DNA from: Acidimicrobiales bacterium
GTDB lineage: Bacteria; Actinomycetota; Acidimicrobiia; Acidimicrobiales; Palsa-688
DNA: 64,000 bases
Reading direction: 5' to 3'
Assembly: GCA_035533095.1 (NCBI GenBank)
Contig: DATLUM010000050.1
Span: forward strand, 124,001 to 188,000
The position numbers and the translations under genes are program-made. Shown here one piece after another: positions 1 to 64,000 of the stretch. The notes beneath the pieces are model-generated. The model searched no databases. It had not been told where the DNA came from and saw only the letters and a list, made by a program, of their open reading frames with translations. Positions within the stretch are counted from its first letter, which is position 1. The number at the start of each line of letters is the position of its first letter.

Positions 1-170
1 TGCTGGAGCGGGACTTCGGACCCGTAGTAATCGACCTTCAGCTTCTCGACAAGGGCCGGTGCAGCCCTGCCGGTGCGGATCGAGGAGAACTCGCTGCGGG
101 TGTGCTCGACAGCCTTGACCATCTTGTCCCGAAGGTCCTCGAGCACGGCTGCGACGTAGTTGTCCTCCAT
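1..170 (-). CDS. frr: Ribosome recycling factor, 5' part (cut by window edge)
   Basis: Ribosome recycling factor splits post-termination 70S ribosomes together with EF-G in the cytoplasm. About 56 N-terminal codons are visible, running off the left edge. The protein begins [17 protein letters not shown] and carries the family segment [19 protein letters not shown], typical of helix 1 and the hinge. The ATG overlaps the pyrH stop by one base (TGATG), so it is translationally coupled as the last seen gene of the rpsB-tsf-pyrH-frr group. The C-terminal two thirds are missing only because the window ends. Confidence 0.95.
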
Positions 171-928
171 CAGCGGATCAGCGTACCGATCTGCTCCCCC
201 CGAAGTGCGCGACGCAGGTTCCCCGGCTCCATGATGGAAAAGACCAGGATCGGGAGGCTGTTCTCCTTGCAGAGGGTTATGGCGGTGAGATCCATGGCCC
301 GGAGGTCCCTGGCTATCACCTCGTCAAAGCTCACCGTGGTGAGTTTCTTGGCATCCGGATGTGTGCGGGGGTCCGCGTCGTAGACGCCGTCGGCGACGCC
401 GTGCGTCCCCTTGAGCAGCACGCCCGCTTCGATCTCGACCGCACGCAGGGCGCCGGCCGTATCGGTCGTGAAGAAGGGGTTGCCGGTCCCGGCGGCGAAC
501 ACGACGACTCTCCCCTTCTGGAGATGCCTGATGGCCCTCAGCCGGATGTAAGGCTCGGCCAGTTGCGACATCCCGATGGCGGTCTGGACCCTCGTGGGCT
601 GGCCTTGGCGCTCGAGGGCGTCTTGGAGCGCGAGGGCGTTGATGACGGTCGCGAGCATGCCCATGTAGTCGGCGCTGGCGCGATCCATCCCCGTCGCCGA
701 ACCGGTTGCGCCGCGCCAGATGTTCCCGCCACCGACCACGACGGCGATCTCGATGCCGGTGTCGTGGTGGACCTCGGCTATCTCCTTGGCGATCCGCTCG
801 ACGACCGCCCCGTCGATCGTCTCGTCGGCCGCTTCGCTGGCGAAAGCCTCGCCTGACAGCTTGAGAACGACCCGCTTCCACGGGGCCGGCTGTTCCACAG
901 GACTCCGAGCGTAGTTCGGCCCGGGCAC
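170..928 (-). CDS. pyrH: UMP kinase (uridylate kinase)
   Basis: PyrH phosphorylates UMP to UDP with ATP, in pyrimidine nucleotide synthesis. The 252-residue protein belongs to the amino-acid-kinase fold. It has the N-terminal phosphate-binding strand [11 protein letters not shown], the glycine loop [11 protein letters not shown], and the later DGVYDADPR and ATG..N segments expected of the bacterial hexameric enzyme. The first 17 residues ahead of KRVVLKLSG are longer than usual, so the true start could be slightly internal. It lies between tsf (75 bp upstream) and frr (1-base overlap), the common bacterial order linking ribosome synthesis with nucleotide supply. Confidence 0.96.
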
Positions 929-1003
929 CGGCTGTGGCCGCTCGGGGCCGCCAGGTTCGCCGCCGGGGGTGGCCCTCTCCGGGCACGGCGGGCCTTCCCG
1001 GGT

Positions 1004-1807
1004 TCAGCCTCCGATAACCGCTTGGGCGAACCTCACGACCTTCGCGGCACCGAGAACCTGGGCGACCGTCTGCTTGTCGTCGCGTGCGTAGGGCTGCTCG
1101 ACGAGGACACCACCGGGGACGCGCTTGTACCAGCCGTCGAGGCGACCCTCGACGATCTTGGGCAGCGCCTGCTCGGGCTTGCCCTCGTTGCGGGTCTGGG
1201 CTTCCAAGGCAGCTCGCTCGGCGGCCACCTCGTCCGCCGGGACTTCGTCGCGGGTGAGGTGGCGGGGCTTGCCGAACGCGATGTGCACAGCGATGTCGTG
1301 GGCGAGCTCCGAGGAGCCAGCTTCGAGCTCGACGAGCACCGCGTTGACACCTCGGCCGTTCTGGACGTGCAGGTAGGTCTCGAGGGTGTTGCCCGGGGGA
1401 GCCTCGAAGCGCACGACCTGTCCGACGGCGATGTTCTCCTTCAGCGCGAGCTTCAGATCGTCGATCTCGTCGGAGTAGCCATCGACGGCGGATTCGCCGT
1501 TGGCCGCGACGTCTTCGGCCAGTTTCCTGGCCATGCTCACGAATTGGGGTGACTTCGCCACGAAGTCGGTCTCCGACTTCAACTCAACCAATGCCGCCGC
1601 GTTACCGGCAGTGGCGACCGCAACCGCGCCTTCGGCGTTCTCGCGGTCGGACCGCTCTGCGGCCTTGCCCAGGCCGCGCTCGCGGAGCCAGCGCGCGGCT
1701 TCCTCGAAGTCCCCGTTGCTCTCGGTCAAGGCTCTCTTGGCATCCATCATGCCGGCGCCGGTCGCGTCGCGAAGCGCCTTGACGTCCTTAGCTCCGAATT
1801 CAGCCAT
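1004..1807 (-). CDS. tsf: Translation elongation factor Ts
   Basis: EF-Ts is the guanine-nucleotide exchange factor for EF-Tu in the cytoplasm. The 267-residue protein opens with a UBA-like N-terminal domain (residues 1-50, containing LRDATGAGMMDAKRAL). It has the EF-Tu contact motif TDFVAKS at residues 80-86, followed by the core subdomains and a C-terminal module. Its length is normal for actinobacteria. The ATG lies only 6 bp after the rpsB stop, so the two genes are almost certainly cotranscribed and coupled. Confidence 0.97.
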   Translation of the reverse strand: MAEFGAKDVKALRDATGAGMMDAKRALTESNGDFEEAARWLRERGLGKAAERSDRENAEGAVAVATAGNAAALVELKSETDFVAKSPQFVSMARKLAEDVAANGESAVDGYSDEIDDLKLALKENIAVGQVVRFEAPPGNTLETYLHVQNGRGVNAVLVELEAGSSELAHDIAVHIAFGKPRHLTRDEVPADEVAAERAALEAQTRNEGKPEQALPKIVEGRLDGWYKRVPGGVLVEQPYARDDKQTVAQVLGAAKVVRFAQAVIGG

Positions 1808-1813
1808 TCGTTG

Positions 1814-2848
1814 TCATTGCTCCTGGTCGTTCGTCGTGCCCGCTGCGGGGGCGGCGGGTTCGGCCGGCGTTTCGGCCGATCCTGCGGCCGGGGCGGGTTC
1901 GGCCGGCGCTTCGGCCGATCCTGCGGCCGGGGCAGCCTCAGCCGCTGGCGCTTCAGCCGATCCTGCGGCCGGGGCAGCCTCAGCCGCTGGCGCTTCAGCC
2001 GGCTGCTGGCGGGCCTCGGCCAAGCGGGCTTCCCGCTCGGCCTGGGCGATCGCAGCCTGGCGCCTCGCCTCTCGCTGCTGCTCCTCGCGGCGGGCTTCCT
2101 CCTCGGGATCCAGCACGGGCGGGCCGGCCGCGGCCGGCGTCCCGGCGCGCCCGGCCCTGCGCGATGCGATGAAGCGGCCTTCCTCGACCGCGTCGGCGAT
2201 CACCCGGCACATGAGGGTCCCGGCGCGGATGGCGTCGTCGTTGCCGGGGATGACGTAGTCGATCAGGTCGGGGTCACAGTTGGTGTCGACCACTGCGACG
2301 ATAGGGAGGCCGAGCTTGTTCGCCTCGGTGACGGCGATGTGTTCTTTCTTGGTATCGATGATGAACACCGCCTCGGGCAGGCGCGACATGCCCCTTATCC
2401 CTCCGAGGTTGCGCTGTAGCTTGTCGAGCTCTCGGGTGAGAATGAGGGCTTCCTTCTTGGGCATCGCGTCGAAGTCGCCGGCCTCCCGCATGCGCTCGTA
2501 TTCCTGCATCTTCTTGACGCGCCCGGCGATGGTGGCGAAGTTGGTGAGCATGCCACCGAGCCACCGCTCGTTGATGTAAGGCATACCGCACTGCAGTGCG
2601 TAGCGGGCGATCGGGTCCTGTGTCTGCTTCTTGGTTCCGACGAACAGCACCGAGCCGTTGTCTGCGACCATGTCGCGGACGAACGAGTACGCAGTGTCGA
2701 TGCGCTCGAGGGTCTGCTTGAGGTCAATGATGTAGATGCCGTTGCGCTCTCCGAAGATGAAGCGCTTCATCTTCGGGTTCCAGCGGCGCGTCTGGTGCCC
2801 GAAATGGACGCCCGCTTCCAGCAACTGCCTCATGGTGACGACGGCCAT
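1814..2848 (-). CDS. rpsB: Small-subunit ribosomal protein S2 with long Ala/Pro-rich C-terminal tail
   Basis: S2 binds the 30S subunit near the head-body hinge. Residues 1-230 are a normal S2 core ([53 protein letters not shown]). Beyond it, about 115 extra residues form a charged segment (about 247-280, rich in E/R/Q/A) and then an Ala-Pro-Glu repeat tail ending in TTNDQEQ. The total is 344 residues against roughly 230-260 in many bacteria. A good Shine-Dalgarno AAGGAG precedes the ATG by about 8 bases. The gene follows the WhiG-like sigma gene and starts the rpsB-tsf-pyrH-frr run. The tail is in frame and shows no sign of frameshift. Confidence 0.96.
1850..1995. repeat. In-gene tandem repeat coding the S2 Ala/Pro tail
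   Basis: The core GATCCTGCGGCC recurs at 1878, 1917 and 1959 (spacing 39 and 42 bp) with similar flanks. It encodes three to four copies of a 13-14 residue unit of the type [14 protein letters not shown] in the S2 tail. The repeat spacing is a multiple of three, so expansion or contraction keeps the reading frame. Confidence 0.8.
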
Positions 2849-2985
2849 GGCCGTTTCTCCTTCCCATCGGTTGGTCTCGATCCGCCGTGCGCGCGCTGCG
2901 GCTTCTCCGCAACGACCGTGGGTGCACGACGGGCGTGTGAGGTCCCGCTTGTTCGGGACAGCTGACCAGAATAGCGGATCGGGTT

Positions 2986-3066
2986 TAAGAGGTTCGCAGA
3001 GTTGCCTGAGCAGAAGAACGCTGCTGAGCAGCGTTCTTCTGCTCCACCGATGGAGCGAACCTCTTA
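2986..3066 (-). terminator. Nested perfect inverted repeat between the sigma gene and rpsB
   Basis: There are two nested palindromes. The outer arms are TAAGAGGTTCGC (2986-2997) and its exact complement (3055-3066). The inner arms, 18 bp at 3008-3025 and 3027-3044, are exact complements around one central base. The outer right arm contains the TAA stop of the sigma gene. No T-run follows on either strand, so it is not a textbook intrinsic terminator. It could end or process the sigma transcript, or protect its 3' end, before rpsB. The remaining intergenic DNA (2849-2985) holds the rpsB leader, where I see no convincing promoter. Confidence 0.55.
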
Positions 3067-3837
3067 GCGCTCGGCCAGGAGGAGACGGCCGCGCAACTGC
3101 ATGATCGCCTTCGTGTGGATCTGGCAGACCCGGCTTTCAGTGACCCCGAGGACCTTGCCTATCTGGGCGAGCGTCAAGTTCTCGTAGTAGTAGAGACTGA
3201 GGACGATCTTCTCGCGGTCGCCGAGACGGTTGATGGCGCCGGCGAGGATCTGCTTCATCTCCTCCACTTCGAAAGCGGCCATCGGTCCGTCGTTGCGGTC
3301 CGCCAGGGTGTCGCCGAGCGTCGCCGACTCGCCGCGGTCACCGCCACCTCCGGATATGACCTCGTCCAGCGCGACGATGCCGATGTAGGAGATCTGGCCG
3401 AAGATCTGCTGAAGGTCGTTTTCCGAGATCTGGAGCTCAGAGGCGACCTCGGCGTCGGTCGGCGCACGACCGAGAGAGGCCTCGAGCGAAGCGTACGCCT
3501 GCTCGACGGCTCTCGCCTTGGCGCGGACGGACCGTGGCACCCAGTCGATGGAGCGGAGCTCGTCGATGATGGCGCCCTTGATGCGGGTGATGGCGTACGT
3601 CTCGAACTTGATGTTGCGGTCGGTGTCGAACTTCTCGATGGCATCGATCAGGCCGAACATTCCGTAGCTGACAAGGTCGGACTGGTCGATGCTGTGCGGC
3701 AGGCCCGCCGAGACGCGCCCGGCGACGAACTTCACGAGCGGCGAGTAACGAACGATCAGCTGGTCGCGGATGCGCGTGTCACCGCTCTGCTTGTATTCCA
3801 CCCACAGCAGGTCTACGTCCGGTTCCGCGGCGCTCAT
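3064..3837 (-). CDS. whiG: FliA/WhiG-family RNA polymerase sigma factor
   Basis: This alternative sigma-70-family factor of the FliA/WhiG group directs RNA polymerase to promoters of motility or sporulation-type genes. It has 257 residues. Region 2 spans about 25-97 ([51 protein letters not shown]). Region 3 spans about 100-155. Region 4 spans about 198-252, with the [28 protein letters not shown] Gly-rich linker (SGGGGDRG) separates regions 3 and 4. The symbol follows the Streptomyces locus, where whiG also lies just upstream of rpsB-tsf-pyrH-frr. No flagellar genes or anti-sigma gene are seen here, so its regulon is unknown. Confidence 0.9.
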
Positions 3838-3905
3838 TCGTCAAGGCAGGCTACCCGCTATATGTGGTGTTAGCACTTATGGTGACTTTTCGGGCGCTCA
3901 GGTCA

Positions 3906-5087
3906 TCACCGCAGCCTTGTCCACCACCCCCTGTCGTCGGCGACGAGACCACGGGCGGAGAGCCCGTCGAGCGCGCCGGCCACCTGGGCCACCGGCAGCG
4001 CCGAGCGCTCCGCCACCTTGTTGAGGCTCGACGGCACCCATCCCACAGACGCCAGCACCGCTTGCTCCGTCGGGCCCAGAGAGATCCGCGTGCCGTCCGG
4101 TGATCGCCGGGACCGGCGCCTCCCCTTGGCTTGACCTGGCTTCGGGGGATCCGGCATCAACATGCCCAGCGCGTCGAGCACGTCCCGGGGGCCGCGCACC
4201 GGCCCCGCGCCGTCGTAGAGAAGTTGGTTGCTGCCGGCACAAGCTGAGCTGCCGACCGGCCCGGGTACCACCCGCACTTCGATGCCCCGCTCGATCGCCG
4301 CTTCGGCGGTGATGAGGCTACCGCCGGCCTCGTGTGATTCGACGACCACGACCAGTTGGGACAGGCCTGCGATGATGCGGTTGCGCGCCGGGAATCTCCA
4401 GGCCTGAGCCGCATAACCGGGCGGGGTCTCCGAGATCACCGCACCGGATGCGGCAACTTCCTCCCACAGCGCGGCGTGACGCCTCGGGTAGGGGACGTCC
4501 ACCCCGCTTGCGGCAACGCCGATGGTGGCGGCCACCGAGGCGGGGTCGCGAGCGGCCTCGCCGAGTGCACTCAACGCGCCGCGGTGCGCCGAACCGTCGA
4601 TCCCCAACGCCAGGCCGGAAACGACGCAGACGCCGGCGGACGCGAGATCCCGGCCCATCTCGTAGGCGACCGCCCTGCCGTCGGGACTGGCGCTCCGGGT
4701 GCCGACTATCGCCACCCGGGGCCGATCCAGCGATGCCAGCGATCCTCTCCAGAAGATGACTCCCGGTGGGTGGGGATCATCCGCCAAGACGGCCGGGTAG
4801 CCGTCTCGGCCGATCCACGACACGTCCACCCCCCGAGACCGAGCCTTTGACCACCACGCCTCGGGATCGAACCTGCTGGCGGCGCTGGCCCACGAGCGGT
4901 CGCTGCACGCCGGCGAGTCACCGAGAAGGTTCGGTTGTGCGAACACCTTCTTGGATATGCGGCCGTGGACGACGTCGTCCCACACGTCTCGGGGATCCCG
5001 GTCGCGGATCATGGCGAGCAGGCGGGCCGGCCCCATCCCGGGAAGCCGGGTCAAAGCGGCGGCGCACGCACTGGCGCACGGCGTCAC
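3906..5087 (-). CDS. dprA: DNA-processing protein DprA
   Basis: DprA loads RecA on incoming single-stranded DNA during transformation. The 393-residue protein has an N-terminal helix-hairpin-helix segment (LTRLPGMGPARLL, about 12-25). A Rossmann-like DprA core follows (VAIVGTRSASPDGR, VVSGLALGIDGSAHRGAL, and EAGGSLITAEAAIERG). It ends in a C-terminal winged helix (about 335-393). The GTG start overlaps the yifB stop (GTGA). The dprA-yifB pairing is common even in bacteria not known to be competent, so a general recombination role is possible. Confidence 0.95.
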   Translation of the reverse strand: MTPCASACAAALTRLPGMGPARLLAMIRDRDPRDVWDDVVHGRISKKVFAQPNLLGDSPACSDRSWASAASRFDPEAWWSKARSRGVDVSWIGRDGYPAVLADDPHPPGVIFWRGSLASLDRPRVAIVGTRSASPDGRAVAYEMGRDLASAGVCVVSGLALGIDGSAHRGALSALGEAARDPASVAATIGVAASGVDVPYPRRHAALWEEVAASGAVISETPPGYAAQAWRFPARNRIIAGLSQLVVVVESHEAGGSLITAEAAIERGIEVRVVPGPVGSSACAGSNQLLYDGAGPVRGPRDVLDALGMLMPDPPKPGQAKGRRRSRRSPDGTRISLGPTEQAVLASVGWVPSSLNKVAERSALPVAQVAGALDGLSARGLVADDRGWWTRLR

Positions 5088-6616
5088 AGCGTGACCCCCT
5101 CCGGCTCGAACACCGGGCCGCGCAACGCGAGCGCTGTCGTGACGTGTTCCTCGCGAATGTCGCCTCCATGTCCCGACAGGTCCGCGAGAGTTCGCGCCAC
5201 TCTTCTCACCCGATGCAAGCCCCGCGCGGAAAGCCGTCCCTGACGGAGCCGGGTTTCGAGCATCGTGCGAGCCTTGGGCTGTAGTGGTGCGGCAACGTCG
5301 AGTTCGCGTGCCGGTATGGCGGAGTTCAGCGCGAATCCCCTCCGCACGGCTAGATCGCGCGCCGCTCGCACCCGGCGAGCTATCGCTTGCGACGACTCTG
5401 GAGGTGCCGGGCTGGACGAGCCGTCACCCATCAGCTCGCCTACGTCGGGCCGGTCGACTGAGACCCGGAGGTCGAACCTGTCGAGCAGCGGCGCTGAAAC
5501 ACGAGCGGCGTAGCGCGCGAGCGCGGCGTCGCTGCAACGACATGCCCCCGGCGCTCCGCCGCCTCCGCACGGGCATGGGTTCATCGCCGCAACGAGCAGA
5601 ACACGAGCCGGGAACACCACGCTCGCACGAGCACGGCAAACGAGGACCTTGCCCTCCTCCAATGGCTGTCGGAGAGTGTCGAGGACATCGGAAGGGAACT
5701 CGCCGAGCTCGTCCAGGAACAACACCCCGTTGTGAGCGCAGCTCAGCTCTCCCGGCCGCATCATCGTCGTGCCTCCCCCTATCAAAGACACCAGCGACGA
5801 GCTGTGGTGCGGCGCCCTGAACGGAGGCCGGCGAACCAGGACGCCTCGCGGCAGCGGGAGGCCGGCCGCCGAGTGAACCCGCGTGACCTCGAGCGCCTCC
5901 TCAGTCGTGAGCTCGGGAAGCAACCCCGGCAGCCTCTCGGCAAGCATCGTCTTGCCGGCGCCGGGCGGCCCGACGAGAAGCAGATGGTGCCCGCCCGCCG
6001 CGGCGACCTCTGCCGCGAGCCGGCCGATGGGCTGGCCGCGCACGTCGGCCATGTCCGGTCCCGCTCCTGTGTCGTCCACCGGCAAGAAGAACGGGGTTTC
6101 CGGCCAGCCTTCCTCGCCCTTGAGCACCGCTGCGAGCGTGGACAGGGTCGGCACGGCGACCACCTTGCCGGGACGGACCAGGGACGCCTCTCCGGCGCAT
6201 GATCCGGGAACCACGACTCTGGCCGCGTTGATCGCGTCGACGAGCGGCAGCACACCCGAGACACGACGGATGCTCCCGTCGAGGCCGAGCTCCCCGAGGC
6301 AGCCGAGTCCCGGCAACGCGTCAAGAGGCAGCTGGCCGTCCGCGGCGAGCAAGGCGACGGCGATGGGAAGGTCCAGACCGGCACCGCCCTTGCGCAGGCT
6401 CGAAGGCGCGAGGTTGACCGTAACCCGGTGCTGAGGCCATGCCAGCCCGCTCGAAAGGATGGCCGCCCGCACCCGGTCGCGCGATTCGCGGCAGGACGCG
6501 TCGGGCAATCCCACGATCGTGAACGACGGGAGCCCGCGCGACACGTGCACCTCCACCTCGATCGGCCGCCCCTCGACGCCAACGAGCGTTGCCGATGCCA
6601 CCGTGGCCAGCACCAC
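5084..6616 (-). CDS. comM: YifB/ComM family Mg-chelatase-like AAA+ ATPase
   Basis: This is the YifB/ComM AAA+ protein; in Vibrio ComM is a branch-migration helicase in natural transformation. The 510-residue protein has the N-terminal ComM domain (GLPSFTIVGLPDAS, about 28-41). It has a Walker A GPPGAGKT at 216-223 and an arginine-rich core with DELGEFPSDVLDTLRQPLE and a C-terminal Mg-chelatase domain. A Cys cluster near MNPCPCGGG is typical of the family. The start is GTG, immediately followed by a second GTG codon. It is coupled to dprA. Confidence 0.95.
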   Translation of the reverse strand: MVLATVASATLVGVEGRPIEVEVHVSRGLPSFTIVGLPDASCRESRDRVRAAILSSGLAWPQHRVTVNLAPSSLRKGGAGLDLPIAVALLAADGQLPLDALPGLGCLGELGLDGSIRRVSGVLPLVDAINAARVVVPGSCAGEASLVRPGKVVAVPTLSTLAAVLKGEEGWPETPFFLPVDDTGAGPDMADVRGQPIGRLAAEVAAAGGHHLLLVGPPGAGKTMLAERLPGLLPELTTEEALEVTRVHSAAGLPLPRGVLVRRPPFRAPHHSSSLVSLIGGGTTMMRPGELSCAHNGVLFLDELGEFPSDVLDTLRQPLEEGKVLVCRARASVVFPARVLLVAAMNPCPCGGGGAPGACRCSDAALARYAARVSAPLLDRFDLRVSVDRPDVGELMGDGSSSPAPPESSQAIARRVRAARDLAVRRGFALNSAIPARELDVAAPLQPKARTMLETRLRQGRLSARGLHRVRRVARTLADLSGHGGDIREEHVTTALALRGPVFEPEGVTL

Positions 6617-6730
6617 CCACCTCCCATCATCCCAAAGCGACTAAGAGGGGCCGTGCGCCTGCCACCGAGCGCCTTCACCCTAAGACCGGGGTGGGACGCC
6701 CGACACCGCCGCGCTGGGCAAGAATCGTGC

Positions 6731-6943
6731 ATGCCCGGCGACGCCGACCCTCATGGACCGGTCGAGGTGCGGTTCGTCCACCCGTTTCAGGCCGTGAAGC
6801 GCTACGTCTGCCCCGGCTGCCAGCAGGAAATCGCGATCGGTACCGGGCACGTGGTCGTCGTTCCGGAAGGAGCACCGGACCTGCGGCGGCATTGGCACCG
6901 GCCCTGCTGGGATCGCCGCGCCGATCGCCGGCCAGGGCGATGA
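6731..6943 (+). CDS. Small conserved actinobacterial zinc-ribbon-like protein
   Basis: This 70-residue protein starts at ATG 6731. Its core is KRYVCPGCQQEIAIGTGHVV, followed by RHWHRPCW. Similar CPGC...HWHRACW proteins occur in actinobacteria, often annotated loosely as ATP/GTP-binding, though no nucleotide-binding motif is visible here. The two N-terminal Cys plus the downstream His and Cys could bind one zinc ion (inference). It is divergent from yifB and runs toward the PLP-enzyme gene; its stop abuts a 15-bp tandem repeat. Function unknown. Confidence 0.7.
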   Translation: MPGDADPHGPVEVRFVHPFQAVKRYVCPGCQQEIAIGTGHVVVVPEGAPDLRRHWHRPCWDRRADRRPGR

Positions 6944-7015
6944 CGCTGGCGCCAGTGACACTGGCGGCCGTGACACCGGCGGAACTGACGCTGGCGGCGG
7001 TGACCCGGACGCCCA
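6941..7015. repeat. Five degenerate 15-bp tandem repeats
   Basis: Five adjacent 15-bp units begin TGACNCTGGCGGCNG: 6941, 6956, 6971, 6986 and 7001, the last two bases and centre varying. They fill the gap between the converging small-protein gene and the PLP-enzyme gene; the first unit carries the TGA stop of the former. Confidence 0.75.
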
Positions 7016-7037
7016 GCCCGCGGACGGGTTCGAGGGC

Positions 7038-8261
7038 CTACCCGGACTCTGCCGAGAGCGCCTGGTCGAGGTCCGCCCAGATGTCCTCGACGTCCTCAAT
7101 GCCGACCGAAAGCCTTATCAGCCCCGGCGGCAGATGCCCCTCGCCATGCCAGCGGCCTCTCCGCTCGAGCAGCGACTCCACCCCACCGAGGCTGGTTCCC
7201 GGCGTGAGCAGGCGCACCCTGCCGACCACCGCCTCTGCCACCGCGGCCACGTCCTGCACCGCTCCCGGCGCTTCATCCGGGCCTTCGTCGGCGGCCCCGA
7301 CCTCGAACGCGATCATCGTCCCGAAGCCCGACATCTGCCGCGCGGCCAGGTCGTGCCCCGGGTGGCCGGCCAGACCCGGGTACAGGACGCGACGGACCGC
7401 CGGATGCCCGGCCAGGCGCGCGGCGATCACTCCCGCGTTGTGCTGCGCTCGCTCCAGACGCACGTCCAGCGTGCGCATGCCGCGCAGACCGAGCCAGGCC
7501 TCCCAGGGGCCGGCGATCGCGCCGTGCAGGGAACGTCGTGTGGTCAACGAGGCCAAGACGTCGTCTCTCCGAGTCACGATCGCCCCGAGGATCACGTCCG
7601 AATGACCGGAGATGGACTTCGTCGCGCTGTGCACCACGACGTCCGCCCCGAGATCCAACGGACGCTGCAGTAGAGGGGTCGCGAAGGTGTTGTCGACTGC
7701 GACATCCATACCGAGCTCGTGCGCGCCGGCGCACAGCTCCCGGATATCGGCGATCGCGAGCAGGGGGTTCGTGGGCGACTCCAGCCAGAGCAACCCCTTG
7801 TCGCCGAAGCCGGGGCCCGACCCGCTGCCGGGAGCCGACGCGAAATCGACGCAAGCTTCGAGAACGGAGGCGGTGTCGGCGACGTCGACGGTCCGGAAGC
7901 GAAGTCTCCCCCGCCCGGCCACGTCGGCAAGGAACCGCCGTGTCCCGCTGTAGGCGTCCCCCGCCACCACCACTCGTCCCGGCACCGGGAGGCTCTCCAA
8001 CACGGCCGCGATCGCGGCCATCCCAGAGGCGAACAGCAGGCAACTTCCCCCCTCGAGAGCACCGAGAACCTCCTCGAAGGCCTCCCACGTGCGGTTGCCG
8101 TCACGTCCGTAGCTGAGCTCACCATCCTGGCGGTATGTGGATGTAACCCACACGGGAGGGCTGACGGCGGCGCCGGGCGAAGCGAGTGGGCGGCCCCCGT
8201 GCACGACCAGCGACGCCGGGGCCAGGGCGTGGCCCTCGCGCGAAGCGCCGGTCGGACTCAA
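7038..8261 (-). CDS. Cys/Met-metabolism PLP-dependent enzyme (cystathionine gamma-synthase/lyase family)
   Basis: This is a fold-type I PLP enzyme of the MetB/CGS/CGL group, handling cystathionine, homocysteine or methionine. It shows YGRDGNRTWEAFEE near the N-terminus (phosphate contact from the neighbouring subunit) and the FASGMAAIAAVLE loop. The PLP lysine lies in SATKSISGHSD, and GTSLGGVESLLE sits near the C-terminus. The reading frame is open far upstream over yraN, but the likely start is TTG at 8261, overlapping the yraN stop (TTGA), giving 407 residues. A GTG 57 bases further in is the alternative. Motifs do not separate gamma-synthase from gamma-lyase. It sits between yraN and yifB, which are adjacent in many actinobacteria. 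Confidence 0.88.
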   Translation of the reverse strand: MSPTGASREGHALAPASLVVHGGRPLASPGAAVSPPVWVTSTYRQDGELSYGRDGNRTWEAFEEVLGALEGGSCLLFASGMAAIAAVLESLPVPGRVVVAGDAYSGTRRFLADVAGRGRLRFRTVDVADTASVLEACVDFASAPGSGSGPGFGDKGLLWLESPTNPLLAIADIRELCAGAHELGMDVAVDNTFATPLLQRPLDLGADVVVHSATKSISGHSDVILGAIVTRRDDVLASLTTRRSLHGAIAGPWEAWLGLRGMRTLDVRLERAQHNAGVIAARLAGHPAVRRVLYPGLAGHPGHDLAARQMSGFGTMIAFEVGAADEGPDEAPGAVQDVAAVAEAVVGRVRLLTPGTSLGGVESLLERRGRWHGEGHLPPGLIRLSVGIEDVEDIWADLDQALSAESG

Positions 8262-8617
8262 AACGCCGCCTCGAGCACGTCCACCTTCGACTGCAGAACG
8301 CTCGCCACGTCGAACCGCAGATTCCACGACCCGCGTCCCAGGCGTCCCCTGTTCTCGGACAGCCAGCGGGCGCCGAGCCGGCGGATGCGTGCCTGCTTCA
8401 ACGAGTTGACCGCTTCGGCCGGGACGCCGAACCCGATCCCCGAACGCGTCTTCACCTCGCAGAACACGACCGTGCAGCCGCGCCGGGCGACCAGATCGAG
8501 TTCGCCGTCCCTGCAGCGCCAGTTGCGGTCCAGCACCTCGTAGCCGTGCGCCGCGTACCACTCGGCAGCTCGCGCCTCTCCGTACGCGCCGAGCGCCCGC
8601 CGTGCCTGCGAGGGGAT
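8258..8617 (-). CDS. yraN: YraN/UPF0102 nuclease-fold protein
   Basis: YraN is a small PD-(D/E)XK-fold protein of uncertain role. It shows RRALGAYGEARAAEWY, the core RNWRCRDGELDLVARRG with FCEVKTRSG, and a basic C-terminus. The start is a problem: the only ATG in frame (8716) lies 97 bases inside the preceding gene. No ATG, GTG or TTG occurs between there and the conserved N-terminus. An ATC at 8617 sits 8 bases after AAGGAG and gives MIPSQARRALGAYGE-like spacing if used as a rare start; I use it here. A GTG at about 8536 would remove conserved sequence. Confidence 0.8.
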   Translation of the reverse strand: MPSQARRALGAYGEARAAEWYAAHGYEVLDRNWRCRDGELDLVARRGCTVVFCEVKTRSGIGFGVPAEAVNSLKQARIRRLGARWLSENRGRLGRGSWNLRFDVASVLQSKVDVLEAAF

Positions 8618-8619
8618 GG

Positions 8620-8922
8620 CTACAGCTCCTTCTCGGGGAGCTCCTCGATGTTGACGTCCTTGAAGGTCACCACGCGCACGGAGGACACGAACCGTGCGGG
8701 CCTGTACATGTCCCACACCCAGGCGTCGCCGAGCTTGATCTCGAAGTAAGTGCGGTCTCCCTCGCCCTTGGCCTCCATCGAGACGTCGTTGGCGAGGTAG
8801 AACCGGCGCTCGGTCTCGACCACGTACTTGAACATGGCGAGCACCGCCCGGTACTCCTGGTACAGCTGCAACTCGATCTCGGTCTCGTACCGTTCGAGGT
8901 CTTCGGCGCTCACGATCCCCAT
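8620..8922 (-). CDS. DUF2469 family protein
   Basis: This short protein of about 100 residues has the conserved core SAEDLERYETEIELQLYQEY and VVETERRFYLANDV, a family largely confined to actinobacteria and found near lepB and rplS. The ATG at 8922 has a GAGGG ribosome site 8 bases upstream; an internal GTG four codons on is also possible. The frame is open upstream into lepB but that part is unlike the family. The biochemical role is unknown. A stop-to-Shine-Dalgarno arrangement couples it to yraN. Confidence 0.88.
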   Translation of the reverse strand: MGIVSAEDLERYETEIELQLYQEYRAVLAMFKYVVETERRFYLANDVSMEAKGEGDRTYFEIKLGDAWVWDMYRPARFVSSVRVVTFKDVNIEELPEKEL

Positions 8923-8990
8923 GGTACGCCCTCGGGGTGACTGCGGACGCTTCGGGCCCCGCGGTCCCCGCATCCCCGGGAGTCCTGGCC

Positions 8991-9629
8991 TCAGAGAAAC
9001 GACGCCTTCCACGGCGGCCACACTTTCCAAGTCGCTCGCCCGACGATGGTGCGCTCGGGGACGGGGCCGAAATAGCGGCTGTCCTCGGAGTTACCTCTGT
9101 TGTCTCCCATGACCCAGACGTCCCCTGGCGGCACGGTGACCGGCCCGAACGTGCTGGTGAAGGTTCCGGGAGGCAGGTACGGCTCGACGAGCAGCTCGTC
9201 GCCTATGTAGATGTGCCCGTCGCGGCCGCTCACCGTCTCGCCCGGCAGCGCGATGACCCGCTTGATCAACACCGTGTGGTCCTCCACGAGTCCCAGGGCC
9301 GCGCCGATCGAGCGGAGCCAACTGCCGTTGCCATGATCCTTGTCCAGGCTCGGCGGAGCCTTGAACACCACGATGTCGCCCCGGTGCACCGGATGCAGGT
9401 CGTAGGCGAGCCTCGAAACGACGACGCGGTCGTCGACCTTCAACTGCGGCACCATCGATTTGGACGGGATGTAGTAGGCCTGCGCGATGAACGCGCGGAC
9501 GACGATCGCAACGACCAGCGCGATCGCCACGAGTGCCACGTCTTCGGCCGCGCGGCTTCGCCACCACGGCCGGGCTTCGCTTCGAGCGGGCGCGCTCTCC
9601 AACGGCGCAACGCCTGTGGCCCGCTTCAA
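8991..9629 (-). CDS. lepB: Signal peptidase I
   Basis: Type I signal peptidase cleaves Sec and Tat signal peptides at the outer face of the membrane. A single N-terminal membrane anchor (VALVAIALVVAIVVRAFIAQ) precedes box B YYIPSKSMVPQL, with the catalytic Ser in SKSM at about residue 58. The catalytic Lys lies in VLIKRVIALPGE at about 123; box E GDNRGNSEDSRYFG follows. I place the start at TTG 9629, just after the rplS stop; another TTG lies at 9602 and neither has a strong ribosome site. The order rplS-lepB is conserved. Confidence 0.93.
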   Translation of the reverse strand: MKRATGVAPLESAPARSEARPWWRSRAAEDVALVAIALVVAIVVRAFIAQAYYIPSKSMVPQLKVDDRVVVSRLAYDLHPVHRGDIVVFKAPPSLDKDHGNGSWLRSIGAALGLVEDHTVLIKRVIALPGETVSGRDGHIYIGDELLVEPYLPPGTFTSTFGPVTVPPGDVWVMGDNRGNSEDSRYFGPVPERTIVGRATWKVWPPWKASFL

Positions 9630-9633
9630 CGAC

Positions 9634-9984
9634 TCAGCGCGTGACGCGCTTTTCCTTGATCTTCGCCGCCTTGCCGGTGCGGTCACGCAGGTAGTAGAGC
9701 TTCGCCCGCCGGACATCGCCCTGGGTGACCACCTCGATCTTGGCGATCACCGGCGAATGCACGGGAAAGGTCCGCTCGACACCCACACCGAAGCTCATCT
9801 TGCGGACAGTGAACGTCTCGCGAAGCCCCGACCCCTGGCGGCGGATCACGGCGCCCTGGAAGACCTGGACCCGCTCGCGGTTCCCTTCGACGACCCTCAC
9901 GTGAACCTTCAGGGTGTCGCCCGGAGCGAAGTCGGGGATGTCGTCGCGCAGGCTGTCGCGGTCTACGAGATCGGTGGGGTTCAT
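9634..9984 (-). CDS. rplS: Large-subunit ribosomal protein L19
   Basis: L19 lies at the 30S-50S interface. The 116-residue protein has the family blocks [33 protein letters not shown] (given in parts: [13 protein letters not shown] and [15 protein letters not shown]), [17 protein letters not shown], and the C-terminal [20 protein letters not shown]. The length is normal. It is 32 bp downstream of trmD and immediately before lepB, the common rpsP-rimM-trmD-rplS arrangement. Confidence 0.97.
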
Positions 9985-10015
9985 CGCACAGGCTCCTGGC
10001 GGGCGAGGGGACCCT

Positions 10016-10747
10016 TCAAGATAGTGTGCCGAGCCCGAACTCGGCCAGCAGGGCCCGCTCCCCTTCGGTGAGGCCGCCTCGACGCTCGATCAGGTCCGGC
10101 CTTTCGCGAACCGTGCGGGCCAACGACTGCGCCCTCCGCCACCGCCCCACCCTTGCATGGTCCCCACTTCGCAGCACCTCCGGGACCTCCCAGCCGCGGA
10201 AGTCGGCTGGCCGGGTGTACTGGGGGTACTCGAGGAGGCCGCCGGCGAAGCTCTCTTCGAGGGAGGATTCGTCGTTGCCCATGACGCCGGGGACGAGCCG
10301 GGTGACCGCCTCGAGCACGGCCAGGGCCGCGATCTCACCGCCGGCGAGCACGAAGTCCCCCACCGAGAGTTCACCGTCGACCAGGTGCTCGCGCACCCGG
10401 TGGTCCACGCCCTCGTAGCGCCCGCACAGCAACGAGAACCCCTCGCCCGACGCGAGCTCCCCGGCCCAATCCTGGTCGAAGCGCCGCCCACCGGGCCCGA
10501 GCAGCAGCAGGGGGCGTGGCGGGCTCTCCCGCTCGACGACCGTAAAGATCGGCTCCGCTGCGAGGACCATCCCTGCGCCCCCGCCGAACGGCGCGTCGTC
10601 GACCGAACGGTGCGGATCGTCGGTGCCGGAACGCAGGTCGTGCACCCGCAAGTCCAGGAGTCCCGCGCGCGCCGCCCGCCCCATGAGGCTCGCCTCGGTC
10701 CAAGGTCTGACGAGGTCGGGGAAAATAGTGAACAGGTCGATCCTCAC
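10016..10747 (-). CDS. trmD: tRNA (guanine-N1)-methyltransferase
   Basis: TrmD makes m1G37 next to the anticodon, using S-adenosylmethionine, and so prevents +1 frameshifting. The 243-residue SPOUT enzyme begins [16 protein letters not shown]. It shows [27 protein letters not shown], the knot segment [24 protein letters not shown], and the tail segment EYPQYTRP. The start is GTG. It lies in the rpsP-khpA-rimM-trmD-rplS cluster. Confidence 0.97.
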
Positions 10748-10777
10748 GTCCGCTCTCTCAGCTCAGGCGGGGCGCGG

Positions 10778-11257
10778 TCACAGGTCGAACAACCCTGGCG
10801 GGACTTCCACCGTCAACCGTCCTCGAGCGGCGTCGGTCACGAACGTCAGCGGGATCAGCTTCCCGTCCTCCAGCACCAAGAGATCGCTCGCCGGGTTGGC
10901 TTCGACAGACTCGACCCGCCCGATCGCCTCGCCCGTGCTCGTGTAGACCTCCGCGCCGATCAGGTCGTGGACCCACAGGGCCGCCTCGTCTTCGATCGGC
11001 TCCGCGCGCAGCACCGCCCCGCGCAACCCTTCTGCTTGCTCGCGTGTCGAGATCTGCTCGAAGGAGACCAGCCGTCGCTGCCTTCCGCCGGCCGGTGCCG
11101 CAGGCGAGGAACTCAGGATCGTCAACTCCCCGTCCGGACCGATCAAGCGCGATCCTTCTCCGACGCGTTCAGCCCGGTTGGTCAACAGTTCCACGACCAC
11201 CATCCCGCGGAGGCCGTGGGCCCGCACGACCCGACCGATCTCGAGCAGCCGGCTCAC
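10778..11257 (-). CDS. rimM: 16S rRNA processing protein RimM
   Basis: RimM helps mature the 30S head, binding S19. The 159-residue protein has an N-terminal RimM barrel (LEIGRVVRAHGLRGMVVVEL, 20 residues) and a C-terminal PRC-barrel-like domain (WVHDLIGAEVYTSTGEAIG, PLTFVTDAARGRLTVEVPPGL). GTG start. It is 30 bp upstream of trmD and 21 bp downstream of khpA, as in other actinobacteria. Confidence 0.95.
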   Translation of the reverse strand: MSRLLEIGRVVRAHGLRGMVVVELLTNRAERVGEGSRLIGPDGELTILSSSPAAPAGGRQRRLVSFEQISTREQAEGLRGAVLRAEPIEDEAALWVHDLIGAEVYTSTGEAIGRVESVEANPASDLLVLEDGKLIPLTFVTDAARGRLTVEVPPGLFDL

Positions 11258-11278
11258 ATCCGGCTCAACTTCTTTAGA

Positions 11279-11584
11279 TCAGTCGACGATGTCGACGGCG
11301 ACGTCGACGCCGTCCTTCGCGCCGGCGGCACGCACCACGCTTCGGATGGACTGCGCCACGCGGCCCCGCCGGCCGATGACCTTTCCCATGTCACCGGGTG
11401 CCACCCGGAGAGAAAGCTTGATCCCGTTACGGGTCTCGCTGGCGTCGATGCGCACGGCCTCGGGGTCGTCCACCAGTTGCTTTGCCAGATAGGAGAGGAC
11501 CGACTTCGCGCGACCGCCGTCCACCTGGCCGTGGTCGTCCCACTCCTCGGTGACGTCGTCAGGGCCTTCGTCGATTGTGCTCAC
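11279..11584 (-). CDS. khpA: KH-domain RNA-binding protein KhpA
   Basis: This 101-residue single KH domain protein binds RNA and in Firmicutes works with KhpB in cell-size control. It shows the GxxG loop in [15 protein letters not shown] and the preceding [18 protein letters not shown]. The acidic N-terminus (about 18 residues) is variable in the family. The GTG start overlaps the rpsP stop (GTGA), so the two are translationally coupled. Confidence 0.92.
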
Positions 11585-11859
11585 GACGTGGCGGAGGTGG
11601 CGCCGGCCTTGAACTCGTCGAGGGCACCGCTTTGTGCGAGGAGGCGAGCGACGGTATCGGTCGGCTTGGCGCCGTCGCGAAGCCAGCGAACGACCTTCTC
11701 GTTGTCCACGACCACACGTGACGGCTCGCTACGAGGCTCGTAGGTTCCCAGGATCTCGATGAACCGCCCGTCGCGCGGCGACCGGCTGTCGGCGGCGACG
11801 ATCCTGTACACCGGCTGCTTCTTTTTCCCCATCCGCATCAAGCGGAGCTTCACGGCCAT
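11581..11859 (-). CDS. rpsP: Small-subunit ribosomal protein S16
   Basis: This 92-residue S16 begins [19 protein letters not shown] and contains [20 protein letters not shown] and [17 protein letters not shown]. The frame is open upstream over the end of ffh, but the conserved start at 11859 is clear. It follows ffh by 31 bp and overlaps khpA. Confidence 0.96.
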
Positions 11860-11890
11860 GTTTGACTGCTCTCTTGGTGATCGGGCGGCG

Positions 11891-13252
11891 CTACCGGCGC
11901 CGCTTCTTCTTATTGGATTTTTTGCTTCCTGTGGTAGCCCTGCGGGCGACCCTGCCTCCGAGCCCCGGCATCGAGGCCATCTGGCGCATGTACGACTGCA
12001 TCTGCTTGAACCGGTCGAGAAGGCTATTGACCTCGGTCGTCGACGTACCGCTGCCATTGGCGATCCGTAGGCGTCTTGATCCGTTGATGATCGAGGGGTT
12101 CTTGCGCTCCTCGGGGGTCATGGAGCGGATGATCGCCTCGATCGGGCCCATGAGGCCGTCGTCGATCTCGGCGTTCTTCAACTCCTTGGGTAGCCCGGGA
12201 ATCATACCTACAAGCCCGGAAAGGGGGCCCATCCGCTTGACCTGCTGGAGCTGGTCGAGGAAGTCCTCGAGCGTGAAATGTCCCTGCTGGAGGCGCCCGA
12301 GGGTGACCTCCGCCTGCTCCCGATCGAGGTTGGCCTCGGCCTTCTCGATGAGGGTGAGCACATCGCCCATGCCGAGGATACGGTCCGCCATGCGGTCGGG
12401 GTGGAACTGGTCGAAGTCGTCGAGCTTCTCCCCCGTCGAGGAGAACACGATGGGGCGCCCGACCACCTCCTTGACCGACAGCGCGGCGCCGCCTCTCGCG
12501 TCACCGTCGACCTTGGTGAGGATCACACCGTCGAGGGCCAGCGTCTGGTGGAACGCCTCCGCGGTCGACACGGCGTCCTGACCGGTCATCGCGTCTATGA
12601 CCAGGAACGTGTAGTGCGGCTCCACCGTGTCGGAGATCCGCCGCACCTCGTCCATTAGCTCGGCGTCGATGGAGAGTCGGCCGGCTGTATCGACGATCAG
12701 GACATCGCGGCCCAGGCGGACCGCCTCCTCCAGGCCCTTCTTCGCGACGGTGACAGGATCCGACGGCTCGCTGAATACAGGGACGTTGACCTGCCGCCCA
12801 AGCACGCGCAGCTGCTCGACAGCGGCGGGCCGTTGAAGGTCGGCGCCAACGAGGAGCGGGTTGCGCCCCTCCTTGCGCTTGTACCAGCCGGCGAGCTTTG
12901 CGGCGGCAGTGGTCTTCCCGGAGCCCTGGAGGCCCGCTAGCAGGATCACAGTCGGCGGGCGGGAGGCGTAGGTGAGCTTGAGCGTCTCCCCTCCGAGGAT
13001 GCCGCGCAGCTCGTCGTGGACGACCTTGATCACCTGCTGGCCCGGTGTGAGGGCCTGCGACAGGTCGATCCCGACCAGATCCTCGCGGACCCGGGCTACG
13101 AAATCTCGGACGACGCGGAGGTTGACGTCCGCCTGCAGGAGCGCCAGACGGATCTCGCGCAGCGCCTCGTCGACGTCCGCCTCGCTCAGCCGGCCGCGGC
13201 CGCGGAGCCTGCTAAAAACCGCGTCGAACCGGTCGGTCAGGGACTCGAACAT
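11891..13252 (-). CDS. ffh: Signal recognition particle protein Ffh
   Basis: Ffh is the SRP GTPase that binds signal sequences and 4.5S RNA and delivers ribosomes to FtsY. It has 453 residues from ATG 13252: N domain 1-95, then the G domain with P-loop GLQGSGKT at 107-114, [13 protein letters not shown] and [10 protein letters not shown]. The Met-rich M domain ([31 protein letters not shown]) is last. The tail is unusually basic ([11 protein letters not shown]). It is followed by rpsP; its SRP RNA gene is not in this window. Confidence 0.97.
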
Positions 13253-13329
13253 GCGGCCTACCAGCGTAGACGACCGTCGCCGCCCGCCGACCTCGCCCGA
13301 AAATGCCACCGGCCGGGCTCCAGCCGTCG

Positions 13330-13335
13330 TATAGA
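13330..13335 (+). promoter_or_regulatory. Possible -10 element giving a leaderless ABC-exporter mRNA
   Basis: TATAGA ends 5 bases before the GTG at 13341, so transcription would begin at or within the first codon. No ribosome-binding site precedes this GTG or the next in-frame GTG (13344), which fits leaderless translation, common in actinobacteria. No -35 consensus is visible at the proper distance. Confidence 0.35.
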
Positions 13336-13340
13336 AACAT

Positions 13341-14273
13341 GTGGTGACGAGGGAGCCGCTCATCTCCGCGACCAACCTGGTCAAGCGGTTCGGGGCCTTC
13401 ACGGCGGTCGACTCGATCAACTTCGAGGTCGCCCCCGGCGAGGTCTTCGGCTTCTTAGGGCCCAACGGCGCCGGCAAGAGCTCGACGATGCGCATGGTCG
13501 CATGCGTGTCGCCGCGCAGCGCCGGCAACCTGAGGATCCTCGGGTTGGATCCGGACCGGGACGGCCCAGCCATCAGGGCCCGCCTCGGCGTGGTTCCCCA
13601 AGAGGACAACCTCGACCCCGAGCTGAGCGTGCGGGAGAACCTGTACGTGTACGGGCGCTACTTCGACATCCCACGGCGGGTCCTGCGAGAGAGGATCGAG
13701 TCGCTGCTCGCCTTCGCACAGCTGACAGACCGTGGCGACGACAAGGTCGACCCGCTGTCGGGAGGGATGAAGCGCCGGCTCACCATCGCCAGGTCTCTCA
13801 TCAACGAGCCGGACCTCCTGCTCCTCGACGAGCCCACGACCGGCCTGGACCCCCAGGCCCGCCACGCCCTCTGGGATCGCCTGTACCGCTTGAAGGCGGA
13901 CGGGGTGACGCTCGTGCTCACCACGCACTACATGGACGAGGCCGAGCAGCTCTGCGACCGCCTCGTGGTGATGGACCGAGGCCGGATCGCCGCGCAGGGA
14001 TCCCCCTTGTCTCTCATCGACCGCTATTCGACGCGGGAGGTCGTGGAGCTGCGGTTCGCTCCCGGTGAAAGCGAGCGGATGGCCGAAAAGGTCGATGACC
14101 TCACCGAGCGCGTCGAGGTGCTTCCCGACCGGATCCTTCTCTACACCGACGACGGGGACGCCGCAGCCGAGGCTGTCCATGCGCGGCGGCTCGCTCCGCT
14201 AAGCCTGCTGGTCCGGCGTTCGACCCTCGAGGACGTCTTCCTGCGCCTTACCGGCCGCCACCTGGTGGACTGA
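13341..14273 (+). CDS. ABC-2 type exporter ATP-binding protein (NodI/DrrA-like)
   Basis: This is the ATPase of a three-gene ABC-2 exporter. The 310-residue protein has Walker A GPNGAGKSS near residue 43, the Q-loop VVPQEDNLDPELS, signature PLSGGMKRRL, Walker [15 protein letters not shown] and the H-loop TTHYMDEAEQL. A C-terminal regulatory region follows (about 220-310). It lies 2 bp before the first permease gene. The paralogues NodI and DrrA export lipo-oligosaccharides or drugs; the substrate here cannot be told. The operon is on the strand opposite to the flanking ffh and ftsY. Confidence 0.92.
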   Translation: MVTREPLISATNLVKRFGAFTAVDSINFEVAPGEVFGFLGPNGAGKSSTMRMVACVSPRSAGNLRILGLDPDRDGPAIRARLGVVPQEDNLDPELSVRENLYVYGRYFDIPRRVLRERIESLLAFAQLTDRGDDKVDPLSGGMKRRLTIARSLINEPDLLLLDEPTTGLDPQARHALWDRLYRLKADGVTLVLTTHYMDEAEQLCDRLVVMDRGRIAAQGSPLSLIDRYSTREVVELRFAPGESERMAEKVDDLTERVEVLPDRILLYTDDGDAAAEAVHARRLAPLSLLVRRSTLEDVFLRLTGRHLVD

Positions 14274-14275
14274 CG

Positions 14276-15055
14276 ATGTCGCTGCCTCCCGCCTTGCGGG
14301 CGAGCGCCTACTTCGCCCGGGCCTACCGCCGCACCTGGAGAGCATCGGTCGCGTCGACGTTCGTGAACCCGCTCCTCTACCTGCTTGCAATGGGCGTGGG
14401 TCTCGGGTCGTTCGTCAACAAGGGCGGCCACAGCGCGTCGCTGGGACACCTGACCTACCTGCACTTCGTCGCGCCGGCTCTCGCCGCGACCGCCGCAGCT
14501 ACGACTGCCACGGGCGAGTCCATGTACCCTGTGCTGGGAGCGATCCGCTGGCAGCGCAGCTATCACGCCATGCTGTCCACTCCCCTCGGCGTCCGCGATG
14601 TGGTCGCAGGCCACATGGCGTGGATCGCGGCGCGCATCGCGATGGCGACCGGTTCGTATCTCGTGGTGATGGCGGCGTTCGGGGCGACGCTGTCGTGGTG
14701 GTCGATCGCGGTGCTGCCTGTCGGAGTGCTGACGGGTATGGCGTTCGCCGCCCCGTTGGCCGCGTTCGCGGTGCGCCAGGAAAGCGACAACGCGTTCCCG
14801 CTCATCTTCCGGCTGGGTCTCGTTCCGCTCTTCCTGTTCTCCGGTGTGTTCTTCCCGATCAGCCAGCTTCCCGCCGGAGTGAGACCGATCGCTTACATCA
14901 CGCCGCTGTGGCACGGAGTCGACCTGAGCAGGCAGCTGACGCTCGGCACGGTGAGCATCGGTTCGGCGGTCGTCCACGTTCTGTTCCTCGCTGCCATGTG
15001 CTCGTTGGGCCTGGCGGCGGGGTTCCGGAATTACCGCTTGAGGTTGCTGCAATGA
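14276..15055 (+). CDS. ABC-2 type exporter permease, first subunit (NodJ-like)
   Basis: This 259-residue membrane protein has about six hydrophobic segments. It has the ABC-2 family pattern of a cytoplasmic entry (YFARAYRRTWRAS), a conserved SPLG-like turn (MLSTPLGVRDVVAG) and the late FLFSGVFFPISQLP segment before PLWHGVDL. These blocks resemble NodJ. Its stop overlaps the start of the second permease (ATGA). It likely pairs with that subunit and the preceding ATPase as a heteromeric exporter. Confidence 0.9.
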   Translation: MSLPPALRASAYFARAYRRTWRASVASTFVNPLLYLLAMGVGLGSFVNKGGHSASLGHLTYLHFVAPALAATAAATTATGESMYPVLGAIRWQRSYHAMLSTPLGVRDVVAGHMAWIAARIAMATGSYLVVMAAFGATLSWWSIAVLPVGVLTGMAFAAPLAAFAVRQESDNAFPLIFRLGLVPLFLFSGVFFPISQLPAGVRPIAYITPLWHGVDLSRQLTLGTVSIGSAVVHVLFLAAMCSLGLAAGFRNYRLRLLQ

Positions 15056-15879
15056 ACGCCGTACGGCCGCCGGCGTCATTGAGGGCGTTCCGGCCGCTAC
15101 CGCCCGGGTTGTTCGGGCTCGGGCGCAGTGGGCGCCTGATCGAGCGCAACGTGCTCGCTGTGCGCAAGGCATGGTGGGTGTTCGGATCAGGCTTGGCGGA
15201 ACCCGTCTTCTACCTGCTGTCCATCGGGATCGGCATCGGCAAGCTGGTCGGCGGTATCCCCGGACCGGACCACAGCCTGATTCCCTACGCGGCGTACGCC
15301 GCGCCGGCGCTGCTCGCCTCATCGGCGATGAACGGCTCGGTCATCGAGAGCACATACAACGTGTACTTCAAGCTCAAGTACACGCGCGTGTACGACGCCG
15401 TGCTGGCGAGCCCCATGGAAGCCGTGGACGTGGCAAGAGGCGACATCCTCACCTCTCTCGCCCGGGGCTCGGTCTACGCGGCCGTGTTCGTGATGATGAT
15501 GATGGCGCTCGGCGACATCCGCTCCTGGTGGGCGGTGTTCGCGCTGCCATCGGCGGTGTTGATCGGTTTCGCGTTCTCGGCGGTCGGGATGGCGGCCACC
15601 ACCTACATGCGCGGTTGGACCGACTTCGACTTCGTGAACCTGGCGCTGCTGCCGCTGTTCCTCTTCTCGACAACCTTCTACCCGTTGTCGATCTATCCCC
15701 GGTGGTTGCAGATCGTCGTGGAGTGCACTCCGCTGTTCCACGGCGTGGCCCTGGCGCGGTCGTTCACGCTCGGTTACGTCGGTTTCGCCGTATTGGGCCA
15801 CGCCGCCTACCTGGCGGTCATGGGAATGTTCGGGTTCGCTGTCGCGGCTAGGCGCATCCGGAAGCTGCTGCTCAGCTGA
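15052..15879 (+). CDS. ABC-2 type exporter permease, second subunit
   Basis: This 275-residue permease is paralogous to the preceding one: LIERNVLAVRKAWWVFGSG entry helix, LASPMEAVDVARGDI, LFLFSTTFYPLSIYP, and TPLFHGVALARS. About six membrane segments are seen. The start at 15052 overlaps the upstream stop, and the frame is open further upstream without family likeness. It has a Met run (FVMMMMALGD) in one membrane helix. The operon ends 27 bp before the convergent ftsY stop. Confidence 0.9.
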   Translation: MNAVRPPASLRAFRPLPPGLFGLGRSGRLIERNVLAVRKAWWVFGSGLAEPVFYLLSIGIGIGKLVGGIPGPDHSLIPYAAYAAPALLASSAMNGSVIESTYNVYFKLKYTRVYDAVLASPMEAVDVARGDILTSLARGSVYAAVFVMMMMALGDIRSWWAVFALPSAVLIGFAFSAVGMAATTYMRGWTDFDFVNLALLPLFLFSTTFYPLSIYPRWLQIVVECTPLFHGVALARSFTLGYVGFAVLGHAAYLAVMGMFGFAVAARRIRKLLLS

Positions 15880-15906
15880 GCCACCGCTTCACGCGCGCCG
15901 CCGCGC

Positions 15907-17097
15907 TCAACCGAACAGCGCGTCGACGAACTCCTCCGCGTCGAAGTCGACGAGATCCTCCGCTCCCTCGCCGAGACCGACGAGCTTGATCGGGATGCCC
16001 AGCTCCGAGCGGATGGCCAGCGCGATGCCGCCCTTGGCCGTCCCGTCGAGCTTCGTGATGACAACACCGGTCACGCCTACGGCTTCGGCGAACTGTCGCG
16101 CCTGGATGAGGCCGTTCTGGCCGGTGGTCGCGTCGATGACGAGCAGCACCTCGGTGACGACGCCGGGCGGGCGTTCGGCGACTCGGCGCACCTTCTTCAG
16201 CTCCTCCATGAGGTTCGTCTTGGTGTGCAACCTGCCGGCGGTATCGGCGAGGACCAGGTCCGCCTGGCGTGCGGCCGCGTGCTGGACCGCGTCGAACACG
16301 ACCGCACCTGGGTCGCCGCCTTCATTGCCCCGGATTATGGAGGCGCCGACCTTGTCGGCCCACATCTCGAGCTGATCGGCGGCGGCGGCCCGGAATGTGT
16401 CGCCGGCGGCCATCACGACCTTGTGACCGGTGCGGATCTGGCGCTGGGCGAGCTTGGCGATGGTCGTCGTCTTGCCCACCCCGTTGACGCCGACCATCAG
16501 CCACACCGTCATGGCGGTGTCGTCGCCGGCGAAGTGCAGCTCGGTGTCGCCGGCGAGGACCTCGATCAGATCGGTACGCAGGGCGTCCAGGAGTGAGTCG
16601 GGATCCTTGATCCGGTCCGACTTCACCCGGGCCCGGAGGTCGTCGAGGAGGCGGGTCGTGAGGTCGGTGCCCACATCGGCGAGGATCAACGCCTCCTCCA
16701 GCTCCTCCCATGCCTGCTCGTCGATCCGGTCGCGGGAGCGGACCGACGTGAGGTAGCCGGAGAAGAGCTCCCGCGCCCGGCCGAGGCGGTCGCGAAAGCG
16801 GGGTGGCGCCTCGGCCGCCGGCACCTCCTCGACCGCCGCCGGCACCTCCTCGACCGCCGGCGGGGCCTCCTCGACCGCCGGCGGGGCCCCCGTTACCGGC
16901 TGCGGTGGGCGCTCCGGGCGGGCAGGCGCCGGCCTGGTCGGAGCCGGCCTGGATGGCGCCGCCCGGGCACGAGGCGGGACGGCCTCGCCCGGGGCAGAGG
17001 GGGGAGGCGCGGCGCGGCGCCGGCTGGCGACGAGGTATCCCGCCGAGATCAGCACGATCACCGCCAGCGCTATGAGCACGGCGATCAGCGTGAGCAT
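15907..17097 (-). CDS. ftsY: SRP receptor FtsY
   Basis: FtsY is the membrane-associated GTPase that receives SRP-ribosome complexes. The 396-residue protein starts with a true membrane segment (LTLIAVLIALAVIVLISAGY), then an Ala/Pro/Glu-rich A domain (about 30-100) with PAVEE-type repeats. The NG domain follows, with P-loop GVNGVGKTTT, DTAGRLHTKTNLMEEL and TKLDGTAKGG. It lies downstream of smc, separated by 279 bp that contain palindromic units, and upstream of the inserted exporter and ffh. Confidence 0.96.
   Translation of the reverse strand: MLTLIAVLIALAVIVLISAGYLVASRRRAAPPPSAPGEAVPPRARAAPSRPAPTRPAPARPERPPQPVTGAPPAVEEAPPAVEEVPAAVEEVPAAEAPPRFRDRLGRARELFSGYLTSVRSRDRIDEQAWEELEEALILADVGTDLTTRLLDDLRARVKSDRIKDPDSLLDALRTDLIEVLAGDTELHFAGDDTAMTVWLMVGVNGVGKTTTIAKLAQRQIRTGHKVVMAAGDTFRAAAADQLEMWADKVGASIIRGNEGGDPGAVVFDAVQHAAARQADLVLADTAGRLHTKTNLMEELKKVRRVAERPPGVVTEVLLVIDATTGQNGLIQARQFAEAVGVTGVVITKLDGTAKGGIALAIRSELGIPIKLVGLGEGAEDLVDFDAEEFVDALFG
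16824..16879. repeat. 21-bp tandem repeat in the ftsY A domain
   Basis: The 14-mer CCTCCTCGACCGCC occurs at 16824, 16845 and 16866, an exact 21-bp period. On the coding strand it gives four in-frame PAVEE(A/V)P-like heptapeptides in the acidic linker between the membrane anchor and the GTPase. Confidence 0.8.
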
Positions 17098-17186
17098 GAC
17101 CCGCCGAGCCTACCGGCGTGGCCGTTGGGGCCTGTCGGGCCGTCCCGCTCGACCTAGACCCGACCGAGAGCCAGCGGTCCTCGAGT

Positions 17187-17231
17187 GGACAGAGCTGTGG
17201 GGTGCAGGCCGGCTACCCACCAACCGTGTCC
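17187..17231. repeat. Palindromic unit A, GGACAG...TGTCC, upstream of ftsY
   Basis: The left arm GGACAGAGCTG (17187-17197) and right arm CAACCGTGTCC (17221-17231) are imperfect inverted repeats (8 of 11 positions pair). The same arm family occurs at 17261-17306 and 24994-25080. Confidence 0.5.
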
Positions 17232-17260
17232 CCTTGCGAAGCGTGGAGAGTGCTCTGAGA

Positions 17261-17306
17261 GGACAGAGTTGGAAGTCAATCCCCAGTAGTGGCCGCAACC
17301 CTGTCC
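17261..17306. repeat. Palindromic unit B, GGACAG...CTGTCC, upstream of ftsY
   Basis: The left arm GGACAGAGTTG (17261-17271) and right arm CAACCCTGTCC (17296-17306) are inverted repeats matching at 10 of 11 positions across a 24-base spacer. With unit A they occupy most of the 279-bp gap 17098-17376 between smc and ftsY, which holds no gene I can support. Confidence 0.6.
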
Positions 17307-17376
17307 ACTTGGAGACGGGAGGTCCGCTCCCGCAGAAGACCGGCGGAACCAAGGATGGCCGCGCGGGCTAGCCGGG

Positions 17377-20300
17377 CTAGCCGACCGACCCCGCCGACAC
17401 CCTCTCGCTCACGACCCTCGACGACCCGCCCGGTGCCATGGTCACCCCGTACAGGCAGTCGGCCGCCTCCATGGTCCGCTTCTGGTGGCTCACGATCAGC
17501 AGCTGCGCCTCGTCACGGAACTCGTGCACAAGATCGAGAAAACGATGGAGGTTGACGTCGTCCAGCGCCGCCTCCACCTCGTCCATCATGTAGAAGGGCG
17601 AGGGGCGGGACCGGAACACCGCGAACAGGAACGCCATCGCCGCAAGGCTCCGCTCCCCACCCGACAGCAGCGACAGCCGCCGGACATTCTTGCCCGAGGG
17701 GCGGGCTTCGACCTCGATCCCGGTTTCGAGGAGATGGTCGGGATCGGTGAGCCGAAGCCGCCCCTGGCCACCCGGGAACAGCGTGGCGAACAGCTGCTCG
17801 AAGTTCTCCGCGACGTCCGCGTACGCGGCCCTGAACACCTCGACGATCTCCGCATCGATCGCCTTGATCACCTTGGCCAGCTCCCGGCGGGCGTTGCGGA
17901 TGTCCTCCAGTTGCTCCTCCAGGAAGGAGTGGCGCTCCATGAGGGCGGTGTGCTCTTCGAGCGCGAGCGGGTTGATGGGGCCCATCAGCCGCAGCTCGCG
18001 TTCGAGTTCGGTGCGCCGGCTCACCGCGCTCGTCCCTGGAGGCAGCTCCGGGCACTCGGCGGCCCGGATCGAATCCGGTTCGCAGTCGAGATCACGGCGG
18101 ATGGCCTCGGTGATCCCTTCAAGGCGCACCCGCGCCTCGGTCTCGTCCAGGTCGATTCGCGAGAGCTTCTCGCGCAACTCGACGAGCTGGCGTTCCGCAA
18201 GCGACCGCTGCCGGCGAAGCTGCTCGAGACGGTCGCTCATCTCGCGGATCGCGTCCGACTCGGCCCGGCGGGCCTCGCGCAGCGCAACGACCGCTTCTTC
18301 CAAGCGCCCCTCGCGCTCGCGCACAACGACCGAAAGCGCCGACACCACCCGGGCCGCCCGCTCGAGCGCCGTTCGGCGGGCCGCGGCCTGGTCGCGCTCG
18401 GTGATGTTGCGGCGGAGTCGTTGTTCGACCTCGGCCAAGCGGCGAGACGTGAGGTTTCGGCGCTCTTCCAGGCCGGCGGCCCGCACCTCGAGATCGCGGC
18501 GCATCGCTGCGACAGAAGCGGCGCGCTCCGCCAACCGTGCCCGGGCGGCGCGCTCCGCCGCCGCCCGCTCGACCTCTCGCTCGGCGGCTTGCTCGAGCTC
18601 CGGCAGGACAGACTCCAGCTCTGCGACCCGCTCACGCTCGCGGGCGAGCCGGCCCTGCAGCTCCTCCCGCTGCGCGCGGGCCGCTTCGAGCTCGGAGGTC
18701 GCTTCGGCGAGGTCCCGCTCCACTCGGCTCAGGGTCTCCTCTGCCGAGCGCCGGCGGGACAGGTTCGTCTCGGCCGCCCGCGCGGCCTCGGCGCTGGCGA
18801 CCCGGGCCGCCTCTGACGCGCGGCGTGCACCTTCGTGGTCAGCCGCCGCCCGCCGCGCCATCTCCGCGGCAACGGCCGCAGCGGAGCGGGCTTCCTCGAG
18901 AGCGGCGCCCGTCGCGCCGCTCCCGCCGGCGCCGATCCGCCACAACCCGCCCGAGAACCGGTCGCCGTCCTTGGTCACCACGACCAGGTCGGGCCGGAGC
19001 GCGGCGACGTCGACCGCCTCGCGCCACGAACCGTCGACGACCACCGAGCCACCAAGCAGCTCGTCGAGAAGCGCGTCGACGCCGCCCGACAGGCCGGCCA
19101 CCCGGGCGCGGAGCGAGCCCGCACCTGCGACCTCGGCTGGCGCCACGCCGGCGGGCGCGCCACCCCGGCGCAAGCCGAGAGGCACGACCGCCCCCGCATC
19201 GCCCGAGCGCTGCAACTCCGCCAGCGCCTCCCGCGCGGAAGCGGCTCCGTCCAGCACGACTGCGGCCAGAACCTCGCCGGCGGCTGCTTCGAACGCCGCC
19301 TCGTAGCCCTCATCCACCCGCACCAACTCGACGAGCGCCCCCACGACGCCGGGGACCGCCGACAGCCTTTCGGCGCCGGCCCGCGCCCTTGCCTGGGCCA
19401 GCGCCTGGGCGAGCGCCTCCTCCCGCGCCGCCCAACGATGGTGGTCAGCGTCCGCGGAGCGCCACGCCTCGGCGCGCGATTCGAGCTCGATGGCGGAGCG
19501 CGACTCGTCCTCGGCCGCCGCCGCGCGAGCCGCTTCAAGCCCGTCAGCCGCGGCGACGGACTCCGACACGACCGACCGCAATCGGCCCGCCTCGTCCGCC
19601 AAACGACCCGATCGCTGCCCCACCGCCTCCACTCGCGCGTCCACCCGCCGCAGCTCGCCGGCAGAGCGTTCCAGAGCCGAGCGCAGCCCGCCGAGCTCGC
19701 CCCGCACCTCCGCAGCGGGGTCACCGAACGCCTCTGGCGACGACCCCCATCGCTCCTCGACCGAAGCCGTCTCGGCGTCGAGCGCCGCCTCCGCCGCCGA
19801 CAACTCGTCGGCCAGCGGGATCAGCCGCAGCGCCTCCTCATCCGTCCCCGCCAGGCTCTCCGCCAGCGAGGCCGCCTCACCTTCGAGGCTCGCGATCACG
19901 TCCTGGTCGACGCTCGACGCCAGCGAGGTCTCTATCCCGCGGCGCCGCTCCCCGAGCACCGCTCCAAGCCCCGCCGCCCGGGCCCGCAGGCTCTCCGCCC
20001 GCGAGACGAGCTCGGCCAGGTCCGCCGATCCCGAGTCTCCCCGGGTGTGCTCCAGCTGCGTCTCCGCCGTTATGACCTGAGCATCGAGGCCGGCCAGGGA
20101 GAACCGAAGCTGCTCCTCGGCCGATCTCAGCTGGCCCCGCTCCCTCTCCGCGGCCCCCAGGCGTGCCTCGACACCGGCCAGGTCCCGCGCAAGTAGGTAC
20201 CTGCGGACGGCGGCGAGCTCAGCCACCAGGTCCCCGTGGCGGCGCGCGGCGTCGGCCTGCTTCTCGAGGGGCCGCAGCTGCCGGCGCACCTCCCGCAGCA

Positions 20301-20880
20301 GGTCCTGCAGCCGCACGAGGCTCGCCTCGGTGGACTCGAGACGGCGCTCCGACTTCTCCTTGCGCCGGCGGTACTTCAGGATGCCCGCGGCTTCCTCGAT
20401 CACCAGCCGGCGTTCCTCTGGCCGAGAGTTGAGGATCGCGTCGAGGTTGCCCTGGGAGACGATGACGTGCTGCTGGCGACCGACGCCGGAGTCCGAGAGG
20501 AGCTCCTGGATGTCGAGCAGGCGGCAGGGCACCCGGTTGATGGCGTACTCCGACTCGCCGGTGCGGAACAGGGTGCGGGTGATCGTGACCTCGGAGAAGT
20601 CGATCGGCAGCAGGCCCGCCGAGTTGTCGATCGTCAGCGAGACCTCGGCGCGCCCGAGGGCGGGCCTCTTGGACGAACCGGCGAAGATGACATCCTCCAT
20701 CTTCGCCGAACGGACGGTGCGCGGGCCCTGAGCGCCGAGCACCCAGGCGACAGCGTCGACCACGTTGGACTTGCAGCTCCCGTTGGGACCGACCACCACC
20801 GTCACCCCGGGCTCGAACTCCAGCGTGGTGGTGTCGGCGAACGACTTGAAACCTTTGAGAGTCAGGGACTTCAGGAACAC
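17377..20880 (-). CDS. smc: Chromosome segregation protein SMC
   Basis: SMC is the bacterial condensin ATPase that compacts and aligns the chromosome with ScpAB. The 1167-residue protein has an N-terminal ATPase half, two long Ala/Glu/Arg-rich coiled coils flanking a hinge (about 490-640), and a C-terminal half. That half carries signature LLSGGERSLAAMAFLFA, Walker B FYMMDEVEAALDD and the H-region IVSHQKRTME. The Walker A loop reads GPNGSCKSN (residues 31-39). Cys36 replaces the usual second Gly of GxxGxGKS; the codon is plainly TGC. Everything else looks intact. GTG start. Downstream of mutM, upstream of ftsY. Confidence 0.96.
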   Translation of the reverse strand: MFLKSLTLKGFKSFADTTTLEFEPGVTVVVGPNGSCKSNVVDAVAWVLGAQGPRTVRSAKMEDVIFAGSSKRPALGRAEVSLTIDNSAGLLPIDFSEVTITRTLFRTGESEYAINRVPCRLLDIQELLSDSGVGRQQHVIVSQGNLDAILNSRPEERRLVIEEAAGILKYRRRKEKSERRLESTEASLVRLQDLLREVRRQLRPLEKQADAARRHGDLVAELAAVRRYLLARDLAGVEARLGAAERERGQLRSAEEQLRFSLAGLDAQVITAETQLEHTRGDSGSADLAELVSRAESLRARAAGLGAVLGERRRGIETSLASSVDQDVIASLEGEAASLAESLAGTDEEALRLIPLADELSAAEAALDAETASVEERWGSSPEAFGDPAAEVRGELGGLRSALERSAGELRRVDARVEAVGQRSGRLADEAGRLRSVVSESVAAADGLEAARAAAAEDESRSAIELESRAEAWRSADADHHRWAAREEALAQALAQARARAGAERLSAVPGVVGALVELVRVDEGYEAAFEAAAGEVLAAVVLDGAASAREALAELQRSGDAGAVVPLGLRRGGAPAGVAPAEVAGAGSLRARVAGLSGGVDALLDELLGGSVVVDGSWREAVDVAALRPDLVVVTKDGDRFSGGLWRIGAGGSGATGAALEEARSAAAVAAEMARRAAADHEGARRASEAARVASAEAARAAETNLSRRRSAEETLSRVERDLAEATSELEAARAQREELQGRLARERERVAELESVLPELEQAAEREVERAAAERAARARLAERAASVAAMRRDLEVRAAGLEERRNLTSRRLAEVEQRLRRNITERDQAAARRTALERAARVVSALSVVVREREGRLEEAVVALREARRAESDAIREMSDRLEQLRRQRSLAERQLVELREKLSRIDLDETEARVRLEGITEAIRRDLDCEPDSIRAAECPELPPGTSAVSRRTELERELRLMGPINPLALEEHTALMERHSFLEEQLEDIRNARRELAKVIKAIDAEIVEVFRAAYADVAENFEQLFATLFPGGQGRLRLTDPDHLLETGIEVEARPSGKNVRRLSLLSGGERSLAAMAFLFAVFRSRPSPFYMMDEVEAALDDVNLHRFLDLVHEFRDEAQLLIVSHQKRTMEAADCLYGVTMAPGGSSRVVSERVSAGSVG

Positions 20881-21029
20881 GGGTTGACCAACCTAGCGGC
20901 GCGCGGCGGCATCCCTTTACCGTGCCTTCTCCGGGAGCGTGAGTGGTGGATCGCGCGGGTCAACAGCGCGAATCTCCTTCTTTTACAAGGGAAAAAGACG
21001 CAGCCATCGCGGCATGCCCGGTCCGTCGC
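20881..21029. other. Intergenic DNA between mutM and smc
   Basis: No gene is visible in these 149 bp. On the smc-coding strand it contains GTCTTTTTCCC followed by TTGTAAAAGAAGG. This is one copy of the recurrent GTCTTTT(T)CC motif and an AT-rich patch that could hold the smc promoter, though no clear -10/-35 pair is recognisable. Confidence 0.5.
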
Positions 21030-21872
21030 TCAGATCTGGCAGCGCGGGCAGAAGTAGCCGCTGCGACCGTTGGCTTTCACCCGCGCGATGGTCGAGTGGC
21101 ACCGACGGCACGGCTGCCCCGCGCGGTCGTAGACGTTGTGGAGGCTCTGGTAGTCGCCGATCTCCCCGAAGATGTCACGGTACTGCTCGTCCGCCAACGA
21201 CGAGCCTCTCCTCCTCACCGCCTCCTGCAGCGTTTCCACCATCGCCCGGTAGAGCCGCCGGATCTCCTGGGGCGTGAGCTGGTCGGATCTGCGGTCGTGG
21301 CGCAAGCCGGCGCTGAAGAGGATCTCGTCGGCGTACATGTTCCCGATGCCGGCGATGAACCGCTGGTCCATCAGCAACGGTTTCAGCTGGGCGTGTTTGG
21401 CGGTGAGCCTCTGGGCGAAGTCGGTCCAGGAGATCTGCTCGTCGAGCGGATCGAAGCCGAGGTGCGCGAGTTCGGGGACGTCTTGCTCCAGCTTGTCGGG
21501 TGTGGTTACGAACACCTCGCCGAAGGTTCTCGGATCCACGAAGCGGAGCTGGGGAGCGCCGGCGAAGTGCAGCACCACGTGGGTGTGCTTGATGGGGGGG
21601 TCCTTGGGGGCCGAGCGCAGGACCTGCCCGCTCATGCCCATGTGCATCACGAGGACATCGCCGTTGTCGAGCAGCAGCAACAGGTACTTGCCTCGCCGGC
21701 GGGTCCCGACGAGCTTGCGCCCCTCGACGCGCGATACGAAATCCTTCGGCCCCTTGTGCCGGCGGATCGTGCGGCTCCCGCCGCGGGACACGTCGACCTG
21801 CTTAATCTTCTTGCTGACGAACTCCTTGTCGATGTCCCTGCGAATGGTCTCGACCTCTGGAAGCTCCGGCAA
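21030..21872 (-). CDS. mutM: Formamidopyrimidine-DNA glycosylase
   Basis: MutM/Fpg excises 8-oxoguanine and cuts the abasic strand. The start is TTG at 21872, preceded by AGGAGG. After Met removal it gives the catalytic N-terminal proline of PELPEVETIRRD. The body has the GRRGKYLLLLL lysine region, MHMGMSGQVL, IAGIGNMYADEILF (H2TH), and the C-terminal zinc finger CRRCHSTI...CPRCQ. It has 280 residues, a normal length. It follows rnc by 11 bp, an arrangement also seen in mycobacteria (rnc-fpg-smc). Confidence 0.96.
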   Translation of the reverse strand: MPELPEVETIRRDIDKEFVSKKIKQVDVSRGGSRTIRRHKGPKDFVSRVEGRKLVGTRRRGKYLLLLLDNGDVLVMHMGMSGQVLRSAPKDPPIKHTHVVLHFAGAPQLRFVDPRTFGEVFVTTPDKLEQDVPELAHLGFDPLDEQISWTDFAQRLTAKHAQLKPLLMDQRFIAGIGNMYADEILFSAGLRHDRRSDQLTPQEIRRLYRAMVETLQEAVRRRGSSLADEQYRDIFGEIGDYQSLHNVYDRAGQPCRRCHSTIARVKANGRSGYFCPRCQI

Positions 21873-21883
21873 CTCGCCTCCTG

Positions 21884-22645
21884 TCAGCCGTCTTCCGGCG
21901 TAGGGGATGTCGCCGCGGCTGCACGCAAGACCTCCCACGCCTCGCGGGCGGCCGCCTGTTCGGCCTGCTTCTTCGAGCGTCCTTTTCCCGTCCCTCGGGC
22001 CGAGCCCATCACGTGAACGACCGCCTCGAACTCCTTCGCATGGTCCGGCCCCTCGTCACGCACCGAGTAGACGGGAAGCTGGTCGAAGACGCGGGCGCAG
22101 AGCTCCTGCAGTCGCGTCTTGAAGTCGTGCCCGCCGGGTCCGGCCGCCCCGAGCTCGATCCGTTCGCCCAGCAGATCCATCACGAGACGCTCGGCGGCCT
22201 CCCACCCGCGGTCGAGGTACACGGCGCCGATGACGGCCTCGGTCGCGTCGGCGAGGATCGAGGGCTTCTCCCGTCCGCCGGACTGGTCCTCCCCCTTGCC
22301 GAGCAGCAGCGCCTCACCGATCCCGAGCCCGGTCGCTATCTCGGCCAGGGCTGCCGAGTTCACGACCGACGCGCGCACCTTCGCCAGCTCCCCCTCCGGC
22401 ATGGACGGGTAGGTGCGGTACAGGTGGACGGTCACGACCAGGCCGAGCACGGCGTCCCCGAGGAACTCGAGACGCTCGTTGGAGGAGGTACCCGGGTTCT
22501 CGGCGCACCAGGACCGGTGTGACAGGGATTGCTGGAGAAACGCGGGGTCGGAGACCTCCCAGCCGATGCGCCGGGCCAGCTGGTCGCGCGGGGTCTCCTC
22601 GGCCGGGCCGGGATGGTCCGGTGGCAGGGCTTCGACCTCCGGCAC
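21884..22645 (-). CDS. rnc: Ribonuclease III
   Basis: RNase III cleaves double-stranded RNA, processing rRNA precursors. The protein has the signature NERLEFLGDAVLGLVVT, a second acidic cluster KPSILADATEAVIGAVYLD, and a C-terminal double-stranded-RNA-binding domain (DFKTRLQELC to AAREAWEVL). The likely start is GTG 22645 (253 residues), 14 bp after the acpP stop. The frame is open further upstream but overlaps acpP entirely and is not RNase-like. Confidence 0.95.
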   Translation of the reverse strand: MPEVEALPPDHPGPAEETPRDQLARRIGWEVSDPAFLQQSLSHRSWCAENPGTSSNERLEFLGDAVLGLVVTVHLYRTYPSMPEGELAKVRASVVNSAALAEIATGLGIGEALLLGKGEDQSGGREKPSILADATEAVIGAVYLDRGWEAAERLVMDLLGERIELGAAGPGGHDFKTRLQELCARVFDQLPVYSVRDEGPDHAKEFEAVVHVMGSARGTGKGRSKKQAEQAAAREAWEVLRAAAATSPTPEDG

Positions 22646-22659
22646 CCCCGCTGCCGTGG

Positions 22660-22956
22660 TTAGCCGGCCTGGAGCTTGGCGACGACGTAATCGACGGCGT
22701 CGCGGACTGTCTTGAGGTCTTCGAGATCCTCGTCGTCGATGCGGAAACCCACCGTTCGCTCCGAGAGCTCCTCCTCCAGCGCCTCGACCAGCTCTATCAG
22801 GGCCAGCGAGTCGGCGCCGAGGTCGTCGCCAAACGACGCCCCCTCGGTGATGGTCTCGGGGCTGATCTCGAGGATGTCCGCGAGGCACCCGCGGATGATC
22901 TCGAGGACCTGGTTGCGGTCCAGGGGAGTTCGTTCGACGTGGGTCTCAGCAGGCAT
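22660..22956 (-). CDS. acpP: Acyl carrier protein
   Basis: ACP carries fatty-acyl intermediates on 4'-phosphopantetheine. The 98-residue acidic protein has the attachment motif GADSLALIELV, the serine being the modified residue, and the usual four-helix pattern (ISPETITEGASFGDDLGADS, 20 residues). The N-terminus is about 15 residues longer than E. coli AcpP. It lies between plsX and rnc, the classic plsX-acpP-rnc association. Confidence 0.94.
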   Translation of the reverse strand: MPAETHVERTPLDRNQVLEIIRGCLADILEISPETITEGASFGDDLGADSLALIELVEALEEELSERTVGFRIDDEDLEDLKTVRDAVDYVVAKLQAG

Positions 22957-23032
22957 GGTGTTTCCTCATTTGCCGGCAGATCTTACCGGGCGACCGGTTC
23001 GATGACCTGCTTGGTTGGCCTCGGGCGAGCCC

Positions 23033-24031
23033 CTACCCGCCCTTTACGGCGGTCCTCAGGGTGCCTACGAGGTCCTCGCTGACGGCGTGGTGGGCGACGC
23101 TGACCGCGTTGAAGATCGCCTGCGCCGAGGAAGAGCCGTGGCTGATGATGCAGACACCGTCGACGCCGAGAAGCATGGCCCCGCCGTAGGTGTCCGGGTC
23201 GAGCTCGGCCGCAAGCGGCAGCAGCGCGGGCAGGAGAGCACCGGAGGCGGCCTTGGTCTCCTCGGTCGAGTTGAGCGCGGCCAGCACGGCGTTGAAAGCG
23301 AACTTCATGGCGCCTTCCAGCGTCTTCAGCACGACGTTGCCTGTGAAGCCATCGGTTACCACGACGTCGACGGCGTCGGACATCACGTCCCGGCCCTCGA
23401 CGTTGCCGATGAAGCGCACCGATGGCCCCGCCTCGCCGGCGGCCAGCAGCTCGTGGGTCTCCTTCGCCAGCGGGTTGCCCTTGCCCGGCTCCTCGCCGAT
23501 CGAGAGCAGCCCTACCCTCGGGTCGTCGATCCCAAAGCGCTGGCGGGCGAAGGCCGCTCCCATCTGCGCGAACTGAACAAGCCAGGCGGCGGTGCAGTCA
23601 GCGTTGGCGCCGGCGTCGAGCAGCACGGTCGGCGTCGAGCCGGGGACCGGGATCGGGGTTGCGATCGCCGGCCGGTTGACCCCACTGATGCGCCCCATCC
23701 GGAACAGGGCGCTGGCCATCGTCGCGCCGGTGTTGCCGGCGCTGACCATCGCGCAAGCCCGGCCGTCGCGGACCGCTTCGGCGGCCCGGAGCAAGGACGA
23801 GTCCTTCTTGTTTCTCACCGCCTTGGCCGGGTCCTCGTGCATCTCGACGACCTCGGACGCCTCGATCAGCTCGAGCCCGCCGATGTCGGGCAGGCGCTTT
23901 GGGTCGCCTACCAGCACGACCGGCATGCCGGCCTCCGCGGCCTTGAGCGCACCGGCGACGATCTCGCCCGGCGCCTTGTCGCCGCCCATCGCGTCGACCG
24001 CGACCGGCAGCGAAGCAGGCCTGTCAGCCAA
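23033..24031 (-). CDS. plsX: Phosphate acyltransferase PlsX
   Basis: PlsX converts acyl-ACP to acyl-phosphate, the donor for PlsY in phospholipid synthesis; it is a peripheral membrane enzyme. The 332-residue protein shows [53 protein letters not shown] and [14 protein letters not shown]. The TTG start overlaps the rpmF stop by 8 bp, coupling it to the ribosomal protein gene as in many bacteria. Confidence 0.95.
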
Positions 24032-24203
24032 TTTCTACGGCCTGGCGCCCCTTGTACCAGCCGCAGGTCGGGCAGACCACGTGCGGCAGCTTGGCGTTGT
24101 GGCACTGGGGGCAGATGCTGCGGGCAGGTGCGCTCAGCGACCAGGCGCTCGCACGCCGGCTGCGGCTCTTGGCCTTGGAGGTCTTCTTCTTGGGGACGGC
24201 CAT
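24024..24203 (-). CDS. rpmF: Large-subunit ribosomal protein L32, zinc-binding form
   Basis: This 59-residue L32 reads [17 protein letters not shown], then [20 protein letters not shown]. The four Cys in two CxxC pairs mark the zinc-binding (C+) form. It lies between yceD and plsX, overlapping plsX by 8 bp. The 154-bp gap upstream (24204-24357) contains GGTCGGTTCGG-type simple repeats but no gene. Confidence 0.95.
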
Positions 24204-24357
24204 GGGAGGTGGGAGTCCTGTCTTCGGTCGGTTCGGACGGTTCGGTCGGGTTCGCTCGTTCGGCCTGGGCCGGCGGGAGGGCCGGTTCAACAGCCTGCCG
24301 GGCGGGCCGGATCATTCTAGGTGGCGCCGGCGGCGGGCGCACCGCCGCGGCTGGTGT

Positions 24358-24957
24358 TCAACCCTGATGGTGCGCTGATGGGTCGCCTTTCAAGGCCTCG
24401 AGAGCAGCCCAGCGTGGGTCGGTGGGGGCGTCGCCGCACGAACAGGGTGCGTCGTTGAGATCGGCGCCGCAGGTCGGGCAAAGGCCCTTGCAGTCGTCGC
24501 TGCAGACAGGGGCCAGGGGCAGTTCCAGCAGGAGGGCGTCCCTGACCAGGGGCTGGAGGTCGAGCATCTCCCCATGGAGGGGGTAGGTCTCCTCGTCCTC
24601 CTCATCAGCGGGGTGCGGGCGCGCCTGGTGGGGATGGTCGCGCGGGTGCGCGTGAGCGCGGCCGCCAGCGGCTTCGTGCTGGCGGTACAGCTCCCGGACG
24701 TGGACGGCGAGTCGGCCCTCCACCGGCTTCAGGCACCGCCGGCATTCGCCTTTCCAAGGCGCCGAGATGTCCGCCGTGACCTCGATCCCCCCGCCGACCG
24801 CATCGAGGGTCGCGTCGGCTGTGACCTCCGCGTCCCTGGGCACCACGCTGCCGGCGACCGCCAGCTCACCGACTCGCCCCGTCCTGCTCTCGACCCGGCG
24901 CGTCCCCGGCGAGCGCTTCAGGGTCGTGATGGGCACGAGCCACGGGTTCTGCGTCAC
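24358..24957 (-). CDS. yceD: YceD/DUF177 family protein with His-rich insertion
   Basis: This DUF177 protein sits next to rpmF and is linked to 23S rRNA accumulation in plants and bacteria. The 199-residue protein has the middle motif APWKGECRRCLKPVEG and the C-terminal Cys block CSDDCKGLCPTCGADLN with a further CSCG. Between them lies an unusual stretch, about residues 95-118, rich in His and Pro (HAHPRDHPHQARPHPADEE). The order sepIVA-(gap)-yceD-rpmF-plsX resembles the mycobacterial Rv2927c-Rv2926c-rnc-fpg region. Confidence 0.88.
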   Translation of the reverse strand: MTQNPWLVPITTLKRSPGTRRVESRTGRVGELAVAGSVVPRDAEVTADATLDAVGGGIEVTADISAPWKGECRRCLKPVEGRLAVHVRELYRQHEAAGGRAHAHPRDHPHQARPHPADEEDEETYPLHGEMLDLQPLVRDALLLELPLAPVCSDDCKGLCPTCGADLNDAPCSCGDAPTDPRWAALEALKGDPSAHHQG

Positions 24958-24993
24958 GGTTCCAGGGTACGGCGCCGCGCCCCGGACCGAATC

Positions 24994-25080
24994 GGACAGG
25001 ATTGGTCTTTCATGCCCGGCTCGACTACGAACTCTGTCCCCTCACTGCCCAGCATCCGTGCAGTAAACGGACAGGGTTCG
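24994..25080. repeat. Palindromic unit C plus half-unit, upstream of yceD
   Basis: GGACAGGATTG (24994-25004) pairs with GAACTCTGTCC (25029-25039) at 8 of 11 positions. A further arm GGACAGGGTTCG follows at 25069-25080 and pairs well with CGAACTCTGTCC at 25028-25039. These arms match those upstream of ftsY. The rest of the 150-bp gap 24958-25107 shows no gene. Confidence 0.55.
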
Positions 25081-25107
25081 CGTTGCTCTGCCGAAACTGC
25101 GCGGCGG

Positions 25108-25683
25108 CTACGTCAGGTCCTGGTCGAAGAAGGCGTCTTCGCCGGCGTACGCCCCGTCGTCCTCGGCGCCGGCCATCCGCACCTCGTCGGGCTCCACCAC
25201 AGGCGGCGGGGTGAGCGACAGCTTCTCCCTCCCGGCCGTGACCGTCTTCATGGTCCGGTCGAGCACCACCTCGAACGCGGCGAGCTTCTGGTCGCAATAG
25301 TCCTCGGCCTCCAGGCGGAGACGTCTGGCCTCGTCACGCGCGTCTTCGACTATGCGGCGGGCGGTCTGTTGAGCCTCGCGGACGATCTCCGTTCGCTGCA
25401 CCATCCGCTCGGCCTGCAAGCGGGCGGCTTGCAGGACGTCGTCTCCCTCGCGCTGCATCTTGGCGAGGAACTCGGCCCTCTCCTTCATCATCCAGCGGGC
25501 CTGCTTGGTCTCCTCCGGGAGGCGCTGGCACGCCTCGTCCAGCAACTCGAGCACTTCTTCCTTATTGTCGAGCTTGACCGATGACGACAGGGGCAGGGTG
25601 CGGGTCCCCTCGATGATCTCGATGACCCTCCGGAGCAACTCCTCCGTGTCGTGGCTCGCGGACGCCCCTTCGATCAGGCTCAC
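25108..25683 (-). CDS. sepIVA: SepIVA/DivIVA-like coiled-coil septation protein
   Basis: This 191-residue protein is mostly charged coiled coil (about 55-165). The C-terminal block RLRLEAEDYCDQKLAAFEVV followed by LDRTMKTV closely resembles the end of mycobacterial SepIVA (Rv2927c), which also neighbours the yceD-rnc-fpg genes. SepIVA regulates septation and polar growth at the cytoplasmic membrane. The acidic C-terminal tail (AEDDGAYAGEDAFFDQDLT) is extra. The GTG start overlaps the coaD stop (GTGA). The gene symbol rests on likeness and context, so moderate confidence. Confidence 0.8.
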   Translation of the reverse strand: MSLIEGASASHDTEELLRRVIEIIEGTRTLPLSSSVKLDNKEEVLELLDEACQRLPEETKQARWMMKERAEFLAKMQREGDDVLQAARLQAERMVQRTEIVREAQQTARRIVEDARDEARRLRLEAEDYCDQKLAAFEVVLDRTMKTVTAGREKLSLTPPPVVEPDEVRMAGAEDDGAYAGEDAFFDQDLT

Positions 25684-26162
25684 GCGAACTTCTCCTTGAG
25701 CTTGTCGAGGACCGGCCCCGGGACGGTGAAGCCGACCCGGTCGGCGCCGCCGAAACGGGCGAAGTCCCTGACGTACTTCGAAGCGATGAACGAGTACTCC
25801 GAGGACGAAGGGATGAACAGGGTCTCGATGCCGGCCACCTTGCGGTTCATCTGGGCCTGCTGCAGCTCCGCCTCCGCGTCGGAAGCGACCCGGAGGCCCT
25901 TGATGATCACGTCCGCGCCCATCTCCCTGGCGAGGTCGACGACGAGGCTCGACAGCGAGGCGAGGGTCACGTTGGGCAGGTGCACGACGCTGGCTGCGAT
26001 CATCTCCTTCCGCTCCTCGAGGGTGAAGAGCGGCTCGCCTTTCTGCGTGTTGCGCATCGGGGCCACAACGACACGCTCGAACAACTGCGACGCCGCCTCG
26101 ACTATCTCGAGGTGGCCGTTGTGAAACGGGTCGAAAGACCCCGGAAAGATTGCCGTCCTCAA
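25680..26162 (-). CDS. coaD: Phosphopantetheine adenylyltransferase
   Basis: CoaD makes dephospho-CoA from phosphopantetheine and ATP. The 160-residue nucleotidyltransferase begins RTAIFPGSFDPFHNGHLEIV with the HxGH motif (HNGH). It also shows NTQKGEPLFTLEERKEM, the regulatory KGLR segment, and the C-terminal SSEYSFIASKYVRD loop. TTG start overlapping the rsmD stop (TTGA). rsmD-coaD adjacency is widespread. Confidence 0.95.
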   Translation of the reverse strand: MRTAIFPGSFDPFHNGHLEIVEAASQLFERVVVAPMRNTQKGEPLFTLEERKEMIAASVVHLPNVTLASLSSLVVDLAREMGADVIIKGLRVASDAEAELQQAQMNRKVAGIETLFIPSSSEYSFIASKYVRDFARFGGADRVGFTVPGPVLDKLKEKFA

Positions 26163-26701
26163 GTCTCACCTGGGCGTCGAAGCCTGGCCACGGTGACCAC
26201 GGTACCGCCGTAGGTCTTCGCCTTCACAGTTTGCCAACCCTCGACCGGCTCCCATGGTCCGCCGGTCTCGGCCACCACCAACCCCGCCTTGTCCCCGGCG
26301 GCACCGAGCAATTCGGACCAATCAGCGAACGCGTACGGCGGATCGGCAAAGAGAAGGTCACATACGGGCATGTTCGACGCGAATCGCAGCGCGTCGGCGA
26401 CGACGACCCGCGACCGGCCCACGAAGTCGTCGCCCAACACTGCCAGGTTGGACCGGATGACCCCGGCCGTCGAGCGGTCGTGATCGACGAACGTCGCTTC
26501 CGAAGCTCCGCGCGACAGAGCCTCGATGCCCAGAGCACCACTCCCGGCGAACAGATCCACAACGACCGCCCCCTCGACAGCGCCCATGCTCTCGAGCATC
26601 GAGAAGACCGCCTCTCGTACCCGGTCGCTGGTGGGCCGGGTGGCGCCACCACGGGGTGCGCGCAAGTGCCTGCCGCGGGCGACGCCGCCCACTACTCTCA
26701 C
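26159..26701 (-). CDS. rsmD: 16S rRNA (guanine966-N2)-methyltransferase
   Basis: RsmD methylates G966 of 16S rRNA in the assembled 30S subunit. The 180-residue Rossmann methyltransferase has MRVVGGVARGRHLRAPRG, RPTSDRVREAVFSML, the SAM loop VVDLFAGSGALGIEALSRGA and the catalytic DLLFADPPY. GTG start; coupled to coaD. Confidence 0.94.
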   Translation of the reverse strand: MRVVGGVARGRHLRAPRGGATRPTSDRVREAVFSMLESMGAVEGAVVVDLFAGSGALGIEALSRGASEATFVDHDRSTAGVIRSNLAVLGDDFVGRSRVVVADALRFASNMPVCDLLFADPPYAFADWSELLGAAGDKAGLVVAETGGPWEPVEGWQTVKAKTYGGTVVTVARLRRPGET

Positions 26702-26736
26702 TGGACGAAGAGCCTCACAGGACGAACGGTACCGGC

Positions 26737-26916
26737 GTGCAACCCGAGGAAACGATCACCTGCATCGACTGCGGCGGGATCGCCCACCTCCTGTCGACGT
26801 GGCCGGAGGACGACCCTCCCCAGCCCGGCGACGTGATGGTGTACCGCTGCGAAGACTGCCTCGACCGGTGGGACCTGGTCCTGCCGGAAGACCCCGACGG
26901 GAGCATCAGCTCTTGA
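26737..26916 (+). CDS. Small Cys-rich (zinc-ribbon-like) protein
   Basis: This 59-residue protein starts at GTG 26737. It contains ITCIDCGGIAHLLS, then YRCEDCLDRWDLVLPED, i.e. two CxxC knuckles about 35 residues apart as in zinc ribbons. It is divergent from rsmD and overlaps the end of convergent recG by 11 bp. I do not recognise a named family. It could be a nucleic-acid or ribosome-associated ribbon (inference only). Confidence 0.65.
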   Translation: MQPEETITCIDCGGIAHLLSTWPEDDPPQPGDVMVYRCEDCLDRWDLVLPEDPDGSISS

Positions 26917-29032
26917 AGAGGAACTCCCGGTCCTCGTCGTCGACCATGTAACGGATCTCTTCAGCCAGGTCCGCCAAGCCGTCGAGTGCCGGATACCTGT
27001 CGACAAGGTCGAACGCGACTTCGCGCGCACGCGCGACGAGCGCGCGGTCGCGGCGCAGTGACGCCAGCTTCAGATCGGTCATCCCCTTCTGGCGGGTCCC
27101 GAGGATCGTCCCCTCACCGCGGAGCTCGAGATCGACCTCGGCGAGCTCGAACCCGTCAGTCGTACGTTCCAGCGCTCCGAGGCGTTCCTCGGCGTCGGGC
27201 GTGCTGCCCTCGCCGAGAAGGAAGCACCACGATGGCTGGGGGCCCCGGCCGACACGGCCGCGCAGCTGGTGCAGTTGCGCGATGCCGAATCGGTCCGCGT
27301 CCTCGATGACCGTGACCGTCGCGTTCGGCACGTCGACGCCGACCTCGATGACCGTCGTCGCGACGAGCACGTCCAGTTCCGCGTCCCTGAACCGCGCCAT
27401 CACGTCCTCCTTGTCCTTCGCCGGAAGCTGGCCGTGCAGCAGACCCAGGCGCATGCCGGCGAGCTCTGTCGCCGCGAGCCGGTCGAACTCTTCGGAGGCG
27501 GATCGCGCCTGGATCTTCTCCGAGTCCTCCACCAGTGGGCAGACGACGTACGCCTGCCGCCCGGCCATCACCTCCGAACGGACCCGCTCCCACGCCGTGG
27601 CCTCCTCGATCGGGCCGCGCGCCCAGTGGGTCGCGATCGGCGTGCGACCCGGGGGCATCTCGTCGAGGACGGTGGTGTCCAGGTCTCCGTATACGGTCAT
27701 CGCCGCCGTGCGCGGGATCGGCGTGGCGGTCATGACGAGCACATCGGGCACCGCTTCGCCGGCGCCCTTCGCTCGAAGCGCGGCGCGCTGCTCGACCCCG
27801 AAGCGGTGCTGCTCGTCGATCACGACGACTCCCAACGACCTGAACACGACCGACTCGGTCAGAAGGGCGTGCGTTCCGATCAGGATGTCGACCTCACCAG
27901 ATGCGAGGTCGGCATGAAGGCGCGCTCGCTCCGCCCCGGTGGTGCGGTTGGTGAGGAGCGCGACCCGCAAAGGCCGGTCCGGCAGGAGGGTCCCCTCGCT
28001 CGGCACGGTCAGCCCCCGTAGCAGCGACGTGACGCCGGCGTGATGCTGCTCCGCGAGCACCTCGGTCGGCGCCATGAGCGCGCCCTGGTGACCTCCTTGC
28101 ACCGCCGTGAGCAGAGCCGCGACCGCGACGACGGTCTTTCCCGAGCCGACGTCCCCCTGCAGTAGCCGGTGCATCGGGTGAGGGCCGGCCATGTCCGCCC
28201 CGATCTCGGCGATCGCGCGTTGCTGGGCAGAGGTGAGGGGAAAAGACAGCACGCCGCGAAAGCGGTCCAGCAGCTCACCTTCGACCTCATGGCGGATGCC
28301 GGCCGCTTCGCGCTCGATGGCCCGCTTCCTCAACACGAGCACCATCTGCAGGCGCAGGAGCTCGTCGAATGCGAGGCGGTCCCGTGCCCGTTGCGCCGAT
28401 TCGAGCGAGTCCGGTTCGTGGATCTGCTTCATCGCCTCGTCGCGGCTGATGAACCCCAGGCTCTCCACCACACCTGCAGGAAGCGGATCGGCGAGAGGCC
28501 TCGATCTCCGCAGCGCCTCCGACACCCAGCCGGCGAGCTGCCAGGTCATAAGGCCGGCCTTCTCGGACTGCGGGTAGACGGGCACGATCCGCCCGGTCCG
28601 GTCGCCCACGAGATCGACGACGGGGTTCGTCATCTGCAGCCGTCCCCTGTAGCGGTCCGCCTTGCCGAACACGACCGCCTGCGTTCCCTCGACAAGCTGG
28701 CGCGACCGCCACGGTTGGTTGAAGAACGTCGCGCGCAGGTAGCTCGACCCGTCGAAGAAGTCCACTTCCACGAGCGACCTTCCCTGCCGCGTGCGCCGCG
28801 TGTTCGTCCGGCGCACCGTCGCTAGCACCATCGCCTCCGCTCCTTCGACCAGCTGGGATATCGAGGCCTGGTTCGTGCGGTCGATGTACCGGCGGGGATA
28901 GTGGGTGAGCAGATCCAGGACTGTCTCGATCCCCATGGCAGACAGGGCCTCGCGGTTCTTCGGGCCGACTCGCGTCAGCCGGTCGACGCTTGTTTCCGCG
29001 AGGCGCGACAGCGGTGCCACCCGACCCAACAT
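26906..29032 (-). CDS. recG: ATP-dependent DNA helicase RecG
   Basis: RecG regresses stalled replication forks and migrates Holliday junctions. The 708-residue protein (ATG 29032, GGAG 8 bases upstream) has an N-terminal wedge/OB domain (LTRVGPKNREALSAMGIETV, YPRRYIDRT). Its SF2 motor has Walker A LLQGDVGSGKTVVA, VVIDEQHRFGVEQR, VLVMTATPIPRT, and the TRG-like QLHQLRGRVGRG. The frame is open upstream across the divergent GH3 gene but without RecG likeness. Confidence 0.96.
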   Translation of the reverse strand: MLGRVAPLSRLAETSVDRLTRVGPKNREALSAMGIETVLDLLTHYPRRYIDRTNQASISQLVEGAEAMVLATVRRTNTRRTRQGRSLVEVDFFDGSSYLRATFFNQPWRSRQLVEGTQAVVFGKADRYRGRLQMTNPVVDLVGDRTGRIVPVYPQSEKAGLMTWQLAGWVSEALRRSRPLADPLPAGVVESLGFISRDEAMKQIHEPDSLESAQRARDRLAFDELLRLQMVLVLRKRAIEREAAGIRHEVEGELLDRFRGVLSFPLTSAQQRAIAEIGADMAGPHPMHRLLQGDVGSGKTVVAVAALLTAVQGGHQGALMAPTEVLAEQHHAGVTSLLRGLTVPSEGTLLPDRPLRVALLTNRTTGAERARLHADLASGEVDILIGTHALLTESVVFRSLGVVVIDEQHRFGVEQRAALRAKGAGEAVPDVLVMTATPIPRTAAMTVYGDLDTTVLDEMPPGRTPIATHWARGPIEEATAWERVRSEVMAGRQAYVVCPLVEDSEKIQARSASEEFDRLAATELAGMRLGLLHGQLPAKDKEDVMARFRDAELDVLVATTVIEVGVDVPNATVTVIEDADRFGIAQLHQLRGRVGRGPQPSWCFLLGEGSTPDAEERLGALERTTDGFELAEVDLELRGEGTILGTRQKGMTDLKLASLRRDRALVARAREVAFDLVDRYPALDGLADLAEEIRYMVDDEDREFLFKS

Positions 29033-29079
29033 AGGGACTCCGCGCGACGCCTGAAGGACTCGTTGTAGGGTCGGCCGGG

Positions 29080-30291
29080 GTGAGACTGGGTCGTTTTGTG
29101 CGGGCGGCGACGGTCTCGGTGCTGCTCGCGGGGGTGTCATCGGCAGCCGGCTGCTCGGGCGGGGCGAGGCCGTCCCCGCGATCGGTCTTACCGGCATCCA
29201 CGCTCCCACCAACCACCACTGCGACGACCCGGCCCGCGTGCACGAACGCGTCGGTACTGGCGGGATGGTCGCTGCAGAGACGCGCTTCGTTGTTGCTCGT
29301 CGCGCCGGTCCTCGACTTCGACATGGCTACCGCTCACGTCGCCGCGTCTGATGGGGCCGGCGGGATACTTTTCCTCGGTCCCGCCAGCCCTCCCTCAGAT
29401 CTGGCATCAAGGCTGCGCTCCGCGTTCGACGGGATCGCTGCCCCGGAGCCGATCGCCATGGCCGACCAGGAGGGCGGCGGAATCGAGAGGCTCACGCCAC
29501 CCGTCCCCTCGATGCCCTGGCCTCGCACCATGGCGGCCACTATGAGCACCCAGCAGGTGCAGCAACTCGCCGCCGCGACAGGCGCCGCGATGGTCGCCCT
29601 CGGCGTGAAGATGGATCTGGCTCCGGTGGCGGACGTGGACGCTGGACCGGGACCGTCGGCGTCCAACCCGGACGGGCGGAGGTCTTTCAGCGGGGACCCG
29701 GCGACAGCGTCGAGCTACACCGTCGCCTTCATCAAAGGGCTGATTCAATCGGGCGCGATCCCGGTGGTGAAGCACTTCCCTGGCCTGGGCGGAGCGACCG
29801 GGAACACGGACAACGGACCGGCCTCCACGCAGTCGCTCTCCTCGCTTCAGTCGAGCGGGCTGGTTCCCTTCCGCGCTGCTGTCGCGGCCGGAGCCACAGC
29901 GGTGATGATCGCGAACGCAGCGGTGCCGGGCTTGACCTCGCTGCCCGCGTCGCTGTCGAGTTCGGTGATCACCGGGCTGCTTCGTCAACAGCTCGGCTTC
30001 AACGGGCTAATCCTCACCGACAGCCTCTCAGCCGGCGCCATCTCCGCCGCTGGCTATGACCTCGAGCACGCCGCCGTCGCCGCGGTGGGCGCCGGCGCAG
30101 ACATGGTCCTGTTCGGGTCGACCCTCACCCCGGCGCAGACCGCACTCTTGAGCCCGGCCGGTGTCGACGCCAACCTGCGGGGTATCGCCGGCGCGATCGC
30201 GACGGCCGTCTCGACGGGCGAGTTGCCATCGTCGCGACTCGACTCGGCCGACGAGCACGTGCTGGACGCCGGGCACGTGTCGTTGTGCTGA
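29080..30291 (+). CDS. GH3-family lipoprotein (NagZ/LpqI-like, catalytic His replaced)
   Basis: This is a secreted glycoside hydrolase family 3 protein of 403 residues. A cationic signal peptide ends in SSAAGC, predicting lipidation at Cys25, followed by a Ser/Thr/Pro linker (27-52). GH3 barrel motifs are ADQEGGGIERL (129-139), DLAPVADVD, KHFPG (231-235) and LTDSLSAGAI, with Asp314 as the expected nucleophile. NagZ enzymes have an acid/base TDSH after KHFPGHG; here the aligned segment reads GNTDNG, so the His is lacking. This is like a GH3 subset in actinobacteria. Peptidoglycan sugar turnover is possible, but activity is uncertain. Confidence 0.85.
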   Translation: MRLGRFVRAATVSVLLAGVSSAAGCSGGARPSPRSVLPASTLPPTTTATTRPACTNASVLAGWSLQRRASLLLVAPVLDFDMATAHVAASDGAGGILFLGPASPPSDLASRLRSAFDGIAAPEPIAMADQEGGGIERLTPPVPSMPWPRTMAATMSTQQVQQLAAATGAAMVALGVKMDLAPVADVDAGPGPSASNPDGRRSFSGDPATASSYTVAFIKGLIQSGAIPVVKHFPGLGGATGNTDNGPASTQSLSSLQSSGLVPFRAAVAAGATAVMIANAAVPGLTSLPASLSSSVITGLLRQQLGFNGLILTDSLSAGAISAAGYDLEHAAVAAVGAGADMVLFGSTLTPAQTALLSPAGVDANLRGIAGAIATAVSTGELPSSRLDSADEHVLDAGHVSLC

Positions 30292-30352
30292 GTCGTCTCA
30301 GGACCGGATGGGGCCCCAACCCCACGCCGGGCCGTCACGCTCAGCTCTCGTG

Positions 30353-32023
30353 CTACTCGATGCTGAAGAGGTAGGGGTACAGCGGCTGCCCGCCGTGGTG
30401 CACCTCGGCGCTCAGGTCGGGGTGCGCCTCGTCCAGCCACTCGGTGATGCGCCGAGTGTCGGCGGCATTGGAGCCTTCGCCGGCGATGATCGTGACGATC
30501 TCGTGGCAGTCAGCCTCGATCAGGTGGTCGAGCAGGCGGGTCGCGGCCTCGGCAAGAGCCGAGTCGACGACCTCGATCCGGTCGCGTGAGATTCCCAGGT
30601 AGTCGCCTTCGGATATCGGCCCGGCGTCGCAGACACTGTCGCGGACGGCCCTTGTGACCTCGCCGGCGACCACACGAGCGGAGCTCTCCGTCATCAGCGC
30701 GACGTTGGAGTCCGCGGTGCCTTCCGGGTCGTACTCGAGCAGGGCCGCGAAGCCCTCCTGTATGCCCTTGGTCGGAATCACCCTCACGAGTTTCGAAGAC
30801 TGGGTGGCGGCCTGCTCGGCAACGGGAACGATGTTCTTGTTGTTCGGAAGGATCACGACCTGATCGCCGGGTGCAGCATCGATGGCTGCGAGAAGGTCGG
30901 CCGTCGAGGGGTTCATCGACTGTCCTCCGCTCACGACGTGATGCACGCCCAACGACCTGAAGATCCGCCTGATCCCGTCCCCCGTGCACACCGCCACCAC
31001 CGCGCAGGCCACCGGCTCCTCAGGCGGTTCGGCGACCGCTCCGGACCCGGTCGCGTCGCGCACCCAGCGCTCCTCTTCCACCTGCTCCCACAGGTCGGAC
31101 ACCCGGATCTGGCGCGGGTGCCCCGCTTCCAGCGCCGCCTCGATTGCCGACCCGATGTCGTCGGTGTGGATGTGGCAGTTCCACAAGCCGTCGCCACCGA
31201 CGACGACGATCGAGTCACCGATCCCGGCCCACACCTCCCTGAAGGACGGGATCAGGTCGTCTGGAGCCTCGAGGAGATACATGACCTCATAGCGGAGGCA
31301 GTTGTCGTCGGAGTCGTAGTCGTCGCCGACTTCACCGCCGGAGGTGGGGGCCACCGCGCCACTTCCCTCGGGCGGATCGGGCAGGGGGCGGCCGTCCGTC
31401 ACGTGCAGGAAAGCGTCGAGTAGCAGCACGAAGCCGGTTCCTCCCGAGTCCACCACCCCCGCAGCCTTCAGGACGGGGAGCAGTTCGGGTGTCCTCTGCA
31501 GTGCCTCGTCCGCGCCGGCCCTGGCGTCCTCCAAGACGGTGGTGAGACTTCCGTTCAACGACGCCGCTGCCGCGTCCGCAGCGGCCCTGGCGACGGTGAG
31601 GATGGTCCCCTCGACGGGCTGCTGCACCGCCTTGTACGCGCCGTCGGCCGCGCGCTTGAAGCCCTCCACGACCGCCGAGGCGTCGAGGCCGAACCCCTCG
31701 CCCTCACGCGCCGCGTCGGCTATCCCGCGAAGGATCTGGGAGAGGATGACTCCGGAGTTGCCCCGGGCACCCATGAGGGAGCCGTAGCTGATGGCCTGGG
31801 CAACTGATGGCATGTCGTCGACGCCGCGCTCGGCGACCTCCTTGACCACCGACTCGAGGGTGAGGGCCATGTTGGTGCCGGTGTCGCCGTCGGGAACGGG
31901 GTAGACGTTGAGCCGGTTGATGCGGTCCTGGTGGGCGCGCAGCGCGTCACGGTAGACCGTGATCACGCTCGCGAGGTCGGAGGCTGTCAGGCGCTCCAGT
32001 GTCATGGACCGGCCATTCGGCAT
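30353..32023 (-). CDS. fakA: DAK2-domain fatty acid kinase subunit (FakA/YloV-like)
   Basis: FakA phosphorylates fatty acids bound to FakB (DegV) proteins. The 556-residue protein has the N-terminal DAK2/DhaL nucleotide domain: RLNVYPVPDGDTGTNMALTL with the acidic Mg-binding loop, YGSLMGARGNSGVILSQIL, and SGGTGFVLLLDAF. A middle domain and a FakA C-terminal domain follow (ISEGDYLGISRDRI, EIVTIIAGEGSN). No fakB is seen nearby. ATG 32023 is used; ATG 32005 is equally possible. Divergent from rpmB and next to recG, an order shared by many Gram-positives. Confidence 0.88.
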   Translation of the reverse strand: MPNGRSMTLERLTASDLASVITVYRDALRAHQDRINRLNVYPVPDGDTGTNMALTLESVVKEVAERGVDDMPSVAQAISYGSLMGARGNSGVILSQILRGIADAAREGEGFGLDASAVVEGFKRAADGAYKAVQQPVEGTILTVARAAADAAAASLNGSLTTVLEDARAGADEALQRTPELLPVLKAAGVVDSGGTGFVLLLDAFLHVTDGRPLPDPPEGSGAVAPTSGGEVGDDYDSDDNCLRYEVMYLLEAPDDLIPSFREVWAGIGDSIVVVGGDGLWNCHIHTDDIGSAIEAALEAGHPRQIRVSDLWEQVEEERWVRDATGSGAVAEPPEEPVACAVVAVCTGDGIRRIFRSLGVHHVVSGGQSMNPSTADLLAAIDAAPGDQVVILPNNKNIVPVAEQAATQSSKLVRVIPTKGIQEGFAALLEYDPEGTADSNVALMTESSARVVAGEVTRAVRDSVCDAGPISEGDYLGISRDRIEVVDSALAEAATRLLDHLIEADCHEIVTIIAGEGSNAADTRRITEWLDEAHPDLSAEVHHGGQPLYPYLFSIE

Positions 32024-32185
32024 GAGAATGACGCAGTCGGGCCCGGCATCAGCATGCGGGGGATGCTAACCTGGCCCGCCGGCCCTGATGGGCCCCTACC
32101 CGTGCCGAAGAACCCGTGGTGACCGACCCGGTTTCGCGACCCGGGCGGCCCTATCTAGACCCCAACGAGCGAGGTGTGGTTCCCG

Positions 32186-32380
32186 ATGGCAGCGGTTTGT
32201 GAGGTATGCGGAAAGCGGCCGTCGTTCGGCATGAGTATCAGCCACTCGCACAGGCGCACCAAGAGACGCTGGAACCCCAACATCCAGAGGGTCCGGGCGA
32301 TGATCAACGGTTCCCCGCGCCGGATCCACGTCTGCACCTCCTGCATCCGCGCAGGCAAGGTCACCAAAGCCTCTCGCTGA
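32186..32380 (+). CDS. rpmB: Large-subunit ribosomal protein L28, zinc-binding form
   Basis: This 64-residue L28 begins MAAVCEVCGKRPSFG and carries SHSHRRTKRRWNPNIQRVR and HVCTSCIRAGKV. Two CxxC pairs mark the zinc-binding form, as for L32 in this window. A TATCTA about 30 bases upstream in the 162-bp divergent gap (32024-32185) could be a -10 element, with no clear -35. Confidence 0.94.
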   Translation: MAAVCEVCGKRPSFGMSISHSHRRTKRRWNPNIQRVRAMINGSPRRIHVCTSCIRAGKVTKASR

Positions 32381-32399
32381 GCCCCGGCCGCGGGCCGGA

Positions 32400-33269
32400 C
32401 TAGCCTGGCTGGCCCGAGGCCGCAGCCGGTGCCGGGGGCTCGGAGGCGCCGGACAGGAGGCGCATCACGTCGTCGCGGCGGAAGCGGAGGTGCCCGCCGA
32501 TCGTGCGGAGGCTCGGGAGCTTGCCCGAGGCTGCCCAGTTGATGACGGTCCGCTCGGTCACGTCGAACATGACGGCCACCTCGTGGCTCCGGAGCAGCTG
32601 GTGCGGCTCGGAGCCGTGCCGGTCGGACCCGTTCGATCGCACGGGGGCCGCGGTGCTCACCCGTGCGATCGGGGGGGCGAGATCGGGCCGGGCGAAGGAG
32701 GCCGTCGGCCGGCGGATGCCGGCGAGCTGAGCGCCCATCTGCCTTGCGAAGCTGGCCATGGCCCGGTGCTCGCGCTTGGTTACCTTGCGGACCCACCGGT
32801 CGAGCACCGCGACCACACCCAGCAGTGAACCCGTCTCCGACCGCAGGGCGACGCCGTAGGCCCAGCGCATGGAGTGCGGCGGCTGGACGAGGGAGCTACC
32901 CGGCATGGCGGTCATGAGATCGTCGATCTCGTAGGCCTCCGAATGGGCAGCGAGCGCGGCGAAGAGATGGGGGTCGTTGAGACCCTCCTTGGTGTCGAAC
33001 CCGTGCGAGAGGGTGCTCCAGGACCCGTCCGGTTGGGGGACGGAAAGCAGGGCGACCGGCGTCTGGCATGCGAATGACCCGAGCACCAGCAGATCCAGGA
33101 AGGCCTGCCCCGGCGGGGCGGACGACGCGAGGCCGGTAGTGGGGGCGACCGGGACCTGCGGGCCGTGCTCGGCACCTCCGACGAGCGCCCTCGGCGCGCC
33201 CAGGCCCGGGCTCAGCCTGTCGGCCAGAGTGGTGTCGATACCGCCTGAGCGGGGGCTCGATACGGACAT
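32400..33269 (-). CDS. GAF-like sensor fused to a BldC-type HTH regulator
   Basis: This 289-residue protein has two parts. Residues about 55-185 look like a GAF domain (FLDLLVLGSFACQTPVALLS, GVALRSETGSLLGVVAVLDR). Residues 224-273 form a MerR/excisionase HTH of the BldC type: LLRSHEVAVMFDVTERTVIN, then WAASGKLPSLRTIGGHLRF, then RRDDVMRLL. BldC itself is only the HTH and binds direct repeats in developmental genes; a fused GAF input is unusual. The first 50 residues and a Pro/Ser linker (187-222) are low complexity. DNA-binding regulator of unknown ligand and targets. Lone gene on its strand, 93 bp downstream of thiD. Confidence 0.78.
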   Translation of the reverse strand: MSVSSPRSGGIDTTLADRLSPGLGAPRALVGGAEHGPQVPVAPTTGLASSAPPGQAFLDLLVLGSFACQTPVALLSVPQPDGSWSTLSHGFDTKEGLNDPHLFAALAAHSEAYEIDDLMTAMPGSSLVQPPHSMRWAYGVALRSETGSLLGVVAVLDRWVRKVTKREHRAMASFARQMGAQLAGIRRPTASFARPDLAPPIARVSTAAPVRSNGSDRHGSEPHQLLRSHEVAVMFDVTERTVINWAASGKLPSLRTIGGHLRFRRDDVMRLLSGASEPPAPAAASGQPG

Positions 33270-33362
33270 GCTCGATGATTCGGCGGGCCGCCACCCGCGC
33301 TTGAGAGAAAAAAGGTGCGTCGACGATCCGCGAAGGGCCGCCGGCGGGCGCCGACACCAAGA

Positions 33363-34175
33363 TCAGGCGACGCTGCCGCCCCGGCCCCACCCCGGGTTGA
33401 CCGGCCCCACGCCGGACCCCACGTCCACACCCGCCCTGATCGACTCGGTAACGAACTCCTTGGCCCTTACACATGAGTCATGCAGTGAGGCTCCGGTCGC
33501 CAGCTCCGCACATATCGCCGCCGAGAGGGTGCAGCCCGTCCCATGGGTGTGGCGGCTCTCGACGCGGGAACCAGAGAGCCATTGGATGCGTCCCTCGGAG
33601 TACAGGACGTCGGGCGACTCGTCGGAGCGGAGGTGACCTCCTTTGAGGAGCACCGCCGGCGCCCCCGCCGCTGCCAGCTCTTCGGCGGCAGCCGCCATAC
33701 CCTCGCGCCCGTCGATCGGGTGGCCGAGCAGCGCCTCCGCCTCCGGGATGTTCGGGGTGACGACGCTGCACAGGGGGACAAGCTCCTCGAGCAGAACCTT
33801 CACCGCACCTTCCTCGAGCAGCAGCTCCCCGTGGCTGGTCACCAGAACCGGGTCCACCACGAGCCATGGAAAACGATGATCGACGGCCGCTTGGGCAACC
33901 GTGACGATCACTTCTGCCGTTCCCAGCATGCCGGTCTTGGCGGCCGAGACGCCGATGTCGTCGCAGACCGCTTCGATCTGGGCCCGCACGAGCGGCGGCG
34001 GAAGCACGAGCGAGTCGAGGACACCGAGCGTGTTCTGGGCTGTCACTCCCGTGAGCGCGCACGTTCCCCACACTCCGAGCGCCTCGAAGGTCTTCAAGTC
34101 TGCCTGGATCCCCGCTCCCCCACCCGAGTCAGAGCCGGCGATCGTCAGGGCAACTGGGACCCGGGGTCGCCTCAC
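33363..34175 (-). CDS. thiD: Hydroxymethylpyrimidine (phosphate) kinase ThiD
   Basis: ThiD phosphorylates HMP and HMP-P for thiamine synthesis. The 270-residue ribokinase-fold enzyme shows [20 protein letters not shown] (20 residues), [21 protein letters not shown] and the anion-hole [20 protein letters not shown] start overlapping the thiL stop (GTGA), so thiL-thiD are coupled in one operon. No TPP riboswitch was recognised upstream. The upstream open frame over thiL is not family-like. Confidence 0.95.
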
Positions 34176-35089
34176 AACTGGTGCTCCCAGCCCGCAGGGG
34201 CCACCTCGGCTCCGGCAAGCCGGACACCCTGATGGTTGTCCCTGCACTCACCGATCCTCACCGGCGGGCGTAGACCTTCGAACGCCGAACCCACTGGTGC
34301 CCCGGGTGGCGCACAGAACACGAGCTCGAAATCCTCTCCTCCCGACATGGCCTCATCGGTGGTCGCCCCCTTCGCCGCGGGCACGTAATCGAGCGACACC
34401 CCGATCCCCGACTGGCGGCATATGTGACCCACGTCCGCGGCCAATCCATCTGAGACATCGATCATCGCTGTCGCTCCCGCCGATCGAGCTGCCCTGCCCT
34501 CGGCCAACCTGGGCACCGGGCGCGCGTGCGATCGCACCAGGTCGGCACCTTCGGCATCCCGCGCCGAAGACCCACCGGAACGGAGCCGGCGCAGGCCCGC
34601 CGCTGATGCACCGAGCGGGCCCGTGACCCAGACCTCGTCGCCGGCCCGCGCGCCGCTTCGAAGGACCGGCGCGCCGTCACAGGTTCCCGCCACAGCAACG
34701 GTCACAACCAAACCCGGCCCGCCTGTCAGGTCTCCGCCGACAACGGGGCATCCGAAACACCTGGACGCGTCAGCCACACCCGCGTACAACGACCGGACCT
34801 CCTCCCCGCTCGCCCCCGCCACGGTCACCAGAGCCCACAGAGGATCGCCTCCCATCGCCGCGATGTCGCTCACGCACGCAGCCATCGCCTTCCAACCGAG
34901 GTCGTCGAGCCCGGTCAAACCGAGATCCGCGTGGACTCCGGCGACGACAGTATCGGCAGCGAGGAGCAGGCGATCCCCGGCAGGTACCGGAAGCACCGCC
35001 GAGTCGTCGCCGATCCAGACCTGGCCCGCGTCGCCTGGCCCCGGCAGCAGAGAGCGGATCGCCTCGATAACCGCGAACTCGCCTGTCAA
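34172..35089 (-). CDS. thiL: Thiamine-monophosphate kinase
   Basis: ThiL makes thiamine diphosphate from thiamine monophosphate and ATP. The 305-residue PurM-like enzyme has [20 protein letters not shown], the Mg-binding [33 protein letters not shown], and [17 protein letters not shown] start. It diverges from pckG with an 88-bp shared upstream region. Confidence 0.94.
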
Positions 35090-35177
35090 CGGGGCGATCC
35101 GTTATCGTCGTCTTCCACAGGGGGGAAGCGTAGGCACCGATGTTTCCAAAAGCCGGACGAGGGAGAAATTTCGAGCC

Positions 35178-36980
35178 GTGACCTCCACAGAGCCCCTATC
35201 GAACAACCGCCGACTGCGGGACTGGGTCGACGAATGGGCCAAGCTTCTCCAGCCCGATCGGGTCCTGTGGTGTGACGGCTCGGCGGAAGAGTACGACTCT
35301 CTGTGCGCTGAGCTCGTCGAGGTCGGGACGTTCCGAAGGCTCTCCGATGCGAAGCGTCCCAACAGCTATTGGGCCACATCCGATCCGGCCGACGTAGCGC
35401 GTGTGGAGGATCGAACCTTCATCTGCTCGGAGAAAGAAGAAGACGCCGGAGCGACGAACAACTGGCGCGATCCGGCGGAGATGAAGAGGGCCCTGCGCGA
35501 CCTCTACTCCGGCAGTATGAGGGGGCGCACCATGTACGTCGTCCCCTTCTCGATGGGTCCGCTCGGCTCGCCGATCGCCCACATCGGGGTTCAGCTGACC
35601 GACTCCGCCTATGTCGCCGCCAACATGCGGATCATGACCCGTATGGGCAAGGGCGCCCTCGAGGTCCTAGGCGACGATGGCATCTTCGTCCCCTGCGTCC
35701 ACTCGGTTGGGGCTCCGCTGGAACCCGGTCAGCAGGACGTCCCGTGGCCGTGCAACAGCGACAACAAGTACATCGCCCACTTCCCAGAAACCCGTGAGAT
35801 CTGGTCTTACGGTTCGGGTTACGGCGGCAACGCCCTCCTGGGCAAGAAGTGCTTCGCCTTGCGGATCGCGTCCGTCATGGCGCGCGACGACGGCTGGCTC
35901 GCAGAGCACATGCTGATCCTGAAGCTGACTTCCCCCAAGGGCGAGGTGCGCTACGTGACCGGCGCGTTCCCCTCGGCCTGCGGCAAGACGAACCTCGCGA
36001 TGTTGATACCGACGCTCCCCGATTGGAAGGTCGAGACGATCGGTGACGACATCTGCTGGATGAAATTCGGTGAGGACGGACGCCTGTGGGCGATCAACCC
36101 CGAATACGGGTTCTTCGGCGTCGCCCCCGGCACGAACAACAAGACGAACCTCAACGCGATGCTCACCCTCGCGGAGAACTGCATCTTCACGAACACGGCG
36201 CTCACCGACGACGGCGACGTGTGGTGGGAGGGCATGACCGACGACAAGCCAATCCACTTGACCGACTGGAAACGCCAGGACTGGACACCCGAGAGCGAGA
36301 CGCCCGCCGCCCACCCGAACGCGCGGTTCACCGCCCCGGCATCCCAAGATCCCGCCATCGCGCCTGAGTGGGAGTCCTCCTCGGGCGTTCCCATCTCGGC
36401 GATCCTCTTCGGCGGTCGCCGCTCGGGTGTGGTGCCGCTGGTAACCGAAGCGTTCGACTGGCAGCACGGCGTGTTCCTCGGGTCGATCATGGCCTCCGAG
36501 ACGACCGCGGCCGCTGCCGGCGCCGTCGGCAAGCTCCGCCGCGACCCGTTCGCGATGCTTCCCTTCTGCGGATACAACATGGCCGAATACTTCGACCACT
36601 GGCTCGAGATCGGCGAGCACACCGACGCGTCCAAGCTGCCGCGCTTGTTCTACGTGAACTGGTTCCGCAAAGGACCCGACGGCAAGTTCCTGTGGCCCGG
36701 CTACGGCGACAACAGCCGAGTCCTCGAATGGGTCTTCGAGCGCTGCGCGGGCCGCGGCGAGGCCGTCGAGACGCCGATCGGGCTCCTGCCGGCCAAGGGC
36801 GCAATTCCTACCGAAGGCCTCGGCATCGACGAGTCGGACATGGAACATCTCCTCAGCGTCGACGTGGAGGGTTGGAAACAGGAGATCCCGCTCATCGCCG
36901 GGCACTACGACTCGCTCGGCGAACACGTCCCGGCTGCCCTGCGCGACGAACTGGCCCGCCTCGAGAAGCGTCTCGGGTGA
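35178..36980 (+). CDS. pckG: Phosphoenolpyruvate carboxykinase (GTP)
   Basis: PckG interconverts oxaloacetate and PEP with GTP/GDP, for gluconeogenesis or anaplerosis. The 600-residue protein starts at GTG 35178. Motifs are [20 protein letters not shown], the P-loop [13 protein letters not shown] (264-276), the metal-binding GDDICWMKF, and [12 protein letters not shown] with the GTP-contact [12 protein letters not shown]. The length is typical of the GTP class. It is followed 50 bp later by a Lrp-type ligand domain gene. Confidence 0.96.
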
Positions 36981-37030
36981 ACGCACGCCGCGGGTAGCAT
37001 TCGCCCGCCGCACCCGAGGAGGAACAACCG

Positions 37031-37273
37031 ATGGCCGTCAGCGCTTATGTCCTGATCCAAACCGAGGTGGGCAAGGCTGCTTCAGTAGCGGAGCACGTAC
37101 GTCAGATACCGGGCATCGTGTCCGCTGACGACGTCACCGGCCCCTACGACGTGATCGTCAAGGCTGAGGCCGACTCGGTCGACGAGCTGGGACGCATGAT
37201 CGTCAGCCGGCTGCAGATGATCGAAGGGATCACCCGTACCCTGACCTGTCCGGTCGTACACCTCGAAGACTGA
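37031..37273 (+). CDS. Stand-alone Lrp/AsnC ligand-binding (RAM) domain protein
   Basis: This 80-residue protein is only the AsnC/Lrp C-terminal alpha-beta domain: AYVLIQTEVGKAASVAEHVR, PGIVSADDVTGPYDVIVKAE and EGITRTLTCPVVH. No HTH is present. A GAGGA ribosome site precedes the ATG. Such stand-alone RAM domains form dimers or octamers that bind amino acids and may modulate full-length Lrp proteins. It is downstream of pckG in the same direction, perhaps cotranscribed. Confidence 0.88.
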   Translation: MAVSAYVLIQTEVGKAASVAEHVRQIPGIVSADDVTGPYDVIVKAEADSVDELGRMIVSRLQMIEGITRTLTCPVVHLED

Positions 37274-37306
37274 GATCGCCCGGGCCTGGCCGTGCCCGCT
37301 TGGCAC

Positions 37307-38452
37307 TTACTTGATGGCGCCGACCTCGCGCAGCTTGGAGAGCTCGTCGGCGGCGAACCCCCAATCGGCCAGCGCCTCGTCGGTGTGCTGGCCCGCACGA
37401 GCAGGCGGGCGCTCGACTTCCGCTACCGTCCGGCTGAATCGAGGCGCCGGCGCCGGCTGCGTCACCCCGGCGATGTCAACGAACGTGGCGCGGTGCCGGT
37501 TGTGAGGATGTGACGGAGCCTCGTCCGGGTCGAGGACCGGCGCGAAGCACGCGTCGGTCCCCTCCATCAGTGCGCACCACTCGTCACGGGTCTTGGTCTT
37601 GATGAGCCCGGCCATGCGCTGCTTGAGGGATGGCCAGGAGGACCGGTCGTTTTGCTCGGGGACACCGCCGGGTTCCTGGGCCAGGCCGCTGAGCTCCGCC
37701 ATCTGTGCGTAGAACTGCGGCTCTATGGACCCGAGCGAGATGTGGCGGCCGTCCGCGGTCTCGTAGACCTCGTAGAAGAACGCTCCCGTGTCGAGCAGGT
37801 TCGTGCCGCGCTCCTGCCACATGCCGGTAGCTCGCAAGCCGTGCATCATGGCGGCGAGAAGCGCCGCCCCGTCGACCATCGCGGCGTCGATCACCTGACC
37901 CTGCCCGGAACGTGTCGCTTCGAGCATGGCGCAGACGATCCCGAATGCCAGAAGCATCCCCCCGCCGCCGAAGTCGCCCACCAAGTTCAGCGGCGGCACC
38001 GGCGCCTCGCCCTTGCGGCCGATCATGCCAAGGGTCCCGCTGAGAGCGATGTAGTTGATGTCGTGACCCGCGGCGTTCGCGTACGGGCCGTCCTGACCCC
38101 AGCCTGTCATCCGCCCGTAGACGAGGCGCGGGTTGCGCGCCATGCAGTCGTCAGGGCCGAGACCCAACCGCTCGGTGACGCCCGGGCGGAAACCCTCGAT
38201 GAGCGCGTCCGCGCTCTCCACGAGGCGCAGGACCGCGTCGCGACCTTCGGGGTGCTTCAAATCCACGCCGACGGAACGCCGGCCACGCCCCAGGACATCG
38301 GCGAACGGCGGCGATGCGCCCTCCCGGACTGCAGCGGCGCGATCGACCCGCAGCACCTCGGCGCCCATGTCGGCCAGCATCATGCCGGCGAACGGCCCGG
38401 GGCCGATGCCGGCAAGCTCGACAACCCGGTATCCCTTCAGCGGTCCTGCCAC
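37307..38452 (-). CDS. mcr: Alpha-methylacyl-CoA racemase (CaiB/BaiF family)
   Basis: This family III CoA-transferase-fold enzyme most resembles alpha-methylacyl-CoA racemase, which epimerises 2-methyl-branched acyl-CoAs for beta-oxidation. The 381-residue protein shows [34 protein letters not shown], and the racemase block [20 protein letters not shown] with NYIALSGTL (the catalytic His is in AGHD). [19 protein letters not shown] follows. The GTG start at 38452 has GGGAGG just upstream. With the MFE-2-like SDR elsewhere in the window it suggests branched lipid or sterol degradation (inference). Confidence 0.88.
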
Positions 38453-38516
38453 GTGACTCCCTCCCGAACCCGCAGGCCTGCTCGGCGCGGCGCGGGGTCT
38501 TTTTCCGACCTGATAC

Positions 38517-39212
38517 TTACCGGCCCGGGATCCGGGCCGCCAACGCACGCATCCGGCCGATCGCGCCGGGCGTCCTCGTTCCCCACCAGAAAAGATCCCG
38601 GCCGTCGACGAACTCCACGCGCGCAACCTCTTCCAGCTCCGCGCGGTGACGCTCCGAGAAGCGGTACGGCTCCGAGGGGGCGAGCACCACGTCGGGCTCC
38701 CGCGCCCGCGCTTCGTCGATCGTGACGGTCGGGTAGCGCTCCGATTCGGCTGAGCAGACGTTATCGAGACCTGCATGCGCGAGCAGATCCGACCCGTAGG
38801 TGTCGCCGTTGACCGTCATCCAAGGACGGCGCCAGATGGGAACCCAGACCCGCACCACCGGCGGGTCCGGTTCCTCCGGCCGGTCCGATCTCGATCGGAC
38901 ACCGACGATCCCCGCCAGTTGGTCCAACGCGACGGCCGCCCCGGCGAGGTTCCGCACGCACGTCGCGTGAACGACGACCCCCGCGTCACGCAACGCCCGC
39001 GCGTCCTCGATGCGGTTCTCCTCCTCGTCCATGAAGACGACGTCGGGACCAAGAGAGACGATCGAACCGATATCCGGGTTCTTCGTCCCGCCGACCGTCT
39101 TCAACCCGTCCGTTTCGCAGAATCGCGTCACCGCGACGGGTGTCACGCCCCAGCTCAGCAAGGTCTCCGTGACAGAAGGTACGAGGCTGACGACGCGGGG
39201 CGGGTCGTTCAC
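38517..39212 (-). CDS. BtuF/TroA-like binding protein without a signal peptide
   Basis: This 231-residue protein has the helical-backbone metal-receptor (vitamin B12/iron-siderophore binding) fold: [56 protein letters not shown] and [13 protein letters not shown]. It lacks a signal peptide or lipobox, and no permease or ATPase gene is near. It could be a cytoplasmic member of the cobalamin-binding-protein-like group. The GTG start overlaps the stop of the PH-SHOCT gene (GTGA). Confidence 0.78.
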
Positions 39213-39823
39213 ATGCGGTCCAGCAGCTGCGCCTTCTTCTGCTCGAAGTCGGCATCGGATATCACTCCCCGCCGGCGGAGCTGGTCGAGCTGGTCGATCT
39301 GCTCGGGAATCGACGATCCGTGGCTCGGCGGGAGCTGCACAGGTTGGACTTTGCGCACGCCGTCCATCAGCCGGAATATCTCGTTCTGGACCCGAGCGGG
39401 GCGGGGGAGGTCGGGGAAGTATTCGGGCGAGTCCTTGCCCGGCGATTCCACCAGTACGCAGCCCGCGCCGATCACCCGCTCGAACAACGACTGCCGGTAG
39501 CTGATGTCGCTCAAACCCATCAACGGGATCTCGCGGCTCGTGCGCGACAGAACACCTCGGCGCTCGATGAGGCGGCTGGTCGTGAGAATGAACCTCGAGG
39601 TCCGCCACCTCAGGTAGCGGAGCAGCAGCCATCCCGCGCTGGCGACGAGCGCCGCCACCACCGCCCAGCCGGCCGCGGGAGGCGCCGATTCGGCCAATGC
39701 CGCTATGGCGCCGGCAATTACAGCAACGATCGTGGCCACCGGCCCGGCGAGGTACCACCAGTGCGGGTGGAGGTCGAGGACAACCTCCTCGCCTTCGTTG
39801 AGTCGGCGGCTTCGCAGAGCCAT
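39209..39823 (-). CDS. PH-like (bPH2) membrane protein with C-terminal SHOCT domain
   Basis: This 204-residue protein has two hydrophobic segments (about 22-46 and 53-70), then a bacterial PH-like domain: RTSRFILTTSRLIERRGVL, SREIPLMGLSDISYRQSLFE, GCVLVESPGKDS. It ends in a SHOCT motif ([33 protein letters not shown]). Such PH-SHOCT proteins are common in actinobacteria; the role is unknown, possibly membrane-associated scaffolding. Start at ATG 39823. It diverges from uvrD2 across a 250-bp region containing a candidate RNA. Confidence 0.85.
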   Translation of the reverse strand: MALRSRRLNEGEEVVLDLHPHWWYLAGPVATIVAVIAGAIAALAESAPPAAGWAVVAALVASAGWLLLRYLRWRTSRFILTTSRLIERRGVLSRTSREIPLMGLSDISYRQSLFERVIGAGCVLVESPGKDSPEYFPDLPRPARVQNEIFRLMDGVRKVQPVQLPPSHGSSIPEQIDQLDQLRRRGVISDADFEQKKAQLLDRM

Positions 39824-39887
39824 GTACGAGAAACTAACCCCCGCAGCATGCTCCGGAAGAACGGGAAGCGGTGAATCGCCAAGGTTC

Positions 39888-39917
39888 TTGACGCCAAGGG
39901 TGGTCAAAGGGCATAGT
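39888..39917 (+). promoter_or_regulatory. Candidate sigma-70-type promoter for a small RNA
   Basis: TTGACG (39888-39893) and CATAGT (39912-39917) are separated by 18 bases, matching the -35 at 5 of 6 and the -10 at 4 of 6 positions. Transcription would start near 39924, just before a long hairpin. The arms TTGAC...GTCAA (39888 and 39904) also form a short inverted repeat over the spacer, a possible operator. Confidence 0.45.
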
Positions 39918-39923
39918 CCTGGC

Positions 39924-40004
39924 CTCGACAGGTGCCCGGTTGCAGCGCCGGCTCGATGATTCGGGGGGATCATCGCCAGGCGCGCAACCGGCGCCTTTCG
40001 TTTT
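39924..40004 (+). ncRNA. Candidate 80-nt hairpin RNA
   Basis: The outer stem pairs 39931-39943 with 39984-39995 (12 pairs, one bulged C). The inner stem pairs 39945-39949 with 39979-39983. The top stem pairs 39954-39960 with 39969-39975, closing an 8-base loop TCGGGGGG. TTTCGTTTT follows directly, as in intrinsic terminators, and a promoter-like pair lies upstream. On the opposite strand the loop is CCCCCCGA, and a second hairpin (40012-40040) has a TCCCCCT loop, which recalls the actinobacterial 6C RNA. It lacks SRP RNA consensus. Strand and identity are uncertain. Confidence 0.4.
39984..40004 (+). terminator. Intrinsic terminator-like end of the hairpin RNA
   Basis: The 3' arm of the GC-rich stem (39984-39995) is followed immediately by TTTCGTTTT (39996-40004). 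It stands 70 bp before the uvrD2-like start and would isolate that gene from upstream rightward transcription. Confidence 0.45.
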
Positions 40005-40073
40005 GCGGACCGGTGGACAACCGCCGCAGGGGGATCCACCAGATCGTCACACCCCTTCCGTATCTTCGCCCCG

Positions 40074-42209
40074 GTGAGTTTCACGCCACCGCTGGACGAG
40101 ATCCTGTCGGGCTTGACCGACGCTCAGGTGGCGGCGGTGACGAGCGAGGCACAGCCTTTGTGTGTCGTGGCTTCAGCCGGGTCCGGCAAGACCCGGGTGC
40201 TCACGAGGCGGATCGCGTACCGGATTGCCGTCGGCAGCGCGAGCCCGGTGCACTCGCTCTCGCTGACCTTCACCCGCAAGGCCGCCGGCGAGTTGCAGTC
40301 GAGGCTGCGTGCTCTCGGCATGCGCGAGCACGTCTCCGCGGGGACCTTCCACGCGCTCGCGTCGGCGCAGCTGCAACGCTGGTGGGCGGACCGGCGCAAG
40401 CAGCCTCCCGTTCTGCTCGAGCGCAAGGCGCGTGTCCTGGGGCCGCTCGTTTCATCGCGCCCCGGTCTCGCCGGCGCGTCCCTGTCGGACCTGGCGGGCC
40501 ACATCGAATGGGCGAAGGCAAGATTGGTGAGCCCCGAGGACTTCGAAGCCGCCGCTCATGAAGAGCGCCGTCAGATGCCCGCTGGCGCGCGGGCGGCAGA
40601 TATCGCGGCGCTCTATGCCCGCTACGAGCACGAGAAGCTGCGACGGGGTCTCGTTGACTTCGACGACCTGCTCTCCCAATGCGCTGCCGCGATCGAGTCG
40701 GATCCGCAGTTCGCCGGCGCTCAACGGTGGAAGTGGAGGCATCTCTTCGTCGACGAATTCCAGGACCTCAACCCTCTGCAGCACCGGCTCCTGCTCGCCT
40801 GGCTCGGCACCTCCGACGACCTGTTCGTCGTCGGAGACCCGAACCAAGCCATCTACGGCTGGAACGGCGCCGACCCGAGCCTGCTCGCCGGGTTCTCGCG
40901 GCGGTGGCCGCAGGGCGATGTGGTGCACCTGGACCACAACCATCGCTGCACGCCGCAGGTGGTTGCGGCCGCAGCGCGGGTCCTTGGCCCGGCCGGTGAT
41001 CGATTGCGGTCTGCCGGGGAGGAGGGCCCCGAGCCGAGGGTGCGGTCGTTTGCCTCGGATGCCGCCGAGGCGAGAGGTATAGCGGCGGAGCTGGTGAGGG
41101 CCCACGACGCCGGCCGCCCGTGGACGTCGATGGCGGTGTTGACCAGGACCAACGCGCAGTTGGTGACGATCGGGGATGCCCTGGAAGCGGCCGGCGTGCC
41201 GTTCTGGGCGCCGGGCCGGAAGGCGCTGTTGCAGGAGCCGATCACTCGAGAAGTGATGCGCTGGGCGGCCGGCGAGGGCGGCCGCTCTCTACAGACGCTG
41301 GCCGCGGACCTCGAGGACCTCGCCGGCGGCGAGGATCGTGTGGGCCTGCGCATGGAGCGGTCTCTCGACGAGGTGGAGCGCTCGGCCGTTTCGGCACTGG
41401 CGGGCCTGGCGCGGGCGTTCCAACGGCAGGACACCGCCGCCACCGCACGCCAGTGGCTCTCCTGGCTACCGACCGCCCTGCGCGACGACGCTGGCCCGGA
41501 GGGGCCGCGTGATGCCGTCACGCTTTGCTCGTTCCATCGGGCCAAAGGTCTGGAATGGGAGGCCGTGTGGGTGGCGGGGCTGGAGGCGGGCCTGGTGCCG
41601 ATCGCACGTGCCGCCGCCAGGAGTGCCGGACCAGCCGTGGGCGGCCGTGACCACCAGTTGGCCGAAGAGCGCCGGCTGCTCTACGTCGCCCTGACGCGGG
41701 CAGCCCGGGAGCTGCACTGCTCTTGGGCGCGGACCCGCACGTTCGGTTCGCGTCCGGTCCCGCGGGAGCCCTCCGCCTGGCTGGACGCGGTGTGCCCCGG
41801 GGCGGCGTCGGCCGGCGATCCCGCCCGACGCGGCCCCGCGGAAGTCACCACCGCCGAGTGGCGACGCCGGATCCGTGAGCAGCGCGAGCGCTTGGCCGGC
41901 CAGGGGCCGGCCCACGACCGGATCCCCCACGAACGGCCACAGCGGCGCAGCGCCGCCACTGCCATCCGCCTTCCGGATCCCGACCAGCACACGGTGGATG
42001 CTCTGCGGTCGTGGCGATCCGAGACGGCCAGGGCATCGGGGGTCCCCGCCTACGTGGTAATGCACGACACCACGCTGAAAGCACTGGCCTCGCTGCGTCC
42101 GGCGAACCTCGACGAGCTGCTCACCGTCCCTGGACTCGGGCCCATCAAGGCCGACCGGTACGGGCCCGCCCTGCTGGCACTGGTCGCCGACCAGGCGGCT
42201 ACCGCCTGA
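40074..42209 (+). CDS. uvrD2: UvrD2-like superfamily I DNA helicase with HRDC domain
   Basis: This 3'-5' SF1A helicase acts in DNA repair. The 711-residue protein has Walker A ASAGSGKTRVLTRR (33-46), GTFHALASAQL, Walker B HLFVDEFQDLNPLQ, VGDPNQAIYGWNGAD, and the late motif LCSFHRAKGLEWEAVWV with ALTRAARELH. After a basic linker it ends in an HRDC domain (about 635-705, with LTVPGLGPIKADRYG). Mycobacterial UvrD2 has the same helicase-HRDC layout. Unlike UvrD2, no four-Cys motif was seen between the domains. GTG start. Confidence 0.9.
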   Translation: MSFTPPLDEILSGLTDAQVAAVTSEAQPLCVVASAGSGKTRVLTRRIAYRIAVGSASPVHSLSLTFTRKAAGELQSRLRALGMREHVSAGTFHALASAQLQRWWADRRKQPPVLLERKARVLGPLVSSRPGLAGASLSDLAGHIEWAKARLVSPEDFEAAAHEERRQMPAGARAADIAALYARYEHEKLRRGLVDFDDLLSQCAAAIESDPQFAGAQRWKWRHLFVDEFQDLNPLQHRLLLAWLGTSDDLFVVGDPNQAIYGWNGADPSLLAGFSRRWPQGDVVHLDHNHRCTPQVVAAAARVLGPAGDRLRSAGEEGPEPRVRSFASDAAEARGIAAELVRAHDAGRPWTSMAVLTRTNAQLVTIGDALEAAGVPFWAPGRKALLQEPITREVMRWAAGEGGRSLQTLAADLEDLAGGEDRVGLRMERSLDEVERSAVSALAGLARAFQRQDTAATARQWLSWLPTALRDDAGPEGPRDAVTLCSFHRAKGLEWEAVWVAGLEAGLVPIARAAARSAGPAVGGRDHQLAEERRLLYVALTRAARELHCSWARTRTFGSRPVPREPSAWLDAVCPGAASAGDPARRGPAEVTTAEWRRRIREQRERLAGQGPAHDRIPHERPQRRSAATAIRLPDPDQHTVDALRSWRSETARASGVPAYVVMHDTTLKALASLRPANLDELLTVPGLGPIKADRYGPALLALVADQAATA

Positions 42210-42306
42210 AACTCGCTTCTGCTTCGACCGGCTTGCCACAAAGGACCTCCCAGTTCCCGCGATTGGGTCTCCCGCGCCGGGCCCCTTGGGGATAACCTGG
42301 CAAACC

Positions 42307-42741
42307 GTGAGCGCCTGGTATTCCATCGAGGTCTTCGACGGCGCCGCCCCGGCTTTGGTTTGGGCCGAGGCGTACCGCGACGCCTTGATCGAGGCCGCGC
42401 TCACCCATGGCGCCACGGACTGGTCCTGGCACCGGCACACATGGGGCGTGGTCTTCGAGGTCTCGTTCGCCGACGAGCAGGCGTGGGAGTCCTACGCGAA
42501 CCTGCCGGTCGTGACAGCAGCGCTCGACGCCGTACCCGACCCGGTGACGGGGCTGATCGTCTACAAGGGTCGTGGCGGCAGTTCGGGGGCGTCTTTTCCC
42601 CGACGGCCACGGCCGCTCGCGGGTTCGGGGTCCGCCGCCCTACCCCTGCCTTGGGATTTCACCGTCGACGAGGTGCAGTCCTCCTCGCCGATCGCGCTGC
42701 CGCGGCCGATGTTGGCCGACGTAGGGGCGTATCGCCGCTAG
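42307..42741 (+). CDS. Conserved hypothetical protein (possible alpha-beta barrel fold)
   Basis: This 144-residue protein starts at GTG 42307, with an ATG 21 bases upstream as alternative. The N-terminal 100 residues (SAWYSIEVFDGAAPALVWAE, DWSWHRHTWGVVFEVSFADE, PDPVTGLIVYKGRGG) suggest a ferredoxin-like beta-alpha-beta domain such as dimeric barrels. The C-terminal 45 residues are Pro/Ser-rich. The pattern feels familiar from actinobacterial hypothetical proteins, but I cannot name a family. It follows uvrD2 by 97 bp and converges with the thioesterase gene. Confidence 0.7.
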   Translation: MSAWYSIEVFDGAAPALVWAEAYRDALIEAALTHGATDWSWHRHTWGVVFEVSFADEQAWESYANLPVVTAALDAVPDPVTGLIVYKGRGGSSGASFPRRPRPLAGSGSAALPLPWDFTVDEVQSSSPIALPRPMLADVGAYRR

Positions 42742-42780
42742 ACAACCGGCGCTTACTCGGTAGGCCAGAGGGCGGCCCCG

Positions 42781-43527
42781 CTACTCGCCGTGGCGCTCTC
42801 TCAACGCTGCCAGAGCCGCGAACCGTTCGGGGCTTACCGTGATGAACAGCCCAGTAGCCTCCGCTGTCACCTCGCCTTTCGCAATGACGATCGCCGACGT
42901 CGTCACCTTCCGGCCGCTAACCGATTCGAGGCGACCCTCCCAGCGGAGGTCGGTGTGCAGCGGCGTCGGACGGCGGTAGCGGACCGTAAGTGTCCCGGTC
43001 ATCCCGACCTGGCCTGACAGTGACTGCGTGAGACCGAGAACCTCGTCGAACGCAGCCGCCACCAACCCGCCGTGCACGCACCCCGGCGGACCCTCGTACG
43101 CCGAGCCGAACCGTCCTCGCCCGACGACGATGTCGTCCTCCACGTCAAGGATCAGCGGGGGCGCGAGCGGGTTCGACGCTCCCAACAGGGGGGACCAGTC
43201 GAAATGCGCCGGGTCGTGGCCCAGACCGGACGCCTCCGCCAACCCCTCGTACCGGCGGCTCGCGCCGTAGCCCTCGAGCCGTGACACGACGCTCGACATC
43301 AGCTCGGCGACCTCGGCGAGCACCTCCGGAGGCGCCGGCGTAGCAGTGAGCAGGTCGATCGCACGCCGGAACGACTCCCCTACCTCGCGTGCAGAGGCCG
43401 CCCTCTTGTCGACACGTATGGCGCGCGCCTCTTCGAGCTGCTCCTGCAAACGCCGCGCCAACGACGGATCCACTCCGTCATACGGCCATCCAGTTCCACC
43501 TTCAGCCTGCTCCTTGTCGCCCGTCAC
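42781..43527 (-). CDS. PaaI-like hotdog-fold thioesterase
   Basis: This 248-residue protein has a helical N-terminal half (about 20-110) and a C-terminal hotdog domain of the acyl-CoA thioesterase type. The domain reads YEGPPGCVHGGLVAAAFDEV (active-site-like HGG..A..DE), TGTLTVRYRRPTPLHTDLR and GEVTAEATGLFITV. It probably hydrolyses acyl-CoA esters; the substrate is unknown. GTG start overlapping the xthA stop. Confidence 0.85.
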   Translation of the reverse strand: MTGDKEQAEGGTGWPYDGVDPSLARRLQEQLEEARAIRVDKRAASAREVGESFRRAIDLLTATPAPPEVLAEVAELMSSVVSRLEGYGASRRYEGLAEASGLGHDPAHFDWSPLLGASNPLAPPLILDVEDDIVVGRGRFGSAYEGPPGCVHGGLVAAAFDEVLGLTQSLSGQVGMTGTLTVRYRRPTPLHTDLRWEGRLESVSGRKVTTSAIVIAKGEVTAEATGLFITVSPERFAALAALRERHGE

Positions 43528-44306
43528 GCGGCCTCCGCTTCGATGTCGACGAACACCGGGGCGTGATCCGACGGCTGCTTGCCCTTGCGAGCATTGCGGT
43601 CCACGAGCGCCCAGCTGACCCGGTCCACCAGCGACTTCGACAACAGGACCAGGTCTATCCGCATGCCCCGGTGCTCGTGGAAGTCGCCGGCGCGGTAGTC
43701 CCAGTACGAATACAGCCGGTCCTGCGCCCACCGCCGGCGGAAGGCGTCCTCCAACCCCCATGACTCGAGCTCCTGCAGCACCTTCCGCTCGGGCTCGCTG
43801 ACGTGCGTGGACCCGACGAACGCCTCCGGCTTCCAAACGTCAGCGTCCGCCGGGGCGATGTTGAAATCGCCGCAAACTGCAACCTCGTCGCCGGGCGCGC
43901 TCAGCAGGTCGAGGTGCCGGCGCAGCTTCGCCAGCCACTCGAGCTTGTAGACGTAGTGGTCGGAGTCGAGGCTGCGTCCGTTGGGCACGTACACGCTCGT
44001 CACCGAGACCCCGAAGGTGCGAGCAGTCACCAATCTCGTATCGGAATCCGGTTCGATGGTGTCGGCGAACCCGAAGGTGGTCTCCTCGATCGTCTCGCGC
44101 GACAGGATCGCCACGCCGTTCCACTGGCCGTCGCCGTGGTGCACGCTCTCGTAACCGAGCGACGAGAAGGCCATGTGCGGGAAAGCGGCATCGGCCAGCT
44201 TGGTTTCCTGCAGGCAGACCACGTCCGGGCGGGCGTACGCGAGCCACTCCTCGACCCTCGGCAGGCGCGCCTTCAGCGAGTTGACGTTCCAGGTGGCTAT
44301 CCGCAT
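43524..44306 (-). CDS. xthA: Exodeoxyribonuclease III
   Basis: XthA is an AP endonuclease and 3' exonuclease in base-excision repair. The 260-residue protein has MRIATWNVNSLKARLP, VVCLQETKLADAAFP, GWxVD-type SVYVPNGRSLDSD, VCGDFNIAPADADVW, DYRAGDFHEHRGMRIDLVLL, and the C-terminal catalytic KQPSDHAPVFVDIE. Upstream (44307-44346) lies one copy of the GTCTTTTCCC motif. Confidence 0.94.
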   Translation of the reverse strand: MRIATWNVNSLKARLPRVEEWLAYARPDVVCLQETKLADAAFPHMAFSSLGYESVHHGDGQWNGVAILSRETIEETTFGFADTIEPDSDTRLVTARTFGVSVTSVYVPNGRSLDSDHYVYKLEWLAKLRRHLDLLSAPGDEVAVCGDFNIAPADADVWKPEAFVGSTHVSEPERKVLQELESWGLEDAFRRRWAQDRLYSYWDYRAGDFHEHRGMRIDLVLLSKSLVDRVSWALVDRNARKGKQPSDHAPVFVDIEAEAA

Positions 44307-44346
44307 GGCCGCGCCATCGTAGGGAAAAGACGGCGCGGCTCCCGAC

Positions 44347-45738
44347 TTACGTCGGCGACAGCCGCTTCCCCGGGCGCTTGGCGACCGGGGAGGCCCTCTC
44401 GGCAGCCGCCTTCTCGACGACCGCCGGGGTCTTCTTGCCAGCGGCGTTCTTCGCCGCCGCCTGCCTGGTGGGCTCGTTCTTCTTGGCGGCCGGGGCCTTC
44501 TTGACGGGCGCAGCCTTCTTGACGGGCGCAGCCTTCTTGACGGGCGCGGCCTTCTTGGCGGCTTGGGCCCTCGCGGGTTCGGCCGTCTCCGCCGCCGCCT
44601 TCTCCGCCGCCGCCTTCTTCGCCGCTCCCGCCCTCTTGGGGGCTGCAGCCTTCTTGGCCGGAGCCGGCTCGTCGGATGCGGCCACCTTCTTGGCCGGCCG
44701 CTTCTCCGCCGCCGTCTTCTTCGCGCCTGCCTTCTTCGCCGCCGCCTTCTTCGCGGCTGCCTTCTTCACGCCGGTCTTCTTGGCGCCCCTCGCCGGCAAC
44801 GGGTGAATCTCGGCTTCGACTGTCTCCTCGGTCGGCGAACCTGCCACCTTCTCGAAGCCGGGAAGCGCAAGTTCGATACCGCGCCGCTGCGGATCGAAGG
44901 CCTGGACTACGAAAGTCCGCTCCTCCCCCTTCGACACGACCTCTCGCGCCCGCCTCGGAGGTGGTTCACCCATCGCCGACAGCGGCACGTAGCAGCGAGC
45001 CCCGAAGGCGTCCACGAACGCGCCATGCGAGGAGAACTCCGCAACCTGGCCGGACACCTCGCTCCCCAAGGGGTGGGCTGCGATGAACGTGATGAACGGC
45101 AACGGCTCGTTCACCGGCTCCGCCGGCGGAGCGACTGAACGCCTCCGGCGTGAACGCTTCCCATCGTCGGGCTTGACCGCCTCTTGCGTGGCACGAGCGA
45201 TCGCCTGGTCGACCTTCTTGTCGCGCGGCTTGATCTTCGGCGCCACGGTTTCCAAGCCGCCGCCGGCCTCAGCCTTCTTCTTACGCTTCGCCTCCTTGGT
45301 CACCTCGCGGCTCTTCTGGCCGCGGACCGGGGTCCGGTCCATGAAGATCCAGCCGACGCCGGGCACCGGTTTACCGCCGATCAGGCGGTCTTTGTCGAAG
45401 AGCCACTGGTGCTCGACGTGGAACTCCTGGAACGAGTCGTTCGATAGGACGGTCGCGCCGATCTTCTCCGCTATTCGCAGCAGGAAGGCGTCGCCCCTCC
45501 CTACGGCGCCCGCCGGCGGGGACACGATCTCGCCGGCCGCCTCGGCTTCCTCGAACATCGGGAGTTCGGACGGATCGACGCGGTGCCCGAACGACGCGTC
45601 CACCACGACGGTCACGACGTCGTGGGGATTCTCGGCGACGAACTCGCGTACAGCCTGGTCGAGCTGCGCGAGGCTCGGCAGCGAACGACCCTCCGTCGCG
45701 ATGTTCGACCCGTCTACGACAACATGGCGGGGGCTCAT
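44347..45738 (-). CDS. NYN/Zc3h12a-type ribonuclease fused to S1-like domain and histone-H1-like tail
   Basis: This 463-residue protein has three parts. Residues 1-140 form a NYN/PIN-type RNase: HVVVDGSNIATEGRS (Asp9), VVVDASFG (Asp47), GRGDAFLLRIA (Asp83), and ATVLSNDSFQEF (Asp101), i.e. the four acidic residues of a metal site. Residues about 212-296 resemble an S1/OB RNA-binding barrel (GSEVSGQVAEFSSHGAFVDA, CYVPLSAMGE). Residues about 315-463 are Lys/Ala/Pro-rich with KKAAPV repeats, like histone H1 or actinobacterial HupB tails. A basic linker (140-200) adds nucleic-acid affinity. Start ATG 45738. Probably an RNA-processing or decay enzyme; targets unknown. Confidence 0.8.
   Translation of the reverse strand: MSPRHVVVDGSNIATEGRSLPSLAQLDQAVREFVAENPHDVVTVVVDASFGHRVDPSELPMFEEAEAAGEIVSPPAGAVGRGDAFLLRIAEKIGATVLSNDSFQEFHVEHQWLFDKDRLIGGKPVPGVGWIFMDRTPVRGQKSREVTKEAKRKKKAEAGGGLETVAPKIKPRDKKVDQAIARATQEAVKPDDGKRSRRRRSVAPPAEPVNEPLPFITFIAAHPLGSEVSGQVAEFSSHGAFVDAFGARCYVPLSAMGEPPPRRAREVVSKGEERTFVVQAFDPQRRGIELALPGFEKVAGSPTEETVEAEIHPLPARGAKKTGVKKAAAKKAAAKKAGAKKTAAEKRPAKKVAASDEPAPAKKAAAPKRAGAAKKAAAEKAAAETAEPARAQAAKKAAPVKKAAPVKKAAPVKKAPAAKKNEPTRQAAAKNAAGKKTPAVVEKAAAERASPVAKRPGKRLSPT
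44495..44548. repeat. Three 18-bp tandem repeats coding KKAAPV units
   Basis: The unit GCCTTCTTGACGGGCGCA is repeated at 44495, 44513 and 44531 (last copy ends CG). It encodes the in-frame hexapeptide KKAAPV, or a register of it, in the lysine-rich tail of the NYN protein. Confidence 0.85.
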
Positions 45739-45807
45739 GACTTCCCTAGAGTCAAGCAGCCCCGCCACTTGCGACAGTGGAACCCCCTGACCCTAGAGTC
45801 CTCGCCC

Positions 45808-46437
45808 GTGTCAGAGACAACTGTCCGGGCGGTGCTTTGGGACTTCGGCGGGGTGCTCACCACCAGCCCTTTCGACGCGTTCGCCGCGTACGAAGAGGCG
45901 AGCGGGCTGCCCGCCGGCGTCATCCGGCAGTTGAACGCGACCAACCCCGACAGCAACGCGTGGGCGCGCTTCGAGCGCGGCGAACTGGACGTCGACTCGT
46001 TCGTCACGGTGTTCGAGGCCGAAGCGGCCGCCGTTGGCCACCGGGTCGACGCTTTGCAGGTGCTCGCAAGCCTTCGCGGCGAGCTGCGCCCGGCGATGGT
46101 CGAGGCGCTGCGGCGCTGCCACGACCGTCTCCTGACCGGCCTGCTAACCAACAACTTCGAACCTGCCTCCGGGAACGCTGCGGGCTACAGCGCGGTGTTC
46201 GATCTCTTCCACGCCGTCGTCCAGTCCTCGGAGGTCGGCCACCGCAAGCCGGACCCCGGGTTCTACAAGTTGGCCTGCGAGAAGCTCGCGATCGAGCCAG
46301 ATGAGGCGGTCTTCCTCGACGACCTGGGCGTGAACCTCAAGCCGGCCAGGGCGATGGGGATGCGCACCATCAAGGTCGTGGACCCCGATGCCGCGATCGA
46401 CGAACTCGAGTCGGTGGTGGGTTTCCCCCTGCGCTGA
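45808..46437 (+). CDS. HAD-superfamily hydrolase
   Basis: This 209-residue HAD phosphatase-like protein starts at GTG 45808. Motif I is RAVLWDFGGVLTT. Here the residue two after the nucleophile Asp is Gly (DFGGV) as in the epoxide-hydrolase N-terminal/acyl-CoA dehydrogenase-associated HAD group. Motif II is LLTNNF, motif III VGHRKPDPGFYKLA, and motif IV AVFLDDLGVNLKPARAMGM. The substrate is unknown. Divergent from the NYN gene. Confidence 0.88.
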   Translation: MSETTVRAVLWDFGGVLTTSPFDAFAAYEEASGLPAGVIRQLNATNPDSNAWARFERGELDVDSFVTVFEAEAAAVGHRVDALQVLASLRGELRPAMVEALRRCHDRLLTGLLTNNFEPASGNAAGYSAVFDLFHAVVQSSEVGHRKPDPGFYKLACEKLAIEPDEAVFLDDLGVNLKPARAMGMRTIKVVDPDAAIDELESVVGFPLR

Positions 46438-46495
46438 GCCGCGTGGCTCGACGGCTGCGAGAGTCAGCTCCCGCGGCGGGAAGCCAACGGCGGAC

Positions 46496-46536
46496 TGGGT
46501 AGGTTAGCTATCCCATTTCGATACTTAACCTACCCA
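46496..46536. terminator. Perfect hairpin between convergent HAD and kgd genes
   Basis: The arms TGGGTAGGTTA (46496-46506) and TAACCTACCCA (46526-46536) are exact complements; inside them TATC and GATA form a second short stem. It is unusually AT-rich for the region and lies in the 174-bp space between two convergent genes (46438-46611). It suits a bidirectional terminator, although no T-run follows. No gene is seen in this space. Confidence 0.55.
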
Positions 46537-46611
46537 CTTGCGGGCGCAATGACCCTCGCCGGATCGGCCAGGGTGGCCGGATCGGCGGCAGCCAAGCGCC
46601 GGCGGGACAGT

Positions 46612-49600
46612 TCAGCCGAGTGCCCGCTCCAGCAGATCCTCCTGCTCGAGTTCGTGCATGGCGTGGCTGCCGGTCGCCGGCGACCCCGACGCCACCCGGC
46701 TCACCCGTTCCAGCTTGAAGTCGCCGCCGAGCATGGTGTCCAGCCGGTCGCGGACAAACGTCCAGGCACCCATGTTCTCGGGCTCCTCCTGCAGCCACAC
46801 CACCTCGGAGGCCCGCTCGTATCCGGCGACCGCCGCCGCGATCTGGTCGGCGGGCCAGGGGTGCAGCTGCTCGACCCGCACGATGGCGATGTCGCTGCGG
46901 CCACCCTTGTCGCGGGCACCGATCACGTCTAGGGCGACCTTCCCCGACGCCAGCAACACCCGCCTCACCGACTCGCGGTCGCCCACCCCTGGGTCGTCGA
47001 GCACCTCGCGGAAGTGCCCCCGCTCGAGGTCCGTGACCGGGCTGTAAGCCTCGCGCCCGCGTAGGTAGCGCTTCGGCGTGAAGAGGACCAGCGGCTTGCG
47101 CCCGGATCTCAACACCTGCCGACGCAGGAGATGGAACAGCTGCGCCGCGGTGGTCACGTTCGCCACCTGGATGTTGTCCTCAGCGCACAGGTCGAGGAAC
47201 CTTTCCATCCTCCCCGAGGAGTGGTCGGGGCCCTGGCCCTCGTAGCCGTGGGGCAGAAGGAGCACAAGACCGGAGGTCTGGCCCCACTTGATCTCAGCGG
47301 CCGCCAGGAACTCGTCGACGATCGTCTGAGCCCCGTTGACGAAGTCGCCGAACTGGGCCTCCCACGCCACGAGCCCGTCCCGAGCCACCAACGAGTACCC
47401 GTATTCGAATGCCAGCGCTGCGTACTCGGAGAGCAGCGAGTCGTAGATCGCAAAACGGCCCGGCCCCAACGTCTCCAACGGCAGATGCTCCGCTCCGGTC
47501 ACGTAGTCGACGACCGCTGCGTTGCGGTGCCCGAACGTGCCGCGCCGGGTGTCCTGCCCGGCGACGCGCACGTCGCGCCCGTCCAGCACGAGCGTCCCGT
47601 AAGCGAGAGCCTCTCCCAGGGCCCAGTCGACTTCGCCGGATTCCCAGAGCTTCTGCCGGTTCTGGAAGACCCTCAGGAGCTTGGGGTGGACGGTGAAGCC
47701 CTCGGGGAAGGATCCCAGCGCGTCGACGACCTTCTGGAGTCCCGCCATCTCGACCCCCGTCTCGATGGGCGCAAGCACGGGCGCCGGCGCCGCCGGCGGC
47801 GGGAGGCGAGTCGGCTTGGGCGGGGCGGAGGCGCGGGTCTCGTCGAGCGCCGACTGCAACCGTTTGGAGAAGTCGTCCAAGACGCGTTCGGCCTCGTCCA
47901 TGTCGATGTCGCCACGTCGTACGAGGGCTTCGGTGTAGAGCTTGCGGACGCTGCGGTGCTCCTTGATGAGCTGGTAGAGAAGTGGCTGGGTGAGGCTCGG
48001 ATCATCCTGCTCGTTGTGCCCGTAGCGGCGGTAGCAGACCATGTCGATGACGACGTCCTTGTGGAACTGCTGCCTGAACGCGAACGCGAGCCGCCCGACT
48101 CGCACGCACGCTTCGGGATCATCGCCGTTCACGTGGAAGATCGGCGCCTGGACCATCTTGGCGACGTCGGTTGCGTACACGGATGAGCGCGCCGACTCGG
48201 GGTTGGTGGTGAAGCCGAGTTGGTTGTTGATGACCAGATGCACAGTCCCGCCGGTCTCGTAACCGGGGAGCGCTGACATGTTCAGCGTCTCGGCCACAAC
48301 ACCCTGCCCGGCAAACGCGGCGTCTCCGTGGATCAGCAGGGGCAGCACCGGGTGCTCGTCGCCGGCGTCCTCTCCGACGATCCGGTCCTGTAAGGCGCGC
48401 GCCATTCCTTCCACGACCGGGTCTACCGCCTCGAGGTGCGACGGGTTGGAAGCGAGAACCACGTCGACCGTTTGACCCGCGCGGCTGGTGAACTTGCCCT
48501 TGAAACCCTTGTGGTACTTGACGTCGCCCGAGCCCTGCACCGTTCCGGGGTCGATATTGCCCTCGAACTCCTCGAACAGGTCGCCGTAGCTCTTGCCGAC
48601 GATGTTGATGAGCACGTTCAGCCGTCCGCGGTGGGCCATGCCGATCACGACCTGCGACTGGTCGGCGGTGGCGGCATCGTCGATGACAGCGTCGATGAGC
48701 GGGATCGCCGACTCCCCTCCTTCGAGCCCAAAGCGTTTCTGGCCGATGTACTTGGTGTTGAGGAACTGCTCCAGTGCCTCCGCGGCGTTCAGCCGGTCGA
48801 GTATCCACCGCTGATCGTCGAGAGGCAGCTGCGTCGGTACACCCTCCACGTGATCCTGGATCCACCGCTTCTGCTCGGGTTCCTGGATGTGCATGTACTC
48901 GACGCCGACGGTGCGGCAGTAGGCGTCGCGCAGAACGCCGAGGATGTCGCCCAAGCGCATCCGCTCGGAGCCTGCGAGGCCGTTGGTGAGGAACTCGCGG
49001 TCGAGATCCCAGACGCTCAAGCTGTGCGTGGCCGGGTCGAGCTCCGGGTGCATCTGGGGGTCTTTCCAGTCGAGCGGGTCGAGGTGCGCTATCAGGTGGC
49101 CGCGCACCCGGTAGAGGTTGATGAGGGTGTCCACCTCCATCTGCTTCTTGGCGTGGATCGTCGAGGAGTCGACGAGGTCGTTGCGGTCGCGTTGGCCCCG
49201 AACGGGCTCGTAGGGCACCCCCATCGCCTTGAACACCCGCTCGTAGAACGACTCCGCACCACTCAGCAGCTGGTGCACCTTCTGCAGGAACAAGCCCGAC
49301 TCGGCTCCCTGGATGATGCGGTGGTCGTACGTCGACGTGATGGTTACCACCTTCGACACGCCCAACTCCGCCAGGACTCGCGGGTCGGCGGACTGCCACT
49401 CCGCCGGGTAGTCGATTGTCCCGACACCGACGATCACACCCTGGCCGGGCATGAGACGCGGGACCGATTGCACCGTGCCGATGGTCCCCGGATTGGTCAG
49501 GCTCATTGTGGCGCCGGCGAGGTCGTCCGCGCCGATCTTGCCCCCACGCACCTTGCGGATCAGGTCCTCGTATGCGGACCAGAAGCCGCGGAAGTCGAGC

Positions 49601-50289
49601 GAGTCGGCGTCTTTGATCACCGGCACCATGAGCGTGCGGCTGCCGTCGGGCTTCTCGACGTCGACGGCGATACCCAGGCCTATCCGCGAGTGGTGCATCA
49701 CCGACGGCGTTGCTTTCGGATCGTCGCCGTCCGCCGGGACGAACGTCGAGTTCATCACCGGCACCGCCTTGACGGCCTCGACGATGGCGTATCCGATCAG
49801 GTGGGTGAAGCTGACCTTGCCGGCACTTCCCGTCCGGCTGAGCTGGTTGTTGAGGATGCGGCGGTTCACCTCTAGCAGGCGTGCCGGCACGACCCTGAAG
49901 CTCGTGGCGGTCGGCACGCCCAGGCTGGCGGTCATGTTGGCGGCGATCCTCCCGGCCGCGCCCCGAAGCGGTGTGGCGTCGGGCTCTGCGTGCTCGACAG
50001 AAGCTTCGGGGCGCGCCGCGGCGTCTTTTTCCGAAACTGCAGCCGGGGCCGTCGGCGCCGGTGCGGGTACCGCGGGATGCGCTGCCGGCGGAACCTCGGC
50101 GGTCGTTTCCGCCGGGCCGGTTTCGGGCGTCGACGGCCGTGCCAGATTCGCGCCGCCGGGCCGGTAACCCTCGAAGAACTCCCGCCAGCTCTCGCTGACC
50201 GAGCTCGGATCCTCCCGGTACTGCTCGTACATGTCGTCGACGAGCCAGGCGTTGGGCCCGAACGCGGGGGGCTGGGACTGATCGCTCAT
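46612..50289 (-). CDS. kgd: Multifunctional 2-oxoglutarate dehydrogenase/decarboxylase (E2-E1 fusion)
   Basis: Kgd is the actinobacterial fusion that carries out the 2-oxoglutarate dehydrogenase E1 reaction (TPP-dependent decarboxylation) with an E2-type succinyltransferase domain, in the TCA cycle. It has 1225 residues. A short N-terminal E1 helix ([20 protein letters not shown]) and an Ala/Pro linker (55-100) come first. The E2 catalytic domain (about 112-350) has the DHR motif at His323 ([13 protein letters not shown]), and the E1 region runs to the end. That region has [40 protein letters not shown] and [12 protein letters not shown]. No lipoyl domain is present, as expected of Kgd. Confidence 0.95.
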
Positions 50290-50362
50290 AGCAACAGCCA
50301 GCGTACGCCGCACTCCCGTCCCTGTAGCGCGCCCTGATGCCCCCTTCAGCCACACTGGAAGG

Positions 50363-52042
<1,680 letters not shown>

Positions 52043-52043
52043 C

Positions 52044-52808
52044 GTGACCTCGCATTCGCTGCGGGTAGTAGAGCGTTCGCCGTCCGCAGACGGGCCGGGC
52101 GCCGGCCGGCGCCTCGTGCTGGTACACGGGTCGATGGACCGGGGGTCGAGCTTTTCCCGCTTGACGTCGCGACTGGCGGACTTCTCCGTCGTCACGTACG
52201 ACCGGCGCGGGTACGCGGGTTCGAGCCGGCTCGGGCCCCCCGTCTCCTTCGACGAGCAAGTGGCTGACCTGACCGTGGTGTTGGGGGGAGAGCCGGCGGT
52301 GGTGTTCGGGCACAGTTACGGTGGGGACATCGTGCTGGCGGCGGCTGCATCGTCACCCGGGCTGATACCGGTCGCCTTCGTATGGGAGCCGCCCCAGCCG
52401 TGGTTGGACTGGTGGCCGGGTTCCAGCGCCAGCGCAGGCGCCGGCCTGTCGGGCATGGACCCCGAAGACCAAGCCGAGTGGTTCATGCGCCGCGTAGTCG
52501 GCGATCGGGTGTGGGAGCGGCTGCCCGAGTCGACTCGCAGGCAGCGGCGCGCGGAGGGACCGACTCTACGGGCGGAGATGGCCAGCCTGGCCCACGGGCC
52601 TGTATTCGAGGCGCGCGACGTCAAGGTGCCGGTGCTGGTCGGGCGGGGTGGCAGGTCGAAGGTGCACCAGCGGCGCTCGTCGCGTGAGTTGGCTGTTTCC
52701 TTGCCTCGGGCCGAGCTGGTCGAGATCACCGACGCCGCACACGGGGCGCACCTGACGCACCCGGCGGATCTGGCGGCACTGATCCGGCGGGCGGCCGACC
52801 TCGCGTAG
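52044..52808 (+). CDS. Alpha/beta hydrolase
   Basis: This 254-residue alpha/beta hydrolase has the oxyanion LVLVHGSMDRGSSF, the DRRGYAGSS strand-turn, nucleophile elbow VVFGHSYGGDIVL, and a C-terminal His in AAHGAHLTHPADLAA. The acid is probably in the VPVLVGRGGRSKVH region, where no obvious Asp is seen, so the triad is incomplete by eye. GTG start right after ettA suggests cotranscription. Substrate unknown. Confidence 0.85.
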   Translation: MTSHSLRVVERSPSADGPGAGRRLVLVHGSMDRGSSFSRLTSRLADFSVVTYDRRGYAGSSRLGPPVSFDEQVADLTVVLGGEPAVVFGHSYGGDIVLAAAASSPGLIPVAFVWEPPQPWLDWWPGSSASAGAGLSGMDPEDQAEWFMRRVVGDRVWERLPESTRRQRRAEGPTLRAEMASLAHGPVFEARDVKVPVLVGRGGRSKVHQRRSSRELAVSLPRAELVEITDAAHGAHLTHPADLAALIRRAADLA

Positions 52809-52875
52809 GGAACGCGGAGCCGACCAGGGTGGGCTTGCCTGGCTGCGGGCGAGGTACGGGTGGGACCATGGGGGG

Positions 52876-54111
52876 ATGGACCCGCGACGCGAGCCGTGCC
52901 ATGTGGTCGTCGTCGGCGCCGGCCCGGCCGGCGCCGCCGCAGCGATCACGCTGGCCAGGCTGGGGTTGCGGGTGGCAATGGTCGACAAGGCGACGTTCCC
53001 GCGGGACAAGTGCTGCGGCGACGGCCTGACCACGGCGGCGCTGCGCCGGCTGGAGAGTCTCGGCCTCGACCCGGCCGATGTCGGGTCCTGGGAACCGGTC
53101 GGTGACGTGGTCGTGGTCGGCAGCGACGGCCGGCAGGCCGAGTTGCCGCTCCCGGACGACGGCACCCAGTTCGCCGCTTCGGCACGCCGCGTCGACCTGG
53201 ACGCCGCGCTGGTTCAGGTCGCCGTGTCGAGCGGGGCGGCGCTCCTCGAAGGCGTCGCCGTCACCGGCGTGTCGCCGGCACACGCCGGTGGTGCGATCGG
53301 GGTGAACCTGGCGGACGGCTCGTCGCTCACCTGCGCTTACTTGATCGCCGCGGACGGCGCCTGGTCCCCGGTGCGCAAGGCAGTCGGCGCCGGCACCAGC
53401 GGCTATCTCGGCGACTGGCAGGCGGGCCGCCAGTACTACGCCGGAGCGGGCCCGGCGGCGAAGAAGCTGTGGGTGTGGTTCGAGCCGGAGATGGTGCCGG
53501 GTTACGCGTGGTCGTTTCCGTTGGCGGGCGGGATGGTGAACGTCGGGTACGGGGTGCTGCGCGACGGCGACGGCAAGCTTGGAGGTGAGCTGAAAGGGCA
53601 GCAGATCGATTTCCTGGACCGCCCTCACATAGCCGCGGTGCTGGGCCCCGACGCGGCGCCGGCTTCGGGGTGGAAGGCGTGGCCGATCCCGGCGCGCATA
53701 GGAGACGCGGCCATGTCCGCGCTGGACGGCAGAGTGCTCTTCGCCGGCGACGCGGCGAGGGCGTGCGATCCGATGACCGGCGAGGGGATAGCCCAGGCCC
53801 TCGAGACCGGGGAGCTGGCGGCAAGGGCGGTCGCCGCCGCCGGCCCGCGAAATCCGGCCGCAGCAGCGCGCCGTTACGAGCGGCAGGTCCGCTGGGGCAT
53901 GTCACTCGACGACAAGCTGGCCAGGGCGCTGTCCAACGTCCTCGCCCGCCGTTCCGGTTCGAGCAGAGCGCTCGCTATCGCCGACAAGTCCGCGTGGAGC
54001 CGGCGCAACTTCGCCCGGTGGATGTTCGAGGACTACCCGAGGGCTGTGCTCGCGACCCCGCACCGGTGGAGCAGCGGAATGTTCACCCGGCCCGGCGCCT
54101 ACCGGGCCTGA
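52876..54111 (+). CDS. Geranylgeranyl reductase family FAD-dependent oxidoreductase (MenJ-like)
   Basis: This 411-residue flavoprotein reduces isoprenoid double bonds; the closest recognised type is the actinobacterial MenJ/geranylgeranyl reductase group, which saturates menaquinone or lipid prenyl chains. It has the FAD motif HVVVVGAGPAGAAAAITLARL at the N-terminus (GAGPAG), TFPRDKCCGDGLTTAALRRL, AADGAWSPVRKAVG, and VLFAGDAARACDPMTGEGIA. The MenJ-specific CGDGLT element is present. The 3' end overlaps the convergent protease gene by 29 bp. Confidence 0.88.
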   Translation: MDPRREPCHVVVVGAGPAGAAAAITLARLGLRVAMVDKATFPRDKCCGDGLTTAALRRLESLGLDPADVGSWEPVGDVVVVGSDGRQAELPLPDDGTQFAASARRVDLDAALVQVAVSSGAALLEGVAVTGVSPAHAGGAIGVNLADGSSLTCAYLIAADGAWSPVRKAVGAGTSGYLGDWQAGRQYYAGAGPAAKKLWVWFEPEMVPGYAWSFPLAGGMVNVGYGVLRDGDGKLGGELKGQQIDFLDRPHIAAVLGPDAAPASGWKAWPIPARIGDAAMSALDGRVLFAGDAARACDPMTGEGIAQALETGELAARAVAAAGPRNPAAAARRYERQVRWGMSLDDKLARALSNVLARRSGSSRALAIADKSAWSRRNFARWMFEDYPRAVLATPHRWSSGMFTRPGAYRA

Positions 54112-55648
54112 CCGGGACGCCTTCCCCCGACCGGTGCTGCCGGCCGCGCCGGCGCCGGCCGAGCACTCCAGTGCCGGCTCCCGCGGCTGCGAGCAGTGCC
54201 GCGGCGATGCCACCGGGGATCGCCACCGACGAGCCCTTCGACGCTCCTTCCGGACCCGCTGCGCTGCGGTGCGAACCTTGGCCGTCGGGAACCGTGTACG
54301 GCGGGATCGACGACGTGGTTGTCGGGACGGGCGCGGTCGTCGGTGCGGGCTGGCCGGCTCCGTTCGAGATACCGAGCGCCGCAGACGAGCTGTACACAGG
54401 CGAGCGCGCCGCGGTAGACGATCGACTGCTGGTGGCAGCGCCGGCCGGCACGGATGGCTGAGTCCCGGCACCGGCGCCGGCGGTGGCCGGAGGCTCGAGG
54501 GCGAGCGCCTTGCCGACGTCGAGCAGCCCGCTGCCGGCGCCGGCGAGGGGATGCGCGGTCGACTCCAGAGCGTGGATCACGTCATCCCGGCTGCGGTTCG
54601 GGTTTTCGGCGAACAGCAGCGCGGCCGCCCCGGAGACGTGGGGAGAGGCCATCGACGTTCCCTCGTCCAAGCCGTACTGACTGTTCGGAAACGTCGACAG
54701 GACGCAGTCTCCATTCATGTTGGAGCCGTCCGAGTTGGCCGGACTGCAACCGCTCAAGTCGACGACCACGGCGCCGTCGTCGCCTCCCGGGGCTCCGAGC
54801 GCGACGGACCCTCCGCTGTTGCTGTAGCCGGCGATGTTGCCGTCGGGTCCGGTGGCGGCGACGAGGAGCGCGTCGTTGCCATAGGTGTCGGTGACGCCGG
54901 GCGAAGAGCTGTTGCCGGCTGCGAACACGACGACTGCGCCGGCGCTGGCCGCGGCATGGACCGCCGCGGTGACGCCGGAATCCTGCAGGACGCCCGGAAC
55001 GAGTTCACCCACCGAGAGGTTGATGACCCGCGCGTGGTGCGCGACGGCGAAGTTGATGCCGTTCGCGATGTCAGCTGGTGCCCCCGAGCACGATGCGCCG
55101 GAGCTGCCGCCGTCGCTCAGGACCTGCACGGCAAGGATGTCGGCTTCAGGCGCGACGCCGAAGCTGGCCGACGCGATCGTGCCGGCAACGTGGGTCCCGT
55201 GGGTGCAGCTGTCCTTGGCGTAGGTGTGGTCGGTGCAGGCACCGCCGATGCAATCCGCCTCGTCGACCACCCTGCCGGTGAAGTCGGGGTGGCTCGGGTC
55301 CACCCAGGTGTCTATGACGGCGACGAGCACGCCGGCGCCCTCGCGCCCGAGAGCCTGCCCGGCGTACACGTCAGCTCCGTGGGTGGATCCGGCGTCGGGG
55401 CTGAAGTTCCAGGTGCAAGGTTGGCCGGCCGGCCCGCAGGGTCCCGAGGGCCCGGCCGCCGAGGCCCCCGCCGGTGCGGCGACCCCGCTGACGAGCAGCG
55501 CCAGCGAGCCGAGCGCGGCGGATAGCAGCACAAGAGCCTGCGACCGGGCCGATAAGCGTCGAGTGGTGTGAATGGGAGCGATCCGGCAATTCGACCACGG
55601 TCTGGGCGCCTGCGCCAGCCGCCCCGGCGGAGCCGCCGGGCGGCGCAC
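54083..55648 (-). CDS. Secreted, membrane-anchored subtilisin-like (S8) serine protease
   Basis: This 521-residue S8 protease has a signal peptide (about 31-66, core ALVLLSAALGSLALLVSG). The catalytic domain (about 75-400) has Asp113 in VAVIDTWVDPSHPDF, His150 in CTHGTHVAGTIAS, oxyanion Asn246 in VFAAGNSSSPG and Ser332 in GTSMASPHVSGAA. The usual DTG/DSG around Asp is DTW here. A Pro/Ser/Thr linker, a C-terminal membrane helix (AIPGGIAAALLAAAGAG) and an Arg-rich tail follow, as in mycosins; no type VII secretion genes are near. The start is uncertain: ATG 55648 gives a long N-region and no better start exists before a GTG at 55531. Confidence 0.88.
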   Translation of the reverse strand: MRRPAAPPGRLAQAPRPWSNCRIAPIHTTRRLSARSQALVLLSAALGSLALLVSGVAAPAGASAAGPSGPCGPAGQPCTWNFSPDAGSTHGADVYAGQALGREGAGVLVAVIDTWVDPSHPDFTGRVVDEADCIGGACTDHTYAKDSCTHGTHVAGTIASASFGVAPEADILAVQVLSDGGSSGASCSGAPADIANGINFAVAHHARVINLSVGELVPGVLQDSGVTAAVHAAASAGAVVVFAAGNSSSPGVTDTYGNDALLVAATGPDGNIAGYSNSGGSVALGAPGGDDGAVVVDLSGCSPANSDGSNMNGDCVLSTFPNSQYGLDEGTSMASPHVSGAAALLFAENPNRSRDDVIHALESTAHPLAGAGSGLLDVGKALALEPPATAGAGAGTQPSVPAGAATSSRSSTAARSPVYSSSAALGISNGAGQPAPTTAPVPTTTSSIPPYTVPDGQGSHRSAAGPEGASKGSSVAIPGGIAAALLAAAGAGTGVLGRRRRGRQHRSGEGVPVRPGRRRAG

Positions 55649-55738
55649 CGGGCGACCGGGTTGGCCGGCCCACCGGGCGGCCGTCGGGGCGCCGGCTGGT
55701 TGGCCTGTCCAAGCCCGGGAGGGCTACGTTCGGTCCCC

Positions 55739-56641
55739 ATGGCTGATCTCGGTTACGACGGGAAGGTAGCGATCATCACGGGCGCCGGGGGCGGTCTCGG
55801 GCGCCAGCACGCCCTGCTGCTCGCGTCCAGGGGCGCCCGGGTCGTGGTCAACGACCTCGGCGGCTCGGTCTCGGGCGAGGGTGCCGACAAGGGCCCAGCG
55901 GAGACGGCTGCCCAGGAGATACGCGACCTCGGCGGCGAAGCCGTCTCGGACGCCAACAGCGTGTCGACGCCCGAGGGCGGCGAAGGGATCGTGCAGACCG
56001 CCCTCGACGCCTACGGGAAGGTCGACATCGTCATCAACAACGCGGGCATCCTGCGCGACAAGACCTTCCACAACATGACGCGCGACCTGCTGGAGCCGGT
56101 CATCGACGTCCACCTGAAGGGCGCGTTCTACGTCACCCGTCCTGCGTGGGTGAAGATGCGCGAGCAGGGATACGGCCGCATCGTCAACACGTCATCGGGC
56201 TCCGGGATCCTCGGCAACTTCGGCCAGAGTAACTACGGCGCGGCGAAGATGGGCCTCGTCGGCCTCACGAGGGTCCTCGCCAACGAGGGTGCCAAGTACA
56301 ACATCAAGGTCAATGCGATCGCTCCGATCGCGCGCACGCGGATGACCGAGGAACTGATGGGTCCCGCTGCAGACAAGCTCGACCCGGAGCTCGTGTCGCC
56401 GATCGTCGCGTGGCTCGTCCACGAGGACACGCCGGTAACCGGTGAGATCTTCACGGTCGGCGGGGGTCGGGTCGCGCGCTTCTTCATCGGGATGACGCAC
56501 GGCTACTACAACCCCAAGATGACCGTCGAGGACGTGCGCGACCATTTCGCCGAGATCCGCGACGAGAAGGGCTACACGGTTCCGGCGAACCCGGGCGATG
56601 AGATGAAGCTGATGTTCGACATCATCTCCGGCAACGCCTGA
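55739..56641 (+). CDS. SDR-family dehydrogenase of the MFE-2 (17-beta-HSD4) type
   Basis: This 300-residue short-chain dehydrogenase has the NAD-binding AIITGAGGGLGRQHALLLAS, VVVNDLGGSVSGEGADKGPA, VINNAGILRDKTFHNMT, and the active-site Ser/Tyr/Lys in NTSSGSGILGNFGQSNYGAA followed by K. The DLGG...G.G insertion is that of the hydroxyacyl-CoA dehydrogenase unit of multifunctional enzyme type 2. It probably oxidises 3-hydroxyacyl-CoA of branched or steroid side chains. No MaoC hydratase gene is adjacent. ATG 55739. Confidence 0.9.
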   Translation: MADLGYDGKVAIITGAGGGLGRQHALLLASRGARVVVNDLGGSVSGEGADKGPAETAAQEIRDLGGEAVSDANSVSTPEGGEGIVQTALDAYGKVDIVINNAGILRDKTFHNMTRDLLEPVIDVHLKGAFYVTRPAWVKMREQGYGRIVNTSSGSGILGNFGQSNYGAAKMGLVGLTRVLANEGAKYNIKVNAIAPIARTRMTEELMGPAADKLDPELVSPIVAWLVHEDTPVTGEIFTVGGGRVARFFIGMTHGYYNPKMTVEDVRDHFAEIRDEKGYTVPANPGDEMKLMFDIISGNA

Positions 56642-56668
56642 CCCCGCCAGGCGCCCAAGCACAGAGCC

Positions 56669-57202
56669 CTACTCGACAAGCACGGTGCGGTGGCGCCTCG
56701 TCCAGCGCGTCCCGTCGCCGACCATGACCCAGACCTCGCTCGCGTGGCAACGCAGCGGCAGGTTGGCGCTCACAGCGGAGGCGATGGGTACGAGCTCGAC
56801 TCCGTCGCTCGCGTGAGCGACCGTGAGATGCGGCACTACTTCGTCGAACTCGTCCTCCCACGGCGGCGTGCCGAACTGGCCGGCCAGGCGGTTGGTTAGC
56901 TCGAGGAAAGGCGTCGCCGGCTCGGGCGCCACCCAGAGAACCCGCCGGCCGAACCAGTCGACGTGGGTGAGCTCGAAATCGAAGGCCTTTACGTCCGACA
57001 GCTCCGCGTCGAGCTCCGCCAGGTCCGCTTCGGTGATCTCCGCCGGCGGGAGCCAGGGCACGACCAGGGTGATGTGTGCCGGGACCCCGGCGGCGGCCAC
57101 GGGGTCGTGCTCGTGGCGCCAGCGACCGACCACCGAGTCGGCCTCCGGCACCGGAATGAGCAGCGCGCTCTGAGTCCTCCCGCTGCTGGTACCCGCGTTC
57201 AT
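56669..57202 (-). CDS. 2H phosphoesterase / 2'-5' RNA ligase family protein
   Basis: This 177-residue protein has the two HxT/S signatures of the 2H superfamily: PAHITLVVPWL (His43) and VVPHLTVAHA (His125), with a symmetric beta-alpha core. Members act as cyclic phosphodiesterases or 2'-5' RNA ligases (LigT/ThpR). It lies 58 bp downstream of the ATP-dependent DNA ligase, on the same strand, suggesting a joint nucleic-acid end-repair role (inference). Confidence 0.85.
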   Translation of the reverse strand: MNAGTSSGRTQSALLIPVPEADSVVGRWRHEHDPVAAAGVPAHITLVVPWLPPAEITEADLAELDAELSDVKAFDFELTHVDWFGRRVLWVAPEPATPFLELTNRLAGQFGTPPWEDEFDEVVPHLTVAHASDGVELVPIASAVSANLPLRCHASEVWVMVGDGTRWTRRHRTVLVE

Positions 57203-57260
57203 CGGGCGCCCAAGCTAGCGTCAGCGGTCGACGTCACCGGCCCGCAGATCGGCGCAACGG

Positions 57261-58334
57261 TCAACCCCGGGCACCGAACACCTCGGAGAGCAGGGCGGGT
57301 ACCGCCACGTCCAGCTGGTCGTAGGTACAGCTGCGCGGTTCGCGATCCGGTCGCCAGCGGCGGAACCGGGCGGTGTGGCGCAACCGCCTGCCCTGCAGGT
57401 GCTCGAAGGCGGCTTCCACCACGAGCTCGGGGCGAAGCAACTCGAAGCTCAGATCCTTCTTGGCGTTCCAGCGGCTGACCGCCCCCGGCAGGCGCCGGCC
57501 GTCCTCGGCGCCGGTGACGGCCCATTCCGCCCACCCGGCCCACGGGTGATCGATCGGGTTCCGGTACGGCTCGAGATCGCCGACCAGCTGGCGGCGCTGC
57601 TCCGCCGGGAACGCGCCGATGACTCCCACGTGTTGCAGGTCTTCGCCTTCGTAGAGTCCCAGCATGAGCGAGCCGACCACAGACCGATTCGCCTGGTACC
57701 AGCGGAAGCCGGCGACCACGAAGTCCCCGGTCCGCTCGTGTTTCACCTTCCACATCACCCGCTGCCCAGGCTGGTAGAACAAGCCTGCATCCTTGGCGAC
57801 CACCCCGTCGAGACCGGCTCCCTCGAAGCGCTCGAACCACCGGCGAGCCACCGCGGGATCGGCCGTCAACGGGGTCAAATGAACAGGTGGTTCGGCGGCA
57901 CCCAGCGCGCCCTCCAACACGTTGCGCCGCTCGCCGAAGGGTTCCTCGCGAAGATCGCGATCCCCGAGGGCTAGAAGATCGAACGCCACAAACGACGCCG
58001 GCGTCTGCTCGGCCAGCATCCGCACCCTCGAGTCAGCCGGATGGATCCTCTGGGACAGCGCGTCGAAATCGAGGCCCGAGTCCCCTGCGATCACGACCTC
58101 GCCGTCCACCACACAGCGCTCGGGGAGGTTGTCGCGCACTGCTGACACGACGTCGGGAAAGTAACGGGTGAGCGGCCGCTCGTTGCGGCTGCCCAGGATC
58201 ACCTCGTCCCGGTCGCGGAAGACGATGCAGCGGAAGCCGTCCCACTTCGGCTCGTAGAGGAAGCTCCCCTCCGGCAGGTCCCTCGAGAGCTTGGCCAGCA
58301 TCGGGGAAACCGGAGGGTTCACGGGCAGGTCCAC
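57261..58334 (-). CDS. ligC: ATP-dependent DNA ligase (LigC-like)
   Basis: This 357-residue ATP-dependent ligase has adenylation motif I LYEPKWDGFRC (Lys30 is the adenylated residue), SRNERPLTRYFPD, CVVDGEVVI, FVAFDLLALGD, DGVVAKDAG and motif V WKVKHERTGDFVV. A C-terminal OB domain follows. Size and motifs match mycobacterial LigC, a ligase without polymerase or nuclease domains that acts in repair. No ku gene is seen. GTG start. Confidence 0.93.
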   Translation of the reverse strand: MDLPVNPPVSPMLAKLSRDLPEGSFLYEPKWDGFRCIVFRDRDEVILGSRNERPLTRYFPDVVSAVRDNLPERCVVDGEVVIAGDSGLDFDALSQRIHPADSRVRMLAEQTPASFVAFDLLALGDRDLREEPFGERRNVLEGALGAAEPPVHLTPLTADPAVARRWFERFEGAGLDGVVAKDAGLFYQPGQRVMWKVKHERTGDFVVAGFRWYQANRSVVGSLMLGLYEGEDLQHVGVIGAFPAEQRRQLVGDLEPYRNPIDHPWAGWAEWAVTGAEDGRRLPGAVSRWNAKKDLSFELLRPELVVEAAFEHLQGRRLRHTARFRRWRPDREPRSCTYDQLDVAVPALLSEVFGARG

Positions 58335-58344
58335 TGCCGAGATC

Positions 58345-60249
58345 CTACGGTTCGCCCGCCTCGCTACCCGGCTCTACGTGCACGCAACTGTCCAGACGCG
58401 AGGCGACCGAGCGGGGAAGTTGCTCTTGCTCGATGACCTCGATCGGAACGGGCAGGCGCTGGCGCCAGTTGGGCCACTCGTCGGTGGTGCCCGGCATGTT
58501 CGGCCGCTCCCTGACCGCGAGCGAGTCCTCGAGGCTCGCGACCAGCAGCAGGCAAGGCGCGCGTGCCAGGTCCGCGTACGCCCTTTCGATCACCAGACCG
58601 GCATCATCGCCCGCGTCGCTTCCGGTCCAGTCGAGCAGCCGGCGGCGAAGCCCCTCAACTGCATCGTCGCTCGGGTTCATGCCGCACGCCCGCTGCGCCT
58701 CGAGATCCGATCCGTCGAGCACGCCGGCGACCGTAGGGAGGTCGTGGGTGGTGATGGCGCCGAGAGCCCTCTCTGGCCAGGCCGGCGTTCTCTGCTGCTC
58801 GAACCACCAAACCCTGTAGGACAGGACGCGGCGCTCGTAGAGCTCGTGACGCACCTCGTCCTCCACGGTGCCCAGGTCTTCCCCCACCACCACCGCACCG
58901 GCACGCTGCGCCTCCAGGGCGAGGATGTCGAGCATCTCCGCGCTGGGGTAGCGAACGTAGGCCCCCTGCGACGGCTCGCAGCCGGCGGGTATCCAAAAGA
59001 GCCGGAACAGGCCCATCACGTGGTCGACGCGGACACCGCCGGCGTGGCGAAGCACGCCACGGAGCGACTCGATCCACGGCCGGTAACCGCTCGAGCGCAG
59101 CCGCCAGGGGTCGAACGGGGGAAGCGCCCAGTTCTGCCCGCGCGTGTTGAACTCGTCGGGCGGCGCCCCGAAGTCCATCCCGAGCGCGAACACGTCCTGC
59201 CACATCCACCCGTCGGCGCCGTCACGGTTGATCCCCACCGCTAGGTCCTGCACGACACCGACCGACCCCGGCCCGAAACGACCCGCCTCCTCCAACTGTC
59301 GCTCCGCCAACCACTGCAGCCACGCGTGGAAGCCAACGCGCAGAGATCCTTCATCACTACCGGCGAAGGCACGCACGGCGGGCCCATCGGGGTGGCGCAG
59401 CCCGGCCGGCCATTCCTTCCAGTCGCTCCCGTGGAGCTCGGACAGCGCGGAGTAGATGGCGAAGCTTTCGAGAGGCGCGCCGCGCTCGGACCGGAACGCC
59501 TCGAACGCCCGGTCGCTCGAACGTGACGCCGGCGACGAGGCGAAGATCGACCGCAGGGCATCCGATTTGAGCGCCCACACGCGGTCGCGGTCGATGAGAG
59601 GCTCCTCGTTGAGGGCACGGCCGATCGCGGCCAGACGGGCGACCTCGCGCGACTCCGACGCACCCGGAACCTGCTCGACCGCGAGGTAGATCGGGTTCAG
59701 GAAACAACGGCTCCCAGGCGAATACGGGCTGGCCTCCTGCACAGGGGTGGGCGCCGTCGCGTGGAGAGGGTTCACGACCACCAACCCCGCTCCGAGACCG
59801 GCAGACCACTCCGCCAACGACCGGAGGTCCGCTAGGTCACCCATCCCCCAGCTGTTCTCGGACCGGACCCCGTAGAGCTGGGTCGCGAAACCCCACTGGC
59901 GTGAACGTGGCAACGGGCAACCGCCGGGGCTCGCGATCAGCGACACGGTCGAGCCGTCCGGATGTTCGAGGGTGTGGTAGCCCGGCGGAAGATCCGCCAC
60001 TGCCGCACTGCCGGCGCCGGCGCCGACCTCTCCGCCGTCTTCGAGGATGATCCGCCCCGGCGGCAACTCGGCTGGTGGCCGGTCGAGACGCACGGTGATC
60101 ACCCCGCCGTGAGGCGGCTCGTCATCGCCCTCGGCACCCATCTGGGCGAGGATCGCCTCGACCGTCTCCACTGGGGCGTCGCGCCAGTTGCCCGACACGT
60201 CCCAGTAGCCGTGCGAGACCCCCCACCTCCCCGGATCGGCGATCGTCAT
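58345..60249 (-). CDS. malQ: 4-alpha-glucanotransferase
   Basis: MalQ (GH77) transfers maltooligosaccharide segments, in glycogen or maltodextrin metabolism. The 634-residue protein shows an N-terminal extension (1-120) and FATQLYGVRSENSWGMGDLA. The barrel has PYSPGSRCFLNPIYLAV, nucleophile region VRVDHVMGLFRLFWIP, the acid/base VVGEDLGTVEDEVR, and TTHDLPTVAGVLDGSD. The length is slightly short for actinobacterial MalQ, which often exceeds 700. It is 10 bp upstream of the ligase gene. Confidence 0.93.
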   Translation of the reverse strand: MTIADPGRWGVSHGYWDVSGNWRDAPVETVEAILAQMGAEGDDEPPHGGVITVRLDRPPAELPPGRIILEDGGEVGAGAGSAAVADLPPGYHTLEHPDGSTVSLIASPGGCPLPRSRQWGFATQLYGVRSENSWGMGDLADLRSLAEWSAGLGAGLVVVNPLHATAPTPVQEASPYSPGSRCFLNPIYLAVEQVPGASESREVARLAAIGRALNEEPLIDRDRVWALKSDALRSIFASSPASRSSDRAFEAFRSERGAPLESFAIYSALSELHGSDWKEWPAGLRHPDGPAVRAFAGSDEGSLRVGFHAWLQWLAERQLEEAGRFGPGSVGVVQDLAVGINRDGADGWMWQDVFALGMDFGAPPDEFNTRGQNWALPPFDPWRLRSSGYRPWIESLRGVLRHAGGVRVDHVMGLFRLFWIPAGCEPSQGAYVRYPSAEMLDILALEAQRAGAVVVGEDLGTVEDEVRHELYERRVLSYRVWWFEQQRTPAWPERALGAITTHDLPTVAGVLDGSDLEAQRACGMNPSDDAVEGLRRRLLDWTGSDAGDDAGLVIERAYADLARAPCLLLVASLEDSLAVRERPNMPGTTDEWPNWRQRLPVPIEVIEQEQLPRSVASRLDSCVHVEPGSEAGEP

Positions 60250-60276
60250 CTCACGTGAGCCCTACGCTCGACCGCA

Positions 60277-61239
60277 ATGGTGGACGAGTCCGCCGGCGCG
60301 GACGGGACGACCGGTCACGACGGATCGAACGGCGAGCCGGGGCGCGTCGCGATCGGCGGGAGCGAGGTGCTGTTCGGGACGACGTCGTGGGCGGACAAGG
60401 GGCTCGTTCAATCCGGTGCGTTCTACCCCAGAAAGACGATGACCGCCCGTGACCGACTTGCGTTCTACGCGACGCGGTTCCCGATGGCTGAGATCGCCAC
60501 CACCTACCGCTTCCCGCCGACGCCGGACCTTGCGCGCCAGTGGGTCGAGCGCACACCGGCCGGGTTCGTCTTCGACATACGTGCGTGGTCGCTGCTCACG
60601 GGCGCGCCGACACTTCCTGATTCCTTGTGGCCCGACCTGCAGGACCAGGTGCGTGACCGGTCGCGAGATCAGCGCCGGCTCTACCGTGGCCATCTGACGC
60701 CCGAAGCCGTCGAGGAATGCTGGGACCGCTTCGACCACGCCCTCGGGCCGCTCATCGAAGCGGAGCGTCTCGGCTCGGTGATCCTGCAGTACCCGAGCTG
60801 GTTCACTCCCCGCCCGGAGGCTTGGGCAGAGTTGGCGCTGGTAGCCAAGAGGCTGCCAGGCGTTCATCTCGCGGTGGAGCTGCGCAGCCCAAAGTGGACG
60901 GAGGGCGACGCTTGCGAGGCGACACTCGAATGGCTCGAGGAACACGGGCTCGCCTACGTGTGCACCGACGGACCGAGCGCCGGCCCCCGCTCGCTCCCGC
61001 CGGTCGCGGCTGCTACGTCGGACCTGGCGGTCGTTCGCTTCGTCGGTCGCCGCCTCTCGGACACGGACCCGTGGACGTACCCGTACCGTTACGGCACCGA
61101 CGACCTGTCGGGATGGCTGCCGAAGCTGGTGTCGCTCGCCGAGTCGGCCCCCCGTGTCCACGTGATCATGGACAACACCTGGGGCAGCGACGCTGTCGAC
61201 AACGCGCTCACCCTGGCGGAGATGCTCCGGCGGTACTAG
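60277..61239 (+). CDS. DUF72 family protein
   Basis: This 320-residue DUF72 (YecE-like) TIM-barrel protein shows VLFGTTSWADKGLVQSGAFY, FPMAEIATTYRFPPTPDLAR, FDIRAWSLLT, LGSVILQYPSWFTPR, HLAVELRSPKWTE, and PRVHVIMDNTWGSDAVDNAL. The family's activity is unknown. It is divergent from malQ, and its TAG stop shares the palindrome CTAG with the stop of the convergent SnoaL-like gene. Confidence 0.9.
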   Translation: MVDESAGADGTTGHDGSNGEPGRVAIGGSEVLFGTTSWADKGLVQSGAFYPRKTMTARDRLAFYATRFPMAEIATTYRFPPTPDLARQWVERTPAGFVFDIRAWSLLTGAPTLPDSLWPDLQDQVRDRSRDQRRLYRGHLTPEAVEECWDRFDHALGPLIEAERLGSVILQYPSWFTPRPEAWAELALVAKRLPGVHLAVELRSPKWTEGDACEATLEWLEEHGLAYVCTDGPSAGPRSLPPVAAATSDLAVVRFVGRRLSDTDPWTYPYRYGTDDLSGWLPKLVSLAESAPRVHVIMDNTWGSDAVDNALTLAEMLRRY

Positions 61240-61643
61240 CGCGGCGAACCGCCCTGGACCACCGAGCCGTGATGGCAGACCATCCGCCAGCCGTCGCCAT
61301 CATGCCTGGAGAAGATGTTGACGGTCGCGACCGTCACGCCGCCCTGGTCCCCGAGAAGGTTCTCGTCCAGGGAGACCCAGGCCGTGTCCCCGGACACGAA
61401 GACGAGCTCGCGGGTGAGCACGAACTGGATCTGCTGGCCGCCTTGGAACAGGGCGAAAAAAGACGCCGCCACCGGCCCCCAGCCTTCCAGCGTCGCCCAC
61501 CCCGGGTGCGTGCAGATCGCCCGGTCGGATCGCTCCCACAGGTCCGACATCGCATCCATGTCCTTGGATTCGAACGCCTCGTAGTACTGGCGGTTCGCAT
61601 CCAGGACCGCTCGCGCGTCTTCGGCCAACCCGGGGTCGTCCAC
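61236..61643 (-). CDS. SnoaL-like / nuclear transport factor 2-fold protein
   Basis: This 135-residue cone-shaped-barrel protein has the DUF4440/SnoaL3 pattern: ANRQYYEAFESKDMDAMSDL, CTHPGWATLEGWGPVAASFF, DTAWVSLDENLL and NIFSRHDGDGWRMVCHHGS. CTHPGW and HHGS are typical of a subgroup in actinobacteria. Function unknown; possibly a small-molecule isomerase or binding protein. GTG start. It contains a GTCTTTTTTCGC variant of the recurrent motif. Confidence 0.85.
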   Translation of the reverse strand: MDDPGLAEDARAVLDANRQYYEAFESKDMDAMSDLWERSDRAICTHPGWATLEGWGPVAASFFALFQGGQQIQFVLTRELVFVSGDTAWVSLDENLLGDQGGVTVATVNIFSRHDGDGWRMVCHHGSVVQGGSPR

Positions 61644-61721
61644 CGCCTGACGCTACCGCCGGCGGTGCGCGGGCAAGGCGTGACGCGGGGTCTTTTCCCA
61701 CGTCGTCTAGCTTCGATCACC

Positions 61722-62627
61722 ATGAGTGGCCGGGAGTCGATCACGGTGGGCCCCCGGGTCCGTACAGCCGACGGAGTCGAGATAGCGACCTACAACTTCG
61801 GAGGCGACGGCCCGCCCCTCATGCTCGCGCACGCCACCGGCTTCCATGGCAGGTGCTGGCTCCCGATGGCGCAGGTGCTCACCGACAGGTTCAGCGTGTG
61901 GGCCGTCGACCACCGGGGTCACGGCGACTCGGGCAAGGACCCGCGGGGGCGTTACGACGACTGGTCGGTCTTCGTCGACGACCTTCTGGTCGTGCTGGAC
62001 GAACTCGGGGGGGACGAATGGCGGGCAATCGGCCATTCGATGGGAGGTGCCGTGCTGCTCCTCGCCGAGGCCCGCCGGCCGGGCACCTTCGTCAGCCTGT
62101 GCTGCTACGAGCCCGTCGTCATGCCACCGACCGCGCTGGCGACCGGGGCGGCAAACGGCGGGTCGCCGATGGTCGAGATCGCCCGCAAGCGCCGCGCCGT
62201 CTTCGCTTCGAAGGCTGCCGCACGGCGGAACTTTGCCTCCAAGCCGCCCTTCTCCAGGTTCCACCCGGCTGCACTCGACGCCTACGTGGAGTACGGCTTC
62301 GTGGAGTCAGAAGGCGGCGTGACTCTCGCATGCGCCCGCGAGGACGAGGCGTCCGTCTACGAGGGCGCTCCCACGAATGGGGCGTGGGACCGCCTCGGAT
62401 CGGTCCGCGTTCCGGTCACCGTTCTCGGCGGCCAGGATCCTGCTGATCCGGTCGGACGGATCGTGGAGGACGTGGCGCGAAGGATCCCGCGAGGCGCGGC
62501 GTTGCGGGTGGAGGGCGTCGGCCACTTCGGCCCCTTCGAGGAACCGGAGCTCGTGGGCGAGTTGGCGGCCGAGGGCCTGGGGGCCGGCCGCGGCCGGTCC
62601 CCCACGACCGTCTCAGCCCCTGGTTAG
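61722..62627 (+). CDS. Alpha/beta hydrolase
   Basis: This 301-residue alpha/beta hydrolase has LMLAHATGFHGRCW (oxyanion), WAVDHRGHGDSGKDPRG, nucleophile elbow RAIGHSMGGAVLLL, acid TVLGGQDPADP and catalytic His GVGHFGPFEEPE: a complete triad. The start ATG 61722 is the first with family likeness; the frame is open far upstream. Upstream lies a GTCTTTTCCC motif copy (61691-61700). Substrate unknown; haloalkane/epoxide-hydrolase-like or peroxidase-like roles are possible. Confidence 0.9.
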   Translation: MSGRESITVGPRVRTADGVEIATYNFGGDGPPLMLAHATGFHGRCWLPMAQVLTDRFSVWAVDHRGHGDSGKDPRGRYDDWSVFVDDLLVVLDELGGDEWRAIGHSMGGAVLLLAEARRPGTFVSLCCYEPVVMPPTALATGAANGGSPMVEIARKRRAVFASKAAARRNFASKPPFSRFHPAALDAYVEYGFVESEGGVTLACAREDEASVYEGAPTNGAWDRLGSVRVPVTVLGGQDPADPVGRIVEDVARRIPRGAALRVEGVGHFGPFEEPELVGELAAEGLGAGRGRSPTTVSAPG

Positions 62628-62637
62628 CCTGAGGTCG

Positions 62638-63492
62638 ATGTCGCTTCCCCTCCCGGCGTCGCTTTCGCCGTCGAAGGTGTCGTCGTTCAAGGACTGCGCC
62701 CTGTCGTTTCGGTTGTCGAACATCGACCGGCTGCCGGAACCTCCGTCGGTCCAGGCTGCGAAGGGGACGCTGGTGCACCGCGCCCTCGAGTTGCTGATGT
62801 GGGAGGAGGACCCGGCGGAGAGGACGGAGCGGGCTGCGCTGGAGAAGCTCTCGAGGGCGGTCCCCGAGATCCTCGACGGGGAGGAATACGCGGAGTTGGG
62901 GCTCGGGGCCGACGAGAGGGCGGAGTTCGTCGAAGACGCGGCGACCCTGATCCGCAACTACTTCACGCTCGAGGACCCCAAGACCGTGAACGTCATCGGG
63001 ACGGAGCTCCGGATGTCCGTCGAGCTGGGAACCCTGCGGCTCTCGGGGATCATCGACCGCCTCGAGATCGATTCCGAAGGCCAACTCGTCGTCACCGACT
63101 ACAAGACGGGCAAAGCTCCGCCCACGAACCTCGAACAGGCGCGGTTGACCGGAGTCCATTTCTACGCCTTCCTCTGCGAGCGTGTGCTCGGGCGGCGCCC
63201 GGCGCGGATCCAGCTGCTCTACCTCCGGGAGCCGATCTCCATCTCGACGGTCCCGTCGGACCAGTCGATCCGCGGCCTGCAGCAGCAGACTCTCGCCATC
63301 TGGGCGGCCGTCGAGCAGGCCTGCCGGCGTGAGGACTTCCGGCCCAAGCCGGGTCGGCTGTGCGATTACTGCGCCTACCACGAGTACTGCCCTGCCGTCG
63401 GCGGAGACCTCGGGCGGCTGCCGGCGCCGGCCTGGCAGAGCGTCGACCTAAAGGGGTTCGCAGAATTGCCGTTGGTGGCCACCCAGGCATGA
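62638..63492 (+). CDS. RecB-family PD-(D/E)XK exonuclease with Fe-S cysteine cluster
   Basis: This 284-residue stand-alone nuclease domain is like the C-terminus of AddB/RecB and Cas4. It starts LSPSKVSSFKDCALSF (Cys20). It carries GTLVHRALELLMW, the metal-binding TLRLSGIIDRLEIDSEG and VVTDYKTGKAPPT, the QuxxxY-like HFYAFLCERVLG, and the C-terminal LCDYCAYHEYCPA. Cys20 plus the three late Cys match the 4Fe-4S clasp of this family. Its stop overlaps the PAP2 start (ATGA). Confidence 0.9.
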   Translation: MSLPLPASLSPSKVSSFKDCALSFRLSNIDRLPEPPSVQAAKGTLVHRALELLMWEEDPAERTERAALEKLSRAVPEILDGEEYAELGLGADERAEFVEDAATLIRNYFTLEDPKTVNVIGTELRMSVELGTLRLSGIIDRLEIDSEGQLVVTDYKTGKAPPTNLEQARLTGVHFYAFLCERVLGRRPARIQLLYLREPISISTVPSDQSIRGLQQQTLAIWAAVEQACRREDFRPKPGRLCDYCAYHEYCPAVGGDLGRLPAPAWQSVDLKGFAELPLVATQA

Positions 63493-64000
63493 CAGAGAAG
63501 AGATGGGTGCCCCCCGCGGTGCCCATCCCTAAGGCGTTCGACCGCTTCGACTCGCTGGTTGACAGCTGGTTCGAGGAGCACATGCGGGGGCGCCCGCTGG
63601 TCGACGTGGTGATGTACGCGGCCAGCGCTCTCGGCGACCACGGCATCATCTGGGTGGGCCTGGCCGGCGTCCAGGCGGCACGGCGCGCCCGATCGGGCCT
63701 GCCGTGGCAGCGACGGCTGACGACGACTGCCGCCGGGCTGGGCATCGAGTCGGCACTGGTCAACGGCCCGGTCAAGTGGATGTTCCGCCGTACCCGACCG
63801 GTGCACGAGGGTCCCAGGCCGCACTCGCTGCGCCGGCCCCGCACGAGCAGTTTCCCGAGCGGGCATGCTACGGCCGCCTTCTTCGGCGCAGCCATCCTGA
63901 GCGAAGAGGACCCGATGTGGGCGCCCTTGTACTACGCGGTGGCGGTCGTCGTCGCGGCCAGCCGCATCCACGTCAAGATCCATCACGCCTCGGACGTGAC
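63489..64000 (+). CDS. PAP2-superfamily phosphatase, 5' part (cut by window edge)
   Basis: About 170 codons are visible. The PAP2 phosphatase signature is complete except possibly the end of motif 3: KWMFRRTRP (motif 1), SSFPSGHATAA (motif 2, catalytic His), and ASRIHVKIHHASDV (motif 3). Hydrophobic segments flank them, suggesting an integral membrane lipid phosphatase, e.g. for undecaprenyl pyrophosphate or phosphatidic acid. ATG 63489 overlaps the upstream nuclease stop. The gene runs off the right edge. Confidence 0.9.
   Translation, partial: MTEKRWVPPAVPIPKAFDRFDSLVDSWFEEHMRGRPLVDVVMYAASALGDHGIIWVGLAGVQAARRARSGLPWQRRLTTTAAGLGIESALVNGPVKWMFRRTRPVHEGPRPHSLRRPRTSSFPSGHATAAFFGAAILSEEDPMWAPLYYAVAVVVAASRIHVKIHHASDV

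Follow-up and report, generated by a model that had tools for sequence, protein, structure and literature searches.

A lineage-conserved NYN-S1 protein with a lysine-rich basic segment, a predicted accessory ribonuclease of Acidimicrobiia

Within a 64,000-nucleotide stretch of an Acidimicrobiales genome (the window), we identified a gene whose product joins an N-terminal NYN domain, a single S1 domain and a long lysine-rich tail. We consider it probable that this protein is a chromosomal, housekeeping-type ribonuclease of Acidimicrobiia. It would act as a metal-dependent endonuclease on single-stranded RNA, using its S1 domain to capture the substrate and its basic segment as a tether, and it would be an accessory to RNase E/G. 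The domains themselves are known; their lineage-conserved combination is undescribed in the open-access PMC full text. An earlier note, made from the sequence of the window alone, had known of no described bacterial protein with this architecture, and our search of that full text found none either. Nor did it return a study of RNA decay in Acidimicrobiia.

The gene and its product

The product is a real, conserved protein. The earlier note had placed the open reading frame correctly without stating its strand; it lies on the minus strand, with a start ATG at 45738 and a stop codon at 44347-44349 (Table 1). An alternative upstream GTG would add 10 residues; we prefer the ATG because orthologs start at the equivalent codon. 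The GC3 of 0.91 is consistent with coding sequence. The gene lies on contig 50 of the source genome (G000, 3.44 Mb), which has one copy of it, and its product as a whole is not named by any NCBIfam model.

Table 1. Features of the NYN-S1 gene and its downstream neighbour (positions in the window)
Feature	Position	Strand	Basis
NYN-S1-lysine-tail CDS, 463 aa	44347..45738	(-)	ORF and translation; ortholog starts at equivalent ATG
NYN / Zc3h12a-like PIN domain, aa 4-112	45403..45729	(-)	PF11977; KHNYN/ZC3H12A profile match; structure match to Regnase/ZC3H12
Asp9 codon; aligns with KHNYN D443	45712..45714	(-)	invariant 69/69; alignment
Asp47 codon; no Asp in Regnase/KHNYN; YacP-like strand-2 position	45598..45600	(-)	invariant 69/69
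Asp83 codon; aligns with KHNYN D525	45490..45492	(-)	invariant 69/69; alignment
Asp101 codon; aligns with KHNYN D543	45436..45438	(-)	invariant 69/69; alignment
Family-specific extension, aa 113-145 (RLIGGKPVPGVGWIF..R.PVRG.KSR), predicted beta hairpin	45304..45402	(-)	outside Pfam match
Variable basic linker, aa 146-207 (62 aa, net +10)	45118..45303	(-)	alignment
S1/OB domain, aa 208-311	44806..45117	(-)	PF00575; structure match to M. tuberculosis bS1; high pLDDT
Lys/Ala/Pro-rich tail, aa 312-463, net charge +34	44350..44805	(-)	composition
18-bp tandem repeat in tail, encodes (AAPVKK)n, 4.6 copies, 90% match	44479..44561	(-)	repeat search
Exonuclease III-like gene (xth), next downstream, same strand, 40-bp gap	43524..44306	(-)	PF03372 E 3.6e-32

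A Regnase-like NYN domain with an altered acidic site

The N-terminal domain is recognised by PF11977 over residues 4-112 (E 3.8e-10; 40.1 bits against a Pfam cut-off of 23), and the same model matches all 24 aligned orthologs. Its nearest sequence relatives of solved structure are KHNYN and ZC3H12A (profile match, E 6e-5 to 9e-5). We predicted the structure of residues 1-313 with AlphaFold2 from an alignment of 17 orthologs and compared it with solved structures using VIA-align. The NYN part, modelled at a moderate pLDDT of ~70-80, superimposes on ZC3H12B/C and MCPIP1 with Z ~11 and an rmsd of 2.4-3.0 over 118-127 aligned residues. The NYN domain modelled alone reached a mean pLDDT of 52, too poor for use. 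The two folds on which the earlier note had staked its reading were thus both recovered, since the model matches the Regnase/ZC3H12 PIN domain (Z ~11) and bS1 (Z ~12-13).

The earlier note had assigned Asp9, Asp47, Asp83 and Asp101 to a Zc3h12a-type active site. All four sit at the stated positions and, like N12 and the motifs GRGD and SND, do not vary in any of the 69 orthologs. Only D9, D83 and D101, however, fit the tetra-Asp arrangement of Regnase and KHNYN (D443, D524, D525 and D543 in KHNYN numbering, taken from PMC12709174). Aligned with KHNYN and ZC3H12A, the protein has an invariant glycine, Gly82, at the position of D524, so the metal site probably differs from that of KHNYN and activity is not assured. 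The protein thus resembles the animal PF11977 RNases Zc3h12a/Regnase (MCPIP1) and KHNYN in its NYN fold, in the DGSN and SND motifs and in three of four tetra-Asp positions. It differs from them in Gly82, in the extra invariant D47 and in an extra conserved GGKPVPGVGWIF...PVRG segment. Moreover, Regnase and KHNYN carry zinc finger or KH domains, whereas the NYN-S1 protein carries a bacterial S1 domain and a lysine tail.

D47 sits where YacP/Rae1-type NYN proteins have FD[G/A]. In a profile comparison their FD falls on D47, and from the order of the motifs this residue may stand in for KHNYN D524 as the fourth acid. In YacP-type NYN proteins from Acidimicrobiia, the order is D-G-Y-N … F-D-G … A-D-D … [N/S]-D. 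The profile alignment to YacP is partial (hhalign probability 78%): its first half, including D47, is aligned and its second half misaligned, so that the correspondence of the four acids is one drawn by eye. Rae1/YacP (PF05991), known in Bacillus as a ribosome-dependent mRNA endonuclease, belongs to the same NYN superfamily and appears to share the order D...FD[G/A]...D...[N/S]D, but PF05991 gives no match to the NYN-S1 protein at E up to 10. The source genome also encodes a separate YacP/Rae1-type PF05991 protein (G000:C56:92122-92481, minus strand), which lies ~1.3 kb from a SepH-like gene with a KKA tail.

Precedent for catalysis comes from the CRISPR-associated NYN protein of Bacteroides fragilis, which cleaves single-stranded RNA in a Mn2+-dependent and sequence-nonspecific manner (PMC11346440), and from KHNYN, a Mn2+-dependent single-stranded RNA nuclease (PMC12709174). 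The B. fragilis protein, as a bacterial NYN nuclease, is the best precedent for activity. That protein is linked to CRISPR, and the text of its paper mentions no S1 domain (PMC11346440). By comparison with such enzymes, the NYN/PIN domain described here would most likely be a Mn2+/Mg2+-dependent, single-strand endoribonuclease. In line with a constrained active site, the NYN half is conserved above the S1 half wherever the two were matched separately (87 vs 74%, 83 vs 70%, 81 vs 64% and 76 vs 58%).

Conservation extends past the PF11977 match. The segment around GGKPVPGVGWIFTPRTPVRG is nearly invariant across the 69 orthologs, with R118, G121, G122, P124, G129, W130, R135, P137 and V138 invariant. 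A PDB search with residues 109-150 gave no match, and model confidence is low over the extension (residues 113-145).

A single S1 domain resembling those of bS1

The OB/S1-like barrel reported in the earlier note is well founded. PF00575 matches residues 223-291 (E 2.4e-7; 31.5 bits, cut-off 22) as well as 23 of the 24 aligned orthologs, and the model shows an OB fold, with a pLDDT of at least 90 over most of residues 221-280. It superimposes on M. tuberculosis bS1 (4nni) with Z 12.9 and an rmsd of 1.3 over 85 residues. By both sequence and model, the closest solved structures are domains of ribosomal protein S1 (domains 3 and 4).

Canonical S1 domains contact RNA through Phe, Phe, His, Asp and Arg. 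F241, D282, R285 and R286 are kept in all 24 aligned orthologs, and position 235 is conserved as Phe or Tyr. The residue usually found in the '.vH.S' motif is His. Here, the NYN-S1 family has an invariant proline, Pro252, and its predicted RNA affinity may therefore differ. In this proline, and in having a single S1 repeat, the protein departs from ribosomal S1.

Gly82 at one tetra-Asp position, an S1 domain most like those of bS1 and a basic segment that is universal among the orthologs (see below) would also suit a protein with little or no catalytic activity in its NYN domain, in which the S1 domain and basic tail do the work of an RNA-binding chaperone or of a factor associated with ribosomes. 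We regard this as rather unlikely. The four acids, N12, GRGD and SND are invariant over 69 orthologs, the NYN half is the better conserved of the two, as fits a constrained active site, and YacP-type NYN proteins share the order of the four acids. If the protein is an active ribonuclease, as we favour, the S1 domain would bind single-stranded RNA and hand it to the NYN active site.

A basic segment that changes place

The tail of about 150 Lys/Ala/Pro-rich residues seen in the earlier note measures 152 residues (23% K, 36% A and 11% P). Its description as histone-H1-like holds for composition only, as the HC2 model (PF07382) matches weakly, at 20.6 bits and under its cut-off of 40. Instead of three exact 18-bp copies, the DNA contains two exact copies and a third that departs from them at one base; the AAPVKK peptide does occur exactly three times. 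Tandem repeats of 15 bp are also present in the tail DNA. Variation in tail length, which had been expected between strains, was found between species: 47 of 56 complete orthologs are tailed, and their tails range from 41 to 456 residues (median 171, a roughly 11-fold spread) with a net charge of +9 to +61. Used as a protein query, the tail matched itself alone in a search in which low-complexity matches were discounted.

Both the 18-bp and 15-bp tandem repeats and the wide spread in length would be compatible with a tail that is neutral low-complexity sequence, generated by repeat slippage in GC-rich DNA and devoid of a role of its own. However, in a GC-rich genome lysine makes up 23% of the tail against 1.5-4.7% in four neighbouring genes, all 47 complete tailed orthologs have a basic tail, and the linker is basic where the tail is missing. 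Neutral slippage is hence quite improbable in our view.

The nine remaining complete orthologs (L069, L071, L074-L077, L079, L080 and L051) are tailless. They stop just past the S1 domain, with 0 up to 10 residues beyond it, and it is their NYN-S1 linker that is long and basic. These linkers are longer than those of tailed orthologs and carry a net charge of +13 to +29 (K ~19%), compared with a median of +8 (K ~11%) in tailed orthologs (Mann-Whitney p 4e-6, a value that overstates independence because seven of the nine sequences form one clade). Taillessness takes three changes on the NYN tree, namely this clade of seven and two single sequences, and the linkers of these two also lie above the tailed median (L051 +13, L079 +15). 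Outside the folded domains, all 56 complete orthologs are positively charged, with a net of +12 to +70 (median +39), and the NYN domain is acidic (median net charge -7). As the tailless orthologs have a strongly basic linker instead, this pattern suggests that the basic segment itself matters more than where it sits. Most simply, selection would act on the presence of a basic disordered segment and not on a C-terminal tail as such.

Lysine-rich tails on other proteins

The KKA-repeat DNA pattern occurs in five other proteins of the source genome, including topoisomerase I (TopA), a DUF3071 (SepH-like) protein and a DksA/TraR-type zinc-finger protein. In the latter (L111:1165-2271, plus strand), the Lys/Ala/Pro extension is N-terminal and ~200 residues long. 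Two further open reading frames of the same genome, in which no Pfam domain is recognised (L109:244-1539 and L110:490-1653, both plus strand) have KKA-rich C-termini.

In Streptomyces, lysine repeats hold TopA stably on DNA and give it processivity (PMC7398561), and a comparable lysine-rich tail is described for HupB (PMC5676037). Like the tail found here, these are H1-like C-terminal extensions with KKA-type repeats, carried by proteins that act on nucleic acids; they differ in sitting on DNA enzymes or HU, where ours sits on a predicted ribonuclease. Since such tails are known on actinobacterial TopA and HupB and occur on five other proteins of the source genome, a lysine tail by itself is not unusual, and indeed common in Actinobacteria. 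What is new is its joining to an NYN-S1 protein.

Distribution in Acidimicrobiia

The NYN-S1 protein is close to universal in its order. About 31 of 35 high-quality Acidimicrobiales genomes have an ortholog, and 54 of 61 genomes in our sample of relatives were matched, two of them via the S1 half only. Across 148 genomes of the class, the fusion or its NYN half was found in 32 of 37 order-mates and in 11 of 111 others, with the remainder of the 57 matches covering S1 only; some other orders of Acidimicrobiia thus also have an ortholog. Among ~269 sampled actinobacterial genomes outside the class there was no ortholog, and matches were to the S1 half only. In line with this, PF11977 occurred among 119 actinobacterial genomes in Acidimicrobiia only, each time through the NYN-S1 protein, and in 0 of 14 control genomes. 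The restriction to Acidimicrobiia holds within Actinomycetota, the range of the profile survey. A broad scan of genome_contigs with a single protein query, which reaches close relatives only, returned 18 loci, all in records of Actinobacteria/Acidimicrobiia. Some order-mates additionally encode stand-alone NYN paralogs of 153-256 residues that correspond to the NYN half only (G049:C36:101808-102077, G053:C13:31738-31998, G042:C1:187149-187406 and G151:C130:7393-7668).

The existence of CRISPR-associated NYN proteins in bacteria (PMC11346440) raises the question whether the NYN-S1 protein could be a toxin or antiphage effector that degrades RNA upon infection or stress. This we hold to be highly improbable: the gene is conserved, mostly single-copy and near-universal in the order, it has a fixed position among metabolic genes, it has no match in the PADLOC antiphage-defence library, and the fusion was absent from the phages, plasmids and viral contigs searched.

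Gene neighbourhood and other ribonucleases

In Acidimicrobiales, the usual gene order is kgd with a divergent HAD hydrolase gene, the NYN-S1 gene and then, downstream and co-directional, xth; a thioesterase gene and a convergent UvrD-type helicase gene often come next. xth adjoins the NYN-S1 gene in most order-mates with enough flanking sequence, and the two genes touch or overlap in several genomes (e.g. L125 7264/7264 and L127 5316/5319). None of xth, kgd, the HAD hydrolase, the thioesterase or the helicase accompanies the NYN-S1 gene in other orders of the class (L117, L130 and L150-L153). The linkage to xth may therefore reflect shared gene order and not function, and we rejected the xth operon as proof of joint function. 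The order-wide conserved neighbour at 46612-50295 (minus strand) encodes a fused 2-oxoglutarate dehydrogenase with E2-like and E1 domains in one protein.

The position of xth next downstream, in the window as in most order-mates, and the KKA-type tails on TopA and the DUF3071 (SepH-like) protein of the same genome could point to a DNA-centred role, in which the tail sits on the nucleoid and the NYN-S1 part joins exonuclease III, encoded next door, in clearing RNA from R-loops or repair sites. The absence of this neighbourhood in other orders argues against it, and so does the equal conservation of kgd, the HAD hydrolase and the UvrD-type helicase, so that the linkage may be ordinary shared gene order. 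Such a role is distinctly unlikely.

Of 41 relatives, 34 have RNase E/G above its cut-off, and the source genome has the enzyme too; RNase Y exceeded its cut-off in 0 of the 41. With RNase E/G present, we rejected a replacement of RNase E or RNase Y by the NYN-S1 protein. As RNase E/G is present in the source genome and in most relatives, the NYN-S1 protein is likely an accessory RNase, which may take part in RNA turnover or quality control.

Proposed mode of action and implications

In the ribonuclease model that we favour, the long disordered basic segment, C-terminal in most orthologs and placed between NYN and S1 in a few, would keep the acidic nuclease domain on polyanions, be they RNA, ribosomes or nucleoid DNA. 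Tethering of this kind would raise the local concentration or dwell time of the enzyme, by analogy with the lysine repeats of actinobacterial TopA. Nucleoid tethering and cotranscriptional RNA decay, both put forward in the earlier note, would be hypotheses within this model. A more specific version, in which a basic segment, C-terminal or in the linker, would anchor this nearly universal Acidimicrobiales RNase to the nucleoid or nascent RNA for cotranscriptional or R-loop decay beside RNase E/G and exonuclease III, seems unlikely to us.

Taken together, the presence of the NYN-S1 protein in nearly all Acidimicrobiales suggests that these bacteria have a further RNase in addition to RNase E/G, one that is absent from the sampled actinobacteria outside the class. 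The shift from tail to linker in a few lineages provides a natural experiment on what makes a disordered, lysine-rich segment work, its charge or its position, a question that also bears on the tails of TopA and HupB.
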